From Actinokineospora spheciospongiae (GTDB lineage Bacteria; Actinomycetota; Actinomycetes; Mycobacteriales; Pseudonocardiaceae), in NCBI RefSeq assembly GCF_000564855.1, contig NZ_AYXG01000051.1:62001-126000 (forward strand): DNA of 64,000 nucleotides, read 5' to 3'. Shown here piece after piece: positions 1 to 64,000 of the stretch. Positions within the stretch are counted from its first letter, which is position 1, and each line of letters opens with the position of its first letter. Position numbers and translations under genes: made by a program. Below the pieces are notes generated by a model, which was not told the origin of the DNA, made no database searches, and saw only the letters and a list, made by a program, of their open reading frames with translations.

Positions 1-660
1 GCGGGCGGCGGCGCGTTCGGGGCGTGGCAGAACGCCGAGGTCGTCGCGGGGGCCGAGCGCTACTACCGGAGCATGGTCCGCGGTGGGGGTGAGGCGTGGA
101 ACGTCCGCGACCGCCACATGGACGAGACCCTCGACCGGCTGCTCACCCACCACGGGCCGGGCGCGAAGGGGGTGGTCTGGGCGCACAACACCCACGTCGG
201 GGATGCCCGCGCCACCGACATGGCAGTCCACGGCGAGGTCAACCTCGGCCAACTCGCCCGTGAGCGGTACGGCGCGGACCAGGTGGTGCTAATCGGGTTC
301 GGCAGCCACCGCGGCACCGTCATCGCGGGCGACTCGTGGGGGGCGCCGATGCGCGAAATGCCCGTGCCCGCCGCCCGCCCCGGCTCCCTGGAGGACGTGC
401 TGCACGCGGCCGCACCCACATCGGCCCTGTTCGTCTTCCCCCGCGACGACCGCCCCGACCTGCTCACCACCGAACTCGGGCACCGCGCCGTCGGCGTGGT
501 GTACCACCCCGAACGCGAACACCGGGGCAACTACGTGCCCACCGTGCTCGGCGACCGCTACGACGCCTTCGTCTGGATCGACCGGACCCGCGCACTGCAC
601 CCGCTCCACACCCGTCAGACGGACGCACTGGAGCCGCAGACCCATCCGACAGGCACCTGA
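1..660 (+). CDS. Erythromycin esterase family protein, 3' part (5' end outside window)
   Basis: The reading frame is open from base 1 and ends at 660, so about 219 C-terminal residues are visible and the start lies outside the window. The conserved block VVWAHNTHVGDARATDM, followed by GEVNLGQLARERYG and a region around VVLIGFGSHRGTVIAGDSWG, is characteristic of the erythromycin esterase/succinoglycan biosynthesis family (EreA/EreB-like). In that family the WAHNxH histidines are near the active centre. Members hydrolyse macrolide lactones or unknown esters; the real substrate here cannot be told. The C-terminal end (positions 600-660) is hydrophilic and probably natural. The catalytic glutamate and N-terminal region cannot be inspected. 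Confidence 0.85.
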   Translation, partial: AGGGAFGAWQNAEVVAGAERYYRSMVRGGGEAWNVRDRHMDETLDRLLTHHGPGAKGVVWAHNTHVGDARATDMAVHGEVNLGQLARERYGADQVVLIGFGSHRGTVIAGDSWGAPMREMPVPAARPGSLEDVLHAAAPTSALFVFPRDDRPDLLTTELGHRAVGVVYHPEREHRGNYVPTVLGDRYDAFVWIDRTRALHPLHTRQTDALEPQTHPTGT

Positions 661-1085
661 CCGAACGTCCCCGGTGCAGAAACCCATGACGACAGGCCTG
701 CCACCGACGCCACCGCTCGTGCCGCGCAATGCCCGGCGCCGTCCGCACCGTCGCCTCCCGCAGAGGCGACCCGGTTCGGCAGGCGAGGCGCCCCCCGCGT
801 CCGCGCACCTGACACCGGTCGTCGGCGAACTCGCCGAACCAGACCTCGACCCCGACCGGCAGGCCTTCCGGTACCCCGAGCACCACCCGGGGGGCAAGCG
901 GACCGGTCCCGGTCGGCGTGGTTCCCGCTCCTCGACCCCAACGTCCACAAGCCGTCACCTGCGGATCCCGATGGTGACAACCCGGGTGGTGAGTCGGCAC
1001 GAGCCCGACCCACCACCCCCATGTGGAACACGCTCGAAAACGGGTAGACAGAGCTGACCGCTGATCGCGAACAGGAGCGCACAAC
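661..1085. other. Intergenic stretch without a supported gene
   Basis: I see no convincing gene in these 425 bases. The open frame at 674-1057 on the plus strand lacks a ribosome binding site and has a random-looking Pro/Arg/Thr-rich translation typical of noncoding GC-rich frames. An AGGAG at 1073-1077 belongs to the small gene that follows. Confidence 0.5.
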
Positions 1086-1247
1086 ATGGTCCAGCCGACC
1101 CCTCCACAACCGGCGCAACCACCCATCCCCGAGCCGATCCCCCGGCCGCCCGGCCCCGAACCCACCCCCGGCACGGAACCACCGGTCCCGCCGACGCCCG
1201 ACCCGCCCGATCCGTCCCGACCTGAACCGCCACCCCCCAGCCGCTGA
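1086..1247 (+). CDS. Small proline-rich protein (53 aa), hypothetical
   Basis: An ATG at 1086 lies 8 bases after a good AGGAG (1073-1077) and opens a 53-codon frame. The product is almost half proline (P-rich PQPAQPPIPEPIPRPPGPEP type segments) with no hydrophobic signal and no cysteine. It is too short for the usual length cut-offs. Function is unknown; it may be an unstructured spacer or surface peptide. It precedes another small ORF with an equally good ribosome binding site, so the two could be a small operon. The strong RBS supports it; the low-complexity composition counts against it. Confidence 0.4.
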   Translation: MVQPTPPQPAQPPIPEPIPRPPGPEPTPGTEPPVPPTPDPPDPSRPEPPPPSR

Positions 1248-1340
1248 CGCCTCATCTGCCCGGGTCGGCGAAGACATCTCCACGTCCGACTCGCTGTCGA
1301 GCGGCATGAGCACGGGGACAGCCCCCGCGAGGAGAACACC

Positions 1341-1553
1341 GTGCACGAGCAGCACAACGACAAGGCGGATGAGCGGGAGTCGATCGAACTCCACAAGCGT
1401 GCCCAACTCCTCGGCCTCGTCGACCACGACGAATTCTCACCAGACCAACTGCGCGCCGCGATCCGGGCCCGCGAACAGGGAGCCGATCCTCACCAGGCCC
1501 AAGGACAGGTGGAAGAAGGGACACCACGGACGACCGGCGACGCTCACGGGTGA
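1341..1553 (+). CDS. Small charged hypothetical protein (70 aa)
   Basis: A GTG start at 1341 is preceded by AGGAG at 1330-1334 with 6-base spacing. The product is hydrophilic and acidic/basic mixed (KADERESIELHKRAQLLGLV, then DEFSPDQLRAAIRAREQGADP), with a probable helix-turn-helix-like pair of short amphipathic helices but no recognised domain. No signal peptide or membrane segment is seen. It follows the proline-rich ORF by 93 bases on the same strand. I do not recognise a family. Coding is supported mainly by the RBS and the low content of random Arg/Pro runs. Confidence 0.5.
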   Translation: MHEQHNDKADERESIELHKRAQLLGLVDHDEFSPDQLRAAIRAREQGADPHQAQGQVEEGTPRTTGDAHG

Positions 1554-1658
1554 GCTACTGCAAGGGCCGAGTCGGGCGGAAGGCAGGCCTGGTAGACTGG
1601 ACGCGGACCAGTGCACTTCCGGCAGGCAGGGCGCACCGGTCGTCGGCCGACACCGCGA

Positions 1659-2015
1659 TCAGTCCGGCGCGATCGGGTGGTCGATACCCGCGGCGAGCAG
1701 TTGCGCCAAGTGGATCCCCTCATGGCCACCGCTGTCGAGCTGGTGGACCTGGGTGCGGCAGCTGAACCCGTCGGCGAGCAACGGGGTGTCGGTGCCGGTG
1801 TCGCGCAGGCGGGGCAGGAGCACGCGTTCGGCGCAGGCCTCGCTGACCTCGAGGTGACCGCGTTCGAAGCCGAAGTTGCCCGCCAGGCCGCAGCAGCCCG
1901 AGTCCAAGCGGTCGACGTCGACCCCCGCCCGGCGCAGCAGTTCGGCGTCGGCGTCCCACCCCATCACCGCGTGCTGGTGGCAGTGCACCTGGGCCAGCGC
2001 CCGCGCAGCGGACCG
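1659..2015 (-). pseudogene. C-terminal remnant of FAD-linked/Fe-S oxidase (GlcD-GlcF type)
   Basis: The minus strand encodes about 115 residues containing HCHQHAVMG, then GVDVDRLDSGCCGLAGNFGF and LLADGFSCRTQVHQL, ending at a stop at 1659. These are the CCG-domain signatures of the Fe-S oxidoreductase half of large FAD-binding oxidases (D-lactate/glycolate oxidase type), where the cysteines bind a 4Fe-4S cluster. Similarity begins a few codons before the GTG at 1988 (ALAQVHCHQH) and stops abruptly. A normal protein of this family is around 900-1000 residues with an N-terminal FAD domain, none of which is present. It is a deletion remnant; the tail looks intact. Confidence 0.75.
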
Positions 2016-2059
2016 TCGACGGTGGCCCCGAAGGCAACCAAGTTATACAAAAGAACGAC

Positions 2060-2286
2060 CTACCGAGAGGCGGCGGTCAACTCCGCAGCGAACTCGGGCG
2101 CCCACGCCACGATCTCCGCGTCGCCCCTGACCACGGAGGATAACTCCGCCAGGCCCGCGAGGGCGGGGCGTCGGTTACCAGTGACCAGGTGGATCTCGAC
2201 GCTGGGGTCCGTCCTGCGCACGGCGGCAGCAAGGGTATGCAGGGCGGTGGTGCGGCCCGGAGCCAGACGGACCGCACACCACCAGG
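2060..2286 (-). pseudogene. Unidentified C-terminal coding remnant
   Basis: On the minus strand a frame ending at 2060 reads like real protein over about 75 residues (GKAWWCAVRLAPGRTTALHT, then RRTDPSVEIHLVTG and GDAEIVAWAPEFAAELTA), while upstream it degenerates into Arg/Pro-rich noise and overlaps a different remnant on the other strand. I do not recognise the family. It lies next to the Fe-S oxidase remnant, so this whole 1.6-2.5 kb stretch looks like a graveyard of truncated genes. Confidence 0.3.
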
Positions 2287-2319
2287 CCTTCCCGGGCGGG
2301 TGGCCACCGACTCCAGCGA

Positions 2320-2512
2320 GGCCTGCAGGCCGATGACAGGGCGGCCATCGGCAGTGACAGGGAGCTCGGTGCGCTACTGGCTCGGTCCGGACGGCACCAT
2401 GCACCGGGTCGAGGTCGCGGTGGCCTCCGAACCGGGCCCGGTCGTCATCGACTTCGACACGCACAGCCGCGCCGCGGTGCCCGCGCTCCCCGGCGCCGTC
2501 CCGCCGCGGTGA
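2320..2512 (+). pseudogene. C-terminal remnant of a probable secreted protein or lipoprotein
   Basis: The last 60 or so residues of a plus-strand frame ending at 2512 (VRYWLGPDGTMHRVEVAVAS, then EPGPVVIDFDTHSRAAVP) look like the beta-rich C-terminus of an extracytoplasmic protein, resembling the DGxMHRVEA-type ends of actinobacterial lipoproteins. That family assignment is tentative. No start codon, RBS, signal peptide or upstream homologous sequence is present. It converges tightly on the beta-helix lipoprotein gene ending at 2524. Confidence 0.35.
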
Positions 2513-2523
2513 CGGCCGCGGGC

Positions 2524-3489
2524 TCAGGACACCCGCACCAGTGCGCGGTCGGCCAGCAGCGACGCCGCGGGCACGGGGACCGCGGTGGGGTCGGGCAGCG
2601 CGGGGACGGCGGGAACCTCGCTCGCCCCGGCGGCCCCCGGGAGTTGGGGCTGCGCGGGCGGTGCGGCCACCTCGGTGAACGGGATGCCCCGGGGTGGGCG
2701 CGGACCGGTCAGCGCGCCGGAGGGGGACGGCGATCCGGGAGTCGCCGGGCACGGTGCGGCCGTCGTGAGCCCGGCGGGCGCGGTGCGCAGGTCCGCACCG
2801 CCGACGCAGTTGCCGTACCCCTTCGTCGCGGTGGGGAACACCCATCCCACGTCGACCCCGTTCGCGGTGAAGACGTTGTCCAGGACCTGGTCGCCGTTCG
2901 CCGGGATGTCCTGGGTCGCGGTGATCACCAAGCCCGCGTTCGCGTTGTCGGTGATCCGGTTGCGCAGGACCCGGTTGTCGCTGCCGCCGTCGATGCCCAC
3001 ACCGGTGCCCCACCCGCCGTCGGCCTGCTCGGGGGTGGCCACCTGCTGGTTGGCCGCGATCAGGTTGCCCGCGACGACCGAACCCCGCTGCGGCAGCAAC
3101 TTCTCCTGGTGATCGGAACTGGTGGCGAGACCGACCCGGTTGCCCGAGAAGCGGTTGCCGACCACGTACACGTCACCGCTGGCGTTGGTGGCCTCGAAGC
3201 CGATCGCGTTCAACTCGGCGACGTTGTCGCGCACCACGACGCGGCAGGGCTTGCACTGCCCGAGGTAGATCCCCGAGTCGACGCTCCCGGAGGCGTAGGA
3301 ACCCTCGATCACGCCGTTGCGCGCGGAGAACGCGTAGATGCCGTAGAGGCCGTTGCCGGTGGCGGTCACGTGCGAGACCAGGAACGAGTCCAGGAAGCAC
3401 CGGCGGCCCTGAGCTGCGCTGTCGTCCTCACCGGAGCAGCCGGAGAGCGCCACCGCCGCGGCCCACACCCGAAGATCCACACGGAGCAT
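2524..3489 (-). CDS. Lipoprotein with right-handed parallel beta-helix repeats
   Basis: Starting at ATG 3489 the 321-aa product has a short hydrophobic signal with lipobox ALSGC (Cys near residue 18), so it should be a membrane-anchored exported lipoprotein. Residues about 30-215 contain PbH1/NosD-type repeats: GLYGIYAFSARNGVIEGSYA, SGIYLGQCKPCRVVVRDN, GDVYVVGNRFSGNRVGLA and DNRVLRNRITDNANAGLVI. The last 100 residues are Pro/Ala-rich linker. Compared with related actinobacterial beta-helix proteins, the helix appears to lack its N-terminal turns: the sequence goes from the lipobox almost directly to the middle of the fold. It is divergent from the DyP peroxidase gene, from which it is separated by 64 bases. 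Substrate or ligand is unknown. Confidence 0.75.
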   Translation of the reverse strand: MLRVDLRVWAAAVALSGCSGEDDSAAQGRRCFLDSFLVSHVTATGNGLYGIYAFSARNGVIEGSYASGSVDSGIYLGQCKPCRVVVRDNVAELNAIGFEATNASGDVYVVGNRFSGNRVGLATSSDHQEKLLPQRGSVVAGNLIAANQQVATPEQADGGWGTGVGIDGGSDNRVLRNRITDNANAGLVITATQDIPANGDQVLDNVFTANGVDVGWVFPTATKGYGNCVGGADLRTAPAGLTTAAPCPATPGSPSPSGALTGPRPPRGIPFTEVAAPPAQPQLPGAAGASEVPAVPALPDPTAVPVPAASLLADRALVRVS

Positions 3490-3553
3490 GGGTCGAGTCT
3501 GGCACGGACACCGGACTGGTCCGCGCTCCCGGACGTGTGGCACCCTGCCTCGC

Positions 3554-4688
3554 GTGAGCCGCCGCCCGTCCCGCCGGACGTTCCTCGCGCCGCGGGTGCC
3601 GCGGTGACCACCGGTCTCATCGCCGGGTGCGAAACCCGTTCCGACGAACCGCACGGCAGACCCGCGCTCCCGGCCCCGGTGCCCGCGGCGGGCGAGCACC
3701 AGGCGGGGATCACCGAACCCCGGGACGCCCAACCCAACCTGCTCGTCGTCGTGGCGGACCTCGATGGCACCGCCGCGGTGGGCCCGGTGCTGGCCGAACT
3801 CGGCCGGACCGTCCTCGCGCTCACGGCGGGCACCGACCCGCGACTGCTCGGCCTCGCCCCGGGCGACCTCACCGTGACGATCGGGATCGGCCCCCGGATC
3901 GTCCGGTTGTGCGACCCGGCGCTGCCCGGTGCGACCGACCTGCCACCGTTCTCCCGCGAGGAGATCACCGATCGCGAGCGCGGCGGCGACCTGCTGGTGC
4001 AGGTGTGCGCGAGCGACGCCGTGCTGCTGTCGGCCGCGGCGTCCGCGCTCCTGGACCGAGCGGGTGTCCGCGAACGCTGGCGCCAGTCCGGCAGGCGCGG
4101 CCCGGGTGTCGCCCTGGCCGAGGACCGCACCGCGCCGCGGAACCTGCTGGGGTTCGTCGACGGCGTCGTGGGACCGCACACGCCCGCCGAGCGGCGACGG
4201 GACCTGTGGTTGGCCGGACCGCCGCCGGTGGCCGGTGGCACCATCGCCGTGCTCCGCCGCATGGAACCCGACCTGCGGCGGTTCGCCACTCTGTCCACTC
4301 CGGACCAGGAGGCCGCCATCGGCCGTCACCGCGACACCGGTGTCCCCCTGTCGGGCGGTTCCGCCGCTGCCGGGCCCGACCTCGGCGCCAAGACACCCGA
4401 CGGCAGGTACCTCGTCCCCGCCGACGCCCACGCGCGCCGCGCGGACGCAGGCGCGATCGGTGTCGGCCTCATGCTCCGCCGCTCCTACAGCACCGACGAA
4501 CCCGCGCCCGGCCTGCTGTTCGCCTGCTTCCAGAACGACCTGCGGACCTTCACCACCACCCTCACCCACATGGAGCGCTCCGACGCGCTCCCCCCTTCAC
4601 CAAGACCACGGCGAGCGCGACCTTCCTGGTGCTCCCGGGGTTCGACCGGCAACGGCCGCTCGGCTCCACCCTGTTCCCCGGCGGCTGA
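3554..4688 (+). pseudogene. Tat-exported DyP-type heme peroxidase, two apparent frameshifts
   Basis: Three frames must be joined to give a full DyP peroxidase of about 378 residues. A GTG at 3554 opens a twin-arginine signal (SRRPSRRTFLA). Near 3590 the frame changes to one that reads RAAGAAVTTGLIAGC and the main domain. Near 4590-4600, at a run of six C, it changes again to FTKTTASATFLVLPGFDRQR and the natural end. The GxxDG motif is present (GFVDGVVGPHTP, distal Asp), as are the heme-ligand region PADAHARRA and LMLRRSYS. DyP enzymes oxidise dyes and phenolics with H2O2. Both shifts correspond to loss of one base in G/C runs, so either true decay or sequencing error is possible. Confidence 0.85.
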
Positions 4689-4770
4689 ACCGGGCGCCGA
4701 GAAGCCATCGCCTCCCGCACCGACGCCCGGCTGCCGCCGTGGACCCCGCGCGAACGCCGACGAGGTGACC

Positions 4771-4950
4771 GTGCTGGCCGCCGCGGCGACCCTGGCCCTG
4801 GCCACTGCGGGCACCGCCGCCGACCCGGTCGACACCGCCGACGACCTCCTCGACAACGGCATCGGGCTGCTCAGCGGCAGCGGCAACGGCCTTCTCGGCG
4901 GTGGCGCCGGAGGCGGTGGCCTTCTCGGCAGTGACCTCCTCGACGGCTGA
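4771..4950 (+). CDS. Possible small secreted Gly/Leu-rich protein
   Basis: A frame ending at 4950 has a GTG at 4771 preceded by GAGG (4762-4765). The 59 residues begin with an Ala/Leu-rich export-like segment (LAAAATLALATAGTAA), then a region DPVDTADDLLDNGIGLLSGS followed by glycine-rich GNGLLGGG repeats. It resembles small secreted, surface-active or cell-wall-associated actinobacterial peptides, but lacks the usual N-terminal Lys/Arg before the hydrophobic core. The true N-terminus may therefore lie further upstream or be frameshifted, as in the neighbouring DyP gene. No family is recognised. Confidence 0.4.
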   Translation: MLAAAATLALATAGTAADPVDTADDLLDNGIGLLSGSGNGLLGGGAGGGGLLGSDLLDG

Positions 4951-5044
4951 CCGCGCCACCGGAACCGGGGACTTTCACCCACCACCCCGGAGGGGCCTGC
5001 TGCCCGCAGGGCACCGTTCCCCACGATGCACCCGCCTCACCCTG

Positions 5045-5073
5045 TTGACTCTTGGTGATGACTGGATCACAAT
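5045..5073 (+). promoter_or_regulatory. Predicted sigma70-type promoter of the peptide/P450 locus
   Basis: TTGACT at 5045-5050, a 17-base spacer and CACAAT at 5068-5073 form a good vegetative-type promoter about 30 bases before the peptide start codon. The local sequence is markedly less GC-rich than its surroundings. Confidence 0.55.
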
Positions 5074-5102
5074 CGGTGCACCCCCGAGTGAGGAGCGGTG
5101 CA

Positions 5103-5177
5103 ATGAAACTACTGAAGAAGCTCGTGCGTCGTCGTCGCTTTGCCTCGTCCGGTTACTACGCCTACCCGGCTGTGTGA
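5103..5177 (+). CDS. Short cationic peptide, putative P450-modified RiPP precursor (24 aa)
   Basis: ATG at 5103 follows a strong AGGAG (5091-5095, 7-base spacing) downstream of a good promoter and encodes 24 residues ending at 5177. The first half is a basic leader, MKLLKKLVRRRR. The end, SGYYAYPAV, is rich in tyrosine and would be the core. A gene for a P450 follows 55 bases later. Size, basic leader, aromatic C-terminus and adjacent P450 match the layout of minimal P450-RiPP pairs (atropopeptides such as tryptorubin, biarylitides, cittilin). From memory the KKLV...RF..SGYY portion recalls atropopeptide leaders. The C-terminal YPAV lacks the Trp-rich core of tryptorubin, so the product would be new. 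The function is inference; no protease gene is adjacent. Confidence 0.7.
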   Translation: MKLLKKLVRRRRFASSGYYAYPAV

Positions 5178-5189
5178 TCCGGTTCCACG

Positions 5190-5217
5190 CCCGGGCCGCC
5201 CGCGCGGGCGGCCCGGG
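5190..5217 (+). terminator. Perfect GC palindrome between precursor peptide and P450
   Basis: The 28 bases are a perfect inverted repeat (13-base arms, CCCGGGCCGCCCG and its complement, with only CG between). It starts 12 bases after the peptide stop codon. No U-run follows. The right arm touches the GGGGAGG ribosome binding site (5215-5221) of the P450. It could act as an attenuator/RNA stabiliser giving excess precursor mRNA and could mask P450 translation. Confidence 0.6.
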
Positions 5218-5232
5218 GAGGACACCACCGGG

Positions 5233-6375
5233 GTGAGAGACCCGCGACGCGCGCTGGCCGCCGCGGCGCGGTCTGGCGATGGTGTGGTCGAACTGCACCC
5301 CGGCACGTGGCTCGTCACCGACCCCGCGACCACTGATCGGCTGTTGGCGAGCAGGCACGCGCTGCCTGCCAGGGTCGAGCAGGGGGCGGCCACGACATCT
5401 TGGGGTGTGGACGGCCTGCAACGGTGGATGGCGGCGCGACGAGCCATGCGCCCGTGGCTGACCCCGTCCGCGGCCGCCCGGTTCGCGCCTGCGATCAGCG
5501 CGCACGCCCGGAGCGCCGTCGTGCGGTGGGCGTCCGCGGCGGACATCGACGTGATGAGCGAAGGTTCCGGTCTGCTGTCGACGGTCAACACCCACTACAT
5601 CCTGGGTCGGCCCTCCCCCACCCTCACCCGCCTCGTCGGGGAGGAGCTGTCGGCCGCGGAACGGGCACGCCCGCCGCTGTTGCGCCGACGTCGGCTGCTG
5701 CGCGCCCAGCTCGCCACCCTCACCACCGTCCACGACCACCTGCGCACCGAGGTGCCTCCCGCGGACCTCGTCGCCGCACTGGCCGACGCGGGTCTGGATG
5801 AACGGACCACCGCGTTGGCGGTGCGCACGATGTTGTTGTCGAGCCACCACGTCCCGGCCGCCGCCCTGGCATGGGCGCTGCACGAATTGTCCTCGCGCCC
5901 CGATCTCCAGGAACAGCTGCGCGGGGAAACCACCGCCCAGCGCGACCCCGGTGGCACCGATCTGCCGCTGTGCCGGGCCGTCGTGCGTGAAGCCCTGCGC
6001 CTGCACCCACCGGTCTGGCAACTGCGGCGCGTGCTCGACGCTCCCGTGCTCGACTTCCCGGCAGGTGCCGAATTGCTGTTCAGTCCCCACATCAACCAGC
6101 GGGACCGAGCCGCCCACCCCGATCCCGACCGGTTCGACCCGCACCGCCGCCACCCCGACTCCCACCCGCCCCCGGGGGCCTACCTGCCCTTCGCGCTGGG
6201 GCCCCGCTTCTGCCCCGGGTCCCACCTGGCCATCGCCGAACTCGTCGTCGTCATCGCCACCGTTCTCGACACCCACGTCGTGGTGCCCCACCACGCCCCC
6301 GCACCCGCACGGGGCACCCTGAACGCGCCGCGCGGCCTGAGGTTGACCTTCCTCCCGCACAGGCCACACCGGTGA
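5233..6375 (+). CDS. Cytochrome P450, putative RiPP-crosslinking enzyme
   Basis: GTG at 5233 with GGGGAGG upstream gives a 380-aa soluble bacterial P450, short for the family (usually about 400). Seen: the ExxR motif in VVREALRLHPP (Glu253/Arg256) and the heme loop FALGPRFCPGSHLA with Cys327 as axial ligand. The I-helix is abnormal: where typical P450s have (A/G)GxxT (for example LLAGHETT), this one has LLSSHHVPA (residues 201-209), so both the glycine and the acid/alcohol pair used in O2 activation are missing. Directly downstream of the 24-aa peptide in the same transcript, it probably forms C-C or C-O bonds between aromatic side chains of the peptide. Redox partners are not in the window. 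An upstream in-frame TTG (5140) overlaps the peptide gene and is unlikely. Confidence 0.88.
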   Translation: MRDPRRALAAAARSGDGVVELHPGTWLVTDPATTDRLLASRHALPARVEQGAATTSWGVDGLQRWMAARRAMRPWLTPSAAARFAPAISAHARSAVVRWASAADIDVMSEGSGLLSTVNTHYILGRPSPTLTRLVGEELSAAERARPPLLRRRRLLRAQLATLTTVHDHLRTEVPPADLVAALADAGLDERTTALAVRTMLLSSHHVPAAALAWALHELSSRPDLQEQLRGETTAQRDPGGTDLPLCRAVVREALRLHPPVWQLRRVLDAPVLDFPAGAELLFSPHINQRDRAAHPDPDRFDPHRRHPDSHPPPGAYLPFALGPRFCPGSHLAIAELVVVIATVLDTHVVVPHHAPAPARGTLNAPRGLRLTFLPHRPHR

Positions 6376-6507
6376 GCGTCCACTCGTCCAGAAGGCAATA
6401 CCGACGGCCTCGCCCGGCTGCCTTCGCCCGCTGCGCTGGTGGATCTGATCGCAGCCGCGGCCCCTCGGCAACAGCGGCGGCGAACCCGTACGAGCGTGCT
6501 CCGACGA

Positions 6508-7887
6508 TCACCGCACGACGAGAACGGGAGCGGTGGACAGCCGCGCGGCGAGGGCGGCGTTCGCCTCGGCCTCCCGGGGTGTGCGGCGGCCGAGCCCGCA
6601 GGCCGCGGCGACCGCGTCGACGGGCCGACCGAGGACCTGTTCGACGAGTTCGAGCGCGCGGGCGGAGGCTTCCGGGTGGTGTTCGTCGACCAGGCCCGCG
6701 AAGAGTCGGATGTCACCGCGCAGGCGGCGCAGGACCTGGTAGTCCGACGGTTCGGTCGAGGGCGCGGTCTCGCCGTCGCACAGCGCGACGTGCACCGGCG
6801 GCATCGGGCGTCCGAGGCGGTCGAGGCGCGCGGCCAGGTTGTTGGCGAAGTCGACCAGTGGGCTCAGGTCGCGTGTGTCGGCGATCGGTTTGTGCGCGAG
6901 GTCTCCGTGGCACCAGCCGTGCAGGATGAGCGAGGTCTGCGGGGGCAGGGCGGCGATGACGCCTGCGAGCTGGCGGGTCAACAGCGCGGTCACCAGCGGC
7001 CACACCGCACGGGGCGCCCGGTCGTAGGCGACCATCACCGCGGGGCTCTCCAATTGGATGACGACGTGCTCGTCCTGCCGGTCGGCGAGTCGCTGGACCT
7101 GCTCGACCTCGGCGGTGATCGCGGCGGTGAATGTCGGCAGGTGCTTGATCGCGCCGCGGATCGCGCGCAGCGCCGCGGCCGGGGGCAGCAGGCGCATCAC
7201 CGCGCTGGGGACGCCGAAGGCGAACAGGCTCAGGTCCAGCGGCGCGGGCATCGACACCTGGTGCGGGGGCAGGTGCGCGACACCGAGCCCACGGCGGGCG
7301 GCGATCGCGGCCGGGACCTCCTGCGCGCGTCGCGGGCCGACGTCACCGGGGTGGAGGGTCGCACCGCGGCGCACGCGGTACACCGGCATGCGGGTGTAGT
7401 CGGAGGAGTCGCCGTCGAGCACGAGTTCCAACGGGCCGCGGTCGCGCAGGCCCTCCAGCCACTCGATGATCCAGCGCGGATCGCGGTCACACGGCAGGGT
7501 TGTCAGCTGCGCGGGGGCGGTGTGGTCGAGCAGCCACCGCATGCCCGCCCGGTCCGTCTCCGACAGCGCGGGCGGCAGCGAGCCGACGAAGTGCACGCGG
7601 CGCCGGTCACCCGGTGTGGCGCCCGCGGTCTCCGCCGCACTCCAACCGCGGTGGTCCAGCGGCGACGTGGCCACTCCCCCGCCTGCGCCGGGTCGGGGGG
7701 TTTCTCCCCGGAAACCCCGTCGGTGGTCCGCCGCCACCGGCAGGAGCCGCAGCAGCCGCATGGCGATCCGGGGCCCCCGCCCCGCTGGTCGACGGCGGCG
7801 GGCACGGTCTGCGAGTGCGTGGGGGGCGGCTCCGACCACCGTCGCGAGAACGACTCCACCGAGTCCACTGTAGACTGATTTGCGCAT
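6508..7887 (-). CDS. UROD/MetE-like superfamily protein with N-terminal hydrophobic segment
   Basis: ATG at 7887 follows AGGGAAG (5-base spacing), giving 459 residues. Residues about 1-60 carry a basic N-terminus and a hydrophobic stretch (VYSGLGGVVLATVVGAAPHA) followed by Arg-rich [12 protein letters not shown] domain starting near residue 95 (VHFVGSLPPALSETD) resembles cobalamin-independent methionine synthase-like proteins. LILHGWCHGDLAHKPIADTR, around residue 300, recalls the HxC(Y/H)GD metal/substrate motif of that superfamily. The enzyme activity is unknown; methyl transfer is a family-based guess. It is convergent with the P450 gene (133-base gap), so it is not in the same transcript. 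Whether the N-terminal segment is a true membrane anchor or an intruding fusion is unclear; an alternative start is GTG 7674. Confidence 0.6.
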   Translation of the reverse strand: MRKSVYSGLGGVVLATVVGAAPHALADRARRRRPAGRGPRIAMRLLRLLPVAADHRRGFRGETPRPGAGGGVATSPLDHRGWSAAETAGATPGDRRRVHFVGSLPPALSETDRAGMRWLLDHTAPAQLTTLPCDRDPRWIIEWLEGLRDRGPLELVLDGDSSDYTRMPVYRVRRGATLHPGDVGPRRAQEVPAAIAARRGLGVAHLPPHQVSMPAPLDLSLFAFGVPSAVMRLLPPAAALRAIRGAIKHLPTFTAAITAEVEQVQRLADRQDEHVVIQLESPAVMVAYDRAPRAVWPLVTALLTRQLAGVIAALPPQTSLILHGWCHGDLAHKPIADTRDLSPLVDFANNLAARLDRLGRPMPPVHVALCDGETAPSTEPSDYQVLRRLRGDIRLFAGLVDEHHPEASARALELVEQVLGRPVDAVAAACGLGRRTPREAEANAALAARLSTAPVLVVR

Positions 7888-8080
7888 GTGCTTCCCTGAC
7901 CTCGGTCGTTGTCGGGAGGCGCACGGCCCGCGGGTGGGCGGTGCGCGATCACAGAAGGCGTCGCCACCACTTTTCAAGCAGCGACGCGACCGACGATAAA
8001 CAAGCAGAAACACACCACGTAACCGTATTTAGCCTGCATTTTGTTGCCTCGAACAAACGACACAGAAGGGAGAACCCTCA
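7888..8080. other. Lower-GC intergenic region
   Basis: This stretch, with A/T-richer tracts around 7970-8050 (for example ACGATAAACAAGCAG and CGTATTTAGCC), probably holds the promoter for the minus-strand MetE-like gene and perhaps one for the small plus-strand ORF at 8081. No gene is seen in it. Confidence 0.4.
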
Positions 8081-8266
8081 ATGTCCTGCGAACGTGCACG
8101 CGCAGACACCACCGCGCTACCCAGCGCACTTGCTCCGTCGATGGACAGATGCGAACACCGACACCTTTCCGCCCTCACTTCGATGACGCCGCGCGCCCCA
8201 TTCGATACGAACGGTTTCCAGCGCGGCGACGGAGCGTCCGGTCCACGAGTGAACAAACCCGTTTGA
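8081..8266 (+). CDS. Possible small hypothetical protein (61 aa)
   Basis: ATG at 8081 lies 8 bases after AGGGAG in a lower-GC segment. The 61-aa product contains two cysteines (MSCERARAD, DRCEHRHLS) and no hydrophobic segment or known motif. It overlaps, on the opposite strand, a frame that looks more protein-like. Only one of the two is likely to be meaningful, and the RBS is the sole support here. Confidence 0.25.
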   Translation: MSCERARADTTALPSALAPSMDRCEHRHLSALTSMTPRAPFDTNGFQRGDGASGPRVNKPV

Positions 8267-8420
8267 GGGTTTCGATCGTGGGCCACTCAGTATTTTCCCG
8301 GATGGCAGGTTCCGACAGCACCACCGATGCCGCCAGTCGAATGACCTCGTCGATGTTGTGGACCTGATCGAGATCGTGGTCGACAATCCTGCTGCCCGAC
8401 CCCGGGCACAGCAGACCGGC
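8175..8420 (-). pseudogene. Unidentified coding-like remnant after the LuxR gene
   Basis: Downstream of the LuxR stop codon, a minus-strand frame ending at 8175 reads about 70 natural-looking residues (VDHDLDQVHNIDEVIRLAAS, then LSEPAIRENTEWPTIETLKR and VCSLVDRTLRRRAG) with alternating helical character. There is no ATG/GTG before residue 21 of this stretch (GTG at 8324), suggesting loss of the 5' end. I do not recognise the family. It may be a real 49-aa ORF from 8324 or a decayed gene. Confidence 0.3.
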
Positions 8421-8437
8421 CGTCCCTCAAGCGGCTT

Positions 8438-10993
8438 TCACACCGCGTGGCTGACCTGGGTGGTGAGCCACGTGGCCAGGGCTGTCCGGTTGGGCAGCCC
8501 CAGTCGTTCGCGGATGCGGCGCACGTGCGACTCGACGGTGCGCGGGGACAGCCGCAGCACGTCGGCGACCTCGGCGTCCTTGAGGCCTTGGGCCACCAGC
8601 CGGGCCACCTGCCATTCGCGCGCGCTCAGCTTGCCCTGCCGCTCGACCGGGTCGACGCCGTCGGCATCGTCGGCATCGGCTTCGACGGTGCGCAGCAGGC
8701 GCAGTGCCGAGGCGACCGCCTCGTGCGCGCCCATCCGCTCCCCGGCGGCGGTGTGGTGTTCCATCGCGGACTGGCCCAACCCGACCACGCAGCGGGCGGT
8801 CGCCTCGCGCTGCACGCGCCACCACTGCGGCAACCCGCTCACGGTGACGCCGATGGACCGCAGCATCACCGCGACCGCGCCGAACAGCTCAGCCGCCTCC
8901 TGCCAAGCACCCGCCGCCGCGGCGAGGACCGCGGACTGGTGCACCGCCCACGTCCTGCCCCATGTGTCGCCCATTCGCTCCTGCGCCCGCAGGGCGGGCC
9001 GCAGGGCCGCCGCCGCCCGCCCGAGGCGGCCCTGGTGGTACTCGGCCACGGCCAGGCCGATACCCGCCCACGACGACGCCCACACCGCTCCCGCCGCCTC
9101 GGTCCCGCGGCGATGGACCACGGCCGACTCGACGGCGGACGCCGCCCCGCCGAACGATGCCACGAGGACCAGGAACAGCTCGGCCATCGCCTCCTCACCG
9201 GGGGCGTCCTGCTCCCGGGCCGCGGTCACCGCCCGCGTCAGCACCTCGGGCGCGCTGCCCGCCACCACCGCACTGGGGGACAGCCACAGCGAGACCCCGT
9301 GGGCGGTCAACAGCACCGGCGGCTCCGGGCCCCCCACGACCGCGTGCAGCCACCACGCCCGGTCCAGCAGTTCCCGGCCCAGGTCGCACCGGCCCTGGCA
9401 CAGCGCCAGGAAGGCGCCCGAGGCCACCGCCTCCACCTCGACAACGCGGTGTTCCCCGGGGTGGTGGCGGGCAGTGGCGGCGAGGGCGTCGGCGATCTGC
9501 TCACGGTCCTCGCGGAGCCGCCCGGCCCAGATCCCCGCCCGGGTGCGGGCCCGATCGACCACCAGGCGCAGCCCGTCCCACACGGTGTCCGGGCTCGCCA
9601 GCAGCCTGCCCAGTGCCGCGGCCGCGTTCGGCCTGTTGGCGGTGAGGGTTTTGAGGACGTCCTCCTCGCGCGGGCTGTACCAGGTGTTCGCGGCACAGGC
9701 GGCCTGGGCGAGGTAGACGGCGGCGTGCGCGTCTCGAATCTGCTCGCGGGGGGTGCCCTCGGGCACCAGGGCCACGCCGTAGGCGCGGACCTGCTCCAGC
9801 ATCCGCAGCCGCACCTGCCCGTGCCGCTGTTCGCGCACGAGCACCGATCGGTGCAGCAGTCGCCCGATCAGCGCGGTCATCCGGTCGCGGTCGACGCCGA
9901 GGGCACAGCCGAGGTCGTGGGCCTCCTCGGGGGAGAAGCACCCGGAGAACTGCGACAGCGTGGCCCACGTCGCGACCTCATCGGGGATGAGCAGCTCCCG
10001 CGCCCAGTCCACGACCGCCCGCAGGGACCGGTGGTGGGCTCGGTCCTCGCGCTCCTCGGTCCCCCGCAGTGCCAATGGGTCCTCGCGCAGCCTGCGCACG
10101 AGCTGGTCGAGGTTCTGGCCCTCCAGGTTGGCCGCGGCGAGCACGATGGCCAGCGGCAGCCCGTCGAGCAACCGGCACAGCTCGCGCACGGCGTCGTCGT
10201 GCGGGTCGATGTCCACGTCGTGGTCCGCGGCCAGGTGCGCCAGCAGCCGCACCGAGTCCGGCACCGCACCGGAGCCGTCGAGGCTGTCGGTGTCCAGCGT
10301 GGGCACCACCAGTGGGCGCTCCCCGCTCAGCAACAGGTGGTGGGTGCTGGTGGCCAGCACCCGCACCCCGTCCCCGGCGGCCAGCAGCCGCGGCAGGAGC
10401 GCGCGCACCGCGCCGATGACGTGCTCGCAGTTGTCCAGGACCAGCAGCACCCGCCGCCCGGCCAACCGGTGCGACAGCGCCGCCTCGACGCCCGCGTCGT
10501 CGGTGTTGTCCGGCACCCGCAGCGCGACCGACAACCGCGCCAGCACCCTGGCCCGCACCCGCGCCGGGTCCTCCCCCGGCCCGGCGCGCTCGACGTCGGC
10601 CAGGCCGACCAGGACCACGCCGTCCGGGTGCGTGCCCGCGTCGGCCACCCGGTGCGCCAAGCGCACCGCCAAGCGGGTCTTGCCGACACCTCCGGGACCG
10701 ACCAGCGTCACCAACCGCCGAGTCGCCAGCAACTCCAGCCCCTGGGCCACCTGCTCAGCACGCCCCACGAACACGTCCAGCTCCGGGGGCAGCGCCCCGC
10801 GCCCGCCGTCCGGCAGGCAGGCCACCGACGGCCGGGGTGAGCCGAGTGCGCCACCCGGCCGCGGCCGCTCGTGGTCCGACGGCGGGCCCGTCACCGGCGG
10901 CTCATCGCGTTGTCGTCCGTCCGCTCCGCACGTCATCGCCAACCGACACCTCCGGCTCCCGACAGGAGCGGCCGAACTACCGACCGTAGCCAT
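8438..10993 (-). CDS. LuxR-family regulator with STAND-type ATPase domain
   Basis: The 851-aa product has a P-loop near residue 80-90 (LVGPGGVGKTRLAVRLAHRV), a Walker-B-like LLVLDNCEHV, a GLPLAIVLAAANL motif of NB-ARC/STAND ATPases and a long helical middle region. The LuxR-type DNA-binding domain is at the very end (LSAREWQVARLVAQGLKDAE, then LSPRTVESHVRRIRERL). Such proteins switch on ligand binding and ATP hydrolysis; the target genes are unknown. Start chosen at ATG 10993, 5 bases after GAGG; GTG 10999 and ATG 10936 are alternatives. About 45 N-terminal residues before LPPELDVFVGRA are disordered. The closest paralogue in the window is the 744-aa protein at 59470. Confidence 0.88.
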   Translation of the reverse strand: MATVGSSAAPVGSRRCRLAMTCGADGRQRDEPPVTGPPSDHERPRPGGALGSPRPSVACLPDGGRGALPPELDVFVGRAEQVAQGLELLATRRLVTLVGPGGVGKTRLAVRLAHRVADAGTHPDGVVLVGLADVERAGPGEDPARVRARVLARLSVALRVPDNTDDAGVEAALSHRLAGRRVLLVLDNCEHVIGAVRALLPRLLAAGDGVRVLATSTHHLLLSGERPLVVPTLDTDSLDGSGAVPDSVRLLAHLAADHDVDIDPHDDAVRELCRLLDGLPLAIVLAAANLEGQNLDQLVRRLREDPLALRGTEEREDRAHHRSLRAVVDWARELLIPDEVATWATLSQFSGCFSPEEAHDLGCALGVDRDRMTALIGRLLHRSVLVREQRHGQVRLRMLEQVRAYGVALVPEGTPREQIRDAHAAVYLAQAACAANTWYSPREEDVLKTLTANRPNAAAALGRLLASPDTVWDGLRLVVDRARTRAGIWAGRLREDREQIADALAATARHHPGEHRVVEVEAVASGAFLALCQGRCDLGRELLDRAWWLHAVVGGPEPPVLLTAHGVSLWLSPSAVVAGSAPEVLTRAVTAAREQDAPGEEAMAELFLVLVASFGGAASAVESAVVHRRGTEAAGAVWASSWAGIGLAVAEYHQGRLGRAAAALRPALRAQERMGDTWGRTWAVHQSAVLAAAAGAWQEAAELFGAVAVMLRSIGVTVSGLPQWWRVQREATARCVVGLGQSAMEHHTAAGERMGAHEAVASALRLLRTVEADADDADGVDPVERQGKLSAREWQVARLVAQGLKDAEVADVLRLSPRTVESHVRRIRERLGLPNRTALATWLTTQVSHAV

Positions 10994-11542
10994 CGCCACC
11001 TCGAAATCACACGTCCCACTCAGACCCGAACAAATCTCTCAACCGCCGTGCAACCTGCAACAGCGTTTCATGGCAGTGCATTCTGGTGACGTCGCCGAGT
11101 ATAGGCAGATGGTGGTCTCATTGGACAGATCACTGTGGACGGTCAGCAGAGCGAGCTTGGACGATCACAGAAAGTGACACTTGGTCTGACGTCAACGACA
11201 CAGCAAGCGAAGACCCACCAGCCGCTTTCATGGGCACAAAGCCAAGGCAGGCAAGGGAACCGATCCTTCGCAGAGGACAGTCACACCTCTGGCCCCACGC
11301 CCGCCACCCAGGTGCCGCTGAACACGACGAGGCCAGGTTCACCCTTTCGCTTCAGCCAAATCCCCAACCGGTAGGGAAGTGGACCATGTCCAGGTGTGTC
11401 ACCAGCGCGCAGGGTCCCCGATAGGACAGTGTGCCGCGATCGAGATCGAGCAGGCCCGCCCGATGCGGTGGCGTCCCAGCCCAACAGTCGGACGACGGTG
11501 TTCCCGCCCCGGTTTCCGCAGGACCTGCGATGCCGGTGCTGA
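10994..11542. other. Intergenic region with decayed sequence
   Basis: No intact gene is seen. The segment 10994-11280 has lower GC and no RBS-supported ORF. Between 11352 and 11546 the minus strand has a short protein-like stretch (LLDLDRGTLSYRGPCALVTH) in a different frame from the transposase fragment beyond it. It is probably debris from an insertion or deletion event. Confidence 0.35.
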
Positions 11543-11851
11543 TCATGGTATTGGCCCCCCGGCACCGCGACCGACCGGCTCGATGCCGTGCGCACGGGGC
11601 GACACCCCGAACAGGGGGCCGATCCGGCGCATCCGCAGGTTCGTGCGCCAGTAGGTGGCCACCAGCAGCACCCGGTCAGCCAGGCCCAGCGCCCACTGCC
11701 TGCCGGGGCGGCCGTCGGCGATCTCCTCGCCTCCATGCACGGCCACAACCCGCACGAGCTTGCGGAACCAGGCGGGCCGCAACCCGGTGAACGGGAAGAT
11801 CCACTCCGGGCTCGATGCTGAGATCACCTGCACAAGGACATGATCAAACAC
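11543..11851 (-). mobile_element. IS5-type transposase N-terminal fragment
   Basis: From GTG 11851 the minus strand encodes about 85 residues (FTGLRPAWFRKLVRVVAVHG, GRQWALGLADRVLLVATYWR, TNLRMRRIGPLFGVSPRA) that match the N-terminal helix-turn-helix part of IS5/IS112-group DDE transposases common in actinomycetes. The catalytic DDE region (D-G-T...D...E) is absent: after GVSPRA the sequence turns into unrelated residues. No terminal inverted repeats or target duplications were identified. It is a dead fragment. Confidence 0.65.
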
Positions 11852-12007
11852 CTGCCACAGCGACCAACCACCGGGTTACGAGACAGCCTTCAAAGTCCCT
11901 TGCCGGTGGGCGATCAGGCGGTGATGTTCGACGATCCTGCGATCCGATGGGCTCTGGCCTCCCAGCTGGTCCGGGAGTTGAACGGTTGCACAGTTGTCGA
12001 CCTGTGA
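11840..12007 (+). CDS. Possible small hypothetical protein (55 aa)
   Basis: ATG 11840 to TGA 12007 encodes 55 residues with a natural-looking C-terminal half (GDQAVMFDDPAIRWALASQL, then VRELNGCTVVDL). An AAGGA sits only one base before the ATG, which is too close to be ideal. The codons are less GC-biased than neighbouring genes, and it overlaps the start of the transposase fragment on the other strand. It may be a small gene or the tail of a lost one. Unknown function. Confidence 0.35.
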   Translation: MIKHLPQRPTTGLRDSLQSPLPVGDQAVMFDDPAIRWALASQLVRELNGCTVVDL

Positions 12008-12068
12008 GGGTGCGAGGAAAGAGTCGGCATGGCGATTGCTCCATTTTCGGAGGTTGTCGGCACCCCAT

Positions 12069-13322
12069 TCACCTCACCGAAGCATTCCCCCACCGCACCA
12101 CTCGCATCCCGGCTTCCCGGGCGGCCTCGACCGGCACAACGCACCGCGTGTCGACCAGTACCGGCAGCGCCATCGTCGGCTTCAGCTCCGCCCACGACAG
12201 CGCACCGAACTCCGGCCACTCGGTCAGCACCACCGCCGCCACCGCCCCCTCCACCGCGACCTCCGCCGACTCCACCACCTCAACCCCGTCAACCGCCCCA
12301 CGCACACACGGGTCGTAAGCACGGACCACCGCCCCGGCGGCCACCAACCGCTCCACCACCCGCAGTGCGGGCGAATCCCGCAGGTCATCAGTTCCGGCCT
12401 TGAACGTCAGGCCCAGCACGCCGACCCGCGCCCCGCGCAGCGGACCGGTTTCGGCCATGACCCGCCGCACCACCCGATCCGCTTGCCGGTCGTTGGTCGA
12501 CATCGTGGCCGTCAGCAGTGGGAAGTCCACGCCCGCCGCCTCCGCCGCGGCGGCCAGGGCGCGGGTGTCCTTGGGGAAGCACGAGCCGCCCCAGCCGGGG
12601 CCGGGGCGCAGGAAGTCGGGGCCGATGCGGGTGTCGGAGCCGATGCCCTCGGTCACCGCGGCGACGTCGGCGTCGAAGACCTCGCAGAGTTCGGCCAGGG
12701 AGTTGGCGTAGGAGAGCTTCATCGCCAGGAAGCAGTTCGCCGCGTACTTGACCAGTTCCGCCGTGGTCGTGTCGGTGACGATCGCGGGGGCCTCCGGGTA
12801 CAGGGCGAGCACGGCGCGCGCGTCCTCCGGCTGGGTGGCGCCGACGACGATGCGTTGCGGGTGCAGGAAGTCCGCCACCGTGTGGCCCTCGCGGAGGAAT
12901 TCCGGGTTCGACACGAGCTCGATCCCGGTCTCCCGGGACAGTGCTGCCGCCGTTCCCGGCGGGACCGTGGACTTGACCACCACCCGGCAGTCGCGGGGGC
13001 CGATCTCGGCCAGCACCGAGCGGACCGCTCCCAGTTCGGCGGCGCCGTCGGGGCCGGAGGGGGTGGGGACGCACAGGAACACGAACCCGGCTTCGGTGAA
13101 GGCTTCCGCGTTGGCGCCGGTGAAGCACAGCGCGCCGGAGCGCAGGCCGTCGGAGACCAGGTCGGGCAGGTCGGGTTCGTGGGCGGTGACCTCGCCGCGG
13201 CGCAGGGCGCTGACGCGGTCCGCGTCGCGGTCCGCGCACACCACCCGGTGGCCCAGGGCGGCGAAGCAGGCCGCCGTGGTCAGTCCGACGTAGCCCGCGC
13301 CGATGACGCCGATCGCGGCCAT
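12069..13322 (-). CDS. UDP-glucose 6-dehydrogenase family
   Basis: ATG 13322 has an AGGAG 8 bases upstream; the product is 417 aa, normal for bacterial UDP-glucose/GDP-mannose dehydrogenases. Seen: N-terminal Rossmann motif GVIGAGYVGLTTAACFAALG, the LCVPTPSGPDG region, STVPPGT, NPEFLREG, central helix with AELVKYAANCFLAMKLSYAN, and the catalytic cysteine Cys248 in GPGWGGSCFPKD. It should oxidise UDP-glucose to UDP-glucuronate with two NAD+. It is the last gene of a five-gene minus-strand run; its start overlaps the end of the GT9 gene by 43 bases. UDP-glucuronate would be the substrate of the UDP-xylose-synthase-like epimerase at the head of the run, so the two together imply UDP-GlcA/UDP-xylose supply. 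Confidence 0.92.
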   Translation of the reverse strand: MAAIGVIGAGYVGLTTAACFAALGHRVVCADRDADRVSALRRGEVTAHEPDLPDLVSDGLRSGALCFTGANAEAFTEAGFVFLCVPTPSGPDGAAELGAVRSVLAEIGPRDCRVVVKSTVPPGTAAALSRETGIELVSNPEFLREGHTVADFLHPQRIVVGATQPEDARAVLALYPEAPAIVTDTTTAELVKYAANCFLAMKLSYANSLAELCEVFDADVAAVTEGIGSDTRIGPDFLRPGPGWGGSCFPKDTRALAAAAEAAGVDFPLLTATMSTNDRQADRVVRRVMAETGPLRGARVGVLGLTFKAGTDDLRDSPALRVVERLVAAGAVVRAYDPCVRGAVDGVEVVESAEVAVEGAVAAVVLTEWPEFGALSWAELKPTMALPVLVDTRCVVPVEAAREAGMRVVRWGNASVR

Positions 13323-14197
13323 CCCGTCGCTCCTCTCGATCGTCCGGCCGGTTGCCCGGCCACCAGGTCGCGCACCGCGCCGAGCACTTCGGGCACGGTG
13401 ATCCGCAGCAGGCCCGGGTCGGGTGCCGCGGCGAAGGTGTCGCCGGTGCCGCCGTGCCAGAGCACCCGGTGCGGGCCGGACCTCGGTCCCCACCGGGCGG
13501 GCGACACCGGGCCGAACAGCAGCACCGAGGGCGTGCCGAACGCCGTGGCGACGTGCGCGACCCCGGTGTCCCCGCACACCACGACCCGAGCCCCGGCGAC
13601 CAGGTCGAGCAGCGCGCCCAACCCGCCTACCTGGGTGCGCGCGGCGCCGACCGCCGCCACCAGGTCCGCCTCGTCGGGGCTGCCGGTGACCACCACGTCC
13701 GGGCCGAGCTCCCCGGCCAGTTCGGCGTACCGGTCGGCGGGCCAGCGGCGGGAGCCGTGGCTGGCGCCGGGGTGCACCACGATCGCGCCGTTGCGCTCCC
13801 CGGCGGGCAACCGCAGGTCGTCGGGGTCGGCGGGGATGCCGTGGTGCGCCAGCAGGGAGCACCAGCGCAGCACCTCGTGCTGCTCGTCGTTCCACGGGTG
13901 CTCCGGGCCGTGGGTGATCAGCTCGCCGGGGTGGGTGGCGCGGAGCAGGTCGACGCTCTGCGGGCCGCGCCCGTGCAGGTTGATCGCCAGGTCGGGTTCG
14001 GCGTACTCGATCGGCACCAGGCCCGCCGTGGGCAGCAGCCGGTCGACGGCGTCGACCCGGTCCACCACCTCCGCCAGCCACCGCGGGGCGGCCAGGGTGA
14101 TCTCCGCGTCCGGGTGGGCCCGGCGGACGGCGCGCAGCGCGGGGACCGCGGTGAGCAGGTCGCCCAGGCCCAGCGCGCGCAGGATCAGGATGCGCAC
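13280..14197 (-). CDS. Glycosyltransferase family 9 (heptosyltransferase-like)
   Basis: GTG 14197 starts a 305-aa protein with the GT-B layout of family 9: N-terminal ILILRALGLGDLLTAVPALR, a central VVHPGASHGSRRWPADRYAE phosphate-binding segment and VVCGDTGVAHVATAFGTPSV in the C-terminal nucleotide-sugar domain. Family 9 enzymes transfer heptose or related sugars in the cytoplasm. Actinobacteria lack lipopolysaccharide, so the acceptor is probably a secondary-metabolite or cell-wall glycan. The start overlaps the end of the GT2 gene by 13 bases. No heptose biosynthesis genes are in the window, so the donor sugar is uncertain; UDP-linked sugars from the neighbouring genes are an alternative. 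Confidence 0.85.
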   Translation of the reverse strand: MRILILRALGLGDLLTAVPALRAVRRAHPDAEITLAAPRWLAEVVDRVDAVDRLLPTAGLVPIEYAEPDLAINLHGRGPQSVDLLRATHPGELITHGPEHPWNDEQHEVLRWCSLLAHHGIPADPDDLRLPAGERNGAIVVHPGASHGSRRWPADRYAELAGELGPDVVVTGSPDEADLVAAVGAARTQVGGLGALLDLVAGARVVVCGDTGVAHVATAFGTPSVLLFGPVSPARWGPRSGPHRVLWHGGTGDTFAAAPDPGLLRITVPEVLGAVRDLVAGQPAGRSRGATGWPRSASSARATSD

Positions 14198-15183
14198 CGC
14201 CGCACCCCCCGGTGCCGCAGCTCGCCGCGCAGGCGGTGCGCGCACGCCGCGGGTGGGATGGCCGCGCTGGTGGCGACCATCCGCAGCACCTCCTCCGGGG
14301 TGCGCGGTCCCGGGGCGATCCGCTGCGCGGCGAACGCGGCGGTGAGCCCGGCCCACACCCCGGCCAGGGCGAGCGCGGTGCGCCGGGCGCCGAGCAGACC
14401 GGCGAGCACCGCGCCCGCCCCCGCCGCCGTGGTCAGGGCATGCGCGCGCAGCCTGCCGGGGTGACCGCCGATGCGGTCGCGCCAGCCGGGGCCGAGCAGC
14501 CTGCGCATGAGCGCGTCGTCGGCGTTGCCGCGCTGCTGGCGCAGGCTCGCCCAGAAGTCGGACGGGCGCACCGGGTGGGTGGTGTGCCTGCTGCCCGAGA
14601 CGATCCGGTGGCCCCGGTCCTGCACGCGGACCGCCAGCTCGGCGTCCTCCCGGTAGGCGCGCGGGAAGCGCTCGTCGAAACCGCCGACCTCGGCCAGCAC
14701 CGAGCGGCGGTAGGCCATGTCCGCGGTGATCCACTTCGCGTCGGCCAGCCCGGCGGTGCCGCGCTCCCAGTCGGTCGGCGCCCGGTCCGGCGGCAGCGGC
14801 ACCGACAGCCGGGCCTGCGTCGCCCCCACGTCCGGGTCGACGTCGAGGTCCTCGGCCAGCCGCGCCCGCCAGTCCGGCGGGGGGAGCACGTCGTCGTCGA
14901 GGAAGGCGACCCACTCCGCGTCGACCGCGCGCCAGCCCGCGTTGCGCGCGGCGGCGGGACCGCGACCGCCGCTGTGCACCACCCGCACGGGTGTTGTCAT
15001 CCGGTGCGGCAGCGGCAGGTCACCGGGCACGGGCCGGTCGTCGACCACCACGACCTCCACCGGCTCCGGGCCGTCGCCGGTGTGCAGGGCGTCGAGCACC
15101 GCGCGCAGGCTCTCCCGGCCCACGGTGGGGACCACCACGGCATAACGGGCCATCGGAGCGTGGGTCATCGCGGCGCGGGTCAT
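14185..15183 (-). CDS. Glycosyltransferase family 2
   Basis: ATG 15183 overlaps the stop of the carbamoyltransferase gene (ATGA). The 332-aa product shows the GT-A features of family 2: YAVVVPTVGRESLRAVLDAL, VEVVVVDDRPVPGDLPLPHR, AARNAGWRAVDAEWVAFLDD (DxD metal site in LDDD), and the acceptor-side GGFDERFPRAYREDAELAVR (EDAEL). The last 100 residues contain one or two weak hydrophobic segments (AVLAGLLGARRTALALAGVW), suggesting membrane association. It would add a sugar from an NDP donor, probably to the same glycan as its neighbours. Two further in-frame Met codons follow within 10 residues. Confidence 0.87.
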   Translation of the reverse strand: MTRAAMTHAPMARYAVVVPTVGRESLRAVLDALHTGDGPEPVEVVVVDDRPVPGDLPLPHRMTTPVRVVHSGGRGPAAARNAGWRAVDAEWVAFLDDDVLPPPDWRARLAEDLDVDPDVGATQARLSVPLPPDRAPTDWERGTAGLADAKWITADMAYRRSVLAEVGGFDERFPRAYREDAELAVRVQDRGHRIVSGSRHTTHPVRPSDFWASLRQQRGNADDALMRRLLGPGWRDRIGGHPGRLRAHALTTAAGAGAVLAGLLGARRTALALAGVWAGLTAAFAAQRIAPGPRTPEEVLRMVATSAAIPPAACAHRLRGELRHRGVRRCAS

Positions 15184-16793
15184 CGGCGCACCGCGAAGCC
15201 GCCGATGGCCAGCAGGTCGACCGGCGCGGACCCGAAGCACTCCAGGGCGTCGCGCGGGTCGTCCACCATGGGCCTGCCCGCGGTGTTCAGGCTGGTGTTG
15301 ACCACCACCGGTACCCCGGTCCGCCGCTCGAACCCGCGCAGCACCCTGGCCATCAGCGGCTCGCTGTCGGCAGAGACGGTCTGCGCCCGGGCCGTGCCGT
15401 CCACGTGCACCACCGCGGGGATTCGGTCGCGCCACTCCGGGCGCACGTCGTGCACGAACAGCATGTACGGGCTGGGGATCGGGCCGCGCTCGAACAGTTC
15501 GGCGGCGCGGTCGGCGAGGACCATCGGGGCGACCGGGCGGAACTGCTCGCGGCCCTTGACGTCGTTGATCCGGGTCAGGTTCTCCTGGTGGCAGGGGTTG
15601 GCCAGCAGCGACCGGCGACCCAGGGCCCGCGGCCCGTACTCGCTGCGGCCCTGGAACCAGGCCACAACCTGGTTGTCCGCCAGCGCGGCGGCGACCTCCT
15701 CGGCGATGTCGTCGGGCCGGGTGTAGCGGACCTTCGCCGTCCGCAGCACCGCCTCGATCTCGTCGTCGGTCCAATCCCGGCCCAGGTCGGCGCCCGACAT
15801 GGCCGCGGCGGGCTCGCCCTCGGTGGCGGCGACGTGCAGGGCGGCCCCCAGGGCGGTGCCCGCATCCCCGGCGGCGGGCTGCACCCACACCTCGTCGAAC
15901 GGCCCCTCGGCGAAGATGCGGGTGTTGGCCACGCAGTTGAGCGCGACCCCGCCCGCCATGGTGAGCCTGCGCTGACCGGTGCGCTCGTGCAGCCAGCGGA
16001 CCAGGTCCAGCAGCACCTCCTCCACCCGGACCTGCACGCTGGCCGCCAGTTCGGCGTGCTCGCGGGTCATCTCCTCCCCCGACTCGCGGCGCTTGGCCAG
16101 GGTGTCCCAGTCCACGGGGGTGACGGAGAAGCCGCCGTCGTCCTCGGCGCGGATCAGCTCGCGCATCAGGTCGAGGTGGCGGGGCTCGGCGTAGGAGGCC
16201 AGGGCCATCACCTTGTACTCGTCGCTGGAGCGCAGGAAGCCCAGGTGCTGGGTCAGGTCCTCGTAGAGCAGGCCCAGGGAGTGCGGCAGGTGCTGGGCGG
16301 CCAGCGTGGTCAGCCGGTGGTCGCGGTAGCTGCCGGCCAGGTGTGACCCGCACTCGCCGCGGCCGTCGGACACCAGCACCGCGCAGTCGCCGCCGAACGG
16401 CGCGGCCAGGCCCGCCGAACCCGCGTGCGCCACGTGGTGCGGGACGAACCGCACGATCGCCGGGTCCAGGCCGGGCAGCGCGGTCGCCAGGAACAGCGGC
16501 GCCCGCCGGGCGTACTCGGTGCGCAGGTCCTCCCACGGCACGTCCGACGGTTCGGTCAGGTCGGGGTCGTAGGAGTAGGCGACCGCGTCGAGGTCGGCGG
16601 GGGTGAGCCCGGCGTGCTCCAGGCACCAGCGGGCGGCCTGCTCCGGCTGCTCCCAGGCCGAGAACGGCACCGGGCGCTTGCCGTGCTTGCGGCGGGAGAA
16701 GCGCTCCTCCTCCGCGGCGGCGACGATCCGACCGTCCACCACCAGCGCGGCGGCGGGGTCGTGGAAGACGGCGTTGATGCCGAGGACGCGCAC
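15180..16793 (-). CDS. NodU/CmcH-family O-carbamoyltransferase
   Basis: GTG 16793 follows AAGGAGA and gives 537 residues, normal for the family. The N-terminal Kae1-like domain begins MRVLGINAVFHDPAAALVVD and includes EEERFSRRKHGKRPVPFSAW, the metal-binding HHVAHAGSA and SDGRGECGS. Later come MAGGVALNCVANTRI, GDAGTALGAALHVA, FQGRSEYGPRALGRRSLLAN and NTSLNTAGRPMVD. These are the carbamoyl-AMP-forming and transfer regions; the enzyme uses carbamoyl phosphate and ATP to carbamoylate a hydroxyl, here most likely on a sugar. It lies between the epimerase (58-base gap) and GT2 (overlap), so the glycan made by this operon is probably O-carbamoylated. Confidence 0.92.
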   Translation of the reverse strand: MRVLGINAVFHDPAAALVVDGRIVAAAEEERFSRRKHGKRPVPFSAWEQPEQAARWCLEHAGLTPADLDAVAYSYDPDLTEPSDVPWEDLRTEYARRAPLFLATALPGLDPAIVRFVPHHVAHAGSAGLAAPFGGDCAVLVSDGRGECGSHLAGSYRDHRLTTLAAQHLPHSLGLLYEDLTQHLGFLRSSDEYKVMALASYAEPRHLDLMRELIRAEDDGGFSVTPVDWDTLAKRRESGEEMTREHAELAASVQVRVEEVLLDLVRWLHERTGQRRLTMAGGVALNCVANTRIFAEGPFDEVWVQPAAGDAGTALGAALHVAATEGEPAAAMSGADLGRDWTDDEIEAVLRTAKVRYTRPDDIAEEVAAALADNQVVAWFQGRSEYGPRALGRRSLLANPCHQENLTRINDVKGREQFRPVAPMVLADRAAELFERGPIPSPYMLFVHDVRPEWRDRIPAVVHVDGTARAQTVSADSEPLMARVLRGFERRTGVPVVVNTSLNTAGRPMVDDPRDALECFGSAPVDLLAIGGFAVRR

Positions 16794-16851
16794 GGCGGTC
16801 TCCTTCTGGCTGTCGGGAACTGGTCGGCGGGTGTGCTGCGGGCTCGCCCGG

Positions 16852-17763
16852 TCAGCCGAAGGACCGGCGCAGGCCCTCGTCGAGCGGGATCTTGGGCGAC
16901 CAGCCGAGGACCTCCCCGGCCAGGGTGATGTCGGGCTTGCGCCTGCGCGGGTCGTCGGTCATCGCCGCGACGTGGCGCAGCGGCGAGGAACTGCCGGTGA
17001 CCTCGATGACCCGCCGCGCGACCTCCAGCACGGTGACCTCCTCGGGGTTGCCGAGGTTCACCGGTCCGGGGTGGTCGGACCCGGCCATCGCCAGCAACCC
17101 GGCCACCAGGTCGTCGACGTGGCACAGCGACCGGGTCTGCTCGCCGTCGCCGTGCACGGTGAGCGGTTCGCCCGCCCTGGCCTGCCGGACGAAGGTGGGC
17201 ACGAGCCTGCCGTCGTCCGGGCGCATCCGCTCCCCGTAGGTGTTGAAGATGCGCACGATCCCGGTGTCGACGCCGTGCTCGCGGCGGAAGGCGGCGGTCA
17301 TCGCCTCCCCGTACCGCTTGGCCTCGTCGTAGACGCTGCGCGGGCCGATCGGGTTCACGTTGCCCCAGTACGACTCGCGCTGCGGGTGCTCGACCGGATC
17401 GCCGTAGACCTCGCTGGTGGAGGCCACCACGACCCGCGCCCCGCTCCGGTGCGCCAGCTCCAGCGCCCGCAGGGTGCCCAGGCCACCGGTGAGCAGCGTG
17501 CCGACGGGCCTGGCCAGGTAGTCCACCGGTGAGGCCGGGCACGCCATGTGCAGCACCAGGTCCACCCGGCCGCCCACCGGCAACTCCTCGGTCACGTCCG
17601 CGACGACGACCTCCAGGCCCGGGTCGTCGGGCAGGTTGTCCAGCGACCCCGTGCTCAGGTCGTCCACGCACACGACCGCCACACCCCGGTCCAGCAGCGC
17701 CCGGCACACGTGCGACCCGAGGAACCCCGCACCACCGGTGACCGCCGCTCGCTCGATGCCCAT
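16852..17763 (-). CDS. NAD-dependent sugar epimerase/decarboxylase (UDP-xylose synthase-like)
   Basis: ATG 17763 gives a 303-aa extended SDR. Seen: AAVTGGAGFLGSHVCRALLD (NAD-binding), HMACPASPVDY, ASTSEVYGDPVEHPQ, the catalytic YxxxK in SVYDEAKRYGEA (Tyr145, Lys149), and VRIFNTYGERMRPDDGRLVP. The ACPASP, SEVYGDPxxHPQ and NTYGxRMxPxDGR signatures are those of UDP-glucuronate decarboxylase (UXS), which makes UDP-xylose. With the UDP-glucose dehydrogenase in the same run this forms a coherent UDP-Glc to UDP-GlcA to UDP-Xyl route, although another 4-epimerase is not excluded. It is the first gene of the minus-strand operon; its promoter lies in the 149-base divergent gap to the STAS gene. The RBS is weak. 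Confidence 0.85.
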   Translation of the reverse strand: MGIERAAVTGGAGFLGSHVCRALLDRGVAVVCVDDLSTGSLDNLPDDPGLEVVVADVTEELPVGGRVDLVLHMACPASPVDYLARPVGTLLTGGLGTLRALELAHRSGARVVVASTSEVYGDPVEHPQRESYWGNVNPIGPRSVYDEAKRYGEAMTAAFRREHGVDTGIVRIFNTYGERMRPDDGRLVPTFVRQARAGEPLTVHGDGEQTRSLCHVDDLVAGLLAMAGSDHPGPVNLGNPEEVTVLEVARRVIEVTGSSSPLRHVAAMTDDPRRRKPDITLAGEVLGWSPKIPLDEGLRRSFG

Positions 17764-17912
17764 GCCCGAGAGCTACCCGCCGATCGGCGCCGTAACCGGA
17801 CAACCCCGGTTCGAGGAACGGGCGGGCCGCGCGCACCCCTGGCGGCGGAGGCTGCCGCCGGGCGTATCATCGGTGTTTCGGGGCCGTGGGTACCGTGGGC
17901 GGAGGAAACCGG

Positions 17913-18707
17913 ATGGACGCCGTACCGGCCTCGCTGCGCATCGCCCAGGAGTCCGCGGGCACCGCCGTCGTGGTCCGGATCGCGGGTCCCCTCGACCGCT
18001 CGCACTACGCCGAGGTCCGACGCCACCTGCTCAAGTGCGCGACCGAGGCCCCCTCGGCCATCATCGTCGACGTGCGCTCGATGGAGTGCGCGGACCCGGT
18101 CGCGCTGTCGGTGTTCGTGACCGTGGCCGAGCAGGTGTCGAAGTGGCCCAGCGTGCCGCTGCGGCTGGTGTGCGGGCGCGACAGCCGGGCGGTCACCGCT
18201 GCCAGCCCGCTGCGCCGGTTCCTGGACGTGCACGCCACCACCGAGGAGGCGCTGGCCGCCGATTGCGGCAGCACCCGCGTGGTGGCCAGGATCGAACTGC
18301 CCAACGACCACTCCGCGATGCGCATCGGCCGCGGCTTCATCCGCGACACCCTCGTGGTGTGGGGACTGGACCGGGTCGCGCAGGACTGCCTGCTGATGAG
18401 CGCCGAACTGGTGCAGAACACGATCCAGCACACCCTGTCCGCCCCCACGGTCCGCCTGGAGCACCGCCGCGGCGTCCTGACCATCGCGGTGTACGACGAC
18501 GACCCGACCCAGCCCCAGCACGCGGTGGACCCGGGCAAGGGCCTGTCCGGGACGCACGGGCTGGACCTGGTGGCGTTCCTGGCCACGGCGTGGGGCAGCG
18601 CGCCCACCCCCACCGGCGGCAAGGTCGTCTGGGCGACCCTGCGCACCGGGGCGCGCGAACCCGCCGGGCCCGGGTCTGACGGTGATCCGGACGCGGATCG
18701 GTCCTGA
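17913..18707 (+). CDS. STAS domain fused to HATPase (anti-sigma/anti-anti-sigma-type regulator)
   Basis: ATG 17913, 7 bases after GGAGG, gives 264 residues. Residues about 5-105 look like a STAS domain (GTAVVVRIAGPLDRSHYAEV, then SAIIVDVRSMECADPVALSV). Residues about 125-245 look like a GHKL/RsbW-type ATPase: LPNDHSAMRIGRGFIRDTLV, the N-box LLMSAELVQNTIQHT and GLSGTHGLDLVAFLATAWGS. Anti-anti-sigma and anti-sigma-type modules are usually separate partner proteins; here they are in one chain. It would control a sigma factor or another partner-switch target, none of which is adjacent. It converges on the CheR-like gene (60-base gap). Confidence 0.85.
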   Translation: MDAVPASLRIAQESAGTAVVVRIAGPLDRSHYAEVRRHLLKCATEAPSAIIVDVRSMECADPVALSVFVTVAEQVSKWPSVPLRLVCGRDSRAVTAASPLRRFLDVHATTEEALAADCGSTRVVARIELPNDHSAMRIGRGFIRDTLVVWGLDRVAQDCLLMSAELVQNTIQHTLSAPTVRLEHRRGVLTIAVYDDDPTQPQHAVDPGKGLSGTHGLDLVAFLATAWGSAPTPTGGKVVWATLRTGAREPAGPGSDGDPDADRS

Positions 18708-18767
18708 TTTCGGCGCCGGGAGGCGGCCGGGACGCGGTGGGCCTGGCGGTCGTCGCGCGGCGGGCCG

Positions 18768-20633
18768 TCAGTCGTGGACGGGGTCCATCACCAGGATGGC
18801 GCCGCGGGTCTGCTCGTGCTCGTTGCGCAGGGAGCCGCAGGTCAGGCGCAGCCGGATCGACTGACCGCGGCGGTTCACCGCGTCCATGACGAGCACCTCG
18901 GTGAACGCCGGGTCGATGAGGGCGACCCCCAGCGCCTGCCGCAGGTCCGCGACCGGCAGGCCGACGTCGAGGTCCAGCAGGTGCCTGCCGGTCGTCTCGT
19001 CGTTGCGCAGGCCCCACAGCTCCTCGGCGCCGCGGTTCCAGGCGCGCACCCGCAACTCCAGGTCCACCACGACGATCCCCGACCGCAACGACCGCAGGAC
19101 GTCGTCCAGGAACTCGCTGACGTGGTCGAGTTCGATGCTGCGCTCGCGGAGCATCTCGTTGATCGCCTGGAGTTCGTCGTTGGTGGACTGCAACTCCTCG
19201 TTGATCGTCTCCAGTTCCTCGTTGGTGGACTGGAGTTCCTCGTTCGTCGTCTCCAGTTCCTCCACGGTGGACTGGAGTTCCTCGTTCGTGGTCTCCAGTT
19301 CCTCGTTCGTCGACTGGAGTTCCTCGTAGGCCACCTCGAGCTGACGGTTGGCGTGGGCCAGCTCGTCGAGCAGGACGCGGGTGGCGGTGATGTCGTGGAA
19401 GGTGACCACCACGCCGACCAGGCCGTTGTCGCCGCCGGTCAGCGGCTCGACGACGACCCGGAACCAGACCGCCGCCATGCCGCCGCGCTGCCACTGCACG
19501 TCCTCGACGCGCACCGCCCGCCGCTGCACCCTGGCCACGTCCACGTGACCGCGCAGCTCGACCGGGCGGTAGGACACCTCCAGGTCGCGCAGCGGCTTGC
19601 CGATGTCGGCCTGCGACAGCCCGAACACCGCCTCGGCCCTGGTGTTCAGCAGCGCCAGCACGTCGTCGGCCGACACCACGAGCTGCGCCACCGGGGCCGC
19701 GTTGAAGGCCAACTGCCGCAGTTGCTCCATCTCGCCGAACCGGTCGTTGCCGATGTCCGGGGGCGCCTCGACCCCCACCGGTCCGAGTTCGACCCGCGAG
19801 CTGGGCGCCCTGCGGAAGATGCGCCGCTTCAACTCCACCGGCTCGAAGATCCGGCCGTGCGTCAGCAGCATCTCCGCCTTGCCGAGGAACAGCAGCCCCT
19901 GCGGCGCCAGCGCGAAGTGCAGCCTGCGCAGGATCTTCGACTGGGTCTCGGCGTTGAAGTACATCAGCGTGTTGCGGCAGGTGAGCAGGTCGATGCGCGA
20001 GATCGGCGCGTCCTGCACCAGGTCGTTGCGGCCGAAGATGACCGACCGGCGCAGGTCCTTGCGGAAGGCGAACTCGCCGTTGACCTGCTCGAAGTACTTC
20101 TCCAGCAGCGGCGGGGGGACCTGCGCCACCTCGGCGGCGCTGTAGACGGCCTGCCTGGCCTGGGCCAGCGCGTGCTCGTCGACGTCGGTGGCGTAGATCT
20201 TCACCCGGCGGCGGAACTGGTCGACGCCGAGTTCCTCGGCCAGCACCATGGCCAGGGTGTAGGCCTCCTGGCCGGACGCGCAGCCCGCGCTCCACGCCCG
20301 GATGGGGTCCGCCGGGGAGCGGGCCGCCACCAGCGGGCCGAGGAGTTCGGCGCGCAGGTGGTCCCACGCCTCCTGATCCCGGAAGAAGCCGGTGACGTTG
20401 ATCAGGATCGTGTTGAACAGCGCGCTGAACTCGTCGGCGTTGGCTTGGAGGTGGTCGGTGTAGTCGGCGAAGTCGGCGATGCCGACCTGCGTCATCCGCT
20501 GCCGCACGCGCCTGCCGAGGCTGGTGCGCTTGTAGCCGGTGAAGTCGAAGCCGCGCGCCCGCTTCAGGTGTTCCAGCAACGCCTCGAAGGCCGGGTCCGC
20601 GTCCATCGGTCCGACCTGGTCCGGGCCGCTCAC
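18768..20633 (-). CDS. CheR-type methyltransferase with PAS domains and coiled coil
   Basis: The product (621 aa from GTG 20633, which overlaps the CheB stop as GTGA; ATG 20606 is an alternative) has a CheR N-terminal region (GFDFTGYKRTSLGRRVRQRM), then the SAM-binding part IRAWSAGCASGQEAYTLAMV, VKIYATDVDEHALAQARQAV, DLLTCRNTLMYF. A PAS-like domain follows around residues 300-420, then a long coiled coil of ELQSTNEELETT repeats (about 433-494), and a second PAS domain to the end. With the CheB gene upstream it resembles stand-alone CheB/CheR-PAS pairs used in sensory signalling in non-motile actinobacteria. No MCP, CheA or histidine kinase is nearby; the substrate protein is unknown. Confidence 0.88.
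   Translation of the reverse strand: MSGPDQVGPMDADPAFEALLEHLKRARGFDFTGYKRTSLGRRVRQRMTQVGIADFADYTDHLQANADEFSALFNTILINVTGFFRDQEAWDHLRAELLGPLVAARSPADPIRAWSAGCASGQEAYTLAMVLAEELGVDQFRRRVKIYATDVDEHALAQARQAVYSAAEVAQVPPPLLEKYFEQVNGEFAFRKDLRRSVIFGRNDLVQDAPISRIDLLTCRNTLMYFNAETQSKILRRLHFALAPQGLLFLGKAEMLLTHGRIFEPVELKRRIFRRAPSSRVELGPVGVEAPPDIGNDRFGEMEQLRQLAFNAAPVAQLVVSADDVLALLNTRAEAVFGLSQADIGKPLRDLEVSYRPVELRGHVDVARVQRRAVRVEDVQWQRGGMAAVWFRVVVEPLTGGDNGLVGVVVTFHDITATRVLLDELAHANRQLEVAYEELQSTNEELETTNEELQSTVEELETTNEELQSTNEELETINEELQSTNDELQAINEMLRERSIELDHVSEFLDDVLRSLRSGIVVVDLELRVRAWNRGAEELWGLRNDETTGRHLLDLDVGLPVADLRQALGVALIDPAFTEVLVMDAVNRRGQSIRLRLTCGSLRNEHEQTRGAILVMDPVHD
19150..19335 (-). repeat. Tandem degenerate repeats encoding ELQSTNEELETT heptads
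   Basis: About seven near-identical repeats of the type CTGGAGTTCCTCGTTCG on the plus strand correspond to the coiled-coil heptads of the CheR-PAS protein. The high DNA identity between units could allow copy-number change by recombination, altering the length of the signalling coiled coil. Confidence 0.7.
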
Positions 20634-21634
20634 CCCGAACCGTCGGCGACCTGCACACCCGCGCCGAGGTACTTGCGCAGGGTGTCCATGGCGTGCGCGG
20701 TCTCGGTGAGCTTGCCGCGGTAGCGCTCGGCCACACCGGTGCTCCCCCGCTGGTCGGCCCGCTCGGCCATCTTCCTGGTGAGGCTCGCCTTCTCCTCCAG
20801 CACGCGCAGGGCCACCCACAGCGCCCGCTCCCACTCCGACCCCTGGGCAGCCAGCAGCGCTTCCGCGGTCCAGGCGTGCCCCACCCGGCAGCGGTAGCGG
20901 CCGGTGTCGCCGATGTCGGCGAGGCTGCCCTGGCAGTCCGGGCAGGTGTAACCGGAGGCGGGCCCGAGCACGTAGGCGTCCGGGTCGGGATCGGGCTGGA
21001 CGTCGGCGGCGATCGTGTTCTCCCGTTCCGTGATTCCGGGCGGCATCGCACCCGCGGCGCCCACCTGCTCCCCCACGACCTCGGCGAGCACGGCACCGAG
21101 GGCGGACGCGGGCGCGACGTGGTCGGCGCGCACGGTGCGCAGGGCGTTGTCCGGCATCCCCCGGTAGAGCGCGTCCTCGGGGTCCTGCACGAGGACCTTC
21201 CCACCGCGCGCCGAGATCGCCACCAGGCCCGCGACCCCGTCGTCGAGCGTGCCGGAGAGCTGGACCCCGATGACCCGCGGCCCCAGCGCGATGGCGGCGG
21301 AGCGGAACAGGACGTCGATCGCCGGGCGGTGCCCGCTCTCGGTCGGGCCGTGGGACAGGGCCAGGGCGTTGTCGAGCACCAGGGTGTGGTGGTCGGGTGG
21401 GGCGACGTGGATGGTGCCGGGGCGCAACGGCTCCCCGTGCCGCACGACCCGCGCGGGCAGGGGCCCCGAGCGGTTCAGGATGGCGGCCAGCGAACTCGTC
21501 CCGCCCGCGGGCATGTGCAGCACGACGACCAGTGCCGCGGGCAGGTCCGGTGGCAACCCCGCCACCAGCGCCCGGAGGGCCTCGACGCCGCCCGCGGACG
21601 CGCCCACCACCACTGTGTCCCGTGCCCGCGTCAT
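20630..21634 (-). CDS. CheB-type methylesterase with C-terminal zinc-ribbon-like region
   Basis: ATG 21634 follows AGGAGG at 5 bases; 334 residues. Residues 5-185 match the CheB catalytic domain: TVVVGASAGGVEALRALVAG (catalytic Ser in GASAGG), VVVLHMPAGGTSSLAAILNR (His), QLSGTLDDGVAGLVAISARG (Asp). No receiver domain precedes it, so it is not controlled by classical phosphorylation. A Cys-rich segment follows (YTCPDCQGSLADIGDTGRYR, CRVGH), as found in CheB proteins associated with PAS/CheR systems. It is translationally coupled to the CheR-PAS gene. It would demethylate or deamidate a sensor protein that is not encoded in the window. Confidence 0.88.
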   Translation of the reverse strand: MTRARDTVVVGASAGGVEALRALVAGLPPDLPAALVVVLHMPAGGTSSLAAILNRSGPLPARVVRHGEPLRPGTIHVAPPDHHTLVLDNALALSHGPTESGHRPAIDVLFRSAAIALGPRVIGVQLSGTLDDGVAGLVAISARGGKVLVQDPEDALYRGMPDNALRTVRADHVAPASALGAVLAEVVGEQVGAAGAMPPGITERENTIAADVQPDPDPDAYVLGPASGYTCPDCQGSLADIGDTGRYRCRVGHAWTAEALLAAQGSEWERALWVALRVLEEKASLTRKMAERADQRGSTGVAERYRGKLTETAHAMDTLRKYLGAGVQVADGSG

Positions 21635-21687
21635 CCGACCTCCTGGGAGGAGGCTACCCACCGGCCCACACCGGCCGACCACCGCCG

Positions 21688-22824
21688 TCAGGCCGGGTCG
21701 GTCTTCGCGACGGGCTCGGCGTCGGAGTCCACAGCGGTGCCCGGGTCCACAGCGGCCGGTTCCGGGTCGCTGAGGCGGTCGCGCACGTGGTTCCACACCA
21801 CGGCGATCATGGCGGCGACCGGCACGGCCAGCAGGCTGCCGGTGATGCCCGCCAGGCTGCCGCCCAGGGTCACCGCCAGCAGCACCACCGCCGCGTGCAG
21901 CCCCAGGCTCTCGCTCTGGATGATCGGCTGGAAGACGTTGCCCTCCAACTGCTGCACCACGACGATGATGGCCAGCACGATCAGCGCGTCGGTCAACCCG
22001 TTGGACACCAGCGCGATCAGCACCGCGACCGCCCCGGCGAACAGCGCCCCGACGATCGGCACGAACGCCGAGACGAACGTCAGCACCGCCAGCGGCAGCA
22101 CCAGCGGCACGCCCACGATCCACAGCCCGATCCCGATGAACACCGCGTCCAGCAGACCCACCAGGGCCTGCGACCGCACGAACGACCCCAGCGTGACCCA
22201 GCACCGCTCGGTCACCGCGGGCACGTGCGTGGCCAGGCGCCCGGGGAGCTGCCGGGTCAGCCACGGCAGGAACCGGGGCCCGTCCTTGAGGAAGAAGAAC
22301 ATCAGGAAGATCGCCAGCACGGCGTTGAGCAGCCCGCTCGCCACGGCACCCACCCCGGTGACGGTGGCGTTGGCGATGTCCCCGGCGCTGTCCTTGATCC
22401 GCGCGATCCCCGAGTCCAGGGCCGAGGAGACCTGCTCGTCGGCGATGTTCAGCGGTGGCCCGGCCGCCCACTCCCGCACGCGCTGGATGCCCGCCACCAC
22501 GCCGTCGGACAGGTCACCGGCCTGCTGCACCACCGGCAGCACGATCAACGTGCCGATGCCCGCCGCGACCAGCAGGAACAGCACGGTGACGACCGAGGCG
22601 GCCAGCGCGGGGCGCCACCGGTGCCCGCGCAGGAACCGGGCGACGGGCCAGGTGAGGGTGGTGAGCAGGAGCGCGATCACCAGCGGCCAGACGACCGACC
22701 ACATCCGCCCCACGACCCACAGCACCACCACGGTCACCGCCAGCAGCAGCAACACGTCCAGCGACACGCGCGCCGAGTTGCGCAGCACGGTCCGGGTCTT
22801 CTCGGCGTTCAACGTGGCGCGCAT
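21688..22824 (-). CDS. AI-2E family transporter (PerM-like)
   Basis: ATG 22824 gives a 378-aa membrane protein with the family layout: two N-terminal hairpin helices (LLLLAVTVVVLWVVG, SVVWPLVIALLLTTLTWPVA), a third (VVTVLFLLVAAGIGTLIVLP), a soluble segment, and five or so C-terminal helices with the conserved VPIVGALFAGAVAVLIALVS, VVVQQLEGNVFQPIIQSESL and LGGSLAGITGSLLAVPVAA. Members export small molecules or ions; specificity is unknown. An acidic tail DPEPAAVDPGTAVDSDAEP follows. It is same-strand between the immunity-type gene (104-base gap) and CheB (53-base gap). Confidence 0.9.
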   Translation of the reverse strand: MRATLNAEKTRTVLRNSARVSLDVLLLLAVTVVVLWVVGRMWSVVWPLVIALLLTTLTWPVARFLRGHRWRPALAASVVTVLFLLVAAGIGTLIVLPVVQQAGDLSDGVVAGIQRVREWAAGPPLNIADEQVSSALDSGIARIKDSAGDIANATVTGVGAVASGLLNAVLAIFLMFFFLKDGPRFLPWLTRQLPGRLATHVPAVTERCWVTLGSFVRSQALVGLLDAVFIGIGLWIVGVPLVLPLAVLTFVSAFVPIVGALFAGAVAVLIALVSNGLTDALIVLAIIVVVQQLEGNVFQPIIQSESLGLHAAVVLLAVTLGGSLAGITGSLLAVPVAAMIAVVWNHVRDRLSDPEPAAVDPGTAVDSDAEPVAKTDPA

Positions 22825-22927
22825 CGGGTCATCCTAAACAGCGTCGTGGGCGGGCTCGCCGCACCAGTCGATCTCTGCGGTTCGAGCCGGGGTTCCATGG
22901 CAGGCGCGCGCCGAAACACGGTGATGA

Positions 22928-25171
22928 TCACGCATTGGCGACCAACTGGTCACCGACGAGGTCGATGCCCAGCGAGCCGCCCGGGTTGACCAGGACCGCC
23001 ACTCCCGGGAGGACGGTCAGCAGGGAGCGCAACGACATCGGCCGCACCGCCGTGCCCTCCGGGACGTGGCGCGGCGCGGAGTAGGCGGGCAGGACCCTGG
23101 CCCCGGTGGGGGCGATCAGCACCGCGAGGTCGCCGTCGGGGGCCAGGCCGATCAGGAACTCGTGGTCCAGGGCGGCCCGCACCGCCGCCTCGTAGGGCAG
23201 CCACTCGGCGGCCACGAACGCCAGGACCTCCTCGAAGGCGTTCTCCGGGCGGGGCAGGCCGCGGCGGCGGGGGCTGGGGCGGTAGTCCTCGTTGACCCAG
23301 GTCTCGCCGGTGAAGGCGCCGTCGGGGCCGATCTTGTAGGCACCGAGCAGGGTGGGGACGGGGACGCCGTCGATGTGGCGGGGGTCGACGTCCGGGTCGG
23401 CGCAGTACAGCCAGCCGCCGGGGGTCCTGGTGGCCTCGGCGCGCATGGCCGGGGTGATCGGCGGCAGGCCCGGGTGGGCGGCGAGGCGGGTCGGGTCGGG
23501 CAGCAGGGTCGGGTCGAACGCCCGGTACGCGGTGGTGGCCAGGCACTCCACCAGGTGGCGGTCGGGCAGGTCGTCGAGCCAGTTCCCGGGGAAGGCCCGG
23601 ATCCCGTGGCGGGCGCCGAGCAGGGCGCCGACGGTCATCCTGGTCAGGTCGTCGAGGGGCACCCCCAGCGCGTCGAACGGCCGGTGGCCCAGCTTGACCA
23701 CGACGAGCAGCGCCCGCTCCCAGGGCGTGCCCAGGCCCGCGAGCTGTTCGGCCAGCGGGGTGTCCTGCTCGCGCATCGCCACGACGTGCCCGAACGCGCC
23801 CAACTCCCGCAGCACCGCGGTCAGCTCGCCGCGGTCGGGGCGCAGCAGGAGTTCGAAGACCGGGCTGACGTCGTCGACCCAGTAGCCGCCGAGCTGCGGC
23901 CGGGCGGCCGAGGCGACCGCGCCGAGCAGCCCGGTCGTCTCCTTGACCTGCGGTCCGCCGGGCGCCGACCAGCGGTCGAGCCACCCGGCGGGCCGCAGCG
24001 GGAGACCGGTGCCTGCCAGGTCCGGCGCCCACCCGGCGGCCTTGCGCACGAGCAGGTCGGTGGCGTGCAGCAGACCCGCGGTCAGGCCGCGGTTCGTGCC
24101 CGAGACGCGGTCGCCGAGGGCGAAACCGAGGTAGGCGCCGACCACGCTGTGCCAGCTGTGGTGGGCGGGGCCGGGTGGGGCGATGGCGGAGAAGGTGGGC
24201 TCGTCCCAGTACCGGCCGCCCTCGGCGTCCCAGAACGCCTGGGCGGCGGGCGGGCGGGGACCGCGGCGGCCGCCCTGCTTCCACGCCCGGACCTCGCGCA
24301 GCTCCTCCCACTGCCTGCCCCCCAGCTCGAACCCGGCGGACTGGGCCCGGTCGAGCGCGTCGGCCAGGTCCGGGGGGAAGCCCCGGTGCCCCGTCGGCGG
24401 CGGCACGGCGGGTCCGGGGTAGCGGTCGAGGACCCGGAGCAGCTGCTCCCTGACCATCCGCGATTCCGGGGTCATCCCGGGGCTGATCAGGATCTCGTCG
24501 ACCGGCACGTCCGTCAGGATCTGGCGCGCGGTCTTCTCCAACCACGCGTGCGTCCCGGGCGGCAGGTACGCGGGCGAGGTGTGGGCGTCGAGGCGGGTGG
24601 ATTCGTCGCTGCCCGCGTTCGCCAGCCGCCCGTCGGGCGTGAGCGGCAGGTAGAGCTGGACGTCGAGGAGGGCGGCGACCTCCTCGGCGGTGTTGAGCCA
24701 GCCACAGCGGTAGTAGCCGAACGCCTTGTCGGCGGGGGTGTACGGCAGCGGCTCACCGCGCCACGCCGGGCCGCGCACGTACTTCGGGTTGCGGCGGAAC
24801 TGCTCGGGGTGGTCCTCGCGCTGCCACCCGAGGATCGCCCCGATCGGCACGTCCACGTGGGCGAAGGTCTCCGCGTCCCACTCCTGGTCGACGTAGACCC
24901 CGGCCGCGGTGGGCGCGGGCCAGGACTCGGGAACCCCCGTGGACCAGCCGTCGGGGGGGACGTGGCGGCGCAGCGGGCCGCCGTCGTCGGGCACCTCCAC
25001 GGCAGGCAGGGGCACCAGCGCGTCGTCGGGGTCGGTGAGGTCGTAGGGCACGTACCAGTCGCCGCGGATGAGCTTGACGTGCTCGGTCAGCACCGCCAGC
25101 CGGTCGGCGCCGGCGCCGTGCTGCTCGCGAATCCACGCCTCGGCGCGGGTGATGGCCTCGGCGCGGTTCAT
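22928..25171 (-). CDS. Composite immunity-type protein (YrhB / SseB-like / ADP-ribosylglycohydrolase-like / SseB-like)
   Basis: ATG 25171 overlaps the nucleoside hydrolase stop (ATGA); 747 residues. Modules seen: residues 1-60 a YrhB/Imm35-type immunity fold (ITRAEAWIREQHGAGADRLA, RGDWYVPYDL); about 150-235 an SseB-like segment (LLDVQLYLPLTPDGRLANAG, TSPAYLPPGTHAWL); about 335-590 a fold resembling ADP-ribosylglycohydrolase (WHSVVGAYLGFALGDRVSGT ... MTVGALLGARHGIRAFPGNW); about 640-747 another SseB-like end (FLIGLAPDGDLAVLIAPTGA, YSAPRHVPEG). The DraG-type metal motifs (TDDTxM, GGDxDxTG) are not recognisable, so the third module may bind rather than hydrolyse ADP-ribose. As the last gene of the toxin operon it most likely protects against the toxin. 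Confidence 0.7.
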   Translation of the reverse strand: MNRAEAITRAEAWIREQHGAGADRLAVLTEHVKLIRGDWYVPYDLTDPDDALVPLPAVEVPDDGGPLRRHVPPDGWSTGVPESWPAPTAAGVYVDQEWDAETFAHVDVPIGAILGWQREDHPEQFRRNPKYVRGPAWRGEPLPYTPADKAFGYYRCGWLNTAEEVAALLDVQLYLPLTPDGRLANAGSDESTRLDAHTSPAYLPPGTHAWLEKTARQILTDVPVDEILISPGMTPESRMVREQLLRVLDRYPGPAVPPPTGHRGFPPDLADALDRAQSAGFELGGRQWEELREVRAWKQGGRRGPRPPAAQAFWDAEGGRYWDEPTFSAIAPPGPAHHSWHSVVGAYLGFALGDRVSGTNRGLTAGLLHATDLLVRKAAGWAPDLAGTGLPLRPAGWLDRWSAPGGPQVKETTGLLGAVASAARPQLGGYWVDDVSPVFELLLRPDRGELTAVLRELGAFGHVVAMREQDTPLAEQLAGLGTPWERALLVVVKLGHRPFDALGVPLDDLTRMTVGALLGARHGIRAFPGNWLDDLPDRHLVECLATTAYRAFDPTLLPDPTRLAAHPGLPPITPAMRAEATRTPGGWLYCADPDVDPRHIDGVPVPTLLGAYKIGPDGAFTGETWVNEDYRPSPRRRGLPRPENAFEEVLAFVAAEWLPYEAAVRAALDHEFLIGLAPDGDLAVLIAPTGARVLPAYSAPRHVPEGTAVRPMSLRSLLTVLPGVAVLVNPGGSLGIDLVGDQLVANA

Positions 25172-26133
25172 CGGGTGTCCTCCCGGTCCAGTGCGGTTTC
25201 GAGACCGCGGGTGAGCCAGCGCAGGAACGCCGGGTGGTTCGCACCGCCGCTGACCCGCACCCGGTGGCCCGCGGGGTCGACGGTCATCCGGCCGATCCCG
25301 TCGAGCAGCACCCGCTCGTGGAACAGGTCGACGTACGGCAGTTGCAACGCGGCGGCCAAAGCCAGCGCGTCGTGCTGGATGGTGCCGGGGTGGAAGCGGG
25401 TGAACCACCGGTCCAGGTGCGCGGCCACCAGCCGGGCCCAGGCCGGGCCCGCGGCGAGCGCGCGGTGCAGGTCGGAGCCCTCGGTGATCTCGATCTCCGG
25501 GGTGAAGGTGGTGTCCGACAGCACGAGCTTGGGCAGCTCGGCGGTGCTGACCAGGGTCGCCGCCGCCGCCGGGTCGACCCGGAAGTTGTGCTCGGCGCGG
25601 GACGGGTCGCGGTAGTTGATCGCCCCGCCCATCTGCGTCACCACCAGCCGGGCGCGCAGGTCCGACCGGGTGGTGAGGACGCGGGCGAGGTTGCTGGCCG
25701 GTCCGATGCCCACCCACCGCACCGGCCCGTCGGTGCGCGCGCACACCTCGGCGACAGCCTCGACGACGTCCCCGCCCTGCGCGGGCACGTCGTCGGGGAC
25801 CAGGCCCTCGACGCAGTTCATCCTGGTGTTGCCCAGGTCGGCTCCGGCGACCACCGGCACGTCCGCGCGGCCGAGCAGGTCCAGCAGGTGCCGGGCGAAC
25901 CGGGCCCGCTCCCCACCCAGTTCGTCCACTGTGGTCACCAGGGCGAGGGTCGGCTCGGCGGCGGCGAGGACCAGCGCCACGGCGTCGTCCGGGTCCCCGC
26001 CCGCGTCGGTGTCCACGACGAGCGGGGCGCCCACCTCCGAGGGCGGGAACGGTTGCCCGGCAACGGTTTGCGGCAGGCCGAACCGCGCCAGGTCGACCAG
26101 CGCCCGCCGCTCCCGGTTCAGTTCCCCGCTCAC
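25168..26133 (-). CDS. Inosine-uridine-type nucleoside hydrolase
   Basis: GTG 26133 overlaps the toxin stop codon (GTGA); 321 residues. The calcium-binding signature DTDAGGDPDDAVALVLAAAE near residue 35-50 is the hallmark of the IU-nucleoside hydrolase family; VAGADLGNTRMNC, IGPASNLARVL, MGGAINY and the C-terminal HDALALAAALQLP are also consistent. The enzyme cleaves the N-glycosidic bond of ribonucleosides. Placed between a toxin with an ADP-ribosyltransferase-like domain and its immunity protein, it could deal with nicotinamide/ADP-ribose-related nucleosides, act as a second effector or be an accessory immunity factor. That role is inference; an ordinary salvage role is less likely given the strict translational coupling. 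Confidence 0.88.
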   Translation of the reverse strand: MSGELNRERRALVDLARFGLPQTVAGQPFPPSEVGAPLVVDTDAGGDPDDAVALVLAAAEPTLALVTTVDELGGERARFARHLLDLLGRADVPVVAGADLGNTRMNCVEGLVPDDVPAQGGDVVEAVAEVCARTDGPVRWVGIGPASNLARVLTTRSDLRARLVVTQMGGAINYRDPSRAEHNFRVDPAAAATLVSTAELPKLVLSDTTFTPEIEITEGSDLHRALAAGPAWARLVAAHLDRWFTRFHPGTIQHDALALAAALQLPYVDLFHERVLLDGIGRMTVDPAGHRVRVSGGANHPAFLRWLTRGLETALDREDTR

Positions 26134-29100
26134 GACCGGCCCACCCCCGTCCGCGCGGCGCACTCGGTGCGCTCCCGGACCGGGGGCAGCGCGTCGAACT
26201 CCGCCCACACCCGGCGGCGGGCCTCCGGGTCGAGGTCGCGGGTCCGCTCCTCGACGTCCTCCACCGCGCCCTCGTCACCCCGGCGCACCAGGGAGTCCAC
26301 CACCTCGCGGAAGCGCGGGTCCGGGTCGTCCCCGGCCACCCACGACCGCACCTGGTCGCGCCCGCGCTCGGCCCGGGCCGCCAACGCCGCCCGCCACGGC
26401 CCGCCCCCGGCCCGCCGCGCGGCGGCCTCCTCGGCCACGTCGACCACCGCGCGCGACAGTACGACCTCGGTGGCGTGCCGGTCGAAGCACCCCGGGTTCG
26501 GGGCGCGGGTGGCCAGGGCCGGGCTGTGCCCGTCGCGCCCGGGGAACACCACCCGGTGCCCGGGGTCCGCCGCCACCTTGGCCACCAGGTCGTCGTGCGT
26601 CCGCGCGGCCACGTCCACCACGGTGTACCCCCGGGCCACGTCGTGGGTGTCGGCCAGGGCCCGCCGCAGCGGGTCGGTGCTGCCCGACTCGGCGTCCACC
26701 TCGTCCACGGCCTGGTCGCGCCGCTCCCCCGGCGACCGCCCGTACCCGCCGTCGTCGGGGACGTCGGCGTGCGCGGTGTCATCGGTGTGGTCGGCGGAGA
26801 GCAGGCGCACCTCGGTGGCGCCCGCGGGCAACTCGGCCAGGCGGCCGGTCTGCGGATCGGCGAAGGCCACCCCGCCCGGGGTGTGCACGACCCGCACCAC
26901 GTGCCCGATCGCGTGCCCGTCGGCGTCGGTGTACCGGAACGCCACCGCCCCGCGCGCCCCCTCGGGCGTCCGCGCCACCGCGGAGGCGACCGCGTCGAAG
27001 TCCCGGTGGCTGGTCCACACCCCGCCGAGTGCCTCCCGCACCCGCGACAACCGGCCGTCGGTGGCGACGTCCTCGGGTCGGGTGGGGGCGGCCTGGGCGG
27101 GTTCACCGTGGTGGCGCCGCTCGTCGGCGAGCATCGCCTCGACGCAGTTCGTGCGGTGGCCGTCGGCGGCGCCGCTGTCGGCGTGGTGGGGGTTGATGTC
27201 GCCGTAACCGGGGAAGTGCTCGTCGAGGAAGGCCTGCCGGGACTGCTCGTCGCCGACGCCGCTGTGCACGGCGGGTTCGGTCAGCGGGGGGCCGGGGCGC
27301 GCCAGGCCCTCGGGTTCTCCGGGTCCTTCGAGACCGTCGAGGGCGGCGCTGATGGAGCGTGCCGGGGTTGGCGGGGGCTCGGCGGGGTCCTGGTGGGCGG
27401 TTGTGTCGGCGCTTGTGTCGGCGCTGTCGGGCTGACGGGAGCCGTCGGTGGGCTGGTTGTCGGTGTGCTGGTCGCCGGTGGGCTCGCCGTCGGGGTCGAG
27501 CAGGGAGGGGTCGAAGCGACCGCCGATCGGGGTGTGGTCGCGTTCCGAGGCGCCCGGGTCCGGGGTGGGGTCGGCGGCGGGTGCGGGGTCGGCGGGCGCG
27601 TCCGGGTCGCGCCCCTCGGCGATGGCCCGTTCCCGCTCCTGCCGCTCCAACACGTGCTTGGGCGGGGCGACGGGCGGTGGGACGTGCCCCTGGTCGGGCT
27701 GTTCCAAGCCCTTGGGATGCGCCGGGGCATCTTCCCGGGCACCGCCGGTGTAGTGCGGATTGGGTTCGAACTCACCGAGGTAGACGTTGCCCCGGGCGTC
27801 GGCGAAGGTCTTGTGCCAACCCTCGACGTGGCTGAAGTGGATGCCACCGGGGAAGAGGACCTCCCCCTCCCTGTACTGCGTGCCGCTCTGGTCCCCCGCC
27901 CTGGCCTGGGTCTCCTCGGTGAGGGTGCCGCCGGGCGCCTTGACCCGGTAGACGTACCCCTCGGACTTCGCCCCGAAGCGCGCCGCGATGTCCACCGACT
28001 TCGAGGTGCTGACGTAGGCGTTGGTGGTGCCGAGGACGTGCTTCTTGATGTCGACGACCCCGTCCGGGTTCTTCAACCCGAACCCCTGCTCCCTCGCGAT
28101 CTCCGACGGCGGCCGCGAGTCACCTCGGTAGAGCACATTCCCGTCGTCGGCCCAGTCGTCGACCTTCCTCTTGACCTGCTCCCAGCCGGAGGTGTCCGGC
28201 CCGATCGCCTCCAGTTGCACCCGGGGGTGCTCCCCCGGCCCCGGGGGGTCGTACCCGCTGAGGTCGTGGTCGCGCGGGGCGTGGTCGACCGGCACCGGCT
28301 CGGAGTAGTTCAGGTGCGGCACCAACTCCTTCCGCGCCGGGTAGGGCGGACCGGCCGCCTGCGGTGCGGGACCGGTATGCGCCTGACCTTGGTCGTCGCG
28401 GTGCGCGGGCCGGTCCGACGCGGTGCCGGGATCGGCGGGGCGACCGTTGTCGGGGTACTGGTTGGGATCGGCGGGACGCGGAAGCTGCTCCGCCTGCACA
28501 CCGTGGTCCCGGTGCACCTGCTCGGCCGGGCGCTGGTGCTGACCGGTGGGCGCTTCGGGTCCGGCCGGGCGCCTGCGCCGGGCGTGCTGATCCGGCTCCA
28601 GGAAACGCCCCGGAGGGGGCTGCCTGCGGTCGGGCGGCTGCGGCGGACGGGGGTGCGCGTGGCCGGGCTGCGTCTGATCAACCGGGCGCTGGGGGTGCGG
28701 GCCGTGCTGACCCAGCTCCGGGAAGCGGCCCGAAGGAGGCTGCCGCCGATCAGGCGACTGCGGCTGCACCTGATCGGCCGGGCGCTGGGAGCGTAGGTCG
28801 GGGCGCGGGGCGTGCTGATCCGGCTCGGGGAAGCGGCCCGCAGGTGGCTGCTGCCGATCGAGCGGCTGCGGCGGACGGGGGTGCGACTGGCCGGGATGCG
28901 CTTGGTCGACCGGGCGCTGCGACCCCGGTGGCATCGGGGTGGGGGCGTGCTGCGAGGGGTTCGTCAGACCGGAGGCCGGTGGCGCGGGGCGCGTCGGGGC
29001 GGGCTCCTGTCCGCCCCGGTGGGGCAGCGGACCGGGGTGCTGGGCACCCTGCGGGTTCGTGGGCAAGCCGACCGGTGGCACGACTTGCCCGCCGTGCTGC

Positions 29101-30569
29101 GGGACCGGTGGCCGGAGCTGGTGGGGGCGAGCCTGGTTCGGGTTCTGCCCACCGGCCTGTCCCGGCGGGGGGAGCGGGTGCTGACCGGATGAGCGGTCCG
29201 GCGACCAGGCTGCCGCCTGGGGCGGACGAGGCGGAACGGGCGGTCGAGTGTCCTGCTGCCCCGGTCCGCCCTGCGGGCGTCCGTGTGGGGCGGGGGGCGG
29301 CACCGGACCACCCGCGCGCGGGGGTGCGGTGTTCGGATCACCGTTGCGGGCGCCCCCGCCCTGGTGACCGGGCGCGCGTGGAACGGGCGGCTGGGGCGCG
29401 TACCCGTTCTGGTTAGCCGGGCGGGCGGGTCCACCCTGCGCGGGCGGACCGGTGCGACGGTCGCCCGCACCACCAGCACCCGAGGTGCCGCCGGGAGCCG
29501 GGTTCCCACCACCCGGCCCGGGGCCTGCCGGACCCCGGGTACCCGGGCGAGCGGGCCTGTTCCCCTGCGGATCGGCACCACGGTTGCCCGACTCGCCTGC
29601 GGGAACATGTCCGCCACGGCTGTCCGCACCGGGTGCGGCCGTGCCGGGTGCGGCAGGCCCGCCGCCCGGAGTCCCCCCGGCCGGGGTCTGGCCGGAACGG
29701 GCCTGAGTGGGGGTGGTGGCGCGATCCGGAGAGCGGGAGGCCGCATCAGCCACCGCCGACCCCTGACCAGAACGGGCCGAAGCAGCCGAAGCACGCTCCG
29801 GCGGCCGGGAGCCCGGACCAGCCACCGGCGACCCCTGACCGGGGCGGACCGAAGCAGCGGCGGCACGATCCGGCGGCCGGGAGCCCGTGCCGTTCAGGGG
29901 TGGTGCCTGACCGGGACGGCCGGGCGGCGGGGTGGGGGCGGCCGGGGAGCGGGAGCCCTGGGTCGGGGTGGTGGGGGTGGGATGGGCGGAAGCGCGTTGG
30001 GCGGTCGGGGCCGTTGCGGGGGTGGCGGAACCCGTGGGGGCGTTGGTCTTCGCCGGGGCGTTCGCGCCTGCCGTGCCTCCCGTGGTGGGGCGGGCGGCGG
30101 TGCCGGTGGCGGTGGTGGGGGCCTTGGTCTCGCGGGCGAGGCGGTCCATGGTGCTCGCGGCGGACTGGTCGGTGGCGCGGGCGGTCTGGGCGCTGGAGCG
30201 GGCGTTGGTGCCCGCCTTCTCGGCGGCGTTGGCGGCGCCCTCGACGCTGGTGCGGGCGCGGGCCACGGCCCGGTCCGCCGCGCCCATCGCGACCTGGCCG
30301 AAGACGCCCGCGCTGGCGGCGCCTGCGCCTGCGGGGATCTTGCCGCCCACGGCGCCGCGCACCTGGCCCGCTCGGCCGACCATGCGGCCGCCGAGGGACT
30401 CGACGCTGTCCGGGTTCATGCCGGTGGTGCCGGGGCCGCCGATCCCTCCCGGGCCCGGGGTGGGCCTGCCGGAGGTGGACGAGCCGCCGGGTGGGCCGCC
30501 GGTGTGGTGGGTGGAGCTGTGGTGGGTGGAGCTGCTGTCCGAGCCGGTGCCCCTGTTGCGGCCGGGCAT
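26130..30569 (-). CDS. Polymorphic toxin with ADP-ribosyltransferase-like and papain-like (Tox-PL) domains
   Basis: ATG 30569 overlaps the stop of the small upstream gene (TGATG); 1479 residues. Residues 1-150: Gly/Ser start and an Ala-rich helical region ([20 protein letters not shown]). Residues 150-750: very long Pro/Gly/Gln-rich linker with imperfect repeats. About 780-940: ADP-ribosyltransferase-like domain of R-S-E type: [13 protein letters not shown] (Arg about 814), [18 protein letters not shown] (STS about 852) and [13 protein letters not shown] (ExE about 899-901). Then a disordered spacer. About 1130-1260: papain-like glutaminase/deamidase fold with Cys1142 (TNCVEAM), His1223 (IGHVVRVVH) and Asp1238 (FADPQTGR). 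A further unrecognised 220-residue domain ends the protein. No signal peptide; export by a type VII-like route is inferred. Direct coupling to downstream protective genes supports a toxin. Confidence 0.82.
28568..28925 (-). repeat. Imperfect repeats in toxin linker
   Basis: Three imperfect units of about 33-44 codons, each with RPVDQ/RPADQ, PPQP(P/L)DR(R/Q)QPP and GRF(P/L)EPDQH, are arrayed in the Pro-rich linker. DNA identity between units is visible on direct reading (recurrent GGGGGCTGCCTGCGGTCGGG type blocks). They probably expand and contract and set the reach of the linker. Confidence 0.6.
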
Positions 30570-30724
30570 CAGCGGGGCGGGTGGGTGACGTGGCCGGGGG
30601 TGGGTTCGGCTTCTCGCGGGGACGTCCACGCCGTGGTGTGGACCACATTCGCGCTCGACACCTCGCGCTCGGCGTCGGTCACCCACTTCTCGACGTCGCG
30701 CAGCCACATGTCGGACGTGTTCAC
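30569..30724 (-). CDS. Small protein translationally coupled to the toxin (51 aa)
   Basis: GTG 30724, after GGGGAGGATCGG, opens 51 codons ending at 30569 with a TGATG overlap into the toxin start. The N-terminal 25 residues are an amphipathic helix with spaced tryptophans ([20 protein letters not shown]); the rest is polar and proline-containing ([17 protein letters not shown]). It could be a short WXG100-like chaperone/export partner for the type VII-type toxin or simply a leader ORF for coupling. It is too short to be a full WXG100 protein (about 100 aa), and no WxG motif is seen. Confidence 0.6.
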
Positions 30725-30865
30725 GTTGAACCGATCCTCCCCCCGGAAGCCCCGGCGGGGAGCTTACAGCGGGGGTCCGGGGCGCTGGTGCGGCGTACCG
30801 GAGTGGACTGTCGGCCGCCGCCGCGTCGTCTGCCCCCGGGGCGGGCACCGCGTACCGTTGGGCGG

Positions 30866-32332
30866 GTGACCACCGCACCGCTGTCGACCGTGACCCTGGG
30901 CGACGAGTTCGCCCGCACGCTTCCGGAGATGGCCCTGCCCTGGCAGGCGGACGTGGCGGCCGCACCGGAACTGCTCGTGCTCAACGAGGCCCTGGCCGCC
31001 GAGTTCGGCCTCGACCCCGGGTGGCTGCGCGGGCCAGAGGGGGTGCGGCTGCTCGTCGGGAACCTGGTGCCCGAGGGGGCCGCGCCGGTGGCGCAGGCCT
31101 ACGCCGGGCACCAGTTCGGGGGCTACTCCCCCCGGCTCGGCGACGGGCGGGCGCTGCTGCTCGGCGAACTCGTCCACGCCGACGGGTTGCCGCGCGACCT
31201 GCACCTCAAGGGGTCCGGGCGGACACCGTTCTCCCGGGGCGGGGACGGGTTGGCGGCGGTCGGGCCGATGTTGCGCGAGTACGTCGTCAGCGAGGCGATG
31301 CACGCCCTCGGGATTCCCACGACCCGGTCGCTGGCCGTGGTGGCGACCGGGACGCCGGTGCACCGGGAGGGCCCGCTGCCGGGGGCCGTGCTGGCGCGGG
31401 TGGCGAGCAGCCACCTGCGGGTGGGCAGCTTCCAGTACGCCGCCGCCACCGGGGACGTGGACCTGCTGCGCAGGCTCGCCGACCACGCCATCGCCCGCCA
31501 CCACCCCGACGCCGGGGCGGCCGAGCGGCGGCACCTGGCGCTGTTCGAGGCGGTGGTGGCCGACCAGGCGGCGCTGGTGGCGCGGTGGATGCTGGTGGGC
31601 TTCGTGCACGGGGTGATGAACACCGACAACATGACGATCTCCGGTGAGACCATCGACTACGGGCCGTGCGCGTTCATGGAGGCCTTCGACCCGGCCACCG
31701 TCTACAGCTCCATCGACCACCAGGGCCGCTACGCCTACGGCAACCAGCCCGCCATGGCGGAGTGGAACCTGGCCCGGCTCGCCGAGGCCATGCTGCCCCT
31801 GTTCGCCGACGACCAGGAGCGGGCCGTCGAACTGGCGGTGCAGGCGCTCGGGGAGTTCCGCAGGCAGTACAACGACGCCTGGACGGCCGGTATGCGGGCC
31901 AAGCTGGGCCTGCCCGACAGCCTCGACCCGGCGGAAACCGCGCCGCTGGTCGACGACCTGCTGGTCCTGCTGCGGGACAACCACGTCGACCACACCTCGT
32001 TCCACCGCCGCCTCGCCGCCGCCGCTCGCGGGGACGCCGAGCCCGCGCGCGGGCTGGTCCTCGACCTCGCGGGGATCGACGGCTGGCTGGACCGCTGGCG
32101 CGCGTTGGAGCCGGACGCGGAGGCGATGGACCGGGTCAACCCCGTCTACGTCCCCCGCAACCACCTCGTCGAGGAAGCGCTGGCCGCCGCGACGGGTGGT
32201 GACCTGGAACCGTTCCGGCGGCTGCTGGACGCGGTGGGCGCTCCCTTCGACGAGCGGCCCGGCCTCGACCGCTACGCCGAACCGGCACCGCGGGACTTCG
32301 GTTCGACCTACCAGACCTTCTGCGGGACCTGA
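30866..32332 (+). CDS. selO: SelO-family protein adenylyltransferase (YdiU/UPF0061)
   Basis: GTG 30866 gives a 488-aa pseudokinase-fold AMPylase. Seen: [40 protein letters not shown], the nucleotide/metal motifs [37 protein letters not shown], and the active-site [20 protein letters not shown] followed by [10 protein letters not shown] (metal-binding Asn and Asp). SelO transfers AMP to Ser/Thr/Tyr of redox-related proteins. The C-terminus [11 protein letters not shown] carries a Cys where selenocysteine occurs in eukaryotes, three residues from the end. It is divergent from the toxin operon and transcribed alone. Length and motifs are normal. Confidence 0.95.
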
Positions 32333-32501
32333 GCCCCCGGTTGCCTCCGGGGCACCGCTTCCAAACGTCCTCAATGGAGTGGTTTGCCCAGGTCAGCCTC
32401 CACACGATGGGGTGACTCCCCCGGCGGGTGCCGAGCTGCCGACGCACCATCGGATTGTTGTCGCAGTTCGCAATTCGGTCGGGGAACGACAGGAGGCTGT
32501 C

Positions 32502-33068
32502 ATGAGGCGTGCACGTGCTTTGCTGACCGGGGTTTCGGTGTGCCTGGCGTTGACGGTGGTGACGGATGCCGCCCAGGCAACCGGTGCGCCGCAGGCGGAA
32601 GACCGGGGAAGCGCAATGGCGAAAGACGCGTTCAGCGATGAGGTCGTCGCCGCGCACAACGCGGCCAGGGCTCGCCACGGCGCCCCTCCGGTGTCGTGGG
32701 ACCCCTCCATGACCGCCGCGACGCAGCAGTACGCGAACGCGTGCCGGTTCAAGCACTCCAACAGCCAGGGCAAGTACGGGGAGAACCTCTACGCCAGCTC
32801 CGACCCCAAGGCGGGCATCAGGGAGGCGGTGGACTCCTGGATGGCCGAGGCGTCGAAGTACAACTACAACAGCCCCGGGTTCTCGGCCGCCACGGGGCAC
32901 TTCACCCAGTTGGTGTGGAAGTCGAGCACCAAGGTGAGCGCGGTCGTCGTCCAGTGCGGGGCGGGCACGATCATGCAGCAGGCGAGCAGGTTCGTCGTGG
33001 TCCGCTACACGCCCGCGGGCAACTACCCGGGCCAGTTCCCGCAGAACGTGGGCCGTCCCGTCAAGTGA
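32502..33068 (+). CDS. Secreted CAP (SCP/PR-1-like) domain protein
   Basis: ATG 32502 lies 5 bases after AGGAGG; 188 residues. A signal peptide ([20 protein letters not shown], cleavage after AQA around residue 26) is followed by a CAP domain: [20 protein letters not shown], the [15 protein letters not shown] motif (His/Glu pair), and [20 protein letters not shown]. The C-terminus [16 protein letters not shown] is typical of bacterial and plant CAP proteins. The family binds sterols/lipids or metal and acts extracellularly; no catalytic role is proven. Single gene with a strong RBS, followed by a long hairpin. Confidence 0.93.
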
Positions 33069-33084
33069 AGCGCTGACGGGTCGC

Positions 33085-33151
33085 GAGCCCGTTGTCGGTC
33101 CACTTCGGATCAGTCCTCTGCGGACGGTTCGAGCGGACCGACAACGGGCTC
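33085..33151. terminator. Long-stem bidirectional hairpin between CAP and dioxygenase genes
   Basis: A perfect 17-base inverted repeat (GAGCCCGTTGTCGGTCC at 33085-33101 and its complement at 33135-33151) encloses a 33-base loop. It sits between two convergent genes (stops at 33068 and 33160) and probably terminates both. The loop is unusually long and there is no U-run. Confidence 0.65.
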
Positions 33152-33159
33152 TCGCGCGC

Positions 33160-34076
33160 TCAGAGGTTGGAGAAGTGCGAGGCGTCACCCGTGCGCGGGG
33201 TGCTGCGGGTGCCGTCGACGCTGATCGGGACGTCGCCCGCGAGGTGATGCGGTGCAGGCGGCGCGGGTGGTCGTCGTAGTCGGCGATGGCGTAATGCTGG
33301 GTGGCGCGGTTGTCCCAGATGGCCACGTCGCCTTCCCGCCACTGCCAGCGGACCGTGTTCTCCAGGCGGGTGACGCGGGCCTGGAGCAACTGGAACAGGG
33401 CGGCCGACTCGGTGGAGGACAGACCGATGAACCGCTTGACGAAGTGGCCGAGGACGAGCGCGCGCTCCCCGGTCTCCGGGTGCACGCGGACCACGGGGTG
33501 CTCGGTCTCGAACAGCTCGGAGACGAACTCGGCGCGGTACTCCTTGGACTTGGTGTCCACACCGCCGATGCGGGTCTCGTCGATGTTGGCCGCGTAGTCG
33601 TAGGCGTTGGTGTGCACCGCCCACAGGCCGTCCACGAGCGCCTTGAGCGACGGCGGCAGGGTTTCGTACGCGGCGGCGGTGTTGGCCCACGTGGTGTCGC
33701 CGCCGTGCGGCGGCAGGTGCAGGGCGCGCAGGATGCTGACCGACGGGATGCGGTCGACGAAGGTCACGTCGGTGTGCCAGCTATTGGCCTTGCCGTGCTC
33801 GGAGTCGATCGGCAGCACGTTCGCGTTGCGCACGCCCTTGACCGTGGGGTGCGCCAGCGTCGGTTCGCCCAGCAGCGCGGCGAACGCGAGCTGGCCCTCG
33901 TCGTCGAGGTGGTGCTGGTCGCGGAAGAAGATGACCTTGTTGGCCAGCAGGGCCTGCCGCACCTCGGCGACGGTCGCCGCGTCGAGGTCGCCGCCGAGGC
34001 GCACGCCGTCGACCCGGGCGCCGATGACACCGCCCAGCTTGGTCGCGGTCACCGCGTTCTGCGTTTGCAGGGTCAC
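33160..34076 (-). pseudogene. Alpha-ketoglutarate-dependent sulfate ester dioxygenase (AtsK/Rv3406-like), one frameshift
   Basis: GTG 34076 follows AAGGGG at 6 bases. The main frame encodes a TauD-fold protein: [60 protein letters not shown] (HxD iron ligands), [40 protein letters not shown], and [20 protein letters not shown]. The order and wording match type II alkylsulfatases AtsK and mycobacterial Rv3406. Near 33243-33246 one base appears lost from a CCC run: HRIT continues in the next frame as [20 protein letters not shown] to the stop at 33160. It would release sulfate from alkyl sulfates using Fe(II), 2-oxoglutarate and O2, fitting the adjoining sulfatase/ABC cluster. The gene may be intact if the deletion is a sequencing error. 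Confidence 0.85.
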
Positions 34077-34232
34077 TGGAACCCCTTTCACGGGTTTGGT
34101 GGGATGAGCTGACCGTACGAACGCGCCGTCGCACCGGACAAGGCTTCTTGCCGCACTGAAAATAAGTACGGGCCGGGATTCCACATTGCGGGCAGCGTTG
34201 ACTTCCGGGGCGGTCGAACAGAGCCTTCCTGC

Positions 34233-35513
34233 TTGTCCGGGTGCCGCAGTCGCCGCCCGGTGACCCACCCGACCGCGTGTGCGGCGGTTCGCCTCCCCCG
34301 TGAACGGAAGGGAGGCCGCTGCCCGCCCGCAGAGACGATCGAGGCCGTCCTGTCCAGAAATGCCACCGCCGCGGGCGTGCTCGCCGTGATCCGCCGCGCC
34401 GGTCCCCTCTCGCGCGCCGCCATCGGCGAGCGCACGGGCCTGAGCCTGCCCACGGTGAGCCGCAGCGTGTCCGCGCTGATCGGCGTCGGCCTGGTGCGCG
34501 AGCACCCCGAACTGGTCCCGGTGGGCAGCATCGGCAGGCCGAGGGTGCCGCTGCACCTCGACGACGGGGTGTTCGCCGTCGGCGGTGTCCACATCGGAGT
34601 GAGCACCACCACCTACGGCCTGGCGGACCTGCGCGGCGCGATCATCGCCTCGCAGGAGCTGCCGACCCCGTCCGGTGACGCCGAGGACGCCCTCGCGCAC
34701 ATCGCCGGGAAGCTGCGGGCGTTCCTGCGCCGCTTCCCGCGCCGGGTGGTGCTCGGGGTCGGGTTGGCCAGCGGTGGCCAGGTGGACACCGAGCGCGGTC
34801 TGCTCGACCACGAGCGGCTGGGCTGGCGGTCGGTGCCCGCGGCGGAGGCGCTGCGCCGCGCCACCGGGCTGCCGGTGCTGCTGGAGGGCCACGTGGCCGC
34901 GATGGCCAGCGCGGAGCTGGTGTTCGGCCGCGGCGCGAGCGCGCCGAGCCTGCTGTACTTCTACGCCCGCGAGGTCGTCGGCATCGCCCTGGTGGTCGAG
35001 GGCAGGCTGCACCGCGGCCCGTGGGGTGGCAGCACGATCGCGCACCTGCCGGTGGGCGGGTCGGCCGAGTGCCCGTGCGGCGCGCTGGGCTGCCTGGAGG
35101 CCGAGGTGTGCGACCGCACCGTGGCCGAGCGGGCCGCGGCGGCGGGGGTGGTCGACGAGGCCGACATCCGGCTGGTGCGCGCCGCTGCGGCCGGGGGCGA
35201 CAGCCGGGCCGTGGGGCTGCTCACCGACCGCGCGCACACCATCGGCCGCGCCGCGGCCATCCTGCGCGACGTGCTCAACCCGCACGCGGTGGTGCTCGGT
35301 GGCCAGGCCGTCACCGAGGACCCCGACCGGCTGCCCGACCTGCTGCGCAGCTTCCGCGACACCACCACCCTGCCCGGCCCGGCCGACCTGGTGTCGGTCA
35401 CCCCGTTCGGCCCTGCGGTGCAGGCGGTCGCCGCCTGCACCGGGCTGCTCACCCGAGTCTTCGAGAACCCCTTCGACTTCGTCCGCCCCACCCGGAAGGC
35501 ACCGACCCCGTGA
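34233..35513 (+). CDS. ROK-family transcriptional regulator
   Basis: Residues (numbered from TTG 34233) about 38-95 form a winged helix ([40 protein letters not shown]). The rest is a ROK sugar-kinase-like fold with [40 protein letters not shown] and the zinc motif [14 protein letters not shown]. Divergent from the dioxygenase and overlapping the binding-protein start by GTGA, it likely regulates the sulfate-ester cluster. The start is doubtful: no ATG/GTG precedes the conserved [14 protein letters not shown] in this frame. TTG 34233 has no RBS; CTG 34350 and a GTG 34300 one frame away (needing one missing base) are alternatives. Confidence 0.85.
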
Positions 35514-37072
35514 ACTCCCCCTTGCGCAGACGCGCAGTCCTGCGCGGCGTGGCCGCGACCGCCCTGCTGCTGGCCACCGCCGCCTGCCAGTCCGCTGTGG
35601 ACGCCCAGTCCGGCGGCGCGGGCAGCACCCCGAAGCAGGGCGGTGTGGCCGAGGTCGGGGTGAACGTCGACCTCGTCCCCGGCAACGTCCTGACCAACAG
35701 CAACGTGTCCATCACCACCGTGGTCGGCCTGGTCTACGAGCCGCTGATCCGCTACGGCAAGGACGACCTCAAGCCGCAGCCCGCGCTCGCCACCGAGTGG
35801 ACGGCCGCACCGGACGGCACCTCGCTGACGCTCGAGCTGCGCCGGGGGGTCAAGTTCCACACCGGCCGACCGTTCACCAGCGAGGACGTCAAGTTCTCCC
35901 TCCAGACCTACGCCGACCCGAAGTGGAACGGACAACTGCGCAGCACCGCCACGGCCATCACCGCCATCGAGACCCCCTCCCCCACCGAGGTCACGCTTCG
36001 GCTGGCGCACCCGGTGAGCAACCTGTTCGACCTGCTCGACACCGCGCCGATCCTCGACAGCGAGACCGCCGCGGACATCGGCACCGGCAAGCGGTTCGTC
36101 GGCACCGGGCCGTTCAAGTTCGACCAGTGGCGGCCCAACACCGACCTGACCTTCTCCCGAAACCCGGACTACTGGGGCGGCCCGGCGCACCTCGACGGCG
36201 TGCACGTGCGGGTCATCCCCGACGGCCAGTCGCTGCTGTCGGCGCTCAAGTCGGGTCAGGTGCAGCTCGCCCGCGGCGTCGGCTACCGCGACGCGGAGTC
36301 GGTGGCGAACACCCCCGGCGTCACCGTCAAACCGCTCGACCGCGGCGCCGAGTTGCAGGCCTACGTCGGGATCAACGTGTCGGTGCCCGGCCTGGACGAC
36401 CCGAGGGTGCGGCAGGCGATCGGCTTCGCCCTGGACCGCGAGCGGATCATCAAGAAGGTCTTCCGGGGCGCGGGCTACCCGACGTCGCTGCCGTGGCCCA
36501 AGGGCAGCCCCGCCTTCGACGCCGCCCGCAACGGGCACTTCACCCACGACCCGGCGAAGGCGCAGGCGCTGCTGGCCGAGCACGGGCAGCCGGTGCCGAT
36601 CGTGCCGCTGACCTACGTCGGCACCGACAACGTCGCGGCCTCCGTGGCGCAGATCGTGCAGAATGACCTCAGCCGGGTCGGCATCACCGTGGAGCTGCGG
36701 CCGGTGGACTCCACGCAGTTCGTCAAGCAGCTCATCGGCGCCCAGTTCCCCGGCCTGTGGACGACCACTCACTCCTGGGCCCAGTTCACCCCGTCCACCC
36801 TGGCGGTGAGCGCGTACCCGTTCAACGCCCGCCGCAACGCCTCCCACTTCACCGCCGACACCTACACCGCCGCGGCGGACGAGGCGTGGCAGGTGCCGGT
36901 GGGCGGTGACACCCCGGCCGCGTACGCCGAGCTGTCGAAGCAACTGCTCGACGGTTCGTTCCTGACCGAGATCGGTGTGGTGTTCGAGCAACTGGTGCTG
37001 CGGGACGCGCTGCACGACGTGGACTACACCCGCAGGCGCGAACTCGACCTGGGCAAGGCGTACCTGTCGTGA
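35510..37072 (+). CDS. ABC transporter substrate-binding lipoprotein (family 5)
   Basis: GTG 35510 overlaps the ROK stop (GTGA); 520 aa. A basic start ([20 protein letters not shown]) leads to lipobox ATAAC. The mature part shows family-5 features: [60 protein letters not shown] and [12 protein letters not shown]. The C-terminal lobe includes [20 protein letters not shown]. Such proteins bind peptides, nickel or glycosides; here, between a dioxygenase and a sulfatase, a sulfated organic compound is the likely ligand. Anchored outside the membrane, it delivers to the two permeases encoded next. Confidence 0.93.
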
Positions 37073-38028
37073 CCCGCTACCTGCTGCGCCGCGTCCCGTC
37101 CGCGGTGGCTGTGCTCTGGTTGGCGTCGGTGCTGGTGTTCCTCGTGCTCCGGGCCGTGCCCGGGGACGCGGCCAGCGCCCTCGCCGGACCGGACGCCACC
37201 CCCGACGTCGTCGCCGCCATCCGCCACGACCTGGGGCTGGACCTGCCGGTGGCAGAGCAGTACGCGCGGTGGGTCGGCGGGCTGCTCTCGGCGGACCTGG
37301 GCCGGTCGTACCTCGTCGGCGGCGACATCGCCGACCTGGTCGCCGACGGCCTGGCGAACACGCTGACCCTGACCCTGGCCGCGCTGCTGCTCGCCGTGCT
37401 GGTGGCGCTGGTGCTGGGGCCGCTGTGGGCGGTCTCGCGCGGCGGCTGGCTCGACCGGGCGCTGACCGCCTTCCACACCGCGGCGGTCGCGCTGCCGACC
37501 TTCGCCACCGGGGTGCTGCTGATCCTGGTGTTCGGGGTGGTGTTCCGGCTGCTGCCCACCGGCGGGGTGCCACCGGGCGGGCTGCTCGACCGGGTCGACA
37601 TCACCGCCCAGTACCTGCTGATGCCCGCGGTGTGCCTGGCCCTGCCGGTCTCGGCGGTGCTGACCGGGTTCCTGGCGGAGACGCTGCGCGCGGAACTGCG
37701 CCAGGACTACGTGCTCACCGCGCTGGCGGCGGGCGTGTCGCGGCGGTCGGTCGTCTTCGGGCACACCCTGCGCAACGCCCTGCCGGTCACCATGACCGCG
37801 CTGGGCCTGCAAACCGGCGCGCTGCTGGGCGGGGCCGTGCTGGTGGAGTCGATCTTCGCCTGGCCGGGGCTGGGGCTGCTGGTGGAGCAGGGCATCACCC
37901 GCCGCGACTACCCCGTGGTGCAGGTGCTGCTGATGCTGTCGGTGGCGGTGTTCGTGGTCATCCAGCTCCTGACCGACGTGGCGCACGCGTGGCTGGACCC
38001 GCGCGTGCGGTTGGGGGGTGCGCGATGA
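37069..38028 (+). CDS. ABC transporter permease (DppB/OppB type)
   Basis: GTG 37069 overlaps the previous stop; 319 aa with six membrane segments. Typical features: [20 protein letters not shown] with LVFLVLRAVPGDAASALAG, the family start, then LGLDLPVAEQYARWVGGLLS, and the EAA loop LRQDYVLTALAAGVSRRSVV FGHTLRNALPV (written in two parts) that contacts the ATPase. Ends in VIQLLTDVAHAWLDPRVRLG. Pairs with the following permease to form the channel of the importer. Confidence 0.93.
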   Translation: MTRYLLRRVPSAVAVLWLASVLVFLVLRAVPGDAASALAGPDATPDVVAAIRHDLGLDLPVAEQYARWVGGLLSADLGRSYLVGGDIADLVADGLANTLTLTLAALLLAVLVALVLGPLWAVSRGGWLDRALTAFHTAAVALPTFATGVLLILVFGVVFRLLPTGGVPPGGLLDRVDITAQYLLMPAVCLALPVSAVLTGFLAETLRAELRQDYVLTALAAGVSRRSVVFGHTLRNALPVTMTALGLQTGALLGGAVLVESIFAWPGLGLLVEQGITRRDYPVVQVLLMLSVAVFVVIQLLTDVAHAWLDPRVRLGGAR

Positions 38029-38828
38029 GGCGGCTGCCCGCCCAGGCGGTCGTGGGCGGTGTGCTCGTCGGGCTGGTCGTGGTGGCCGGGCTGCTCGGGC
38101 CGCTGCTGGTCCCGCACGACCCGTACACCCAGATCGACGGCGCGAACCTGCTCGGCCCGTCCGCCGCGCACCCGCTGGGCACCGACGAGCTGAACCGCGA
38201 CATCCTCGCCCGGCTGCTCACCGGCATCCGGGTGGACCTGCTGACCAGCTTCGTCGCGGTCCCGCTCGGCGCGCTGCTCGGCTGCGCGGTCGGGGCGCTG
38301 GCCACGGTGAACGCGGCGCTGGACGTGGCCGTGCAGCGGGTGTTCGACGTGCTGCTGGCCTTCCCGCAGCTCATCCTGGCCATCGGCCTCGCCGCGGTCA
38401 TCGGCCCCGGTGCCACGTCGGTCGTGCTGGTCGTGGTGCTGGTGGAGATCCCGGTGTTCGGCAGGCTGCTGCGCGCGGCGGTGCTGCGGGTGCGCGAGGC
38501 CCAGTTCGTCACCGCGAGCGAGGTGGCGGGCGGCGGGCGGGGCTGGGTGCTGCGCACGCACGTGCTGCCCAACTGCCGAGGGCCGGTGCTGGTGCAGCTC
38601 GCCCTGTCCATGTCGGTGGCGGTGTTCATCGAGGGGGCGATGAGCGTACTGGGCATCGGCGTCACCCCGCCGAACCCGTCGCTGGGGTCGCTGCTGGCCA
38701 CGTCCCTGCGCTACCTCGACCTCAACCCGCTGTTCGCCGTCGGTCCGCTGGTGGTGATCGCGGCGCTGGTGCTCGGCTTCGGGCTGCTGGCGCGCGGTGC
38801 GGGCAACCCGGCCCTGGAGGCGGCATGA
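38025..38828 (+). CDS. ABC transporter permease (DppC/OppC type)
   Basis: ATG 38025 overlaps the previous stop (ATGA); 267 aa. Features: an N-terminal segment VVGGVLVGLVVVAGLLGPLL, the conserved HDPYTQIDGANLLGPSAAHP LGTDELNRDILARLL (two parts) characteristic of DppC, and the EAA loop VREAQFVTASEVAGGGRGWV. C-terminal VTPPNPSLGSLLATSLRYLD is also typical. It has five or six membrane segments and forms the heterodimeric channel with the preceding permease. Confidence 0.93.
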   Translation: MRRLPAQAVVGGVLVGLVVVAGLLGPLLVPHDPYTQIDGANLLGPSAAHPLGTDELNRDILARLLTGIRVDLLTSFVAVPLGALLGCAVGALATVNAALDVAVQRVFDVLLAFPQLILAIGLAAVIGPGATSVVLVVVLVEIPVFGRLLRAAVLRVREAQFVTASEVAGGGRGWVLRTHVLPNCRGPVLVQLALSMSVAVFIEGAMSVLGIGVTPPNPSLGSLLATSLRYLDLNPLFAVGPLVVIAALVLGFGLLARGAGNPALEAA

Positions 38829-41137
38829 GCACCCCGATGAGCACCCCGCCGCACGCCCGCGGCTACACCGGCTTCCCCGGCCGGGTCGGGCGGACCTTCG
38901 CCGAGTCCCGGCCCGCCTGGCCCGCCGAGCCGGGCCGGACGGGCAGGCCGAACGTCGTGGTCGTGCTGGCCGACGACCTCGGCTACGCCGACATCGGTCC
39001 GTTCGGCGGCGAGGTCGACACCCCGGCGCTGGACGCGCTGGCCGCCGGCGGGCTGCGGCTGACCAACTACCACACGACCCCGCTGTGCTCGCCGTCCCGC
39101 GCGGCGCTGCTCACCGGGCTGAACCCGCACCGGGCCGGGTTCGCGTTCCCGGCCAACTCCGACCCCGGCTACCCCGGGTACTCCTTCCAGCTCCCCGACG
39201 ACGCCCCGTCGCTGCCGGAGTCGCTGCGCGCGGCGGGCTACGCCACCCTCGCGGTCGGCAAGTGGCACCTGACCAGGGACGCGGCCAGTCACGACGCGGC
39301 CGACCGGTCGTCGTGGCCGCTGCAACGCGGGTTCGACCGGTACTTCGGCAGCCTGGAGGGGCTGACCAACCTGCACCACCCGCACCGGCTGGTGTGGGAC
39401 AACAGCCCCTATGACGTGGCGGACTACCGCGACGGGTACTACCTCACCGACGACCTGACCGACCGGGCCATCGGCATGATCGACACGCTGCGCGCGAGCG
39501 ACCCGGACAAGCCGTTCTTCCTGTACTTCGCCCACCACGCCATGCACGGCCCGCTCGGCGCCACCGAGGCCGACCTGGTCCACTACCGGGGCCGCTACGA
39601 CGAGGGCTGGGACGTCATCCGGGAGCGGCGCTTCGCCAAGCAGCTCGCCGAAGGTCTGTTCCCACCCGGCACCACCCTGCCGCCGCGCAACAGCGAACCG
39701 GGCCGGGACGTGCCGCCGTGGTCGGAGGTGCCCGCGGACCGGCGGGAGTTCTTCGCCCGGTACATGGAGGTGTACGCGGCGACGCTGCACGCGGTGGACC
39801 GCAGCGTCGGCCGGATCGTCGGGGCGCTGCGCAGGCACGGCGAACTCGACAACACCATCATCGTGTTCACCTCCGACAACGGCGCCACCGCGGAGGGCGG
39901 CCCGGAGGGCACGCGCAGCTACTTCAGCCAGTTCGTGCACGTGCCCGGCGTCCCGTCCACCTGGGACCGCGACGTGGCCAGGGACCTGGACCTGCTCGGC
40001 GGCCCGCAGGCGACCGTGCACTACCCGCGCGGCTGGGCGCAGGCGTCGAACACCCCGTTCCGGCTCTACAAGTTCGACACCTACGCGGGCGGGGTCCGCA
40101 CACCGTTCCTCGCGCACTGGCCCGCCGGGCTGGAACCGGGCCTGCGCCACCAGTACACCTACGTCACCGACGTGGCACCGACACTGTTGGAACTGGCGGG
40201 CGTGCCCCGGTTGGAAGCTCGCCACGGCGTGCCCGCGGTCGAGGAGGACGGGGTGAGCGTGGTGCCCGTGCTGCGCGACCCGGAAGCGGCGAGCCCGCAC
40301 ACCAGCCAGTACACCGAGACCGGTGGCAACCGCGGCTACTACGCCGACGGGTGGAAGGTCGTCACCCGGCACGTCCCCGGAACCGCCTACGACGACGGCG
40401 AGTGGGAGCTGTACCACGTGGCGGAGGACCCGACCGAGATCGAGAACGTCGCCGCCGCGCACCCGGACAAGCTCGCCGAACTGGCGGCGGCGTGGGAGCG
40501 GGCGGCGTGGCGCAACACGGTGTTCCCGCTGACCGACCACGGCCCCGCCGCGCACCTGCGCCGCCCGTCCGACGAGCGGTTCAGCCGCCCGGTGACCCTG
40601 TACCCGGGGACGCCCACGCTGGAGCGCTACCGGTCCGCGCAACTGGTCCAGTTCCGCGACTTCACCGCCACCGCCGCCGTCGACTTCCACCCGGGTGACC
40701 GGGGTGTGCTGTTCGCCCACGGCGACCAGGGCGGCGGGTACGTGGTGTTCGTCGACCGGGACGCGGTCCACCTGACCTACAACGCCTACGGCAAGCCGTT
40801 CCGCTCCGAGCCGCTGCCCCTGCGGGGCGATGACGTCGAGGTTCGGCTGACCGCGCGGGCGCTGCCGGACTTCGAGTGGGCACTGACCCTCACCGCGGGC
40901 GACTCCGCTGCCTCGGTCGGGCCGGTGCCCCAGTTGATCGGCTTGGCCCCCTTCACCGGCATCAGCGTCGGCGCCGACCGCGGCGGCCCGGTGGACTGGG
41001 ACCTGCACACCGCCGAGCGGGCGTTCCCGTACACCGGCGCGCTGCGGCACGTGCGCTACGAACCCGGCGCGCGGGCCGCCTACGACCCCGCCCTCCTCGC
41101 CCGGTTGTGGGCCGAGGCCGAACGCGTCTACGACTAG
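38825..41137 (+). CDS. Arylsulfatase-type FGly sulfatase
   Basis: ATG 38825 overlaps the permease stop and has GGAGG 4 bases upstream; 770 aa. Motifs: metal-binding NVVVVLADDLGYADIGPFGG (Asp pair), the formylglycine motif CSPSRAALLTG with Cys88, GKWHLT, and the second metal site IIVFTSDNGATAEGGPEG. The Cys must be oxidised to formylglycine by FGE, which is not in the window. No signal peptide is seen, so it is probably cytoplasmic and acts on sulfate esters imported by the adjacent ABC system. The C-terminal 150 residues (about 600-770) form an extra beta-rich domain (AAVDFHPGDRGVLFAHGDQG) seen in large arylsulfatases. Confidence 0.93.
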   Translation: MSTPMSTPPHARGYTGFPGRVGRTFAESRPAWPAEPGRTGRPNVVVVLADDLGYADIGPFGGEVDTPALDALAAGGLRLTNYHTTPLCSPSRAALLTGLNPHRAGFAFPANSDPGYPGYSFQLPDDAPSLPESLRAAGYATLAVGKWHLTRDAASHDAADRSSWPLQRGFDRYFGSLEGLTNLHHPHRLVWDNSPYDVADYRDGYYLTDDLTDRAIGMIDTLRASDPDKPFFLYFAHHAMHGPLGATEADLVHYRGRYDEGWDVIRERRFAKQLAEGLFPPGTTLPPRNSEPGRDVPPWSEVPADRREFFARYMEVYAATLHAVDRSVGRIVGALRRHGELDNTIIVFTSDNGATAEGGPEGTRSYFSQFVHVPGVPSTWDRDVARDLDLLGGPQATVHYPRGWAQASNTPFRLYKFDTYAGGVRTPFLAHWPAGLEPGLRHQYTYVTDVAPTLLELAGVPRLEARHGVPAVEEDGVSVVPVLRDPEAASPHTSQYTETGGNRGYYADGWKVVTRHVPGTAYDDGEWELYHVAEDPTEIENVAAAHPDKLAELAAAWERAAWRNTVFPLTDHGPAAHLRRPSDERFSRPVTLYPGTPTLERYRSAQLVQFRDFTATAAVDFHPGDRGVLFAHGDQGGGYVVFVDRDAVHLTYNAYGKPFRSEPLPLRGDDVEVRLTARALPDFEWALTLTAGDSAASVGPVPQLIGLAPFTGISVGADRGGPVDWDLHTAERAFPYTGALRHVRYEPGARAAYDPALLARLWAEAERVYD

Positions 41138-41147
41138 GACTCCCGAG

Positions 41148-42743
41148 ATGACCGACAGCGTGCTGACCGTCGACGGCCTGACCGTCGACTTCGGACCCAC
41201 CCCGGCGGTGCGGGGGGTGGGGTTCCGGATCGACCCGGGCGAGGTGGTGGCCCTGGTGGGCGAGTCCGGGTCGGGGAAGTCGGTGACCGCCCGAGCCGTG
41301 CTGGGCCTGCTGCCCGGCACCGCCACCGTCCGGGGCAGCGCCCGCCTGGGCGAGCGGGAGCTGATCGGCGCACCAGAACCGACCCTGCGCCAGGTCCGGG
41401 GCCGGGAGGTGTCCATGGTCTTCCAGGACCCGGCGACGGCGCTGAACCCGGTGTTCACCATCGGCAGGCAGCTACGCACTACCCTGCGCGCCCACCGCCG
41501 CCTCACCCGCGCCCAGGCCGACGCCGAGGCGGTGCGCCTGCTGGACCTGGTCGGCATCCCCGACCCGGCCGCGCGCACCCGCCACTACCCGCACCAGCTC
41601 TCCGGCGGCCAGCGCCAACGCGTGGTCATCGCCATCGCCCTGGCCAACGACCCGCGGCTGATCATCGCCGACGAGCCCACGACCGCACTGGACGTCACGG
41701 TCCAGGCGGAAATCCTGGCTCTGCTCCGCGACCTGCGCGACCGCCTGGGCACGGCCATCCTCCTGATCACCCACAACATGGGCGTCGTCGCCGAACTCGC
41801 CGACCGGGTCGTCGTCCTGCGCGACGGCCTGGTCGAGGAGGACGCCCCCGTGCACCGGCTGTTCAGCGCACCGGCCCGCCCGTACACGCGCCTGCTGCTG
41901 GACTCCGTCCCCCGCCTGGGCCACCGCCCACCGGCCACCCCGGTCACCACCGACACCGACGCCCTGCGCCTCACCGACCTGGTCGTCACCTACCCCGGCG
42001 GCCGGGGCCGCCCGGATTTCCGCGCCGTCGACGGTGTGACCTTGCGGGTCGGCCGGGGCGAGGTGGTCGGCCTGGTCGGCGAGTCCGGGTCGGGCAAGTC
42101 CACCATCGGCCGGGTCGCCGCGGGCCTGCTGCGCCCCACCTCGGGCTCGGCCCGACTGCTCGACGAACCGCTGGAAGAGCTGTCCCGGCGCGACCTGCGC
42201 GCCGCCCGCGCCCGCCTCGGCTTCGCCTTCCAGGACCCGGGCAGCTCCCTCGACCCCCTGTTGACGGTCGCCGAGTGCATCGCCGAACCCCTCCGCATCC
42301 ACGGCGTGGACGGCGCCACCCACCGCATCCCGGAACTCCTCGACGCGGTCCGCCTCCCCGCCACCCACGCCACCCGCAAACCCACCGAACTCTCCGGCGG
42401 CCAACGCCAGCGCGTCGGCCTGGCCCGAGCCCTCGCCCTGCACCCGGACCTGCTGGTCGCCGACGAACCCACCAGCGCCCTCGACGTCTCGGTGCAGGCG
42501 GCCATCCTGGAACTGCTGGCGGACCTGCAACGGGACCTCGGCTTCGCCTGCCTGTTCATCAGCCACGACCTGGCCGTGGTGGATTCCCTGGCCCACCGGG
42601 TGATCGTGCTGCGGGCGGGGAAGGTCGAAGAGGAAGGCCCGCACGACGAAGTGCTCCGCAACCCCAGGGCCGACTACACCCGCCGCTTGGTGGCCGCCGT
42701 CCCCGCCCCCGCCCCACCCCTCACCGCCGCCTCGACGCACTGA
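41148..42743 (+). CDS. Double-domain ABC ATPase (DppD-DppF fusion)
   Basis: ATG 41148 starts 8 bases after the sulfatase stop; 531 aa with two complete ATPase halves. First half: Walker [21 protein letters not shown], signature [17 protein letters not shown], Walker [13 protein letters not shown]. Second half: [49 protein letters not shown]. Each half ends with the oligopeptide-type C-terminal segment ([24 protein letters not shown]). It powers the importer formed with the preceding permeases and closes the plus-strand operon that starts with the ROK gene. Confidence 0.94.
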
Positions 42744-42840
42744 TCCGGGGCAACACGGAAGTGATCACCCGATCGAGCGGTTTCCCCGCGCGCCGCCCGG
42801 TCGTTGGACGGGTGCAGTTCCTACGACGTGAGGACACGGG

Positions 42841-44016
42841 ATGCGAAGGTTCGGTGCCGCGGTGGCCGCCGTGCTGGTGGTGGCGGGTGGTGCCCCGGCG
42901 GGCGCCGTGGACGGCACCCTGCCCGGTGGGATCGGGATCGCGGTGGACATCGAGGCACCGCTGCCGGACACGGTGATCCCCAAGGGCAGCACCACGGTCG
43001 TCGGCACGGCGTCGGTGGGCACGGGCGCGGTGCCGCCCACGACGTCGGTGACCTACGTGCTGGACGGGTCGGGCAGCCTGACCGACGCCGGGTTCGCCCA
43101 GGAGAAGGCCGCCGTCGAGCGGTTCCACCGGGAGTACGCGCTGAACCCCGCCTACGGGATCGGCAGCGTCGGCCTGGCCACCTTCGCCACCGACGGGCGC
43201 AGCATCGACGTGGACGCGGCGCCGGGGACCCAGCTCGCCGTCGCGCCCGCCGCCGACAACGACGGCAGCGGCACCCCGGACTTCCTCGAAGCGCTGGGCG
43301 CCATGCCCTACCTCGACGGCAGCACGAACTTCATCGCCGGGCTGCAACGGGCGGCGGAGGTGTCGGCGGCGACCACGGGCACGCGCAAGCTGGTGCTGTT
43401 CCTGTCCGACGGTCGCCACAACGTGGGCACCGGCGGTGAGGCCGAACGCATGTTGGCCGACCTGCCGGAAGCGGTCGACATCCACACCTTCGGGTTCGGT
43501 CCCGACGCCTCGTGCCAGGGCGGGTCGGTGTCCCTGGAGCGGATCGCGCTGGCCACCGGCGGCACCTGCTCGATGTCGGGGTTCGCGGACCTGGGCGAGG
43601 CGCTGTCGCGGCTGCTGGCCTCGGAGCTGCACCACCTGACGCTGACCGTGGACGGCGGTCCGGAGCTGCCGATCACCGACATCACCCCCGCCCTGCCCCA
43701 GCCGGGGCCGAAGCAGGTCCGCTACACCGTGCGGACCCCGCCGCTGGACGTGGGCAACCACCCGCTGTGCGTCACGGCCCACGGCAGCGACTACGCCGGG
43801 CCGGGCAAGGTCACCGACTGCACCAACGTGATCATCCTCGCCCCCACCACCACCCCCGGCCCCACCACGACCGCGAGCCCACCCGCCGCCACTCCCCCGA
43901 CCAGCGCCACCAGCCCCGGTGCCCCGCCGCCCGCAGCGGCACTGCCCGGCAACAGCCAGGTCAGCGCCATCCCGCGCGGCGGTGTGGCCACCGGCGGCGG
44001 GACGGTGGTCCCGTGA
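42841..44016 (+). CDS. Secreted VWA-domain protein with Thr/Pro tail
   Basis: ATG 42841, 7 bases after GAGG; 391 aa. A signal peptide (MRRFGAAVAAVLVVAGGAPA GAVDG, in two parts) leads to a von Willebrand A domain with MIDAS DGSGSLTDAGF (about residue 75), LATFATDGRSIDVD, STNFIAGLQRA and LVLFLSDGRHNVG. A beta-sandwich-like region follows, then a Thr/Pro linker. The last 15 residues contain VSAIPRGGVATGGGTVVP without membrane anchor. Overlap with the sortase start (TGATG) means the two are co-translated. It probably is an extracellular adhesion or cell-wall protein handled by the sortase. Confidence 0.88.
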   Translation: MRRFGAAVAAVLVVAGGAPAGAVDGTLPGGIGIAVDIEAPLPDTVIPKGSTTVVGTASVGTGAVPPTTSVTYVLDGSGSLTDAGFAQEKAAVERFHREYALNPAYGIGSVGLATFATDGRSIDVDAAPGTQLAVAPAADNDGSGTPDFLEALGAMPYLDGSTNFIAGLQRAAEVSAATTGTRKLVLFLSDGRHNVGTGGEAERMLADLPEAVDIHTFGFGPDASCQGGSVSLERIALATGGTCSMSGFADLGEALSRLLASELHHLTLTVDGGPELPITDITPALPQPGPKQVRYTVRTPPLDVGNHPLCVTAHGSDYAGPGKVTDCTNVIILAPTTTPGPTTTASPPAATPPTSATSPGAPPPAAALPGNSQVSAIPRGGVATGGGTVVP

Positions 44017-44603
44017 TGACCCGCGGCCGGGTGCTCATCGGGGCGCTGGTGGGCGCGCTCGTCGCGGGCCTGCTCACCGCCGGTCTGCTGTGGTCCCCGG
44101 ACGTCATCGGCGGCCACCCCGTCGGCCGGACCAACGCCACGCCACCGGCGGTGCCCGCCGCCGCGCCCGTCGAGGTGCGCATCCCCGCCCTCGGCGCCCG
44201 GTCCAGCCTCATCCCCCTGGGCCTCAACCCCGACGGCACCGCCGAGGTCCCCTCCCTCGACCGCCCCGCGCAGGCGGGTTGGTACAAGCACGGCCCCGTC
44301 CCCGGCGACCCCGGCCCCGCCGTGCTGCTCGGCCACGTCGACGGCCACGGCGTGCCGGGGATCTTCCACGACCTGGCCACCCTCACGCCGGGCGACCGCG
44401 TCGAGGTCACCCGGCACGACCGGAGCACGGCCACCTTCACCGTCCGCCGGGTCGACCGCGTCGCCAAGACCGACTTCCCCACCGAGGCCGTCTACGGGGA
44501 GACCGGCAACCCGCAACTGCGCCTGATCACCTGCGGCGGCGCCTTCGACCGGGCCACCGGCAACTACGCGGACAACGTCATCGTCTACGCCGACCTCGCC
44601 TGA
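44016..44603 (+). CDS. Class E/F-type sortase
   Basis: ATG 44016 overlaps the VWA stop; 195 aa. An N-terminal signal anchor (VLIGALVGALVAGLLTAGLL) is followed by a sortase barrel: VEVRIPALGARSSLIPLGLN, PAQAGWYKHGPVPGDPGPAV, the catalytic His in LLGHVDGHGVPGIFHDL, and the catalytic Cys in LRLITCGGAFDRATGNYADN. The small size, single anchor and LITCGG motif fit actinobacterial class F. The substrate is likely the VWA protein encoded upstream. Which Arg completes the active site (the one in FDRATG or another) is not clear. Confidence 0.9.
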   Translation: MTRGRVLIGALVGALVAGLLTAGLLWSPDVIGGHPVGRTNATPPAVPAAAPVEVRIPALGARSSLIPLGLNPDGTAEVPSLDRPAQAGWYKHGPVPGDPGPAVLLGHVDGHGVPGIFHDLATLTPGDRVEVTRHDRSTATFTVRRVDRVAKTDFPTEAVYGETGNPQLRLITCGGAFDRATGNYADNVIVYADLA

Positions 44604-44714
44604 GCCGGGAGCGGTCCCGACCCGGCTGCAGGCGCCTCGCGCTCCCGGCGCCTGATCAGTTTCGCCCACACCGCTCACCGGGACCACCACCGACGTGGGT
44701 GGTCGCTGCGCCCG

Positions 44715-45215
44715 TCAGTCCCGGTTCTCGCTGTCGTGCAGCAGGGCGCGGAGCAGACCTTCGAGGTGTCCGCGCTGGGCGGCCGTCATGGCGGAGAGCA
44801 GGCGTTCCTCGTTGGCGACGTGGTCGCGCAGGGCGGCGTCGACGACCTCGCGCCCCCGTGGCGTGAGCGCGACGCGGATCGTGCGGCGGCTGCGCGGGTC
44901 CGCCTCGCGGGTGATGAGGTCCTTGGCCAGGAGCCGGTCGAGCCTGTTCGTGATCGCGCCGGAGGTGACCATGGCGCTGTCGGCGAGCTGCCCCGCCGTC
45001 AGGCCGCGCCCGTCGACGTCCGCGCGCAGCAGGGTCGCGAGGAGGTCGAACTCCCCCGGGTGCAGGCCGTGCCGGGTGAAGACCTCCTGCAACTCGCGCT
45101 CGAACCGGCGGGTGAGCCGGGAGAGCCTGCCCAGCACACCCATCGCGCTGACGTCGATGTCGGGACGCGCCCGCGCCCACTGGGCGATGACGCGGTCGAC
45201 GCTGTCCTCCACCAC
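44715..45215 (-). CDS. MarR-family transcriptional regulator
   Basis: GTG 45215 (a second GTG follows directly) with GAGAGG upstream; 166 aa. The winged helix spans LSRLTRRFERELQEVFTRHG, FDLLATLLRADVDGRGLTAG, QLADSAMVTSGAITNRLDRL and the wing READPRSRRTIRVALTPRGR. The C-terminal helices form the dimer. It is divergent from the EamA transporter; two inverted 20-base operators flank the shared promoter region, so it probably represses itself and the transporter gene until a ligand binds. Confidence 0.93.
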   Translation of the reverse strand: MVEDSVDRVIAQWARARPDIDVSAMGVLGRLSRLTRRFERELQEVFTRHGLHPGEFDLLATLLRADVDGRGLTAGQLADSAMVTSGAITNRLDRLLAKDLITREADPRSRRTIRVALTPRGREVVDAALRDHVANEERLLSAMTAAQRGHLEGLLRALLHDSENRD

Positions 45216-45223
45216 ACACCTCT

Positions 45224-45293
45224 CAACGTTGAACTGTTTGACGTGGGCGAGGCTATCACCGTATGGTCCTCAGCGTTAAACAGTTCAACGTTA
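45224..45293. promoter_or_regulatory. MarR operator pair and EamA promoter
   Basis: Sequence 45224-45243 is the reverse complement of 45274-45293 at 18 of 20 positions; each copy holds the near-palindrome TTAAACAGTTCAA. Between them lies a promoter, TTGACG (45238-45243), 18 bases, TATGGT (45262-45267), directed to the transporter gene. Binding at both copies would block both directions. Confidence 0.7.
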
Positions 45294-45303
45294 AGGAGTT
45301 TTC

Positions 45304-46224
45304 GTGGACCGGTTCCGGATCACGTTGCTCACCGCGATCGCACCCGCGGTGTGGGGAACGACGTACGTCGTGACGACCGAACTGCTGCCACCCGGGCACC
45401 CGCTGTTCGCCTCGCTGGTGCGGGCCGGGCCAGCGGGGCTGGTCGCGATCGCGTTGACCCGCGCGCTGCCCACGGGTTCCTGGTGGTGGAAGTCCGCCGT
45501 GCTGGGCGTGCTGAACATCGGGGCCTTCTTCCCGCTGCTGTTCGTCGCCGCCCTGCACCTGCCCGGCGGCGTGGCCGCCACGCTCGGGGCCGCGCAACCG
45601 CTCGTCGTCGCCGTCCTCGTCGTGGTTGTGCTGCGCGAGCCGTTCTCCGCGTGGCGCCTGTCCTGGGGGCTCGTCGGGATCACCGGTGTCGCCCTGGTCG
45701 TCCTGCGCTCCACAGCGGCGCTCGACGCGGTGGGCGTGGTCGCCGGGCTGGCGAGCGCGGTGTCCATGGGGGTCGGCGTCACCCTCACCAAGAAGTGGGG
45801 CAGGCCCACCGGGGTACCCGCGATGGGCCTGGCCGGGTGGCAACTGACAGCCGGAGGTCTGCTGCTCCTGCCCACCGCGCTGCTCGTCGAGGGTGTCCCC
45901 CCGGCCGTCGACAGCACAGCGCTGGCGGGCTACGCCTGGCTTGGGCTCATCGGCGGGCTGCTCGCCTACACCCTGTGGTTCAGCGGCATCGCCCGCCTGC
46001 CGGTCGCGTCGGTCGCCGTGCTGGGACTGCTCTCACCCCTGGTCGCCGCGACCCTGGGAGCAGTCCTGTTGGACCAGACCCTCGGCGCGGTGCAGGTGGT
46101 CGGGTTCGCCCTCGCCCTGGCGGCGATCGCCGCGGGCCAGATCACCCCCGGCAGCGCGACACCCCCGACCACGGACACCGACCACATCGCGGTGTCCACC
46201 GCACAGACAGGGAGAGCGCGATGA
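45304..46224 (+). CDS. EamA/DMT-superfamily transporter
   Basis: GTG 45304 lies 5 bases after AAGGAG; 306 aa. Ten predicted membrane segments in two EamA halves: ITLLTAIAPAVWGTTYVVTT, GVLNIGAFFPLLFVAALHLP, LVVAVLVVVVLREPFSAWRL, and in the second half LGLIGGLLAYTLWFSGIARL, AVLGLLSPLVAATLGAVLLD. Family members export amino acids, nucleosides or drugs. Under MarR control with a following NAD-binding protein (ATGA overlap), export of a toxic compound is likely. Confidence 0.93.
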   Translation: MDRFRITLLTAIAPAVWGTTYVVTTELLPPGHPLFASLVRAGPAGLVAIALTRALPTGSWWWKSAVLGVLNIGAFFPLLFVAALHLPGGVAATLGAAQPLVVAVLVVVVLREPFSAWRLSWGLVGITGVALVVLRSTAALDAVGVVAGLASAVSMGVGVTLTKKWGRPTGVPAMGLAGWQLTAGGLLLLPTALLVEGVPPAVDSTALAGYAWLGLIGGLLAYTLWFSGIARLPVASVAVLGLLSPLVAATLGAVLLDQTLGAVQVVGFALALAAIAAGQITPGSATPPTTDTDHIAVSTAQTGRAR

Positions 46225-46865
46225 GGATCGCCGTTGTCGGGGCAACAGGGATGGCGGGCTCCCGCATCGCCGCCGAGGCGGTCCGGCGCGGGCACACCGT
46301 CTCCGGGTTCTCGCGATCAGGCGGGAGTGGCGGAACGGTCGAGGGAGTCACGGCGGTCACCGCCGACGCGACCGACCCGGGAGCCATGGCCCGCGTGGCG
46401 GCCCGGCACGACGTCATCGTGCTCGCCACCAGGCAGGCCCCCGGGGCGGAGGACGACGTCACCTCGCCGGTGACCACCGTCCTCGACGCGGCCCTGGGCT
46501 TCGGACGCCGGGTCGTGGTGATCGGCGGCGCGGGCCCACTCCGCAGCCCCGACTCGGACCGACTCGTGGTCGACGACCCGCGCTTCGTCCCCCCGCGGTG
46601 GCGGACCACCGCGCAGGCCAGCGTCGACCAGTTCAACGCCTGCCTGGCCCACCCCGCGAACTGGACCTACCTGAGCCCGCCCGCGCTGTTCGAACCCGGC
46701 GAGCGCACGGGCGCGTACCGGCGCGGCGGGAACCGAATCCTGGTCGACACCGACGGGACATCGCAGATCTCAGCCGACGACCTCGCCGTGGCCGCCCTCG
46801 ACGAGATCGAGGACCCCGAGCCCGGGCTGCGCCACTTCACCGTCGCGCGGTGGACGCCGCCGTGA
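46221..46865 (+). CDS. NAD(P)-binding (NmrA/SDR-a-like) protein
   Basis: ATG 46221 overlaps the transporter stop. The 214-aa product has an N-terminal Rossmann motif (MRIAVVGATGMAGSRIAAEA), DVIVLATRQAP, RRVVVIGGAGPLRSPDSDRL and WTYLSPPALFEPGERTGAYR. It resembles YwnB/flavin-reductase-type atypical SDRs that bind NADPH without the YxxxK active site. Co-transcribed with the EamA transporter; the role (redox sensing or reductase) is unknown. The stop at 46865 abuts the end of the convergent SRPBCC gene (46866). Confidence 0.88.
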   Translation: MRIAVVGATGMAGSRIAAEAVRRGHTVSGFSRSGGSGGTVEGVTAVTADATDPGAMARVAARHDVIVLATRQAPGAEDDVTSPVTTVLDAALGFGRRVVVIGGAGPLRSPDSDRLVVDDPRFVPPRWRTTAQASVDQFNACLAHPANWTYLSPPALFEPGERTGAYRRGGNRILVDTDGTSQISADDLAVAALDEIEDPEPGLRHFTVARWTPP

Positions 46866-47393
46866 TCACTCCTGTTCGGACTCCGACTGACGGCCGGTCG
46901 CGGCGGCGAGACCGGCGTAGTGGGCCTTCATGGACGGGTAGTAGTCGTCGAAGTCCGGCGCGGGCGACCCGTCGCGGGAGGCGGTGAGCAGGTCCAGGTA
47001 GTACTCCCAGCCCGGGCCGACCTCGCCGATCGAGTCCTCGTCGTCCAGGTGGTGCACGAATCGCAGCTCGGTCGTCCCCCGGTGCTCCGAGAGCAGCAGT
47101 TCCAGGCGCCAGGAGCCGAACTCGTCGACCGAGGACACGGCCAGCCGCCGCGGCGGTTCGCAGGCGTCGATGCGCAGGTCGAACCAGGGCTCCTCGTCCT
47201 CGAACACCATCCGCACCTTGACCGTCCGCCCGGGTGCGCCCTCGCCCTCCCAGGGGCCGAACCAGCGCGCGGTCCGCTCGGGCTCGGTGATGCTCGCCCA
47301 CACGTCCGCCACGGGGGCGCGGAAGGTGCGGGGCAGCACCAGGTCGCTTCCGACGGCGGTGCGGAGCAGTCTGCCGGTGGGCACGGGGCTCAT
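46866..47393 (-). CDS. SRPBCC/AHSA1-domain protein
   Basis: ATG 47393 overlaps the ArsR stop (ATGA); 175 aa. START-like fold: LPRTFRAPVADVWASITEPE, RTARWFGPWEGEGAPGRTVK, SWRLELLLSEHRGTTELRFV, GPGWEYYLDLLTASRDG. ArsR-SRPBCC pairs are widespread; the AHSA1-type protein may bind a hydrophobic ligand. It is the second gene of an autoregulated two-gene unit. Confidence 0.92.
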   Translation of the reverse strand: MSPVPTGRLLRTAVGSDLVLPRTFRAPVADVWASITEPERTARWFGPWEGEGAPGRTVKVRMVFEDEEPWFDLRIDACEPPRRLAVSSVDEFGSWRLELLLSEHRGTTELRFVHHLDDEDSIGEVGPGWEYYLDLLTASRDGSPAPDFDDYYPSMKAHYAGLAAATGRQSESEQE

Positions 47394-47752
47394 GCGGTGT
47401 GTTCCTCTGCGTGTTCGGTGGCTCGGCGGGCGGCGCGCTCGCGCCGGGTCCGGTGGACTTCGGTCGCCAGGGCGTCGAGGCGCTGCTGCCAGCCGGAGGA
47501 ACGCGCGAACTGGGCCAGCCAGTCGACGACCTCGGTGAACTTCTCCGGGTCGAGCACGTAGAACCGCTGCCTGCCGACGAGTTCGTCCCGGACCAGGCCG
47601 CTGTCGCGCAGCACGCGCAGGTGGCGGGACACGGCGGGCCTGCTGATCGGGAACCGCGCCGCGATCTCCCCCGCCGACAGCCGCTCGTGCCGCAGCATCA
47701 CCAGGATGTCCCGGCGCACGGGGTCCGCTATCGCACCGGCGACCTCATCCAC
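47390..47752 (-). CDS. ArsR-family transcriptional regulator
   Basis: GTG 47752; 120 aa. Winged helix: IADPVRRDILVMLRHERLSA, GEIAARFPISRPAVSRHLRV, LRDSGLVRDELVGRQRFYVL. No metal-binding Cys pair is visible, so it probably senses something other than metals, or acts by abundance. A 14-base perfect palindrome begins 2 bases upstream of the start codon and likely is its operator. Coupled to the SRPBCC gene. Confidence 0.93.
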   Translation of the reverse strand: MDEVAGAIADPVRRDILVMLRHERLSAGEIAARFPISRPAVSRHLRVLRDSGLVRDELVGRQRFYVLDPEKFTEVVDWLAQFARSSGWQQRLDALATEVHRTRRERAARRATEHAEEHTA

Positions 47753-47753
47753 G

Positions 47754-47785
47754 GCGGAAGCGTAACCCAGTGGTTACGCTTCCGC
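47754..47785. promoter_or_regulatory. Perfect palindrome upstream of ArsR gene
   Basis: GCGGAAGCGTAACC, CAGT, GGTTACGCTTCCGC: 14-base perfect arms with a 4-base centre, ending 2 bases from the ArsR start and 22 bases from the TPR stop. It may be both the ArsR operator and a terminator for the TPR operon that runs in from the right. Confidence 0.65.
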
Positions 47786-47807
47786 AAGCGGGTCCACGCC
47801 CGTCGGG

Positions 47808-49892
47808 TCAGCGGCACACCGCCGTGCGGCAGCGGTCCAGCGCCGAGGTCACGTCCTCGTCGTCGGGGGCGGATTCGGCGGCGACCACCAGGTCGGCGAG
47901 GGCGTTGTCCCAGCGGGCCGCCGCCTCGTGCAGCAGGGCGCGGTTGAAGCGGACAGCGGGGTCGTCGGGGGCGAGGGCCACCGCGCGGTCGAGGTCGGCC
48001 AGGGCGGCGGGGTTGTCGCCGAGCTCGTGGGCCGAGGCCGCCCGGCCGACCAGCGCGCCGAGCAGGTCCGGGTCCGCCGCGAGCGCCCGGTCGAACGCGG
48101 CCGTCGCCGCGGCGTGGGCGTCCTCCTCCGCCAGCACCTGGGCCACGACGAGGTGCAGGTGGGCGTTGTCGGGGTCGATCGCGAGGCCGTGTTCGGCGTC
48201 GGCGCGGGCGCGGGTCAGGTCACCGCGGTCGAGGTGGATGCCCGCGCGGTTGACCCGGGCGTCGACCATGTCCGGGTCGAGGTCGAGGACGTGGTCCAGG
48301 ACGGCCAGGGCGGCGTCCACCTCGTCGAGGTCGAGCAGCAGCTCCGCCCGGTTGTACTGCGCCTCCGGGAACGGCGGCCCGAGGCGGATCGCGGTGTCGT
48401 AGTCGGCCAGCGCCTCGGCGTCGCGGCCGAGCGCGTGCAGCAGGTTGCCGCGGTCGATGTAGTGGTCGGGGTGGTTGGGGTCGGCGGCGATGACCTGGTC
48501 GAAGCACTCCAGGGCCTCGTCGGTGCGGCCGAGCTTGGCCAGTAGCTGGGCGCGGTTGTGCACGAGGACCGACCGGTGCAGGGCGTGCGTACCGGGTTCG
48601 ATGGTGCGGTCGAGCCACGCGGCGCCCTCGGTGACCAGCCGCAGCGCCTCCTCCAGGTTGCCCAGGTGCATCTCCACCAGGGCCAGGCCGTTCTGGTGGA
48701 ACACGGTGGAGAACACCTGGTTGTCGCCCTCGTCGGCGAGCAGCCGGGAGAACGCGATGGCCTGCTTGATCAACCCCTTGGCGCGCAGGTGGTCGCGGCG
48801 CTCGCGGTGCCGGGTGTGGATCATGGCGCGGGCGTAGGCGGCCTGCATGTGCGCGCGCGGCAGGTCGGTGAGGGCGATCAGTTCGTCGTAGATCGCCTCG
48901 GCTTCCCCGGCGCGGCGCAGCATCAGCAGCGAGGTGGTCATCTTGGTGCTGAACACCCACCACCGGCCGAAGGACTCGGCCGGGTCGAGCAGCGCCCGGC
49001 CGCGCAGTCCGAAGTCGACGGTGGCGTGGTAGAAGCCCATGTCCACGCAGTGGTTTATGGCCTCGTCCAGGGCTTCGAGCCCGGCGCCGCGCGGGTCGGT
49101 GCCGCGTTCGCGGTGCAGCGGCACGGCGCCCAGCGCGTGCGTGGGCTCGCCACCGGCGGTGAGGGCGTCGGCGCGGCGGTCGTGCAGCTCGGCGCGGACG
49201 TGCTCGGGCAGCCGGTGGTAGGCCGCGACCAGTTCCGGCAGGTCCACCGCGCAGTCCCCGTCGACGTAGCGGGTGGCGGCGGCGAGGTCGTCCAGGCCGG
49301 AGGGGGCGGGCGGCGGGGCGGGCACGGGGATCTCGTCGGCGTGCTCGCGCAGGACCCCGGTCAGCGGCCCGCCCGGGTCCTCGCCGCTGTCGCAGACCAC
49401 GACGGTGAGCAGCGCCGGGTCGGTGCGGCGCACGAGGGCGGCGAGGAACTCCAGGTCGGTGTGGTCGGCGTCGACCACCCGCACCACGAGCGAGCGCGGC
49501 CCGCCGCCCAGTTCGCGCAGCCGGGCGTGGACGAACTCCACGACACCGTGCCCGAGGCGCTGGGTCCGCACACCGGAGTAGAAGCGGGTGCGCTCGGCGG
49601 GAACCGCCAGCGAGGTCAGGGTTTCGCGCGGCAGGTCGACCGCGGCGCGCAGTTCGGGCGCGGTCGAGAGCAGTTCGACCTGGTGGCGCTCGACCAGCGC
49701 GGCCGAGGCGCCGGGGGCCAGCGCGCGCACCAGTTGCCCGGTGGCGGTGAACGGGCCGCGCAGCCGCCTGCACGCGTCCAGCGGGGCGACCACGGCTCCG
49801 GGCAGCGGCGCGGGCAGGCCGTCGGCGAGCAGGCCGGGGAGTTCGGCGGGGTCGATCGTCCGGGGGAACCGGACCCACAGGTGTCGGGACAT
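47808..49892 (-). CDS. TPR-repeat protein of the peptide/protease locus
   Basis: ATG 49892, 18 bases after the protease stop; 694 aa. Residues 1-200 have no recognised domain but include a segment resembling a nucleotide-binding-less STAND region (LVVRVVDADHTDLEFLAALV RRTDPALLTVVVCDSGED, in two parts). From about 230 the protein is helical, and from about 420 to the end it is canonical TPR: NRAQLLAKLGRTDEALECFD, IDRGNLLHALGRDAEALADY, NRAELLLDLDEVDAALAVLD, NRAGIHLDRGDLTRARADAE, NRALLHEAAARWDNALADLV. No signal or membrane segment. It is the third gene after the 29-aa peptide and the membrane protease; it may scaffold the peptide-processing complex or sense the mature peptide. The function is inferred from context. 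Confidence 0.85.
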   Translation of the reverse strand: MSRHLWVRFPRTIDPAELPGLLADGLPAPLPGAVVAPLDACRRLRGPFTATGQLVRALAPGASAALVERHQVELLSTAPELRAAVDLPRETLTSLAVPAERTRFYSGVRTQRLGHGVVEFVHARLRELGGGPRSLVVRVVDADHTDLEFLAALVRRTDPALLTVVVCDSGEDPGGPLTGVLREHADEIPVPAPPPAPSGLDDLAAATRYVDGDCAVDLPELVAAYHRLPEHVRAELHDRRADALTAGGEPTHALGAVPLHRERGTDPRGAGLEALDEAINHCVDMGFYHATVDFGLRGRALLDPAESFGRWWVFSTKMTTSLLMLRRAGEAEAIYDELIALTDLPRAHMQAAYARAMIHTRHRERRDHLRAKGLIKQAIAFSRLLADEGDNQVFSTVFHQNGLALVEMHLGNLEEALRLVTEGAAWLDRTIEPGTHALHRSVLVHNRAQLLAKLGRTDEALECFDQVIAADPNHPDHYIDRGNLLHALGRDAEALADYDTAIRLGPPFPEAQYNRAELLLDLDEVDAALAVLDHVLDLDPDMVDARVNRAGIHLDRGDLTRARADAEHGLAIDPDNAHLHLVVAQVLAEEDAHAAATAAFDRALAADPDLLGALVGRAASAHELGDNPAALADLDRAVALAPDDPAVRFNRALLHEAAARWDNALADLVVAAESAPDDEDVTSALDRCRTAVCR

Positions 49893-49910
49893 GGGTGCCT
49901 CCAGGGCGGG

Positions 49911-51101
49911 TCAGGCGGAGCGCTCGCGGCGGGCGAGGACCCCGGCGAGGACGAACTGGCCGAAGGTGAGCACGAGGAACGCGACGGCGTCGGCCAGGCC
50001 CAGCGCGCTGGGCTCGTGGGCCACGCGGTCGACGACGATGTCCACGGTGAGCAGCACCGCGGGCACGATGGCGAAGGCCACGCTGGCCAGCACGAACGCG
50101 TACCCGGCGAGCAGGAACCACATGTACCAGCGGGCGACCTCCCGGTCGCGCGGGTGCCAGTCGGACTCGTCGACCGGGCGCGCGGGCCCGCGCAGCAACC
50201 GGGCGAACCGGGCGCGCAGCATGGCGAAGGCTACCGTTTGCAGGTCGAGGCAGCCCAGCGCGGTGCACACCAGGTAGTACAGGTCGGTGCGCAGGAAGAA
50301 GTAGAACTGCCACACCAGCCGCATGAGCGTGAAGAACGCCAACGACAGGCACACCCGCCCGGCGAACCCGGCGTCCCCGCCGATCGGGTCGCGCAGCGCG
50401 GCGGCCACCAGGGTCAGCCCGGCGACGCACACCGCGTCCGCGACCAACCCGGCGAGGATCGGCAGGTACCGCTGCCTGCGCGGCACCGCGACCAACCCGT
50501 CCAGGGAGGTCTCGAACACCACGAAGATCAGCCTGCGCCCCACCCGCAGCGACGAGGGAATGCCCAACCGCCGACCGGCGAGCGCGTGGAACGATTCGTG
50601 CACCAGGATCAACGGGATCTGCCCCAGCAGGGCCAACAACAGCACCGCCACCAGCGACGGCGTGAAGAACACGTGCGAATAGCTCGGCGCCACCTCCGGA
50701 ACGGCGACCATCACCACGATTCCGGCAATGACGACCGCCGAATAGAGCAACCAGGCGACCGGGGAGAACAATGCCACCCCCAACCGCCGCCACCGCACCG
50801 GCGCGACCTCGGCGGCGGTCTCCCCGTCGCGCACGATCATGCCGAATTCGTCGAGCACCTCCAGGAATTCGGCGAGGTCGACGCTCTCCCCGTATTCGCG
50901 TTCGTACCAGGCGACCGCCTCGCCCAGCGGGGCGCCGCCCGCGAGCCGGGCCAGCAGCGCCGCCCCGTCCGCGGGGAACACGCCGAACTCGCCGGTGTCG
51001 GCCCGGCCGATGGTCACCTCGTCGTCGGCCCCGTCCTCGGCGTGGAAGGTCAGCGGGTGCAGCGGCAGGGGGCTGTCCAGGTCGAACGCGGTGGACGTCA
51101 T
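49911..51101 (-). CDS. Membrane metalloprotease (M50-like, HESFH) with N-terminal PqqD/RRE-like domain
   Basis: ATG 51101; 396 aa. Residues about 25-95 look like a PqqD-type RiPP recognition element (TGEFGVFPADGAALLARLAG, LGEAVAWYEREYGESVDLAE, FLEVLDEFGMIV). Then about six to eight membrane segments. The metal site HESFHALAGRRLG (His168, Glu169, His172) sits at the end of the second hydrophobic segment, and VFETSLDGLVAVPRRQRYLP supplies a candidate third ligand (Asp), as in site-2-protease-like enzymes of RiPP systems such as daptide MpaP. It would recognise the 29-aa peptide by its basic leader and cut it during export. No partner modifying enzyme (radical SAM, YcaO, lanthionine synthase) is encoded nearby. 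Confidence 0.82.
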   Translation of the reverse strand: MTSTAFDLDSPLPLHPLTFHAEDGADDEVTIGRADTGEFGVFPADGAALLARLAGGAPLGEAVAWYEREYGESVDLAEFLEVLDEFGMIVRDGETAAEVAPVRWRRLGVALFSPVAWLLYSAVVIAGIVVMVAVPEVAPSYSHVFFTPSLVAVLLLALLGQIPLILVHESFHALAGRRLGIPSSLRVGRRLIFVVFETSLDGLVAVPRRQRYLPILAGLVADAVCVAGLTLVAAALRDPIGGDAGFAGRVCLSLAFFTLMRLVWQFYFFLRTDLYYLVCTALGCLDLQTVAFAMLRARFARLLRGPARPVDESDWHPRDREVARWYMWFLLAGYAFVLASVAFAIVPAVLLTVDIVVDRVAHEPSALGLADAVAFLVLTFGQFVLAGVLARRERSA

Positions 51102-51119
51102 GGGAACCTCACGGGGCCG

Positions 51120-51184
51120 GGGTTCCCCGGGCCGGGCGGCCCGGGGAACCCGTGGGATCGGGTCACGTGGTCCCCGAGGGGACC
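51120..51184 (-). terminator. Tandem perfect hairpins after the 29-aa peptide gene
   Basis: Read on the minus strand, GGTCCCC-TC-GGGGACC (51169-51184) and a 14-base perfect stem with a GCCC loop (51120-51151; arms GGGTTCCCCGGGCC and complement) follow the peptide stop codon at 51192 and precede the protease start at 51101. Probably attenuators giving excess precursor transcript over the downstream enzymes. Confidence 0.65.
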
Positions 51185-51191
51185 GGCGCCC

Positions 51192-51281
51192 CTAGACGGG
51201 CCAGCAGAGCGGGGTCGCGTAGATCGCCGCCGAGGTGGTCAGCCGGACGGTGCCCGCCTTGCGAACCTTGATCTTCTTCAT
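51192..51281 (-). CDS. Short cationic peptide, putative RiPP precursor (29 aa)
   Basis: ATG 51281 lies 5 bases after GGAGG; 29 residues ending at 51192 (TAG). The N-terminal part, MKKIKVRKAGTVRLTT, is strongly basic and leader-like; the C-terminal part, SAAIYATPLCWPV, is hydrophobic with single Tyr, Cys and Trp. It heads a minus-strand run with a PqqD-domain membrane protease and a TPR protein. The combination of short precursor, RRE-like domain and S2P-like protease is typical of RiPP-type peptides, though I do not recognise the family. The Cys/Trp/Tyr could be crosslinked or the peptide could be active after cleavage alone. Confidence 0.72.
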   Translation of the reverse strand: MKKIKVRKAGTVRLTTSAAIYATPLCWPV

Positions 51282-51597
51282 CGTCGCCTCCAGACGTGGG
51301 AGAGGAACCGCCCGGGCGGACAGGGAGCCCCGAGCGGACAATGGTGAATGGAATGGAATCGCACACCCCGACGGGTGAATTCGGAAAATCCCCTGAATTC
51401 GCCCGCCGTGATCGGGATGCGTTCCGCACAACCGCTTGCAAGGGACAACAATCAACCACCGGTCCCTTTGGGTCAATGGACCACCCGGGTGACCGGATAC
51501 GCCGGTCGAGTACACCGGGATTCGAGGTCGTGCGATCACTCCGAACGGCGCATTGCCCCACCACCGACGACCGGTTAGGTTCGCGCCAACCCCATTC
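51282..51597. other. Upstream region of the peptide/protease/TPR operon
   Basis: No gene is seen. The region has lower GC than its surroundings (for example GTTGATTGTTGTCCCTTGC on the minus strand near 51435-51453) and should contain the promoter of the operon. A repeated GAATTC separated by 12 bases (51376-51399) is visible. Nothing else is supported. Confidence 0.4.
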
Positions 51598-52047
51598 TCA
51601 GCCCCGGTGGCCGAGGGGGTCGAGGTGTTCGGGCGTGGCGTCGTCGGCCGTGGTGGACTCGGACAGGGCGCGCCACCGCTCGTCCTCGGCGAGCAGGGAG
51701 CGGCCCGCGGCGGTCGCGTAGGCGTGGGCGTCGACGCCGACGAGCAGGCGCAGCGGCGGCTCGTCGAGGTCGACCAGGTCAAGGACCAACCGGGCGACCT
51801 TGGCGGGGTCGCCGGCGCCGGTCGCGCCCGACGCGTGCACGGCGGCCGTCCGACCGACGGTCCCGGCGTACTCCGGCCGGATCGCGGCGGTCCGCATGGA
51901 CGCCCCCGCCCAGTCGGTGCGCACCCCGCCCGGCTCCACGACGGTCACCCCGATGCCCAGCGGCGCCACTTCCCGCGCGAGCACGGACACCGACACCGGG
52001 ACCAGGCGCCAGGTCGTGGTCGACGCCGTGGCCGCCCTCCTGACCTG
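51598..52047 (-). pseudogene. 5'-truncated short-chain dehydrogenase/reductase
   Basis: A minus-strand frame ending at 51598 carries only the C-terminal half of an SDR: SVLAREVAPLGIGVTVVEPG, GVRTDWAG, DPAKVARLVLDLVDLDEPPL and RLLVGVDAHAYATAAGRSLL. The N-terminal TGxxxGIG motif and the YxxxK active site are absent; upstream sequence loses similarity and meets the end of the deaminase-like gene at 52058. A deletion or insertion between two formerly separate loci has removed about 120-140 residues. Confidence 0.75.
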
Positions 52048-52057
52048 AGCGGGCGCG

Positions 52058-52882
52058 TCAGGACAGGTAGGCCCCGATCCGCTTGAGCCACTGCTCGCAG
52101 TTCCCGCACGCCGCCCGCGCCTTCCACTTGCGCTGACCGGCATCCCACGTCCGCGCGTGGCTGAACACCCCACCGACCGGGATGTCCGCAACCGAGTTCA
52201 CGGCGTGCGCGACGAGGTACTGGTTCATGGCGTCGACCTCACCGCACACGTGGGTCTCCCACGCCTCGACCTGGTTGACGCCGTCGAGCAGGTCCCACAT
52301 CACCCGGTGCACCGCACCGTGACCGCTGGTGCCGACCCAGGAACCCCCGGCACCGTCGGCCATCCCCGCGATCACCGTGCCCACCACGCTGTCCGGCCCG
52401 TTCGCGTGCCGCTTGGTCTCGTCGAGGGCGATCGCCTGCGTGGTCTGCTTGGTGGCCTCCAACCACGCGACCCACCGCTGCTCGACCACCACCTCCGCCG
52501 CGAACTTCGCCACGGGACCCTGCAGGTCGGCGAAGAACCCCCAGGAATCACCACCCGGGTAGTCCTTCCACCCGGCGAACGCGACCAGCGCCTGCCGGGC
52601 AGCCCCCAGGTCCCGCCCAGCCGCAACGCTCACCCGCGCGAACTGCTGCTCGACCGCCTCCAACTTCTCCTTCTCCGAACTGAGCTTCCGCGCCTTCCCC
52701 AACCCCTGCGCCGCCGTGCGCCCCGCCTCGGCCCAGGTCTTGACGTCCACGGCGGTGGTGAGCAGGTTCGGGTCACCGGCGGGGTCGAACAGGTCGGCCG
52801 GGGTGAACACGGTCTTCAGCTTCTCGCGCACGGCGGGCTTGATGTCGTCATAGGACTTCGGCTTCGGGTGGGCACTCGTCAT
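52058..52882 (-). CDS. Deaminase-fold protein (YwqJ-like), possible toxin
   Basis: ATG 52882, 6 bases after GGAG; 274 aa. The C-terminal 75 residues show a nucleic-acid/nucleotide deaminase pattern: HVCGEVDAMNQYLVAHAV (Cys-x-Glu with the proton-shuttling Glu) and, 45 residues later, RAACGNCEQWLKRIGAYL (CxxC). This Cys-x-E/CxxC arrangement is that of YwqJ-type toxin deaminases of polymorphic systems. Residues 1-195 are an alpha-helical region without recognised domain (KPAVREKLKTVFTPADLFDP; EKLEAVEQQFARVSVAAGRD). No immunity gene is obvious downstream, only the truncated SDR, and the CRISPR array lies 264 bases upstream. It may be an orphan effector, a CRISPR-neighbouring defence protein or a stand-alone deaminase. 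Confidence 0.6.
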   Translation of the reverse strand: MTSAHPKPKSYDDIKPAVREKLKTVFTPADLFDPAGDPNLLTTAVDVKTWAEAGRTAAQGLGKARKLSSEKEKLEAVEQQFARVSVAAGRDLGAARQALVAFAGWKDYPGGDSWGFFADLQGPVAKFAAEVVVEQRWVAWLEATKQTTQAIALDETKRHANGPDSVVGTVIAGMADGAGGSWVGTSGHGAVHRVMWDLLDGVNQVEAWETHVCGEVDAMNQYLVAHAVNSVADIPVGGVFSHARTWDAGQRKWKARAACGNCEQWLKRIGAYLS

Positions 52883-53145
52883 CGGGGACTCCGGTCGGTG
52901 GGGTGTGCTGTGGCGCGCTCCCCCGAACGCCCGGCCAACCGCCGCGCAGCCCGACAATCGTACGCCGCACGCCCGCTCGCGGGAAGATCATTGCTGGATC
53001 TGCTCCCCGCAAGCGCGCCATTCGGCATTTACAGGCCAACACGGGCGGGGAACAGACGGTGATCAACCCACCACGCAGTTTCGAATCCCCGCCGGAAGTG
53101 ATGCTAGATTTGCCTCCGGGCACCGAAAACCGCAGGTCAAGAAGT
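52883..53145 (+). promoter_or_regulatory. Possible CRISPR leader and intergenic region
   Basis: Between the deaminase-like gene and the first repeat there are 263 bases; the last 100 are less GC-rich (GTGATGCTAGATTTGCC) and could be the leader if the array is read on the plus strand. The first two repeats, at this side, differ from the consensus by one T, which is unusual for a leader-proximal end. Confidence 0.35.
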
Positions 53146-53722
53146 GTTCTCCCCGCGCGAGCGGGGCTGTTCCCGCCTCCGTGGCCCGCGCGCTGGCCTG
53201 GGCCAAGTTCTCCCCGCGCGAGCGGGGCTGTTCCCCCCGCGTGGCGCCGGAACTTCTTCGGTGACGCGTCCTCCCCGCGCGAGCGGGGCTGTTCCTTCGC
53301 CGACGAACAGTACAAGTCGGTGCGTTTCGTCCTCCCCGCGCGAGCGGGGCTGTTCCCTGCTGCTCACCATCATGGAACGGGCGGCCCTCGTCCTCCCCGC
53401 GCGAGCGGGGCTGTTCCCGGGCGGGCCTGCGACCGGAACGGCGTCCCGTTGTCCTCCCCGCGCGAGCGGGGCTGTTCCGTACGCAGCGGGGGCGGCTTGT
53501 GCACCCGGTTGGTCCTCCCCGCGCGAGCGGGGCTGTTCCCGTCCTGGTCTCCGTCGGGCAGTTCCAGCGCGAGTCCTCCCCGCGTGAGCGGGGCTGTTCC
53601 GGATGTGGTGGCGCCGAAGGGCACCGACTGGGGGTCCTCCCCGCGCAAGCGGGGTTGTTCCCGCTTCCCCACGCGAGGCAATACCCCAGCGTGGGTCTTC
53701 CCCGCGCGAGCGGGGCTACCCC
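53146..53722 (+). CRISPR. Type I-E-like CRISPR array, 10 repeats, 9 spacers, no cas genes in window
   Basis: Ten repeats begin at 53146, 53207, 53268, 53329, 53390, 53451, 53512, 53573, 53634 and 53695, an exact 61-base period (28-29-base repeat, 32-33-base spacer). The repeat core CTCCCCGCGCGAGCGGGG forms a hairpin; flanks are GTC (GTT in repeats 1-2) and CTGTTCC. Length and the CCCCGCG...CGGGG stem are those of type I-E repeats. Repeat 8 has one and repeat 9 two substitutions, and repeat 10 loses its last bases, marking the trailer side. No cas genes lie within about 10 kb right or 53 kb left. Translations across the array with recurring Pro-Arg-Glu-Arg-Gly are not real proteins. Confidence 0.95.
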
Positions 53723-53911
53723 CACCACAGGCGCAACCGGAGGACCTCAGCCCCTTCCAACACAGGTGCGCCGGCGGGTACGAGGGCAGGTCCGGTCAGC
53801 CTTGCGCGCTCGGCGCGGGGCGCTGGGTCGTCATGCGCTCAAGGCGCCACGGGTGGGCGCAGCATGCACACGGGCTCATGCGACCTGCCCGGCCCAGCCC
53901 GGGAGCGGGGC

Positions 53912-54679
53912 TCACCAGGAGCGGGCGCCGAGGTTGCGGGAGACGGATCGGGCGGCGTCGCGGACGGTGGCGATGAGGTCGGGGCGGGGGGTGCGGTCCG
54001 GGGCGCAGACGCGTTCGATGGCGCCGGAGATGCCGATGGCGCCGACGACCACTCCCCGGTCGTCGTGGATGGGGGCGGCGATGCCTGCTTCGCCGGGGAC
54101 CAGTTCTTCGACGTCGGCGGACCAGTTCTGGGTGCGGACGCGCTTGAGGTCCTGGAGGACGGCTCGGCGGGTGGTGTGGGTGTGCGGGGTGACCGGGGTC
54201 AGTTCCAGGTCGTCGAGGATGGCGTCGCCTTCCAGGGCGAAGGCGAGGAGGACCTTGCCGAGGGCGCTGGCGTGCGGGGGCAGGAGGGCGCCGACCTCCA
54301 GGACCTGGAGGCTGTCGTCCGGGCGGAAGACGTGGTGCACGACCAGGACCTTGCCCTCGTGCAGGGAGCCGATGCGCACGCTCTCACCGGAGCGGGTGGC
54401 CAGGGAGTCCGACCAGTTGAGCGCGCGGGTGCGCAGTTCGTTGAGGTCCAGGTAGCTGTTGCCCAGGTGCAGCAGGGTGGCGCCGAGCCGGTACTTGCCG
54501 CCGGAGCGGTCCTGTTCGACGAAACCCACGTGCTGCAACGTGCGCAGGATGCCGTGCACGGTGCCCTTGGGCAGCTTCATGGCCTGCGCGAGTTCGACCA
54601 CGCCGAGCCTGCGGGAGCCGGAGGCCAGCAACCGCAGGATGGCGGCGGCGCGCTCGACGGACTGGATTCTCTCTGGCAC
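53912..54679 (-). CDS. IclR-family (GylR-like) regulator, first copy
   Basis: GTG 54679 is chosen because VPERIQSVERAAAILRLLAS aligns with the start of the second copy at 62497; GTG 54685 and ATG 54724 are upstream alternatives, and no clear RBS exists. 255 aa: winged helix (VELAQAMKLPKGTVHGILRT, LQHVGFVEQDRSGGKYRLGA) and an effector domain (VLVVHHVFRPDDSLQVLEVG, ALLPPHASALGKVLLAFALE, PIHDDRGVVVGAIGISGAIE). Strongly similar to the regulator at 61715. GylR-type proteins control glycerol catabolism in streptomycetes. A 15-base palindrome lies 25 bases upstream of the start, suggesting autoregulation. Confidence 0.9.
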   Translation of the reverse strand: MPERIQSVERAAAILRLLASGSRRLGVVELAQAMKLPKGTVHGILRTLQHVGFVEQDRSGGKYRLGATLLHLGNSYLDLNELRTRALNWSDSLATRSGESVRIGSLHEGKVLVVHHVFRPDDSLQVLEVGALLPPHASALGKVLLAFALEGDAILDDLELTPVTPHTHTTRRAVLQDLKRVRTQNWSADVEELVPGEAGIAAPIHDDRGVVVGAIGISGAIERVCAPDRTPRPDLIATVRDAARSVSRNLGARSW

Positions 54680-54703
54680 GCGCACACCATACCCGGCACC
54701 ACG

Positions 54704-54718
54704 TTCGACGATACCGAA
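54704..54718. promoter_or_regulatory. Palindromic IclR/GylR-type box
   Basis: TTCGACGATACCGAA is a 15-base palindromic element (CGTTCG/CGAACG arms extend it to 19 bases) just upstream of the first IclR gene. It shares 12 of 15 bases with a box in the glpK upstream region. Confidence 0.55.
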
Positions 54719-54792
54719 CGACACAGCCGATCAAGCGCGATCCCGGCGGGCTGCCCGCCCCGCGAAACCCGGCGGCAGGCGGCAACCGCCGG

Positions 54793-55749
54793 TCACCGCC
54801 CGGCAGCCGCCTCGGCGAAGGCCGTGCCGACGGCTTCCAGCGCGGCGGGGAGGCCGGAGGTCCAGTAGTCCCACTCGTGCGCGCCCTCCCGCGCCATGAA
54901 CCGGTGTGGCACCGCCTTCGCCGTCAGCGCCAGGTGCAGGTCGGCGTTGCCCTCGAAGAAACCGTCGTACGAGCCGCAGTCCAGGAAGTACGCGGTGCGC
55001 GACAGCGCCTCGGCGGGGGTGCGGGTGATCGTGTCGAGCAGGTTCCACTGCCGGTAGCGGTCGTTCAGCCGAGCCTGCCCGACCAGGCCGGCGCCCCACG
55101 CCCTGGCGTAGCGCCAGTCGAATTCCGCCTGCGGCAGCGCGGTGATCTGCGCATCCGTGCGGTGTCCGACGCTGAGGCCGAAGGCCGCGCTGAACAGGCC
55201 GGGGTTGCCGAACGCGAAGGACAGCGCCCCGAAGCCGCCCATGGACTCGCCGCCGATGGCCCGGCGGGCGGGCGAGCCGCCCGCGCCGTGCCGCGCCTCC
55301 ACCCCGGGCAGCAGTTCGCGCACCACCATCTCCGCGTACCGGAAGGACCCGTCGGCGTCGTCCATGTAGTACGTCTGCGCCTGTTCGGTGAGGGGTCGGG
55401 TCGGGTCGCGGCGGGCGTCGGGCATCACCACGACCGTCGGGGGGAGGGTGCCCGAGGCGATGGCGCGGTCGGCGATCGGGCCGAGACCCAGGCCCGGCCA
55501 CTCGGTGTCGTCGCCGATCAGGCCGTGCAGCAGGTACAGCACCGGGTGGCGCCTGCCGGGGCGGTGGCCGGGGGGCAGGTAGAGGGAGTAGCGGACGTCC
55601 TGGCCCAGGATGCGGCTGCGCAGCCGCAGTCCCTCCTCGACCCGACCCGCGGGCACCGGACGCGCCGGGGTCGCCGTCGCGGCGGTGGACCCCAGCAGGG
55701 TCGTCGCCACGGCGGTGGTGGTCGTGGCCAGCATCGCTCGTCGGTTCAC
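54793..55749 (-). CDS. Exported esterase of the antigen 85/esterase D-like alpha/beta hydrolase family
   Basis: GTG 55749, 5 bases after GGAGG; 318 aa. A twin-Arg start ([20 protein letters not shown]) with a cleavable signal leads to a hydrolase: [32 protein letters not shown] (oxyanion region), [20 protein letters not shown] (nucleophile Ser), [20 protein letters not shown] (Asp/Glu) and [18 protein letters not shown] (His). Family members are mycolyltransferases, feruloyl esterases or other carboxylesterases. Divergent from glpK, with shared palindromic boxes between them. Confidence 0.88.
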
Positions 55750-55792
55750 CGAGGCCTCCGCGTGGGGTGGGGATGACGGCGACGGTAGCGAA

Positions 55793-55837
55793 TTCGGCCA
55801 TGCCGAACAAGCAGCCGAATGGGTCGGCGATGTCGAA
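55793..55837. promoter_or_regulatory. Two palindromic boxes in esterase/glpK divergent region
   Basis: TTCGGCCATGCCGAA (55793-55807) and GTCGGCGATGTCGAA (55823-55837) are related to the box before the first IclR gene; their centres are 30 bases apart, about three helical turns. A separate 7-base perfect inverted repeat TACGTAG/CTACGTA (55858-55875) lies closer to glpK. Confidence 0.55.
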
Positions 55838-55985
55838 CCCGGCCGCACGACCGCGAGTACGTAGAAACCTACGTATTCCTGCGGATACCCCCGCTCCGGG
55901 GACGCGCACAGACTGGCCGCGACCCCCGGGGCGGCTCGACGCGGAGCCGGAGACCGTCCCGTCCCGACCCCGGAAAGGGACACCC

Positions 55986-57503
55986 GTGAGCGATCCCCGG
56001 TACGTCGCCGCCATCGACCAGGGCACCACGTCGAGCCGGTGCATCGTCTTCGACGGCCGGGGCGGCATCGTGTCGCTGGCCCAGCGCGAGCACCGGCAGA
56101 TCTTCCCCCGCCCCGGCTGGGTGGAGCACGACGCGGCCGAGATCTGGTCCACCGTGGAGCAGGTGGTGCTGGAGGCGCTGGAGGACGCGGGCCTGGCGCC
56201 GGGCGACCTGGCCGCCGTGGGCATCACCAACCAGCGCGAGACGACCGTGGTGTGGGACCGGACCACCGGCCGCCCGGTGCACAACGCCATCACCTGGCAG
56301 GACACCCGCACCGCCGACCTGGTGTCCGAGCTGGCGGGCGCGGAGGGACCGGACCGGTTCCGGGACCGCTGCGGCCTGCCGCTGGCCACCTACTTCTCCG
56401 GTCCCAAGCTGGTGTGGCTGCTGCGCGAGGTGCCCGGCCTGGCCGAGCGGGCGGCCCGCGGCGAGGTGCTGTTCGGCACCGTCGACAGTTGGCTGATCTG
56501 GAACCTGACCGGCGGGGTGGACGGCGGGGTGCACGTCACCGACGTGACCAACGCCAGCCGCACCATGCTGATGGACCTCACCAAGCTCCAGTGGGACCAG
56601 GACACCCTCGACACCATGGGCGTCCCGGCGGCGGTGCTGCCGGAGATCAAACCCTCCTCGCACGTCTACGGCACCGCCCGGGGCGCGCTGGCGGGCGTGC
56701 CGGTGGCGGCGGCGCTGGGTGATCAGCACGCGGCGCTGTTCGGGCAGACCGCGTTCGACCGCGGCGACGTCAAGAGCACCTACGGCACCGGCAGCTTCCT
56801 CGTCCTCAACACCGGGGACACGCTGGTCCGCTCGGAGAACGGGCTGCTGACCACGGTCGCCTACCAGCTCGACGGCGTGCCCGCGACCTACGCGCTGGAG
56901 GGGTCGATCGCGGTGACCGGCGCGCTGGTGCAGTGGTTCCGCGACCGGCTGGGCCTGATCCACTCGGCGGCGGAGATCGAGACGCTGGCCAACACCGTGG
57001 CCGACAGCGGCGGCTGCTACATCGTGCCCGCGTTCTCCGGGCTGTTCGCCCCGCACTGGCGCGGCGAGGCCCGGGGGGTGATCACCGGGCTGACCGGCTA
57101 CGTCGGCCGCGGCCACCTGGCCCGCGCGGCGCTGGAGGCCACCGCGTGGCAGACCAGGGAGGTGGTCGACGCGATGCGCGCGGACACCGGCATCGCGCTC
57201 ACCGGCCTGCGGGTCGACGGCGGCATGACCGCCAACAACACCCTGATGCAACTGCTGGCCGACGCGCTGGCGGTCCCGGTGGCCCGCCCGACCGTGGCGG
57301 AGACGACCTGCCTGGGCGCGGCGTACGCGGCGGGGCTGGCGGTCGGCTACTGGCCCGACCTGGACAGCCTGCGCGGCAACTGGCACAAGGCCGCCGAGTG
57401 GACCCCCGGCCTGGACGCCGACCTGCGCGAGCGGCGGTTCCGCAAGTGGCGCAAGGCCGTCGAGCGCAGCCTGGACTGGATGGACGAGGATGACCTTGAC
57501 TAG
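55986..57503 (+). CDS. glpK: Glycerol kinase
   Basis: GTG 55986, 7 bases after AAGGG; 505 aa, normal length. Motifs: [20 protein letters not shown] at the start, [63 protein letters not shown]-like [60 protein letters not shown] and [11 protein letters not shown]. It phosphorylates glycerol with ATP to glycerol 3-phosphate, the substrate of GlpD encoded at 62584. No glycerol facilitator gene is in the window. Upstream palindromes suggest IclR control. The last 14 bases overlap the following hydrolase gene. Confidence 0.97.
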
Positions 57504-59424
57504 GAAGACATCGACCAGGACAACACCGTCGACCGAACACTCCCCCGCAGCGAGCCGGGCACCGGTCAGGCGGATCAGCCTGCTGTTCGTCGTCGGCTTG
57601 GCGCTGGTGCTGGTCGGCGGCGCGTTCGCCGCGGTGGTCAACACCGACTTCGGCCGGGTCAGCGTGACCGACACCCGGTTCACCGGTGAGGGCGGGCAGT
57701 CGCTCGGCGGGCTGCTCTACGTGCCGGACGGCGTCACCGCCGATTCCCCGGCGCCCGCCGTGCTCGCGGTGCACGGCTACGTCAACTCGCGGGAGACGAT
57801 GTCCCCGGTCTCCGTCGAACTGGCCCGGCGCGGGTACGTGGTGCTGGAGCTGGACCAGGCCGGGCACGGCACGTCGGCGGCCCCCGCGTTCGCGCACGGC
57901 TACGGCGGCCCGGCCGCGCTGCGCCACCTGCGCTCCCTGGACTTCGTCGACCGCGACAACGTCGGGCTGGTCGGGCACTCCATGGGCGGTTGGACGGTGT
58001 TGCAGGCCGCGGCGGCCGTGCCCGACGGCTACCGGTCGCTGGTGCTGATGTCGTCGGCGCCGTTCCCCGCCGGTCCGTCGACCGGGGGCGGTGCGGCGGC
58101 CACCCCGAAGGGGACGACGACGTTCCCGCGCAACACCGCCGTGGTCGTGTCCACGGTGGAGGAGTTCTCCGGCTCGATGTGGCAGTCGGCCAACCCTGTC
58201 GACATCAACGGCGCACCGAACATGGAGTCGCTGTTCGGCACGGACTCACCGGTCCGCGAGGGCACCGTCTACGGCGACGTGGGCGCCGGGACCGGGCGGG
58301 TGCTGCACCGGCCGTCCACTGTGCACGCCGGGGTCACCCACGACCCGGCCGCCGTGGGGCACGTGGTGGACTGGTTCGGCCGGACGCTGACCGGGGCGGG
58401 CTCGGCGGGCGGGCAGGTCTGGTGGCTCAAGGAGCTGGGCACGCTCGTGGCCATGGTCGGCGGCGTGCTGTCGGTCTTCGGCGTCGCCAAGACCCTGGCC
58501 CGGCGACCGGAGCGGCCCGCGGTCCCGGCCGCCACCGGGCGCGGCTGGTGGGTGGCGGCGCTCGCGGCGACGGCCATCCCGGCGATCACGTTCATCCCGG
58601 TGATGAAGTACGCGCCGAAGCTGTTTCCCCCCGGCGCCTGGTTCAGCCAGAGCGTGTCCAACTGGGTGTTGGCCTGGGCGCTGCTGAACGCGGTGATCAC
58701 CGCCGTGGCGCTGGTCCCGTGGCTGGTGCGCGGGTGGGTGCCGCTGTCCGGGGTGCTGCCCGGGTCGTGGCGGGCGGCGGGGCGGGCGGTCGGGCTCGGA
58801 GCCGCGGCCGTGGGCACGATGCTCGGGCTGGTGTTGGCGTCGGACCTGCTGTTCAAGACCGACTTCCGGTTCTGGGTGCTGGCGTTCCGCGCGCCGACCG
58901 CCCCGCAACTGGTCACCGCGTTCTGCTACGCGCTGCCGCTGCTGGTGTTCTTCGTGGTCTTCTCCACGCTGCTCAACACCCAGTTGCGGGTGGGCGGGCG
59001 GCGCGGGTACTGGGCGGCGGCGCTGGTCCCGTCGGTGGGGCTGGCGGTGCTGGTGCTGGTGCAGTACTCGCGGTTCCCGTTCGGCGGGGAGCTGGTGTTC
59101 CCCGGCTACCAGTTGCACACGATCGTCGCCTACCAGGTGGTGGTGCTGCTGGCGGTGGCCGGGGTGCTGTGCGTGGCGCTGTTCCGGTGGACCGGGAGCG
59201 TGCTGCCCGGTGCTGTCGCCTCGGCGCTGTTGGCCGCGTGGTGCATGACCGCGGGGACGGCGACGCAGGCCGCGGTGGGTGAGTGGGGGCCGGTGCCCTG
59301 GGCGGTCCGGTTGGTCCTGCCGTTGCTGGCGGGGGTGGTGCTGCTCGTGGTCGCGGTCCGGTCGCGGCGCGGTGTGACCGGTTCGGACAGCACCTCGGGT
59401 GGTTCGGGGAGCGTTCCCGCCTGA
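57490..59424 (+). CDS. Alpha/beta hydrolase with multi-spanning membrane C-terminus
   Basis: ATG 57490 overlaps glpK; 644 aa. After a basic/Thr-rich start comes one membrane segment ([20 protein letters not shown]), then an extracytoplasmic hydrolase domain: [54 protein letters not shown] (Ser in GHSMGG), and [15 protein letters not shown] (possible His). The C-terminal half (about 310-630) has roughly eight membrane segments ([57 protein letters not shown]). Substrate unknown; cotranscription with glpK hints at lipid or glycerol-ester handling. Confidence 0.85.
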
Positions 59425-59469
59425 GCGGTGGCCGTCCCGGGCCCACCGGGACGGCTACCATCGGGCGGC

Positions 59470-61704
59470 GTGGCACCGGATGAGGCTGCGCCGCCCCTGG
59501 CGAACACCAGTTTCGTCGGGCGCGGCCGGGAGGACGCGCGGGTCCGGGACGCGCTCGGCACCGGCAGGCTGACCACGCTCACCGGCCCCGGTGGTGTCGG
59601 CAAGACCAGGCTGGCCGGGCACGTGCTGGCCGGGTACCCCGGTGCGGCGGTGTTCGTCGGGCTGGCCGAGTTGCGCGATCCCGGGCTGCTGCCGAACCTG
59701 GTCGCCGATCGGTTGGGGCTGCACCACCGGCCGGGGGAAGCGGTCGAGGACACCGTGCTGGACCACCTTCGCGGGCGGGAGCTGCTGCTGGTCCTGGACA
59801 ACTGCGAACACCTCGTCGAGGCGTGCGCGCGGTTCGCGCAGCGGGTCCTGGACAGGTGCCCGGGGGTGGTGGTGCTGGCCACCAGCAGGCAGTCGTTGGG
59901 GGTGGGTGGGGAGCGGGTGCTGCCGGTGCCGCCGTTGGCCGTGCCCGAACGGGGGACGGTGCTCGCGGAGGCGGCCGGGTACGACGCGGTGGTGTTGTTC
60001 GTCGACCGGGTGCGGGCGGTCGTGCCGTCGTTCCGGTTGACCCCGGGCAACGTGGACGACGTGGTGCGGCTGTGCGCGCACCTGGACGGGGTGCCGCTGG
60101 CCGTGGAGTTGGCGGCGGCGCGGGTGCGGGCGCTGTCGCCGGGGCAGATCGCCGATCGGTTGGTGGCGGGCGGGTCGCCGTTGGGCAGTGGGCCGCGCAC
60201 GGCTCCCGAGCGCCAGCGGACCCTGCGCGCCACCCTCGACTGGAGCCACGGGCTGTGCACGGCGGCGGAGCGGGCGGTGTGGCGGCGGCTGTCGGTGTTC
60301 GCGGGTTCCTTCGAGCTGGGGGCCGCCGAGTACGTGTGCGCCGGACCCGGGGTGGGCGCGGACGACGTGCTCGGGTTGGTGGACGCCCTGCTGGACAAGT
60401 CGGTGCTGGTGCGCGACGACCGGCCGGGTGCGCCGACGGCCCGCTACCGGGTGCTGGAGGTGCTGCGCGAGTACGGGCAGGAGCGGTTGCGCGAGGCCGG
60501 GGAGCTGACCGAGGTGTCCCGCCGCCACCGGGACGCCTTCGACCGGCTCACCGCCGAGGCCGACGCCGCCTGGCTCGGCCCGGACCAGGTGCGGTGGGCG
60601 GACCGGCTGCACCGCGAGCAGGCCAACCTGCGCGCGGCCCTGCACTGGTCGCTGACCGAGGCAGGGGAGGCCGGGGTGGCCCTGGCCATGGCCGCCCGGG
60701 TCGACGAGCACTGGACGCTGCACGGCCGCAACGCCGAGGCGCGGATGTGGCTCGACCGCGCCCTGGCGGCGGCGCCCGCCCACCCCGCCCGGGCCAAGGC
60801 GCTCAGCGTCAGCGCCCTGTACGCGCTCTGGCAGTACGACGTCCCGGTCGCCTCTGCCCGCCTCGACGAGGCCGAGGGCATCGCCGACGCGCCGGGACGC
60901 GCCCACGTCACCTACGTCCGGGCGCTCGGGGCGATGCTGCGGCGGGACTTCGCGGGCGCGGCCGACCTGGCCCGGCGGGCCGCCCGCGACGCCCCCGCCC
61001 GGCACCGACCGCACCCGCGCTGGATTCACGGCGTGTGCACCGCCGTCCTCGGTGACCTCGACACCGCGCGCACCCTGCTCGCCGACCTGGCCGCCGACGT
61101 GGTCGACCCGTACTACCTGGCCATGGCCCACTACGGCCAGGCGGTGGTCGAGGTCCTCTACGGCGACGCGGGCACCGCCGCCCGCGCGGCCAGGGCCGGG
61201 ATCGCGGCGGACCTGCTGCTGGGCAACCGGTTCGGCACCGCCCACCAGGTGGAGGCCCTGGCCTGGGTGCACGCCCGCCAGGGCGAGCACGCCCACGCGG
61301 GCCTGCTCTTCGGCGCCGCCGCCACGCTGTGGGAGGCGGTGGGCACCTCCCCGGAACAGGCGGGCTCACTGGCCGTGCCGCACTTCGACCACTGGGCGAT
61401 GGCCCGCGACGGGCTCGGCCACGACCGGTTCGACCAGGCGGTGGCCACCGGTCGGGCCCTGTCCTTCGAGCAGGCGGTGCGCTGCGCGCTGGCCCCCGCC
61501 CCGACCCGCGACCGCTCCGGGCTGACGCGCCGGGAGCACGAGATCGCGGTGCTGGTGGCCGAGGGGCTGTCCAACCGGGACATCGCGGCGAAGCTGGTGA
61601 TGTCCCCGCGCACGGCGGAGACGCACGTGCAGCACGTCCTGACCAAGCTGGGCTTCACCCGGCGCACCCAGATCGCCGCCTGGATCGCCGCCCGCGACCG
61701 GTGA
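59470..61704 (+). CDS. LuxR-family regulator with STAND-type ATPase domain, second copy
   Basis: GTG 59470 (GTG 59428 is an alternative; neither has a good RBS) gives 744 aa. P-loop TLTGPGGVGKTRLAGHVLAG, Walker B LLVLDNCEHLVEACARFAQR, then VVVLATSRQSLGVGGERVLP and GVPLAVELAAARVRALSPGQ, and a helical TPR-like middle. The LuxR helix-turn-helix is at the end (LTRREHEIAVLVAEGLSNRD, MSPRTAETHVQHVLTKLGFT). Same architecture as the protein at 8438. Target genes unknown; position between glpK and glpD suggests, but does not prove, a link to glycerol metabolism. Confidence 0.9.
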   Translation: MAPDEAAPPLANTSFVGRGREDARVRDALGTGRLTTLTGPGGVGKTRLAGHVLAGYPGAAVFVGLAELRDPGLLPNLVADRLGLHHRPGEAVEDTVLDHLRGRELLLVLDNCEHLVEACARFAQRVLDRCPGVVVLATSRQSLGVGGERVLPVPPLAVPERGTVLAEAAGYDAVVLFVDRVRAVVPSFRLTPGNVDDVVRLCAHLDGVPLAVELAAARVRALSPGQIADRLVAGGSPLGSGPRTAPERQRTLRATLDWSHGLCTAAERAVWRRLSVFAGSFELGAAEYVCAGPGVGADDVLGLVDALLDKSVLVRDDRPGAPTARYRVLEVLREYGQERLREAGELTEVSRRHRDAFDRLTAEADAAWLGPDQVRWADRLHREQANLRAALHWSLTEAGEAGVALAMAARVDEHWTLHGRNAEARMWLDRALAAAPAHPARAKALSVSALYALWQYDVPVASARLDEAEGIADAPGRAHVTYVRALGAMLRRDFAGAADLARRAARDAPARHRPHPRWIHGVCTAVLGDLDTARTLLADLAADVVDPYYLAMAHYGQAVVEVLYGDAGTAARAARAGIAADLLLGNRFGTAHQVEALAWVHARQGEHAHAGLLFGAAATLWEAVGTSPEQAGSLAVPHFDHWAMARDGLGHDRFDQAVATGRALSFEQAVRCALAPAPTRDRSGLTRREHEIAVLVAEGLSNRDIAAKLVMSPRTAETHVQHVLTKLGFTRRTQIAAWIAARDR

Positions 61705-61714
61705 CCGGGCCAGG

Positions 61715-62497
61715 TCACCACCGGCCCGAGGGGAACCCGGTGAAGCCCAGGGTGCGGGAGATGGCGCGCGCCGAGTCGCGGACCGCGGAGACCAGGGCGG
61801 CGTGCGGTGTCCCGTCGGGGGCGCACACCCGCTCGACCGCACCGCACAGGCCGACCGCGCCGACGACCGCGCCGCGGTCGTCGCGGACGGGGGCGGCGAC
61901 GCCCGCCTCGCCGTCGACCAGTTCGCCGACGTCGGTGGCCCAGCCGCGGGCGCGCACCCGTTCCAGGTCGGCGGTGAGGTCGGCGCGGGTGGTGCGGGTG
62001 CGCGGGGTGCAGCGGGGCAGCGGCAGCTCGTCCAGGGCCGGGGCGCCGCGCAGGTCGAAGGCGAGCAGGACCTTGCCGAGGGCGCAGGCGTGGGCGGGCA
62101 GCAGGGCGCCGACCTCCAGCACCTGGAGGCTGTCGTCGGGGCGGAAGACGTGGTGCACGACCAGCACCCGGCCCTCGTGCGGGGCTCCGATGCGGACGCT
62201 CTCCCGCGTCCGGGAGGCCAGGGAGTCGGCCCGGTTGAGGGCGCGGGTGCGCAGTTCGTTGCCGTCGAGGTAGCTGGTGCCCAGGTGCAGCAGGGTGGCG
62301 CCGAGGCGGTACTCGCCACCCGCGCGGTCCTGCTCGACGAACCCCACGTGCTGCAACGCCTGGAGAATCCCGTGGACCGTCCCCTTGGGCAACCGCAGCG
62401 CGCGGGCCACCTCGCCGACGGCCAGCCCGCGCGGCCCCGCGGCCAGCAGCCGCAGGACCGCAGCCGCCCGCTCGACCGACTGGATTCTCCCTGGCAT
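61715..62497 (-). CDS. IclR-family (GylR-like) regulator, second copy
   Basis: ATG 62497, 4 bases after GGAGG; 260 aa. Winged helix VGEVARALRLPKGTVHGILQ, ALQHVGFVEQDRAGGEYRLG, effector domain VLVVHHVFRPDDSLQVLEVG, PVRDDRGAVVGAVGLCGAVE. About two thirds of residues match the first copy over the whole length. Divergent from glpD, with 86 bases between; it most likely controls glpD (and perhaps glpK) in response to glycerol or glycerol 3-phosphate. A weaker version of the box, TTCGACATTGTCATA, lies at 62523-62537. Confidence 0.93.
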   Translation of the reverse strand: MPGRIQSVERAAAVLRLLAAGPRGLAVGEVARALRLPKGTVHGILQALQHVGFVEQDRAGGEYRLGATLLHLGTSYLDGNELRTRALNRADSLASRTRESVRIGAPHEGRVLVVHHVFRPDDSLQVLEVGALLPAHACALGKVLLAFDLRGAPALDELPLPRCTPRTRTTRADLTADLERVRARGWATDVGELVDGEAGVAAPVRDDRGAVVGAVGLCGAVERVCAPDGTPHAALVSAVRDSARAISRTLGFTGFPSGRW

Positions 62498-62583
62498 CCA
62501 CCCTCCCCTTGCCGGTACCGTGTTCGACATTGTCATACTGGGTTCAGTCAAGCCGATCCGCGCCCGTACGTCGAGGAGCCGCC

Positions 62584-64000
62584 ATGCGTCCCGCACCCCT
62601 CTCCCCCGAGGCCAGGACCCGCGCGCTGCGCGAACTCGCCGCCGCCCCCGGGCTGGACGTCCTCGTGGTCGGCGGCGGGGTGGTGGGGGCGGGCGCGGCG
62701 CTGGACGCCGCCACCCGCGGCCTGCGCACCGGCCTGGTCGAGGCAGACGACTGGGCGGCGGGCACCTCCAGCCGGGCCAGCAAGCTCATCCACGGCGGCC
62801 TGCGCTACCTGGAGATGCTCGACTTCGGCCTGGTGCGCGAAGCGCTGCGCGAGCGCGGCCTGCTGCTCACCCGCCTGGCCCCGCACCTGGTGCGGCCGGT
62901 CCCGTTCCTCTACCCGCTGACCCACCGCGGCTGGGAGCGCCCGTACGTCGGCGCAGGCATCCTGCTCTACGACGCGATGGCCGCGGGCCACCCCGGCACC
63001 CCGCGCCACCGGCACCTGACCCGCCGCGGCGCGCTCGCCGCGGCCCCCGGGCTCTCCCCGGACGCCCTGGTCGGCGCCGTGCGCTACTGGGACGCCCAGG
63101 TCGACGACGCCCGGCACACCCTGGCGCTGGTGCGCACCGCCGCCGCCCACGGCGCGCTGGCGGTGAACCGGGCGCGGGTCGTGGACTACCTGCGCGACGG
63201 CGAACGCGTCGTCGGCGCCGTGGTGGTGGACGGGGAGACCGGGGAGCGCACCGAGGTCCGGGCCAAGCGGGTGATCAGCGCGACCGGGGTGTGGAGCGAG
63301 GAGACGCAGGCCCTCGCCGCCGCGAGCAGCGTGCGGGTCCGGGCGTCGAAGGGGGTGCACCTGCTGGTGCCGCGCGAGCGCATCGACTCCACCAGCGGGC
63401 TGATCCTGCGCACGGACAAGAGCGTGCTGTTCGTGATCCCGTGGGGCAGGCAGTGGATCGTCGGCACCACCGACACCCCATGGGACCTGGACAAGGAACA
63501 CCCCGCTGCCAGCGCGGCCGACGTGGCGTACCTGCTGGAGCGGGTCAACCGGGTCCTGGTCGACCCGCTGACCCCCGACGACGTCGAAGGCGTCTACGCC
63601 GGGCTGCGCCCACTGCTGGCGGGCAGCGACGAGCGGACGGCGAAGCTGTCGCGCGAACACGTGGTGGGCACCCCCGTCCCGGGGTTGACGGTGGTCGCGG
63701 GCGGGAAGTACACGACCTACCGGGTGATGGCCGCCGACGCGGTGGACGAGGCGGTGCGCGGGCTCGGGTTGGTGCCCGCGTCGGTCACCGCCGAGGTGCC
63801 GCTGCTCGGGGCGGACGGCCATGCCGGGCTGTGGAACCGGCGGGACGCCGTGGCGCGCGAGCACGGGTTGACCGTCGAGCAGGTGGAACGCCTGCTGGGC
63901 AGGCACGGTTCGTTGATCGGCGAGGTGCTGGAACTGATCGCGGCCGACCCGGCGCTCGCCGAACCCCTGCCGAGCAGCGACGCGTACCTGCGGGCTGAGC
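62584..64000 (+). CDS. glpD: Glycerol-3-phosphate dehydrogenase (FAD), 3' end outside window
   Basis: ATG 62584, 6 bases after GAGGAG. The frame is open to the window end, giving 472 of about 540-580 residues. Seen: FAD-binding VLVVGGGVVGAGAALDAATR, GTSSRASKLIHGGLRYLEML, RYWDAQVDDARHTLALVRTA, ISATGVWSEETQALA, KGVHLLVPRERIDSTSGLIL, WIVGTTDTPWDLDKEHPAAS, YAGLRPLLAGSDERTAKLSR and VVAGGKYTTYRVMAADAVDE. It oxidises glycerol 3-phosphate to dihydroxyacetone phosphate and feeds electrons to quinones; peripheral on the inner membrane face. The C-terminal domain is cut off. Pairs with GlpK, divergent from the second IclR gene. Confidence 0.96.
   Translation, partial: MRPAPLSPEARTRALRELAAAPGLDVLVVGGGVVGAGAALDAATRGLRTGLVEADDWAAGTSSRASKLIHGGLRYLEMLDFGLVREALRERGLLLTRLAPHLVRPVPFLYPLTHRGWERPYVGAGILLYDAMAAGHPGTPRHRHLTRRGALAAAPGLSPDALVGAVRYWDAQVDDARHTLALVRTAAAHGALAVNRARVVDYLRDGERVVGAVVVDGETGERTEVRAKRVISATGVWSEETQALAAASSVRVRASKGVHLLVPRERIDSTSGLILRTDKSVLFVIPWGRQWIVGTTDTPWDLDKEHPAASAADVAYLLERVNRVLVDPLTPDDVEGVYAGLRPLLAGSDERTAKLSREHVVGTPVPGLTVVAGGKYTTYRVMAADAVDEAVRGLGLVPASVTAEVPLLGADGHAGLWNRRDAVAREHGLTVEQVERLLGRHGSLIGEVLELIAADPALAEPLPSSDAYLRAE

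Follow-up and report, generated by a model that had tools for sequence, protein, structure and literature searches.

A candidate two-gene P450-modified RiPP locus with a nearly fixed GYYAYPAV-type core in Pseudonocardiaceae

Does a 24-codon gene in front of a cytochrome P450 gene in Actinokineospora spheciospongiae encode the substrate of that enzyme? Few natural-product pathways are as small as those of P450-modified RiPPs, whose precursor genes annotation easily overlooks. We investigated this gene pair in the window (the whole 64,000-nt stretch of DNA that was analysed, carried by a 7.5-Mb genome) and consider it highly probable that the locus is a minimal two-gene P450-modified RiPP, consisting of a precursor and a cross-linking P450. 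The gene pair, its conservation and co-occurrence, the kinship of the P450 and a conserved promoter-like box were observed and form the basis of this reading, from which we infer the chemistry.

A conserved peptide–P450 gene pair

Read along the plus strand, positions 5045-6375 start with a promoter-like box and a ribosome site, continue with a 24-codon gene followed by a hairpin, and end with an intact P450 gene (Table 1). The initial annotation had described a promoter, ribosome-binding site, 24-residue basic-leader peptide, hairpin and P450 as one self-contained locus, and all of these elements were located there; the sole adjustment concerned the P450 start, now placed at the likely GTG 5233. 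A TTGAC box starts 56-64 nt upstream of the peptide start codon in 11/11 family loci; when this upstream DNA was shuffled 2000 times, the box appeared in at most 2/11 loci, a comparison that ignores kinship among the loci. Just 5′ of the peptide locus is a DyP-type peroxidase frame, in which the Pfam match stops short of the frame end and a DyP-like tail seems, by eye, to lie in another frame; in the comparison of 11 neighbourhoods, no DyP-type peroxidase gene was common with the other peptide loci.

Table 1 Features of the locus and its surroundings (positions in the 64,000-nt window) and further peptide–P450 pairs (locus:positions).
Feature	Position	Strand	Basis or remark
Right-handed beta-helix (NosD-like) protein	2524-3300	-	
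DyP-type peroxidase frame	3562-4947	+	
Sigma-70-like promoter TTGACT-17-CACAAT	5045..5073	+	1 site in 4900-6600 vs mean 0.0 in shuffles
Shine-Dalgarno GAGGAG of peptide gene	5090-5095	+	sequence reading; 7 nt before ATG
Precursor peptide gene MKLLKKLVRRRRFASSGYYAYPAV, 24 aa	5103..5177	+	ATG 5103, TGA 5175-5177; conserved 11/11
Hairpin, 12-bp G+C-rich stem, arms 5190-5201/5206-5217	5190..5217	+	folding vs shuffles and alignment
P450 ribosome site GGGGAGGA	5215-5222	+	touched by 3′ end of hairpin
Cytochrome P450, 380 aa, probable peptide cross-linking enzyme	5233..6375	+	Pfam p450 4e-29; GTG 5233 the likely start
Large LuxR-type regulator with NB-ARC/AAA ATPase part	8438-10999	-	
UDP-glucose/GDP-mannose dehydrogenase	12069-14081	-	
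Pairs with peptide C-termini YSYWPYHHR, YIYWPYHTR (YxYWPY cores)	L027:9534-11029, L028:1278-2741		
Pairs with peptide C-termini RPYPTWT, RPYTSWS (RPYxxW cores)	L030:9547-10936, L032:9554-10936		
Pair with peptide C-terminus GYYWG	L036:9832-11260		
Pair with peptide C-terminus YGAYLPYYG	L043:9375-11020		
Further small aromatic peptide–P450 pairs	L045:7240-8723, L070:9177-10585		

A P450 search at E ≤ 1e-60 returned 11/390 Pseudonocardiaceae genomes, from 4/46 genera. The core DNA pattern GGNTAYTAYKCNTAYCCNNCNGTNTRA, which was built without P450 sequence and is hence independent of the P450 search, also matched 11/390 Pseudonocardiaceae genomes, with 0 control matches, and the two sets were the identical 11 genomes. 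The chance of identical sets, if the searches were independent, is ~1e-21, a value too strong as a probability because the genomes share ancestry. The initial annotation had regarded absence of the 24-aa ORF beside P450 homologues in other genomes as evidence against its reading; the peptide gene was found directly upstream of the P450 and in the same order in 11/11 family genomes. In class-wide samples, the P450 profile matched 1/394 genomes and the core pattern 1/296, both being the window's own genome. Seven family members are in named genomes, taken to be among the same 11, and the peptide is present in 7/7: Saccharothrix algeriensis, S. yanglingensis, S. luteola, Saccharothrix sp. S26, Goodfellowiella coeruleoviolacea, Actinokineospora fastidiosa and Allokutzneria sp. 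NRRL B-24872.

We compared the neighbourhoods of the 11 loci (the window's first 16.5 kb, and 18-21 kb for each other locus) through ORF clusters defined by 60 aa or more, 75 bits and 35% identity. Apart from the P450 and antisense shadow frames, no gene recurred in more than 3/11 neighbourhoods, and the clusters that reached 3 loci were mostly from Saccharothrix relatives. The conserved locus therefore consists of the two genes alone. Neither a protease nor a transporter nor a second enzyme accompanies the pair in these 11 neighbourhoods.

The 11 precursors, 21-24 aa in length, have a common N-terminus (M/V-K/R-[LF]-[LV]), R9-R10 within a run of two to four Arg (positions 9-12) in every member, a leader net charge of +5 to +8, and the C-terminal core G-Y-Y-[A/S]-Y-P-[A/S/P]-V. 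Residues G17, Y18, Y19, Y21, P22 and V24 are invariant (11/11), and Trp is absent from 11/11. The window precursor would divide into the basic leader MKLLKKLVRRRRFASS and the core GYYAYPAV. Mean pairwise identity was 91% in the core vs 57% in the leader. Among the nine gapless members, 13/6/17 of 24 columns vary at the first, second and third codon positions, and 2/0/3 in the last 8 codons, where the second position is unchanged; this pattern indicates a selected coding sequence. A variable aromatic core had been expected at the outset, whereas the core proved nearly fixed across four genera. In this respect it differs from many RiPPs, whose cores are varied, and this counts against the RiPP reading.

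The P450 and its relatives

AlphaFold modelling of the window P450 returned a P450 fold (pLDDT 84.5, pTM 0.87), and the 50 nearest solved structures listed were general P450s with 18-26% identity (CYP46A1, CYP184A1, CYP175A1 and others). Nine of the 10 related family P450s are merely 52-58% identical to the window P450. The window P450 is 74% identical to that of L009 (Saccharothrix, taken as S. algeriensis) vs 52% to that of L018 from its own genus (taken as A. fastidiosa), values that suggest the gene moved between genera.

The search for relatives found 99, of which 80 loci were kept: 7 from the family and 73 others (37 in a 57-protein set, 36 left out). This set comprised 29 peptide-linked P450s and 28 without a found peptide. 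In a careful tree of 45/57 proteins, leaving out long branches, near-copies and L006-L008, 25 peptide-linked P450s, so labelled after the peptides had been seen, split with a branch support of 100/99 from 20 for which no peptide was found, including 4 encoded in the window's own genome. Grouping with ordinary oxidases, which the initial annotation had named as a sign against its proposal, thus did not occur. A second tree (40/57 proteins, this time including three further P450s from the window's own genome, plus one biarylitide P450) separated 23 peptide-linked P450s from 18 others, again at 100/99. The 11 family P450s formed a separate clade in both trees (100/100 in the careful tree, 99/100 in the second). 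Long branches lead to L036 and to the atropopeptide rows; in a quick tree the long branch of the atropopeptide P450s came out next to the family, with weak support, and this placement was not relied on. A rule based on upstream ORFs, drawn up with the peptides already known and applied to both sides of the tree, marked 25/29 P450s on the peptide side vs 3/28 on the other, and its 4 misses (L017, L063, L068 and L045) do have peptides.

The search also uncovered further peptide–P450 pairs with other cores. Farther relatives of the P450 (25-34% identity) directly follow short basic peptides with other aromatic C-termini, and the eight L-numbered pairs in Table 1 look like RiPP loci. Nocardia peptides beside related P450s are AYLYYTCDQWPPVN and AYLYNDCVQYPPIVK, and AYLYxxCxQ[WY]PP is another aromatic core among these pairs. 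A widespread pair has a MIAKLLGKLSFTRHYGAYG... peptide with a variable tail directly 5′ of a P450 of the same clan. Peptides of the YGAYG type were present in 28/46 loci scanned (Streptomyces, Kitasatospora), including L049, L050, L053, L054, L055, L061, L063, L066 and L068, and the string YGAYG had no match in the literature found on such systems.

We then compared the I-helix, in which AGxET(T) is usual. The window P450 has SSHHVP where AGHETT is usual, and the family carries SSHHVP (6/11), SGHHVP (3/11), AGHHVP (1/11) or SSHNVP (1/11). The [DE]-T pair was present in 0/11 family and 0/2 atropopeptide P450s, and in 22/28 P450s without a found peptide. It is missing in 9/16 other peptide-linked P450s and kept in 7/16, so that its loss is no marker of cross-linking as such. 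Proline at window residue 208 occurs in 27/29 peptide-linked P450s vs 0/28 others, the two exceptions being both atropopeptide rows.

The model of ApyO, a RiPP P450, was the top NCBIfam model for the three family members scanned (the window, L009 and L018), as well as for L027, L030 and one atropopeptide P450; it was not the top model for L055 or L036, and ranked second or third for the 4 ordinary P450s scanned. Ordinary P450s outscored the family in bits (126-158 vs 83-107), all far under the cut-off of 525, and the match is therefore informative for rank only.

Comparison with described peptide–P450 systems

Atropopeptides (tryptorubin) are described as products of a precursor and one P450, defined by a KSLK-type leader motif (KSLK, RSLK, ESLK, KSRK, KPLK, PSLK) and a Trp at core position 2 (PMC11450843). 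The family resembles them in having a short basic-leader precursor with an aromatic C-terminal core directly 5′ of one P450 (PMC11450843, PMC12352619), in the absence of a dedicated protease, as in the first described atropopeptide loci, and in the position of its P450s, which fall on the same side of the tree as the two atropopeptide P450s included. The two atropopeptide loci that we found by core pattern carry a KSLK leader and AWYIWY or AWYLWY cores, whereas a KSLK-type motif occurs in 0/11 family precursors, and the core is the Trp-free GYYAYPAV rather than xWxxWx. Their P450s scored weakly with the family profile (49-59 bits), and the family P450s form their own clade, in a comparison with just two atropopeptide P450s on a long branch. 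Membership in the atropopeptides was rejected on the missing KSLK-type motif and Trp2 and the separate P450 clade.

Biarylitides (BytA/BytO) likewise involve a P450 that acts on a tiny ribosomal peptide, and their Y-x-Y or Y-x-H tripeptide bridge is a plausible analogue of YAY; the biarylitide precursor is given as 5 residues, compared with 21-24 aa here (PMC13417212). A biarylitide pattern with a fixed upstream GG matched 0/150 Streptomyces genomes, the pattern being too strict, and a biarylitide search of 25 Saccharothrix-group genomes found one MRYVH locus (inferred to be from S. variisporea). The P450 of this locus scored 10.5 bits with the family profile and, unlike the family, grouped with the ordinary P450s L006-L008 of the window's genome (100/100; one P450 compared). 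We rejected biarylitide membership, since precursor length and P450 kinship both fail.

ApyO, the P450 of the aminopyruvatide pathway, links the two Tyr residues of a YLY motif to each other (PMC13192836). The family shares the Tyr-x-Tyr motif, which in the ApyO substrate is preceded by a conserved Arg/Lys (PMC13192836). In contrast to ApyO, the window P450 scored 101 bits against a model cut-off of 525; in contrast to aminopyruvatides as described there, the C-terminal residue is Val in 11/11, not Asp (PMC13192836), and the ORF-cluster comparison of 11 loci revealed no conserved partner gene such as MNIO. Aminopyruvatide membership was rejected on the score, the C-terminal Val and the lack of a recurrent partner gene.

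The combination of a short aromatic peptide and one P450 is also that of the 'cyptides', proposed as a superfamily of peptides cross-linked by P450s (PMC12299652), and the locus has the general feature of P450-modified RiPPs: a short, conserved aromatic precursor linked to a single P450. One 2023-2024 mining study of P450-RiPPs sorted 1057 clusters into 11 categories (PMC12299652). The products named in that source, mostly given without core sequences, do not include the GYYAYPAV core. Literature searches for YYAYP, YAYPAV, GYYAYPAV and this kind of system found no report, in agreement with the initial annotation, to which the Tyr-Pro-Ala-Val core was not familiar; an earlier listing in mining supplements is possible. 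Of the atropopeptide/biarylitide-type layout that it had proposed, the two-gene precursor/P450 pair stood, and assignment to either class by its defining features did not. Judged by sequence, this is a separate precursor/P450 family within the P450-modified RiPPs, neither atropopeptide nor biarylitide.

Proposed pathway and alternative explanations

In the pathway that we propose, the precursor and P450 genes would share one common transcript, on which the hairpin 3′ of the precursor gene probably keeps the precursor in excess over the enzyme. The basic, probably helical leader, with its two to four Arg at positions 9-12, would dock on the P450 and thread the C-terminal GYYAYPAV core to the heme, by analogy with tryptorubin and ApyO (PMC11450843, PMC13192836). 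The P450, with its SSHHVP I-helix, would then take hydrogen atoms from Tyr side chains and couple the Tyr residues. A Tyr19-Tyr21 bridge across the YAY tripeptide would be the likeliest single link (-2 Da), and a second link to Tyr18 may follow (-4 Da), after which the leader would be trimmed by general peptidases. The product is thus likely a Tyr-Tyr cross-linked YYAYPAV peptide of M-2 or M-4 Da.

The P450 may instead modify the peptide without forming a ring, by hydroxylating Tyr, by oxidising Pro or Val, or by an oxidative decarboxylation at the C-terminus. P450s of RiPP pathways are described as hydroxylating, epoxidising and carboxylating as well (PMC13192836), the biarylitide-related RufO nitrates Tyr (PMC13417212), and P22 and V24 show the same invariance as the Tyr residues. 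Coupling is the better fit to the three invariant Tyr in YYxY, to the kinship with P450s of aromatic-core peptides and to the lost acid-threonine pair of the I-helix, and we regard a ring-free product as unlikely.

Between the two genes, the 63 nt from the window's peptide stop formed a fold bettered by 1/200 shuffles (z -3.4). The same 63-nt region folded better than dinucleotide shuffles in 10/11 loci (z -1.6 to -5.1; -2.3 or lower in 8/11), and the L018 spacer folded no better than shuffles (z +0.2; 110/200 shuffles as good). In an alignment of 9/11 loci, which left out L015 and L017 as having no spacer between the genes, stem pairing was found in 90% of cells vs 36-48% in slid registers. 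Covariation among these 9 loci was modest: its score was equalled by 14/500 shuffles, and two of the five measures taken did not rise above shuffles, the number of pairs changed on both sides (2) being reached by 380/500 and the observed pair types by 456/500. L015 and L017, both from Allokutzneria-group genomes, have a TGATGA in which the stop codon of the peptide gene and the start of the P450 gene overlap, and their hairpin lies inside the P450 start; with this arrangement, the two genes there look translationally coupled.

These features would also suit a short ORF that serves as a regulatory leader (a uORF or stalling peptide) controlling the hairpin, in which case the P450 would have an unrelated small molecule as its substrate. 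In favour are the place of the hairpin, between the two genes with its 3′ arm touching the P450 ribosome site, and the stop/start overlap in L015 and L017; fixed C-termini are a trait of stalling leaders too. That account fits poorly with the related P450s, whose neighbouring peptides combine a basic leader of the same type with aromatic cores that are unrelated, since a core that switches with the P450 clade is not expected of it. In addition, two related loci are atropopeptides, a class in which the peptide is described as the substrate (PMC11450843), L015 and L017 have no spacer, and that of L018 shows no fold beyond shuffles; we therefore hold a regulatory leader to be quite improbable. 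That a short ORF lies by chance next to an ordinary P450 for small molecules, conceivable where 24-aa ORFs are common (24 ORFs of at least 20 aa overlap 4700-6700), is refuted to the point of being exceedingly improbable by the 11/11 conservation, the matching 11-genome sets among 390 with 0 control matches, and the coding-type codon variation.

A precursor modified by its neighbouring P450 remains our preferred reading, and the gene pair offers a compact system, with a 1.3-kb fragment, named type strains and specific expected masses. The I-helix proline may help recognise peptide-linked P450s. A core so nearly fixed prompts the question of the peptide's purpose. Tentatively, and with more doubt than confidence, we suggest that the family may represent an unreported class of P450-made cyclic peptides, in which a GYYAYPAV-type core stays fixed in four genera as the enzyme drifts to about half identity. 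Such a pattern would point to a single conserved target or signalling role, not a varied antibiotic repertoire, and to a P450 whose acid- and threonine-free, proline-bearing I-helix (SSHHVP) may have given up oxygen insertion for radical Tyr-Tyr coupling, possibly forming two rings in YYAY.
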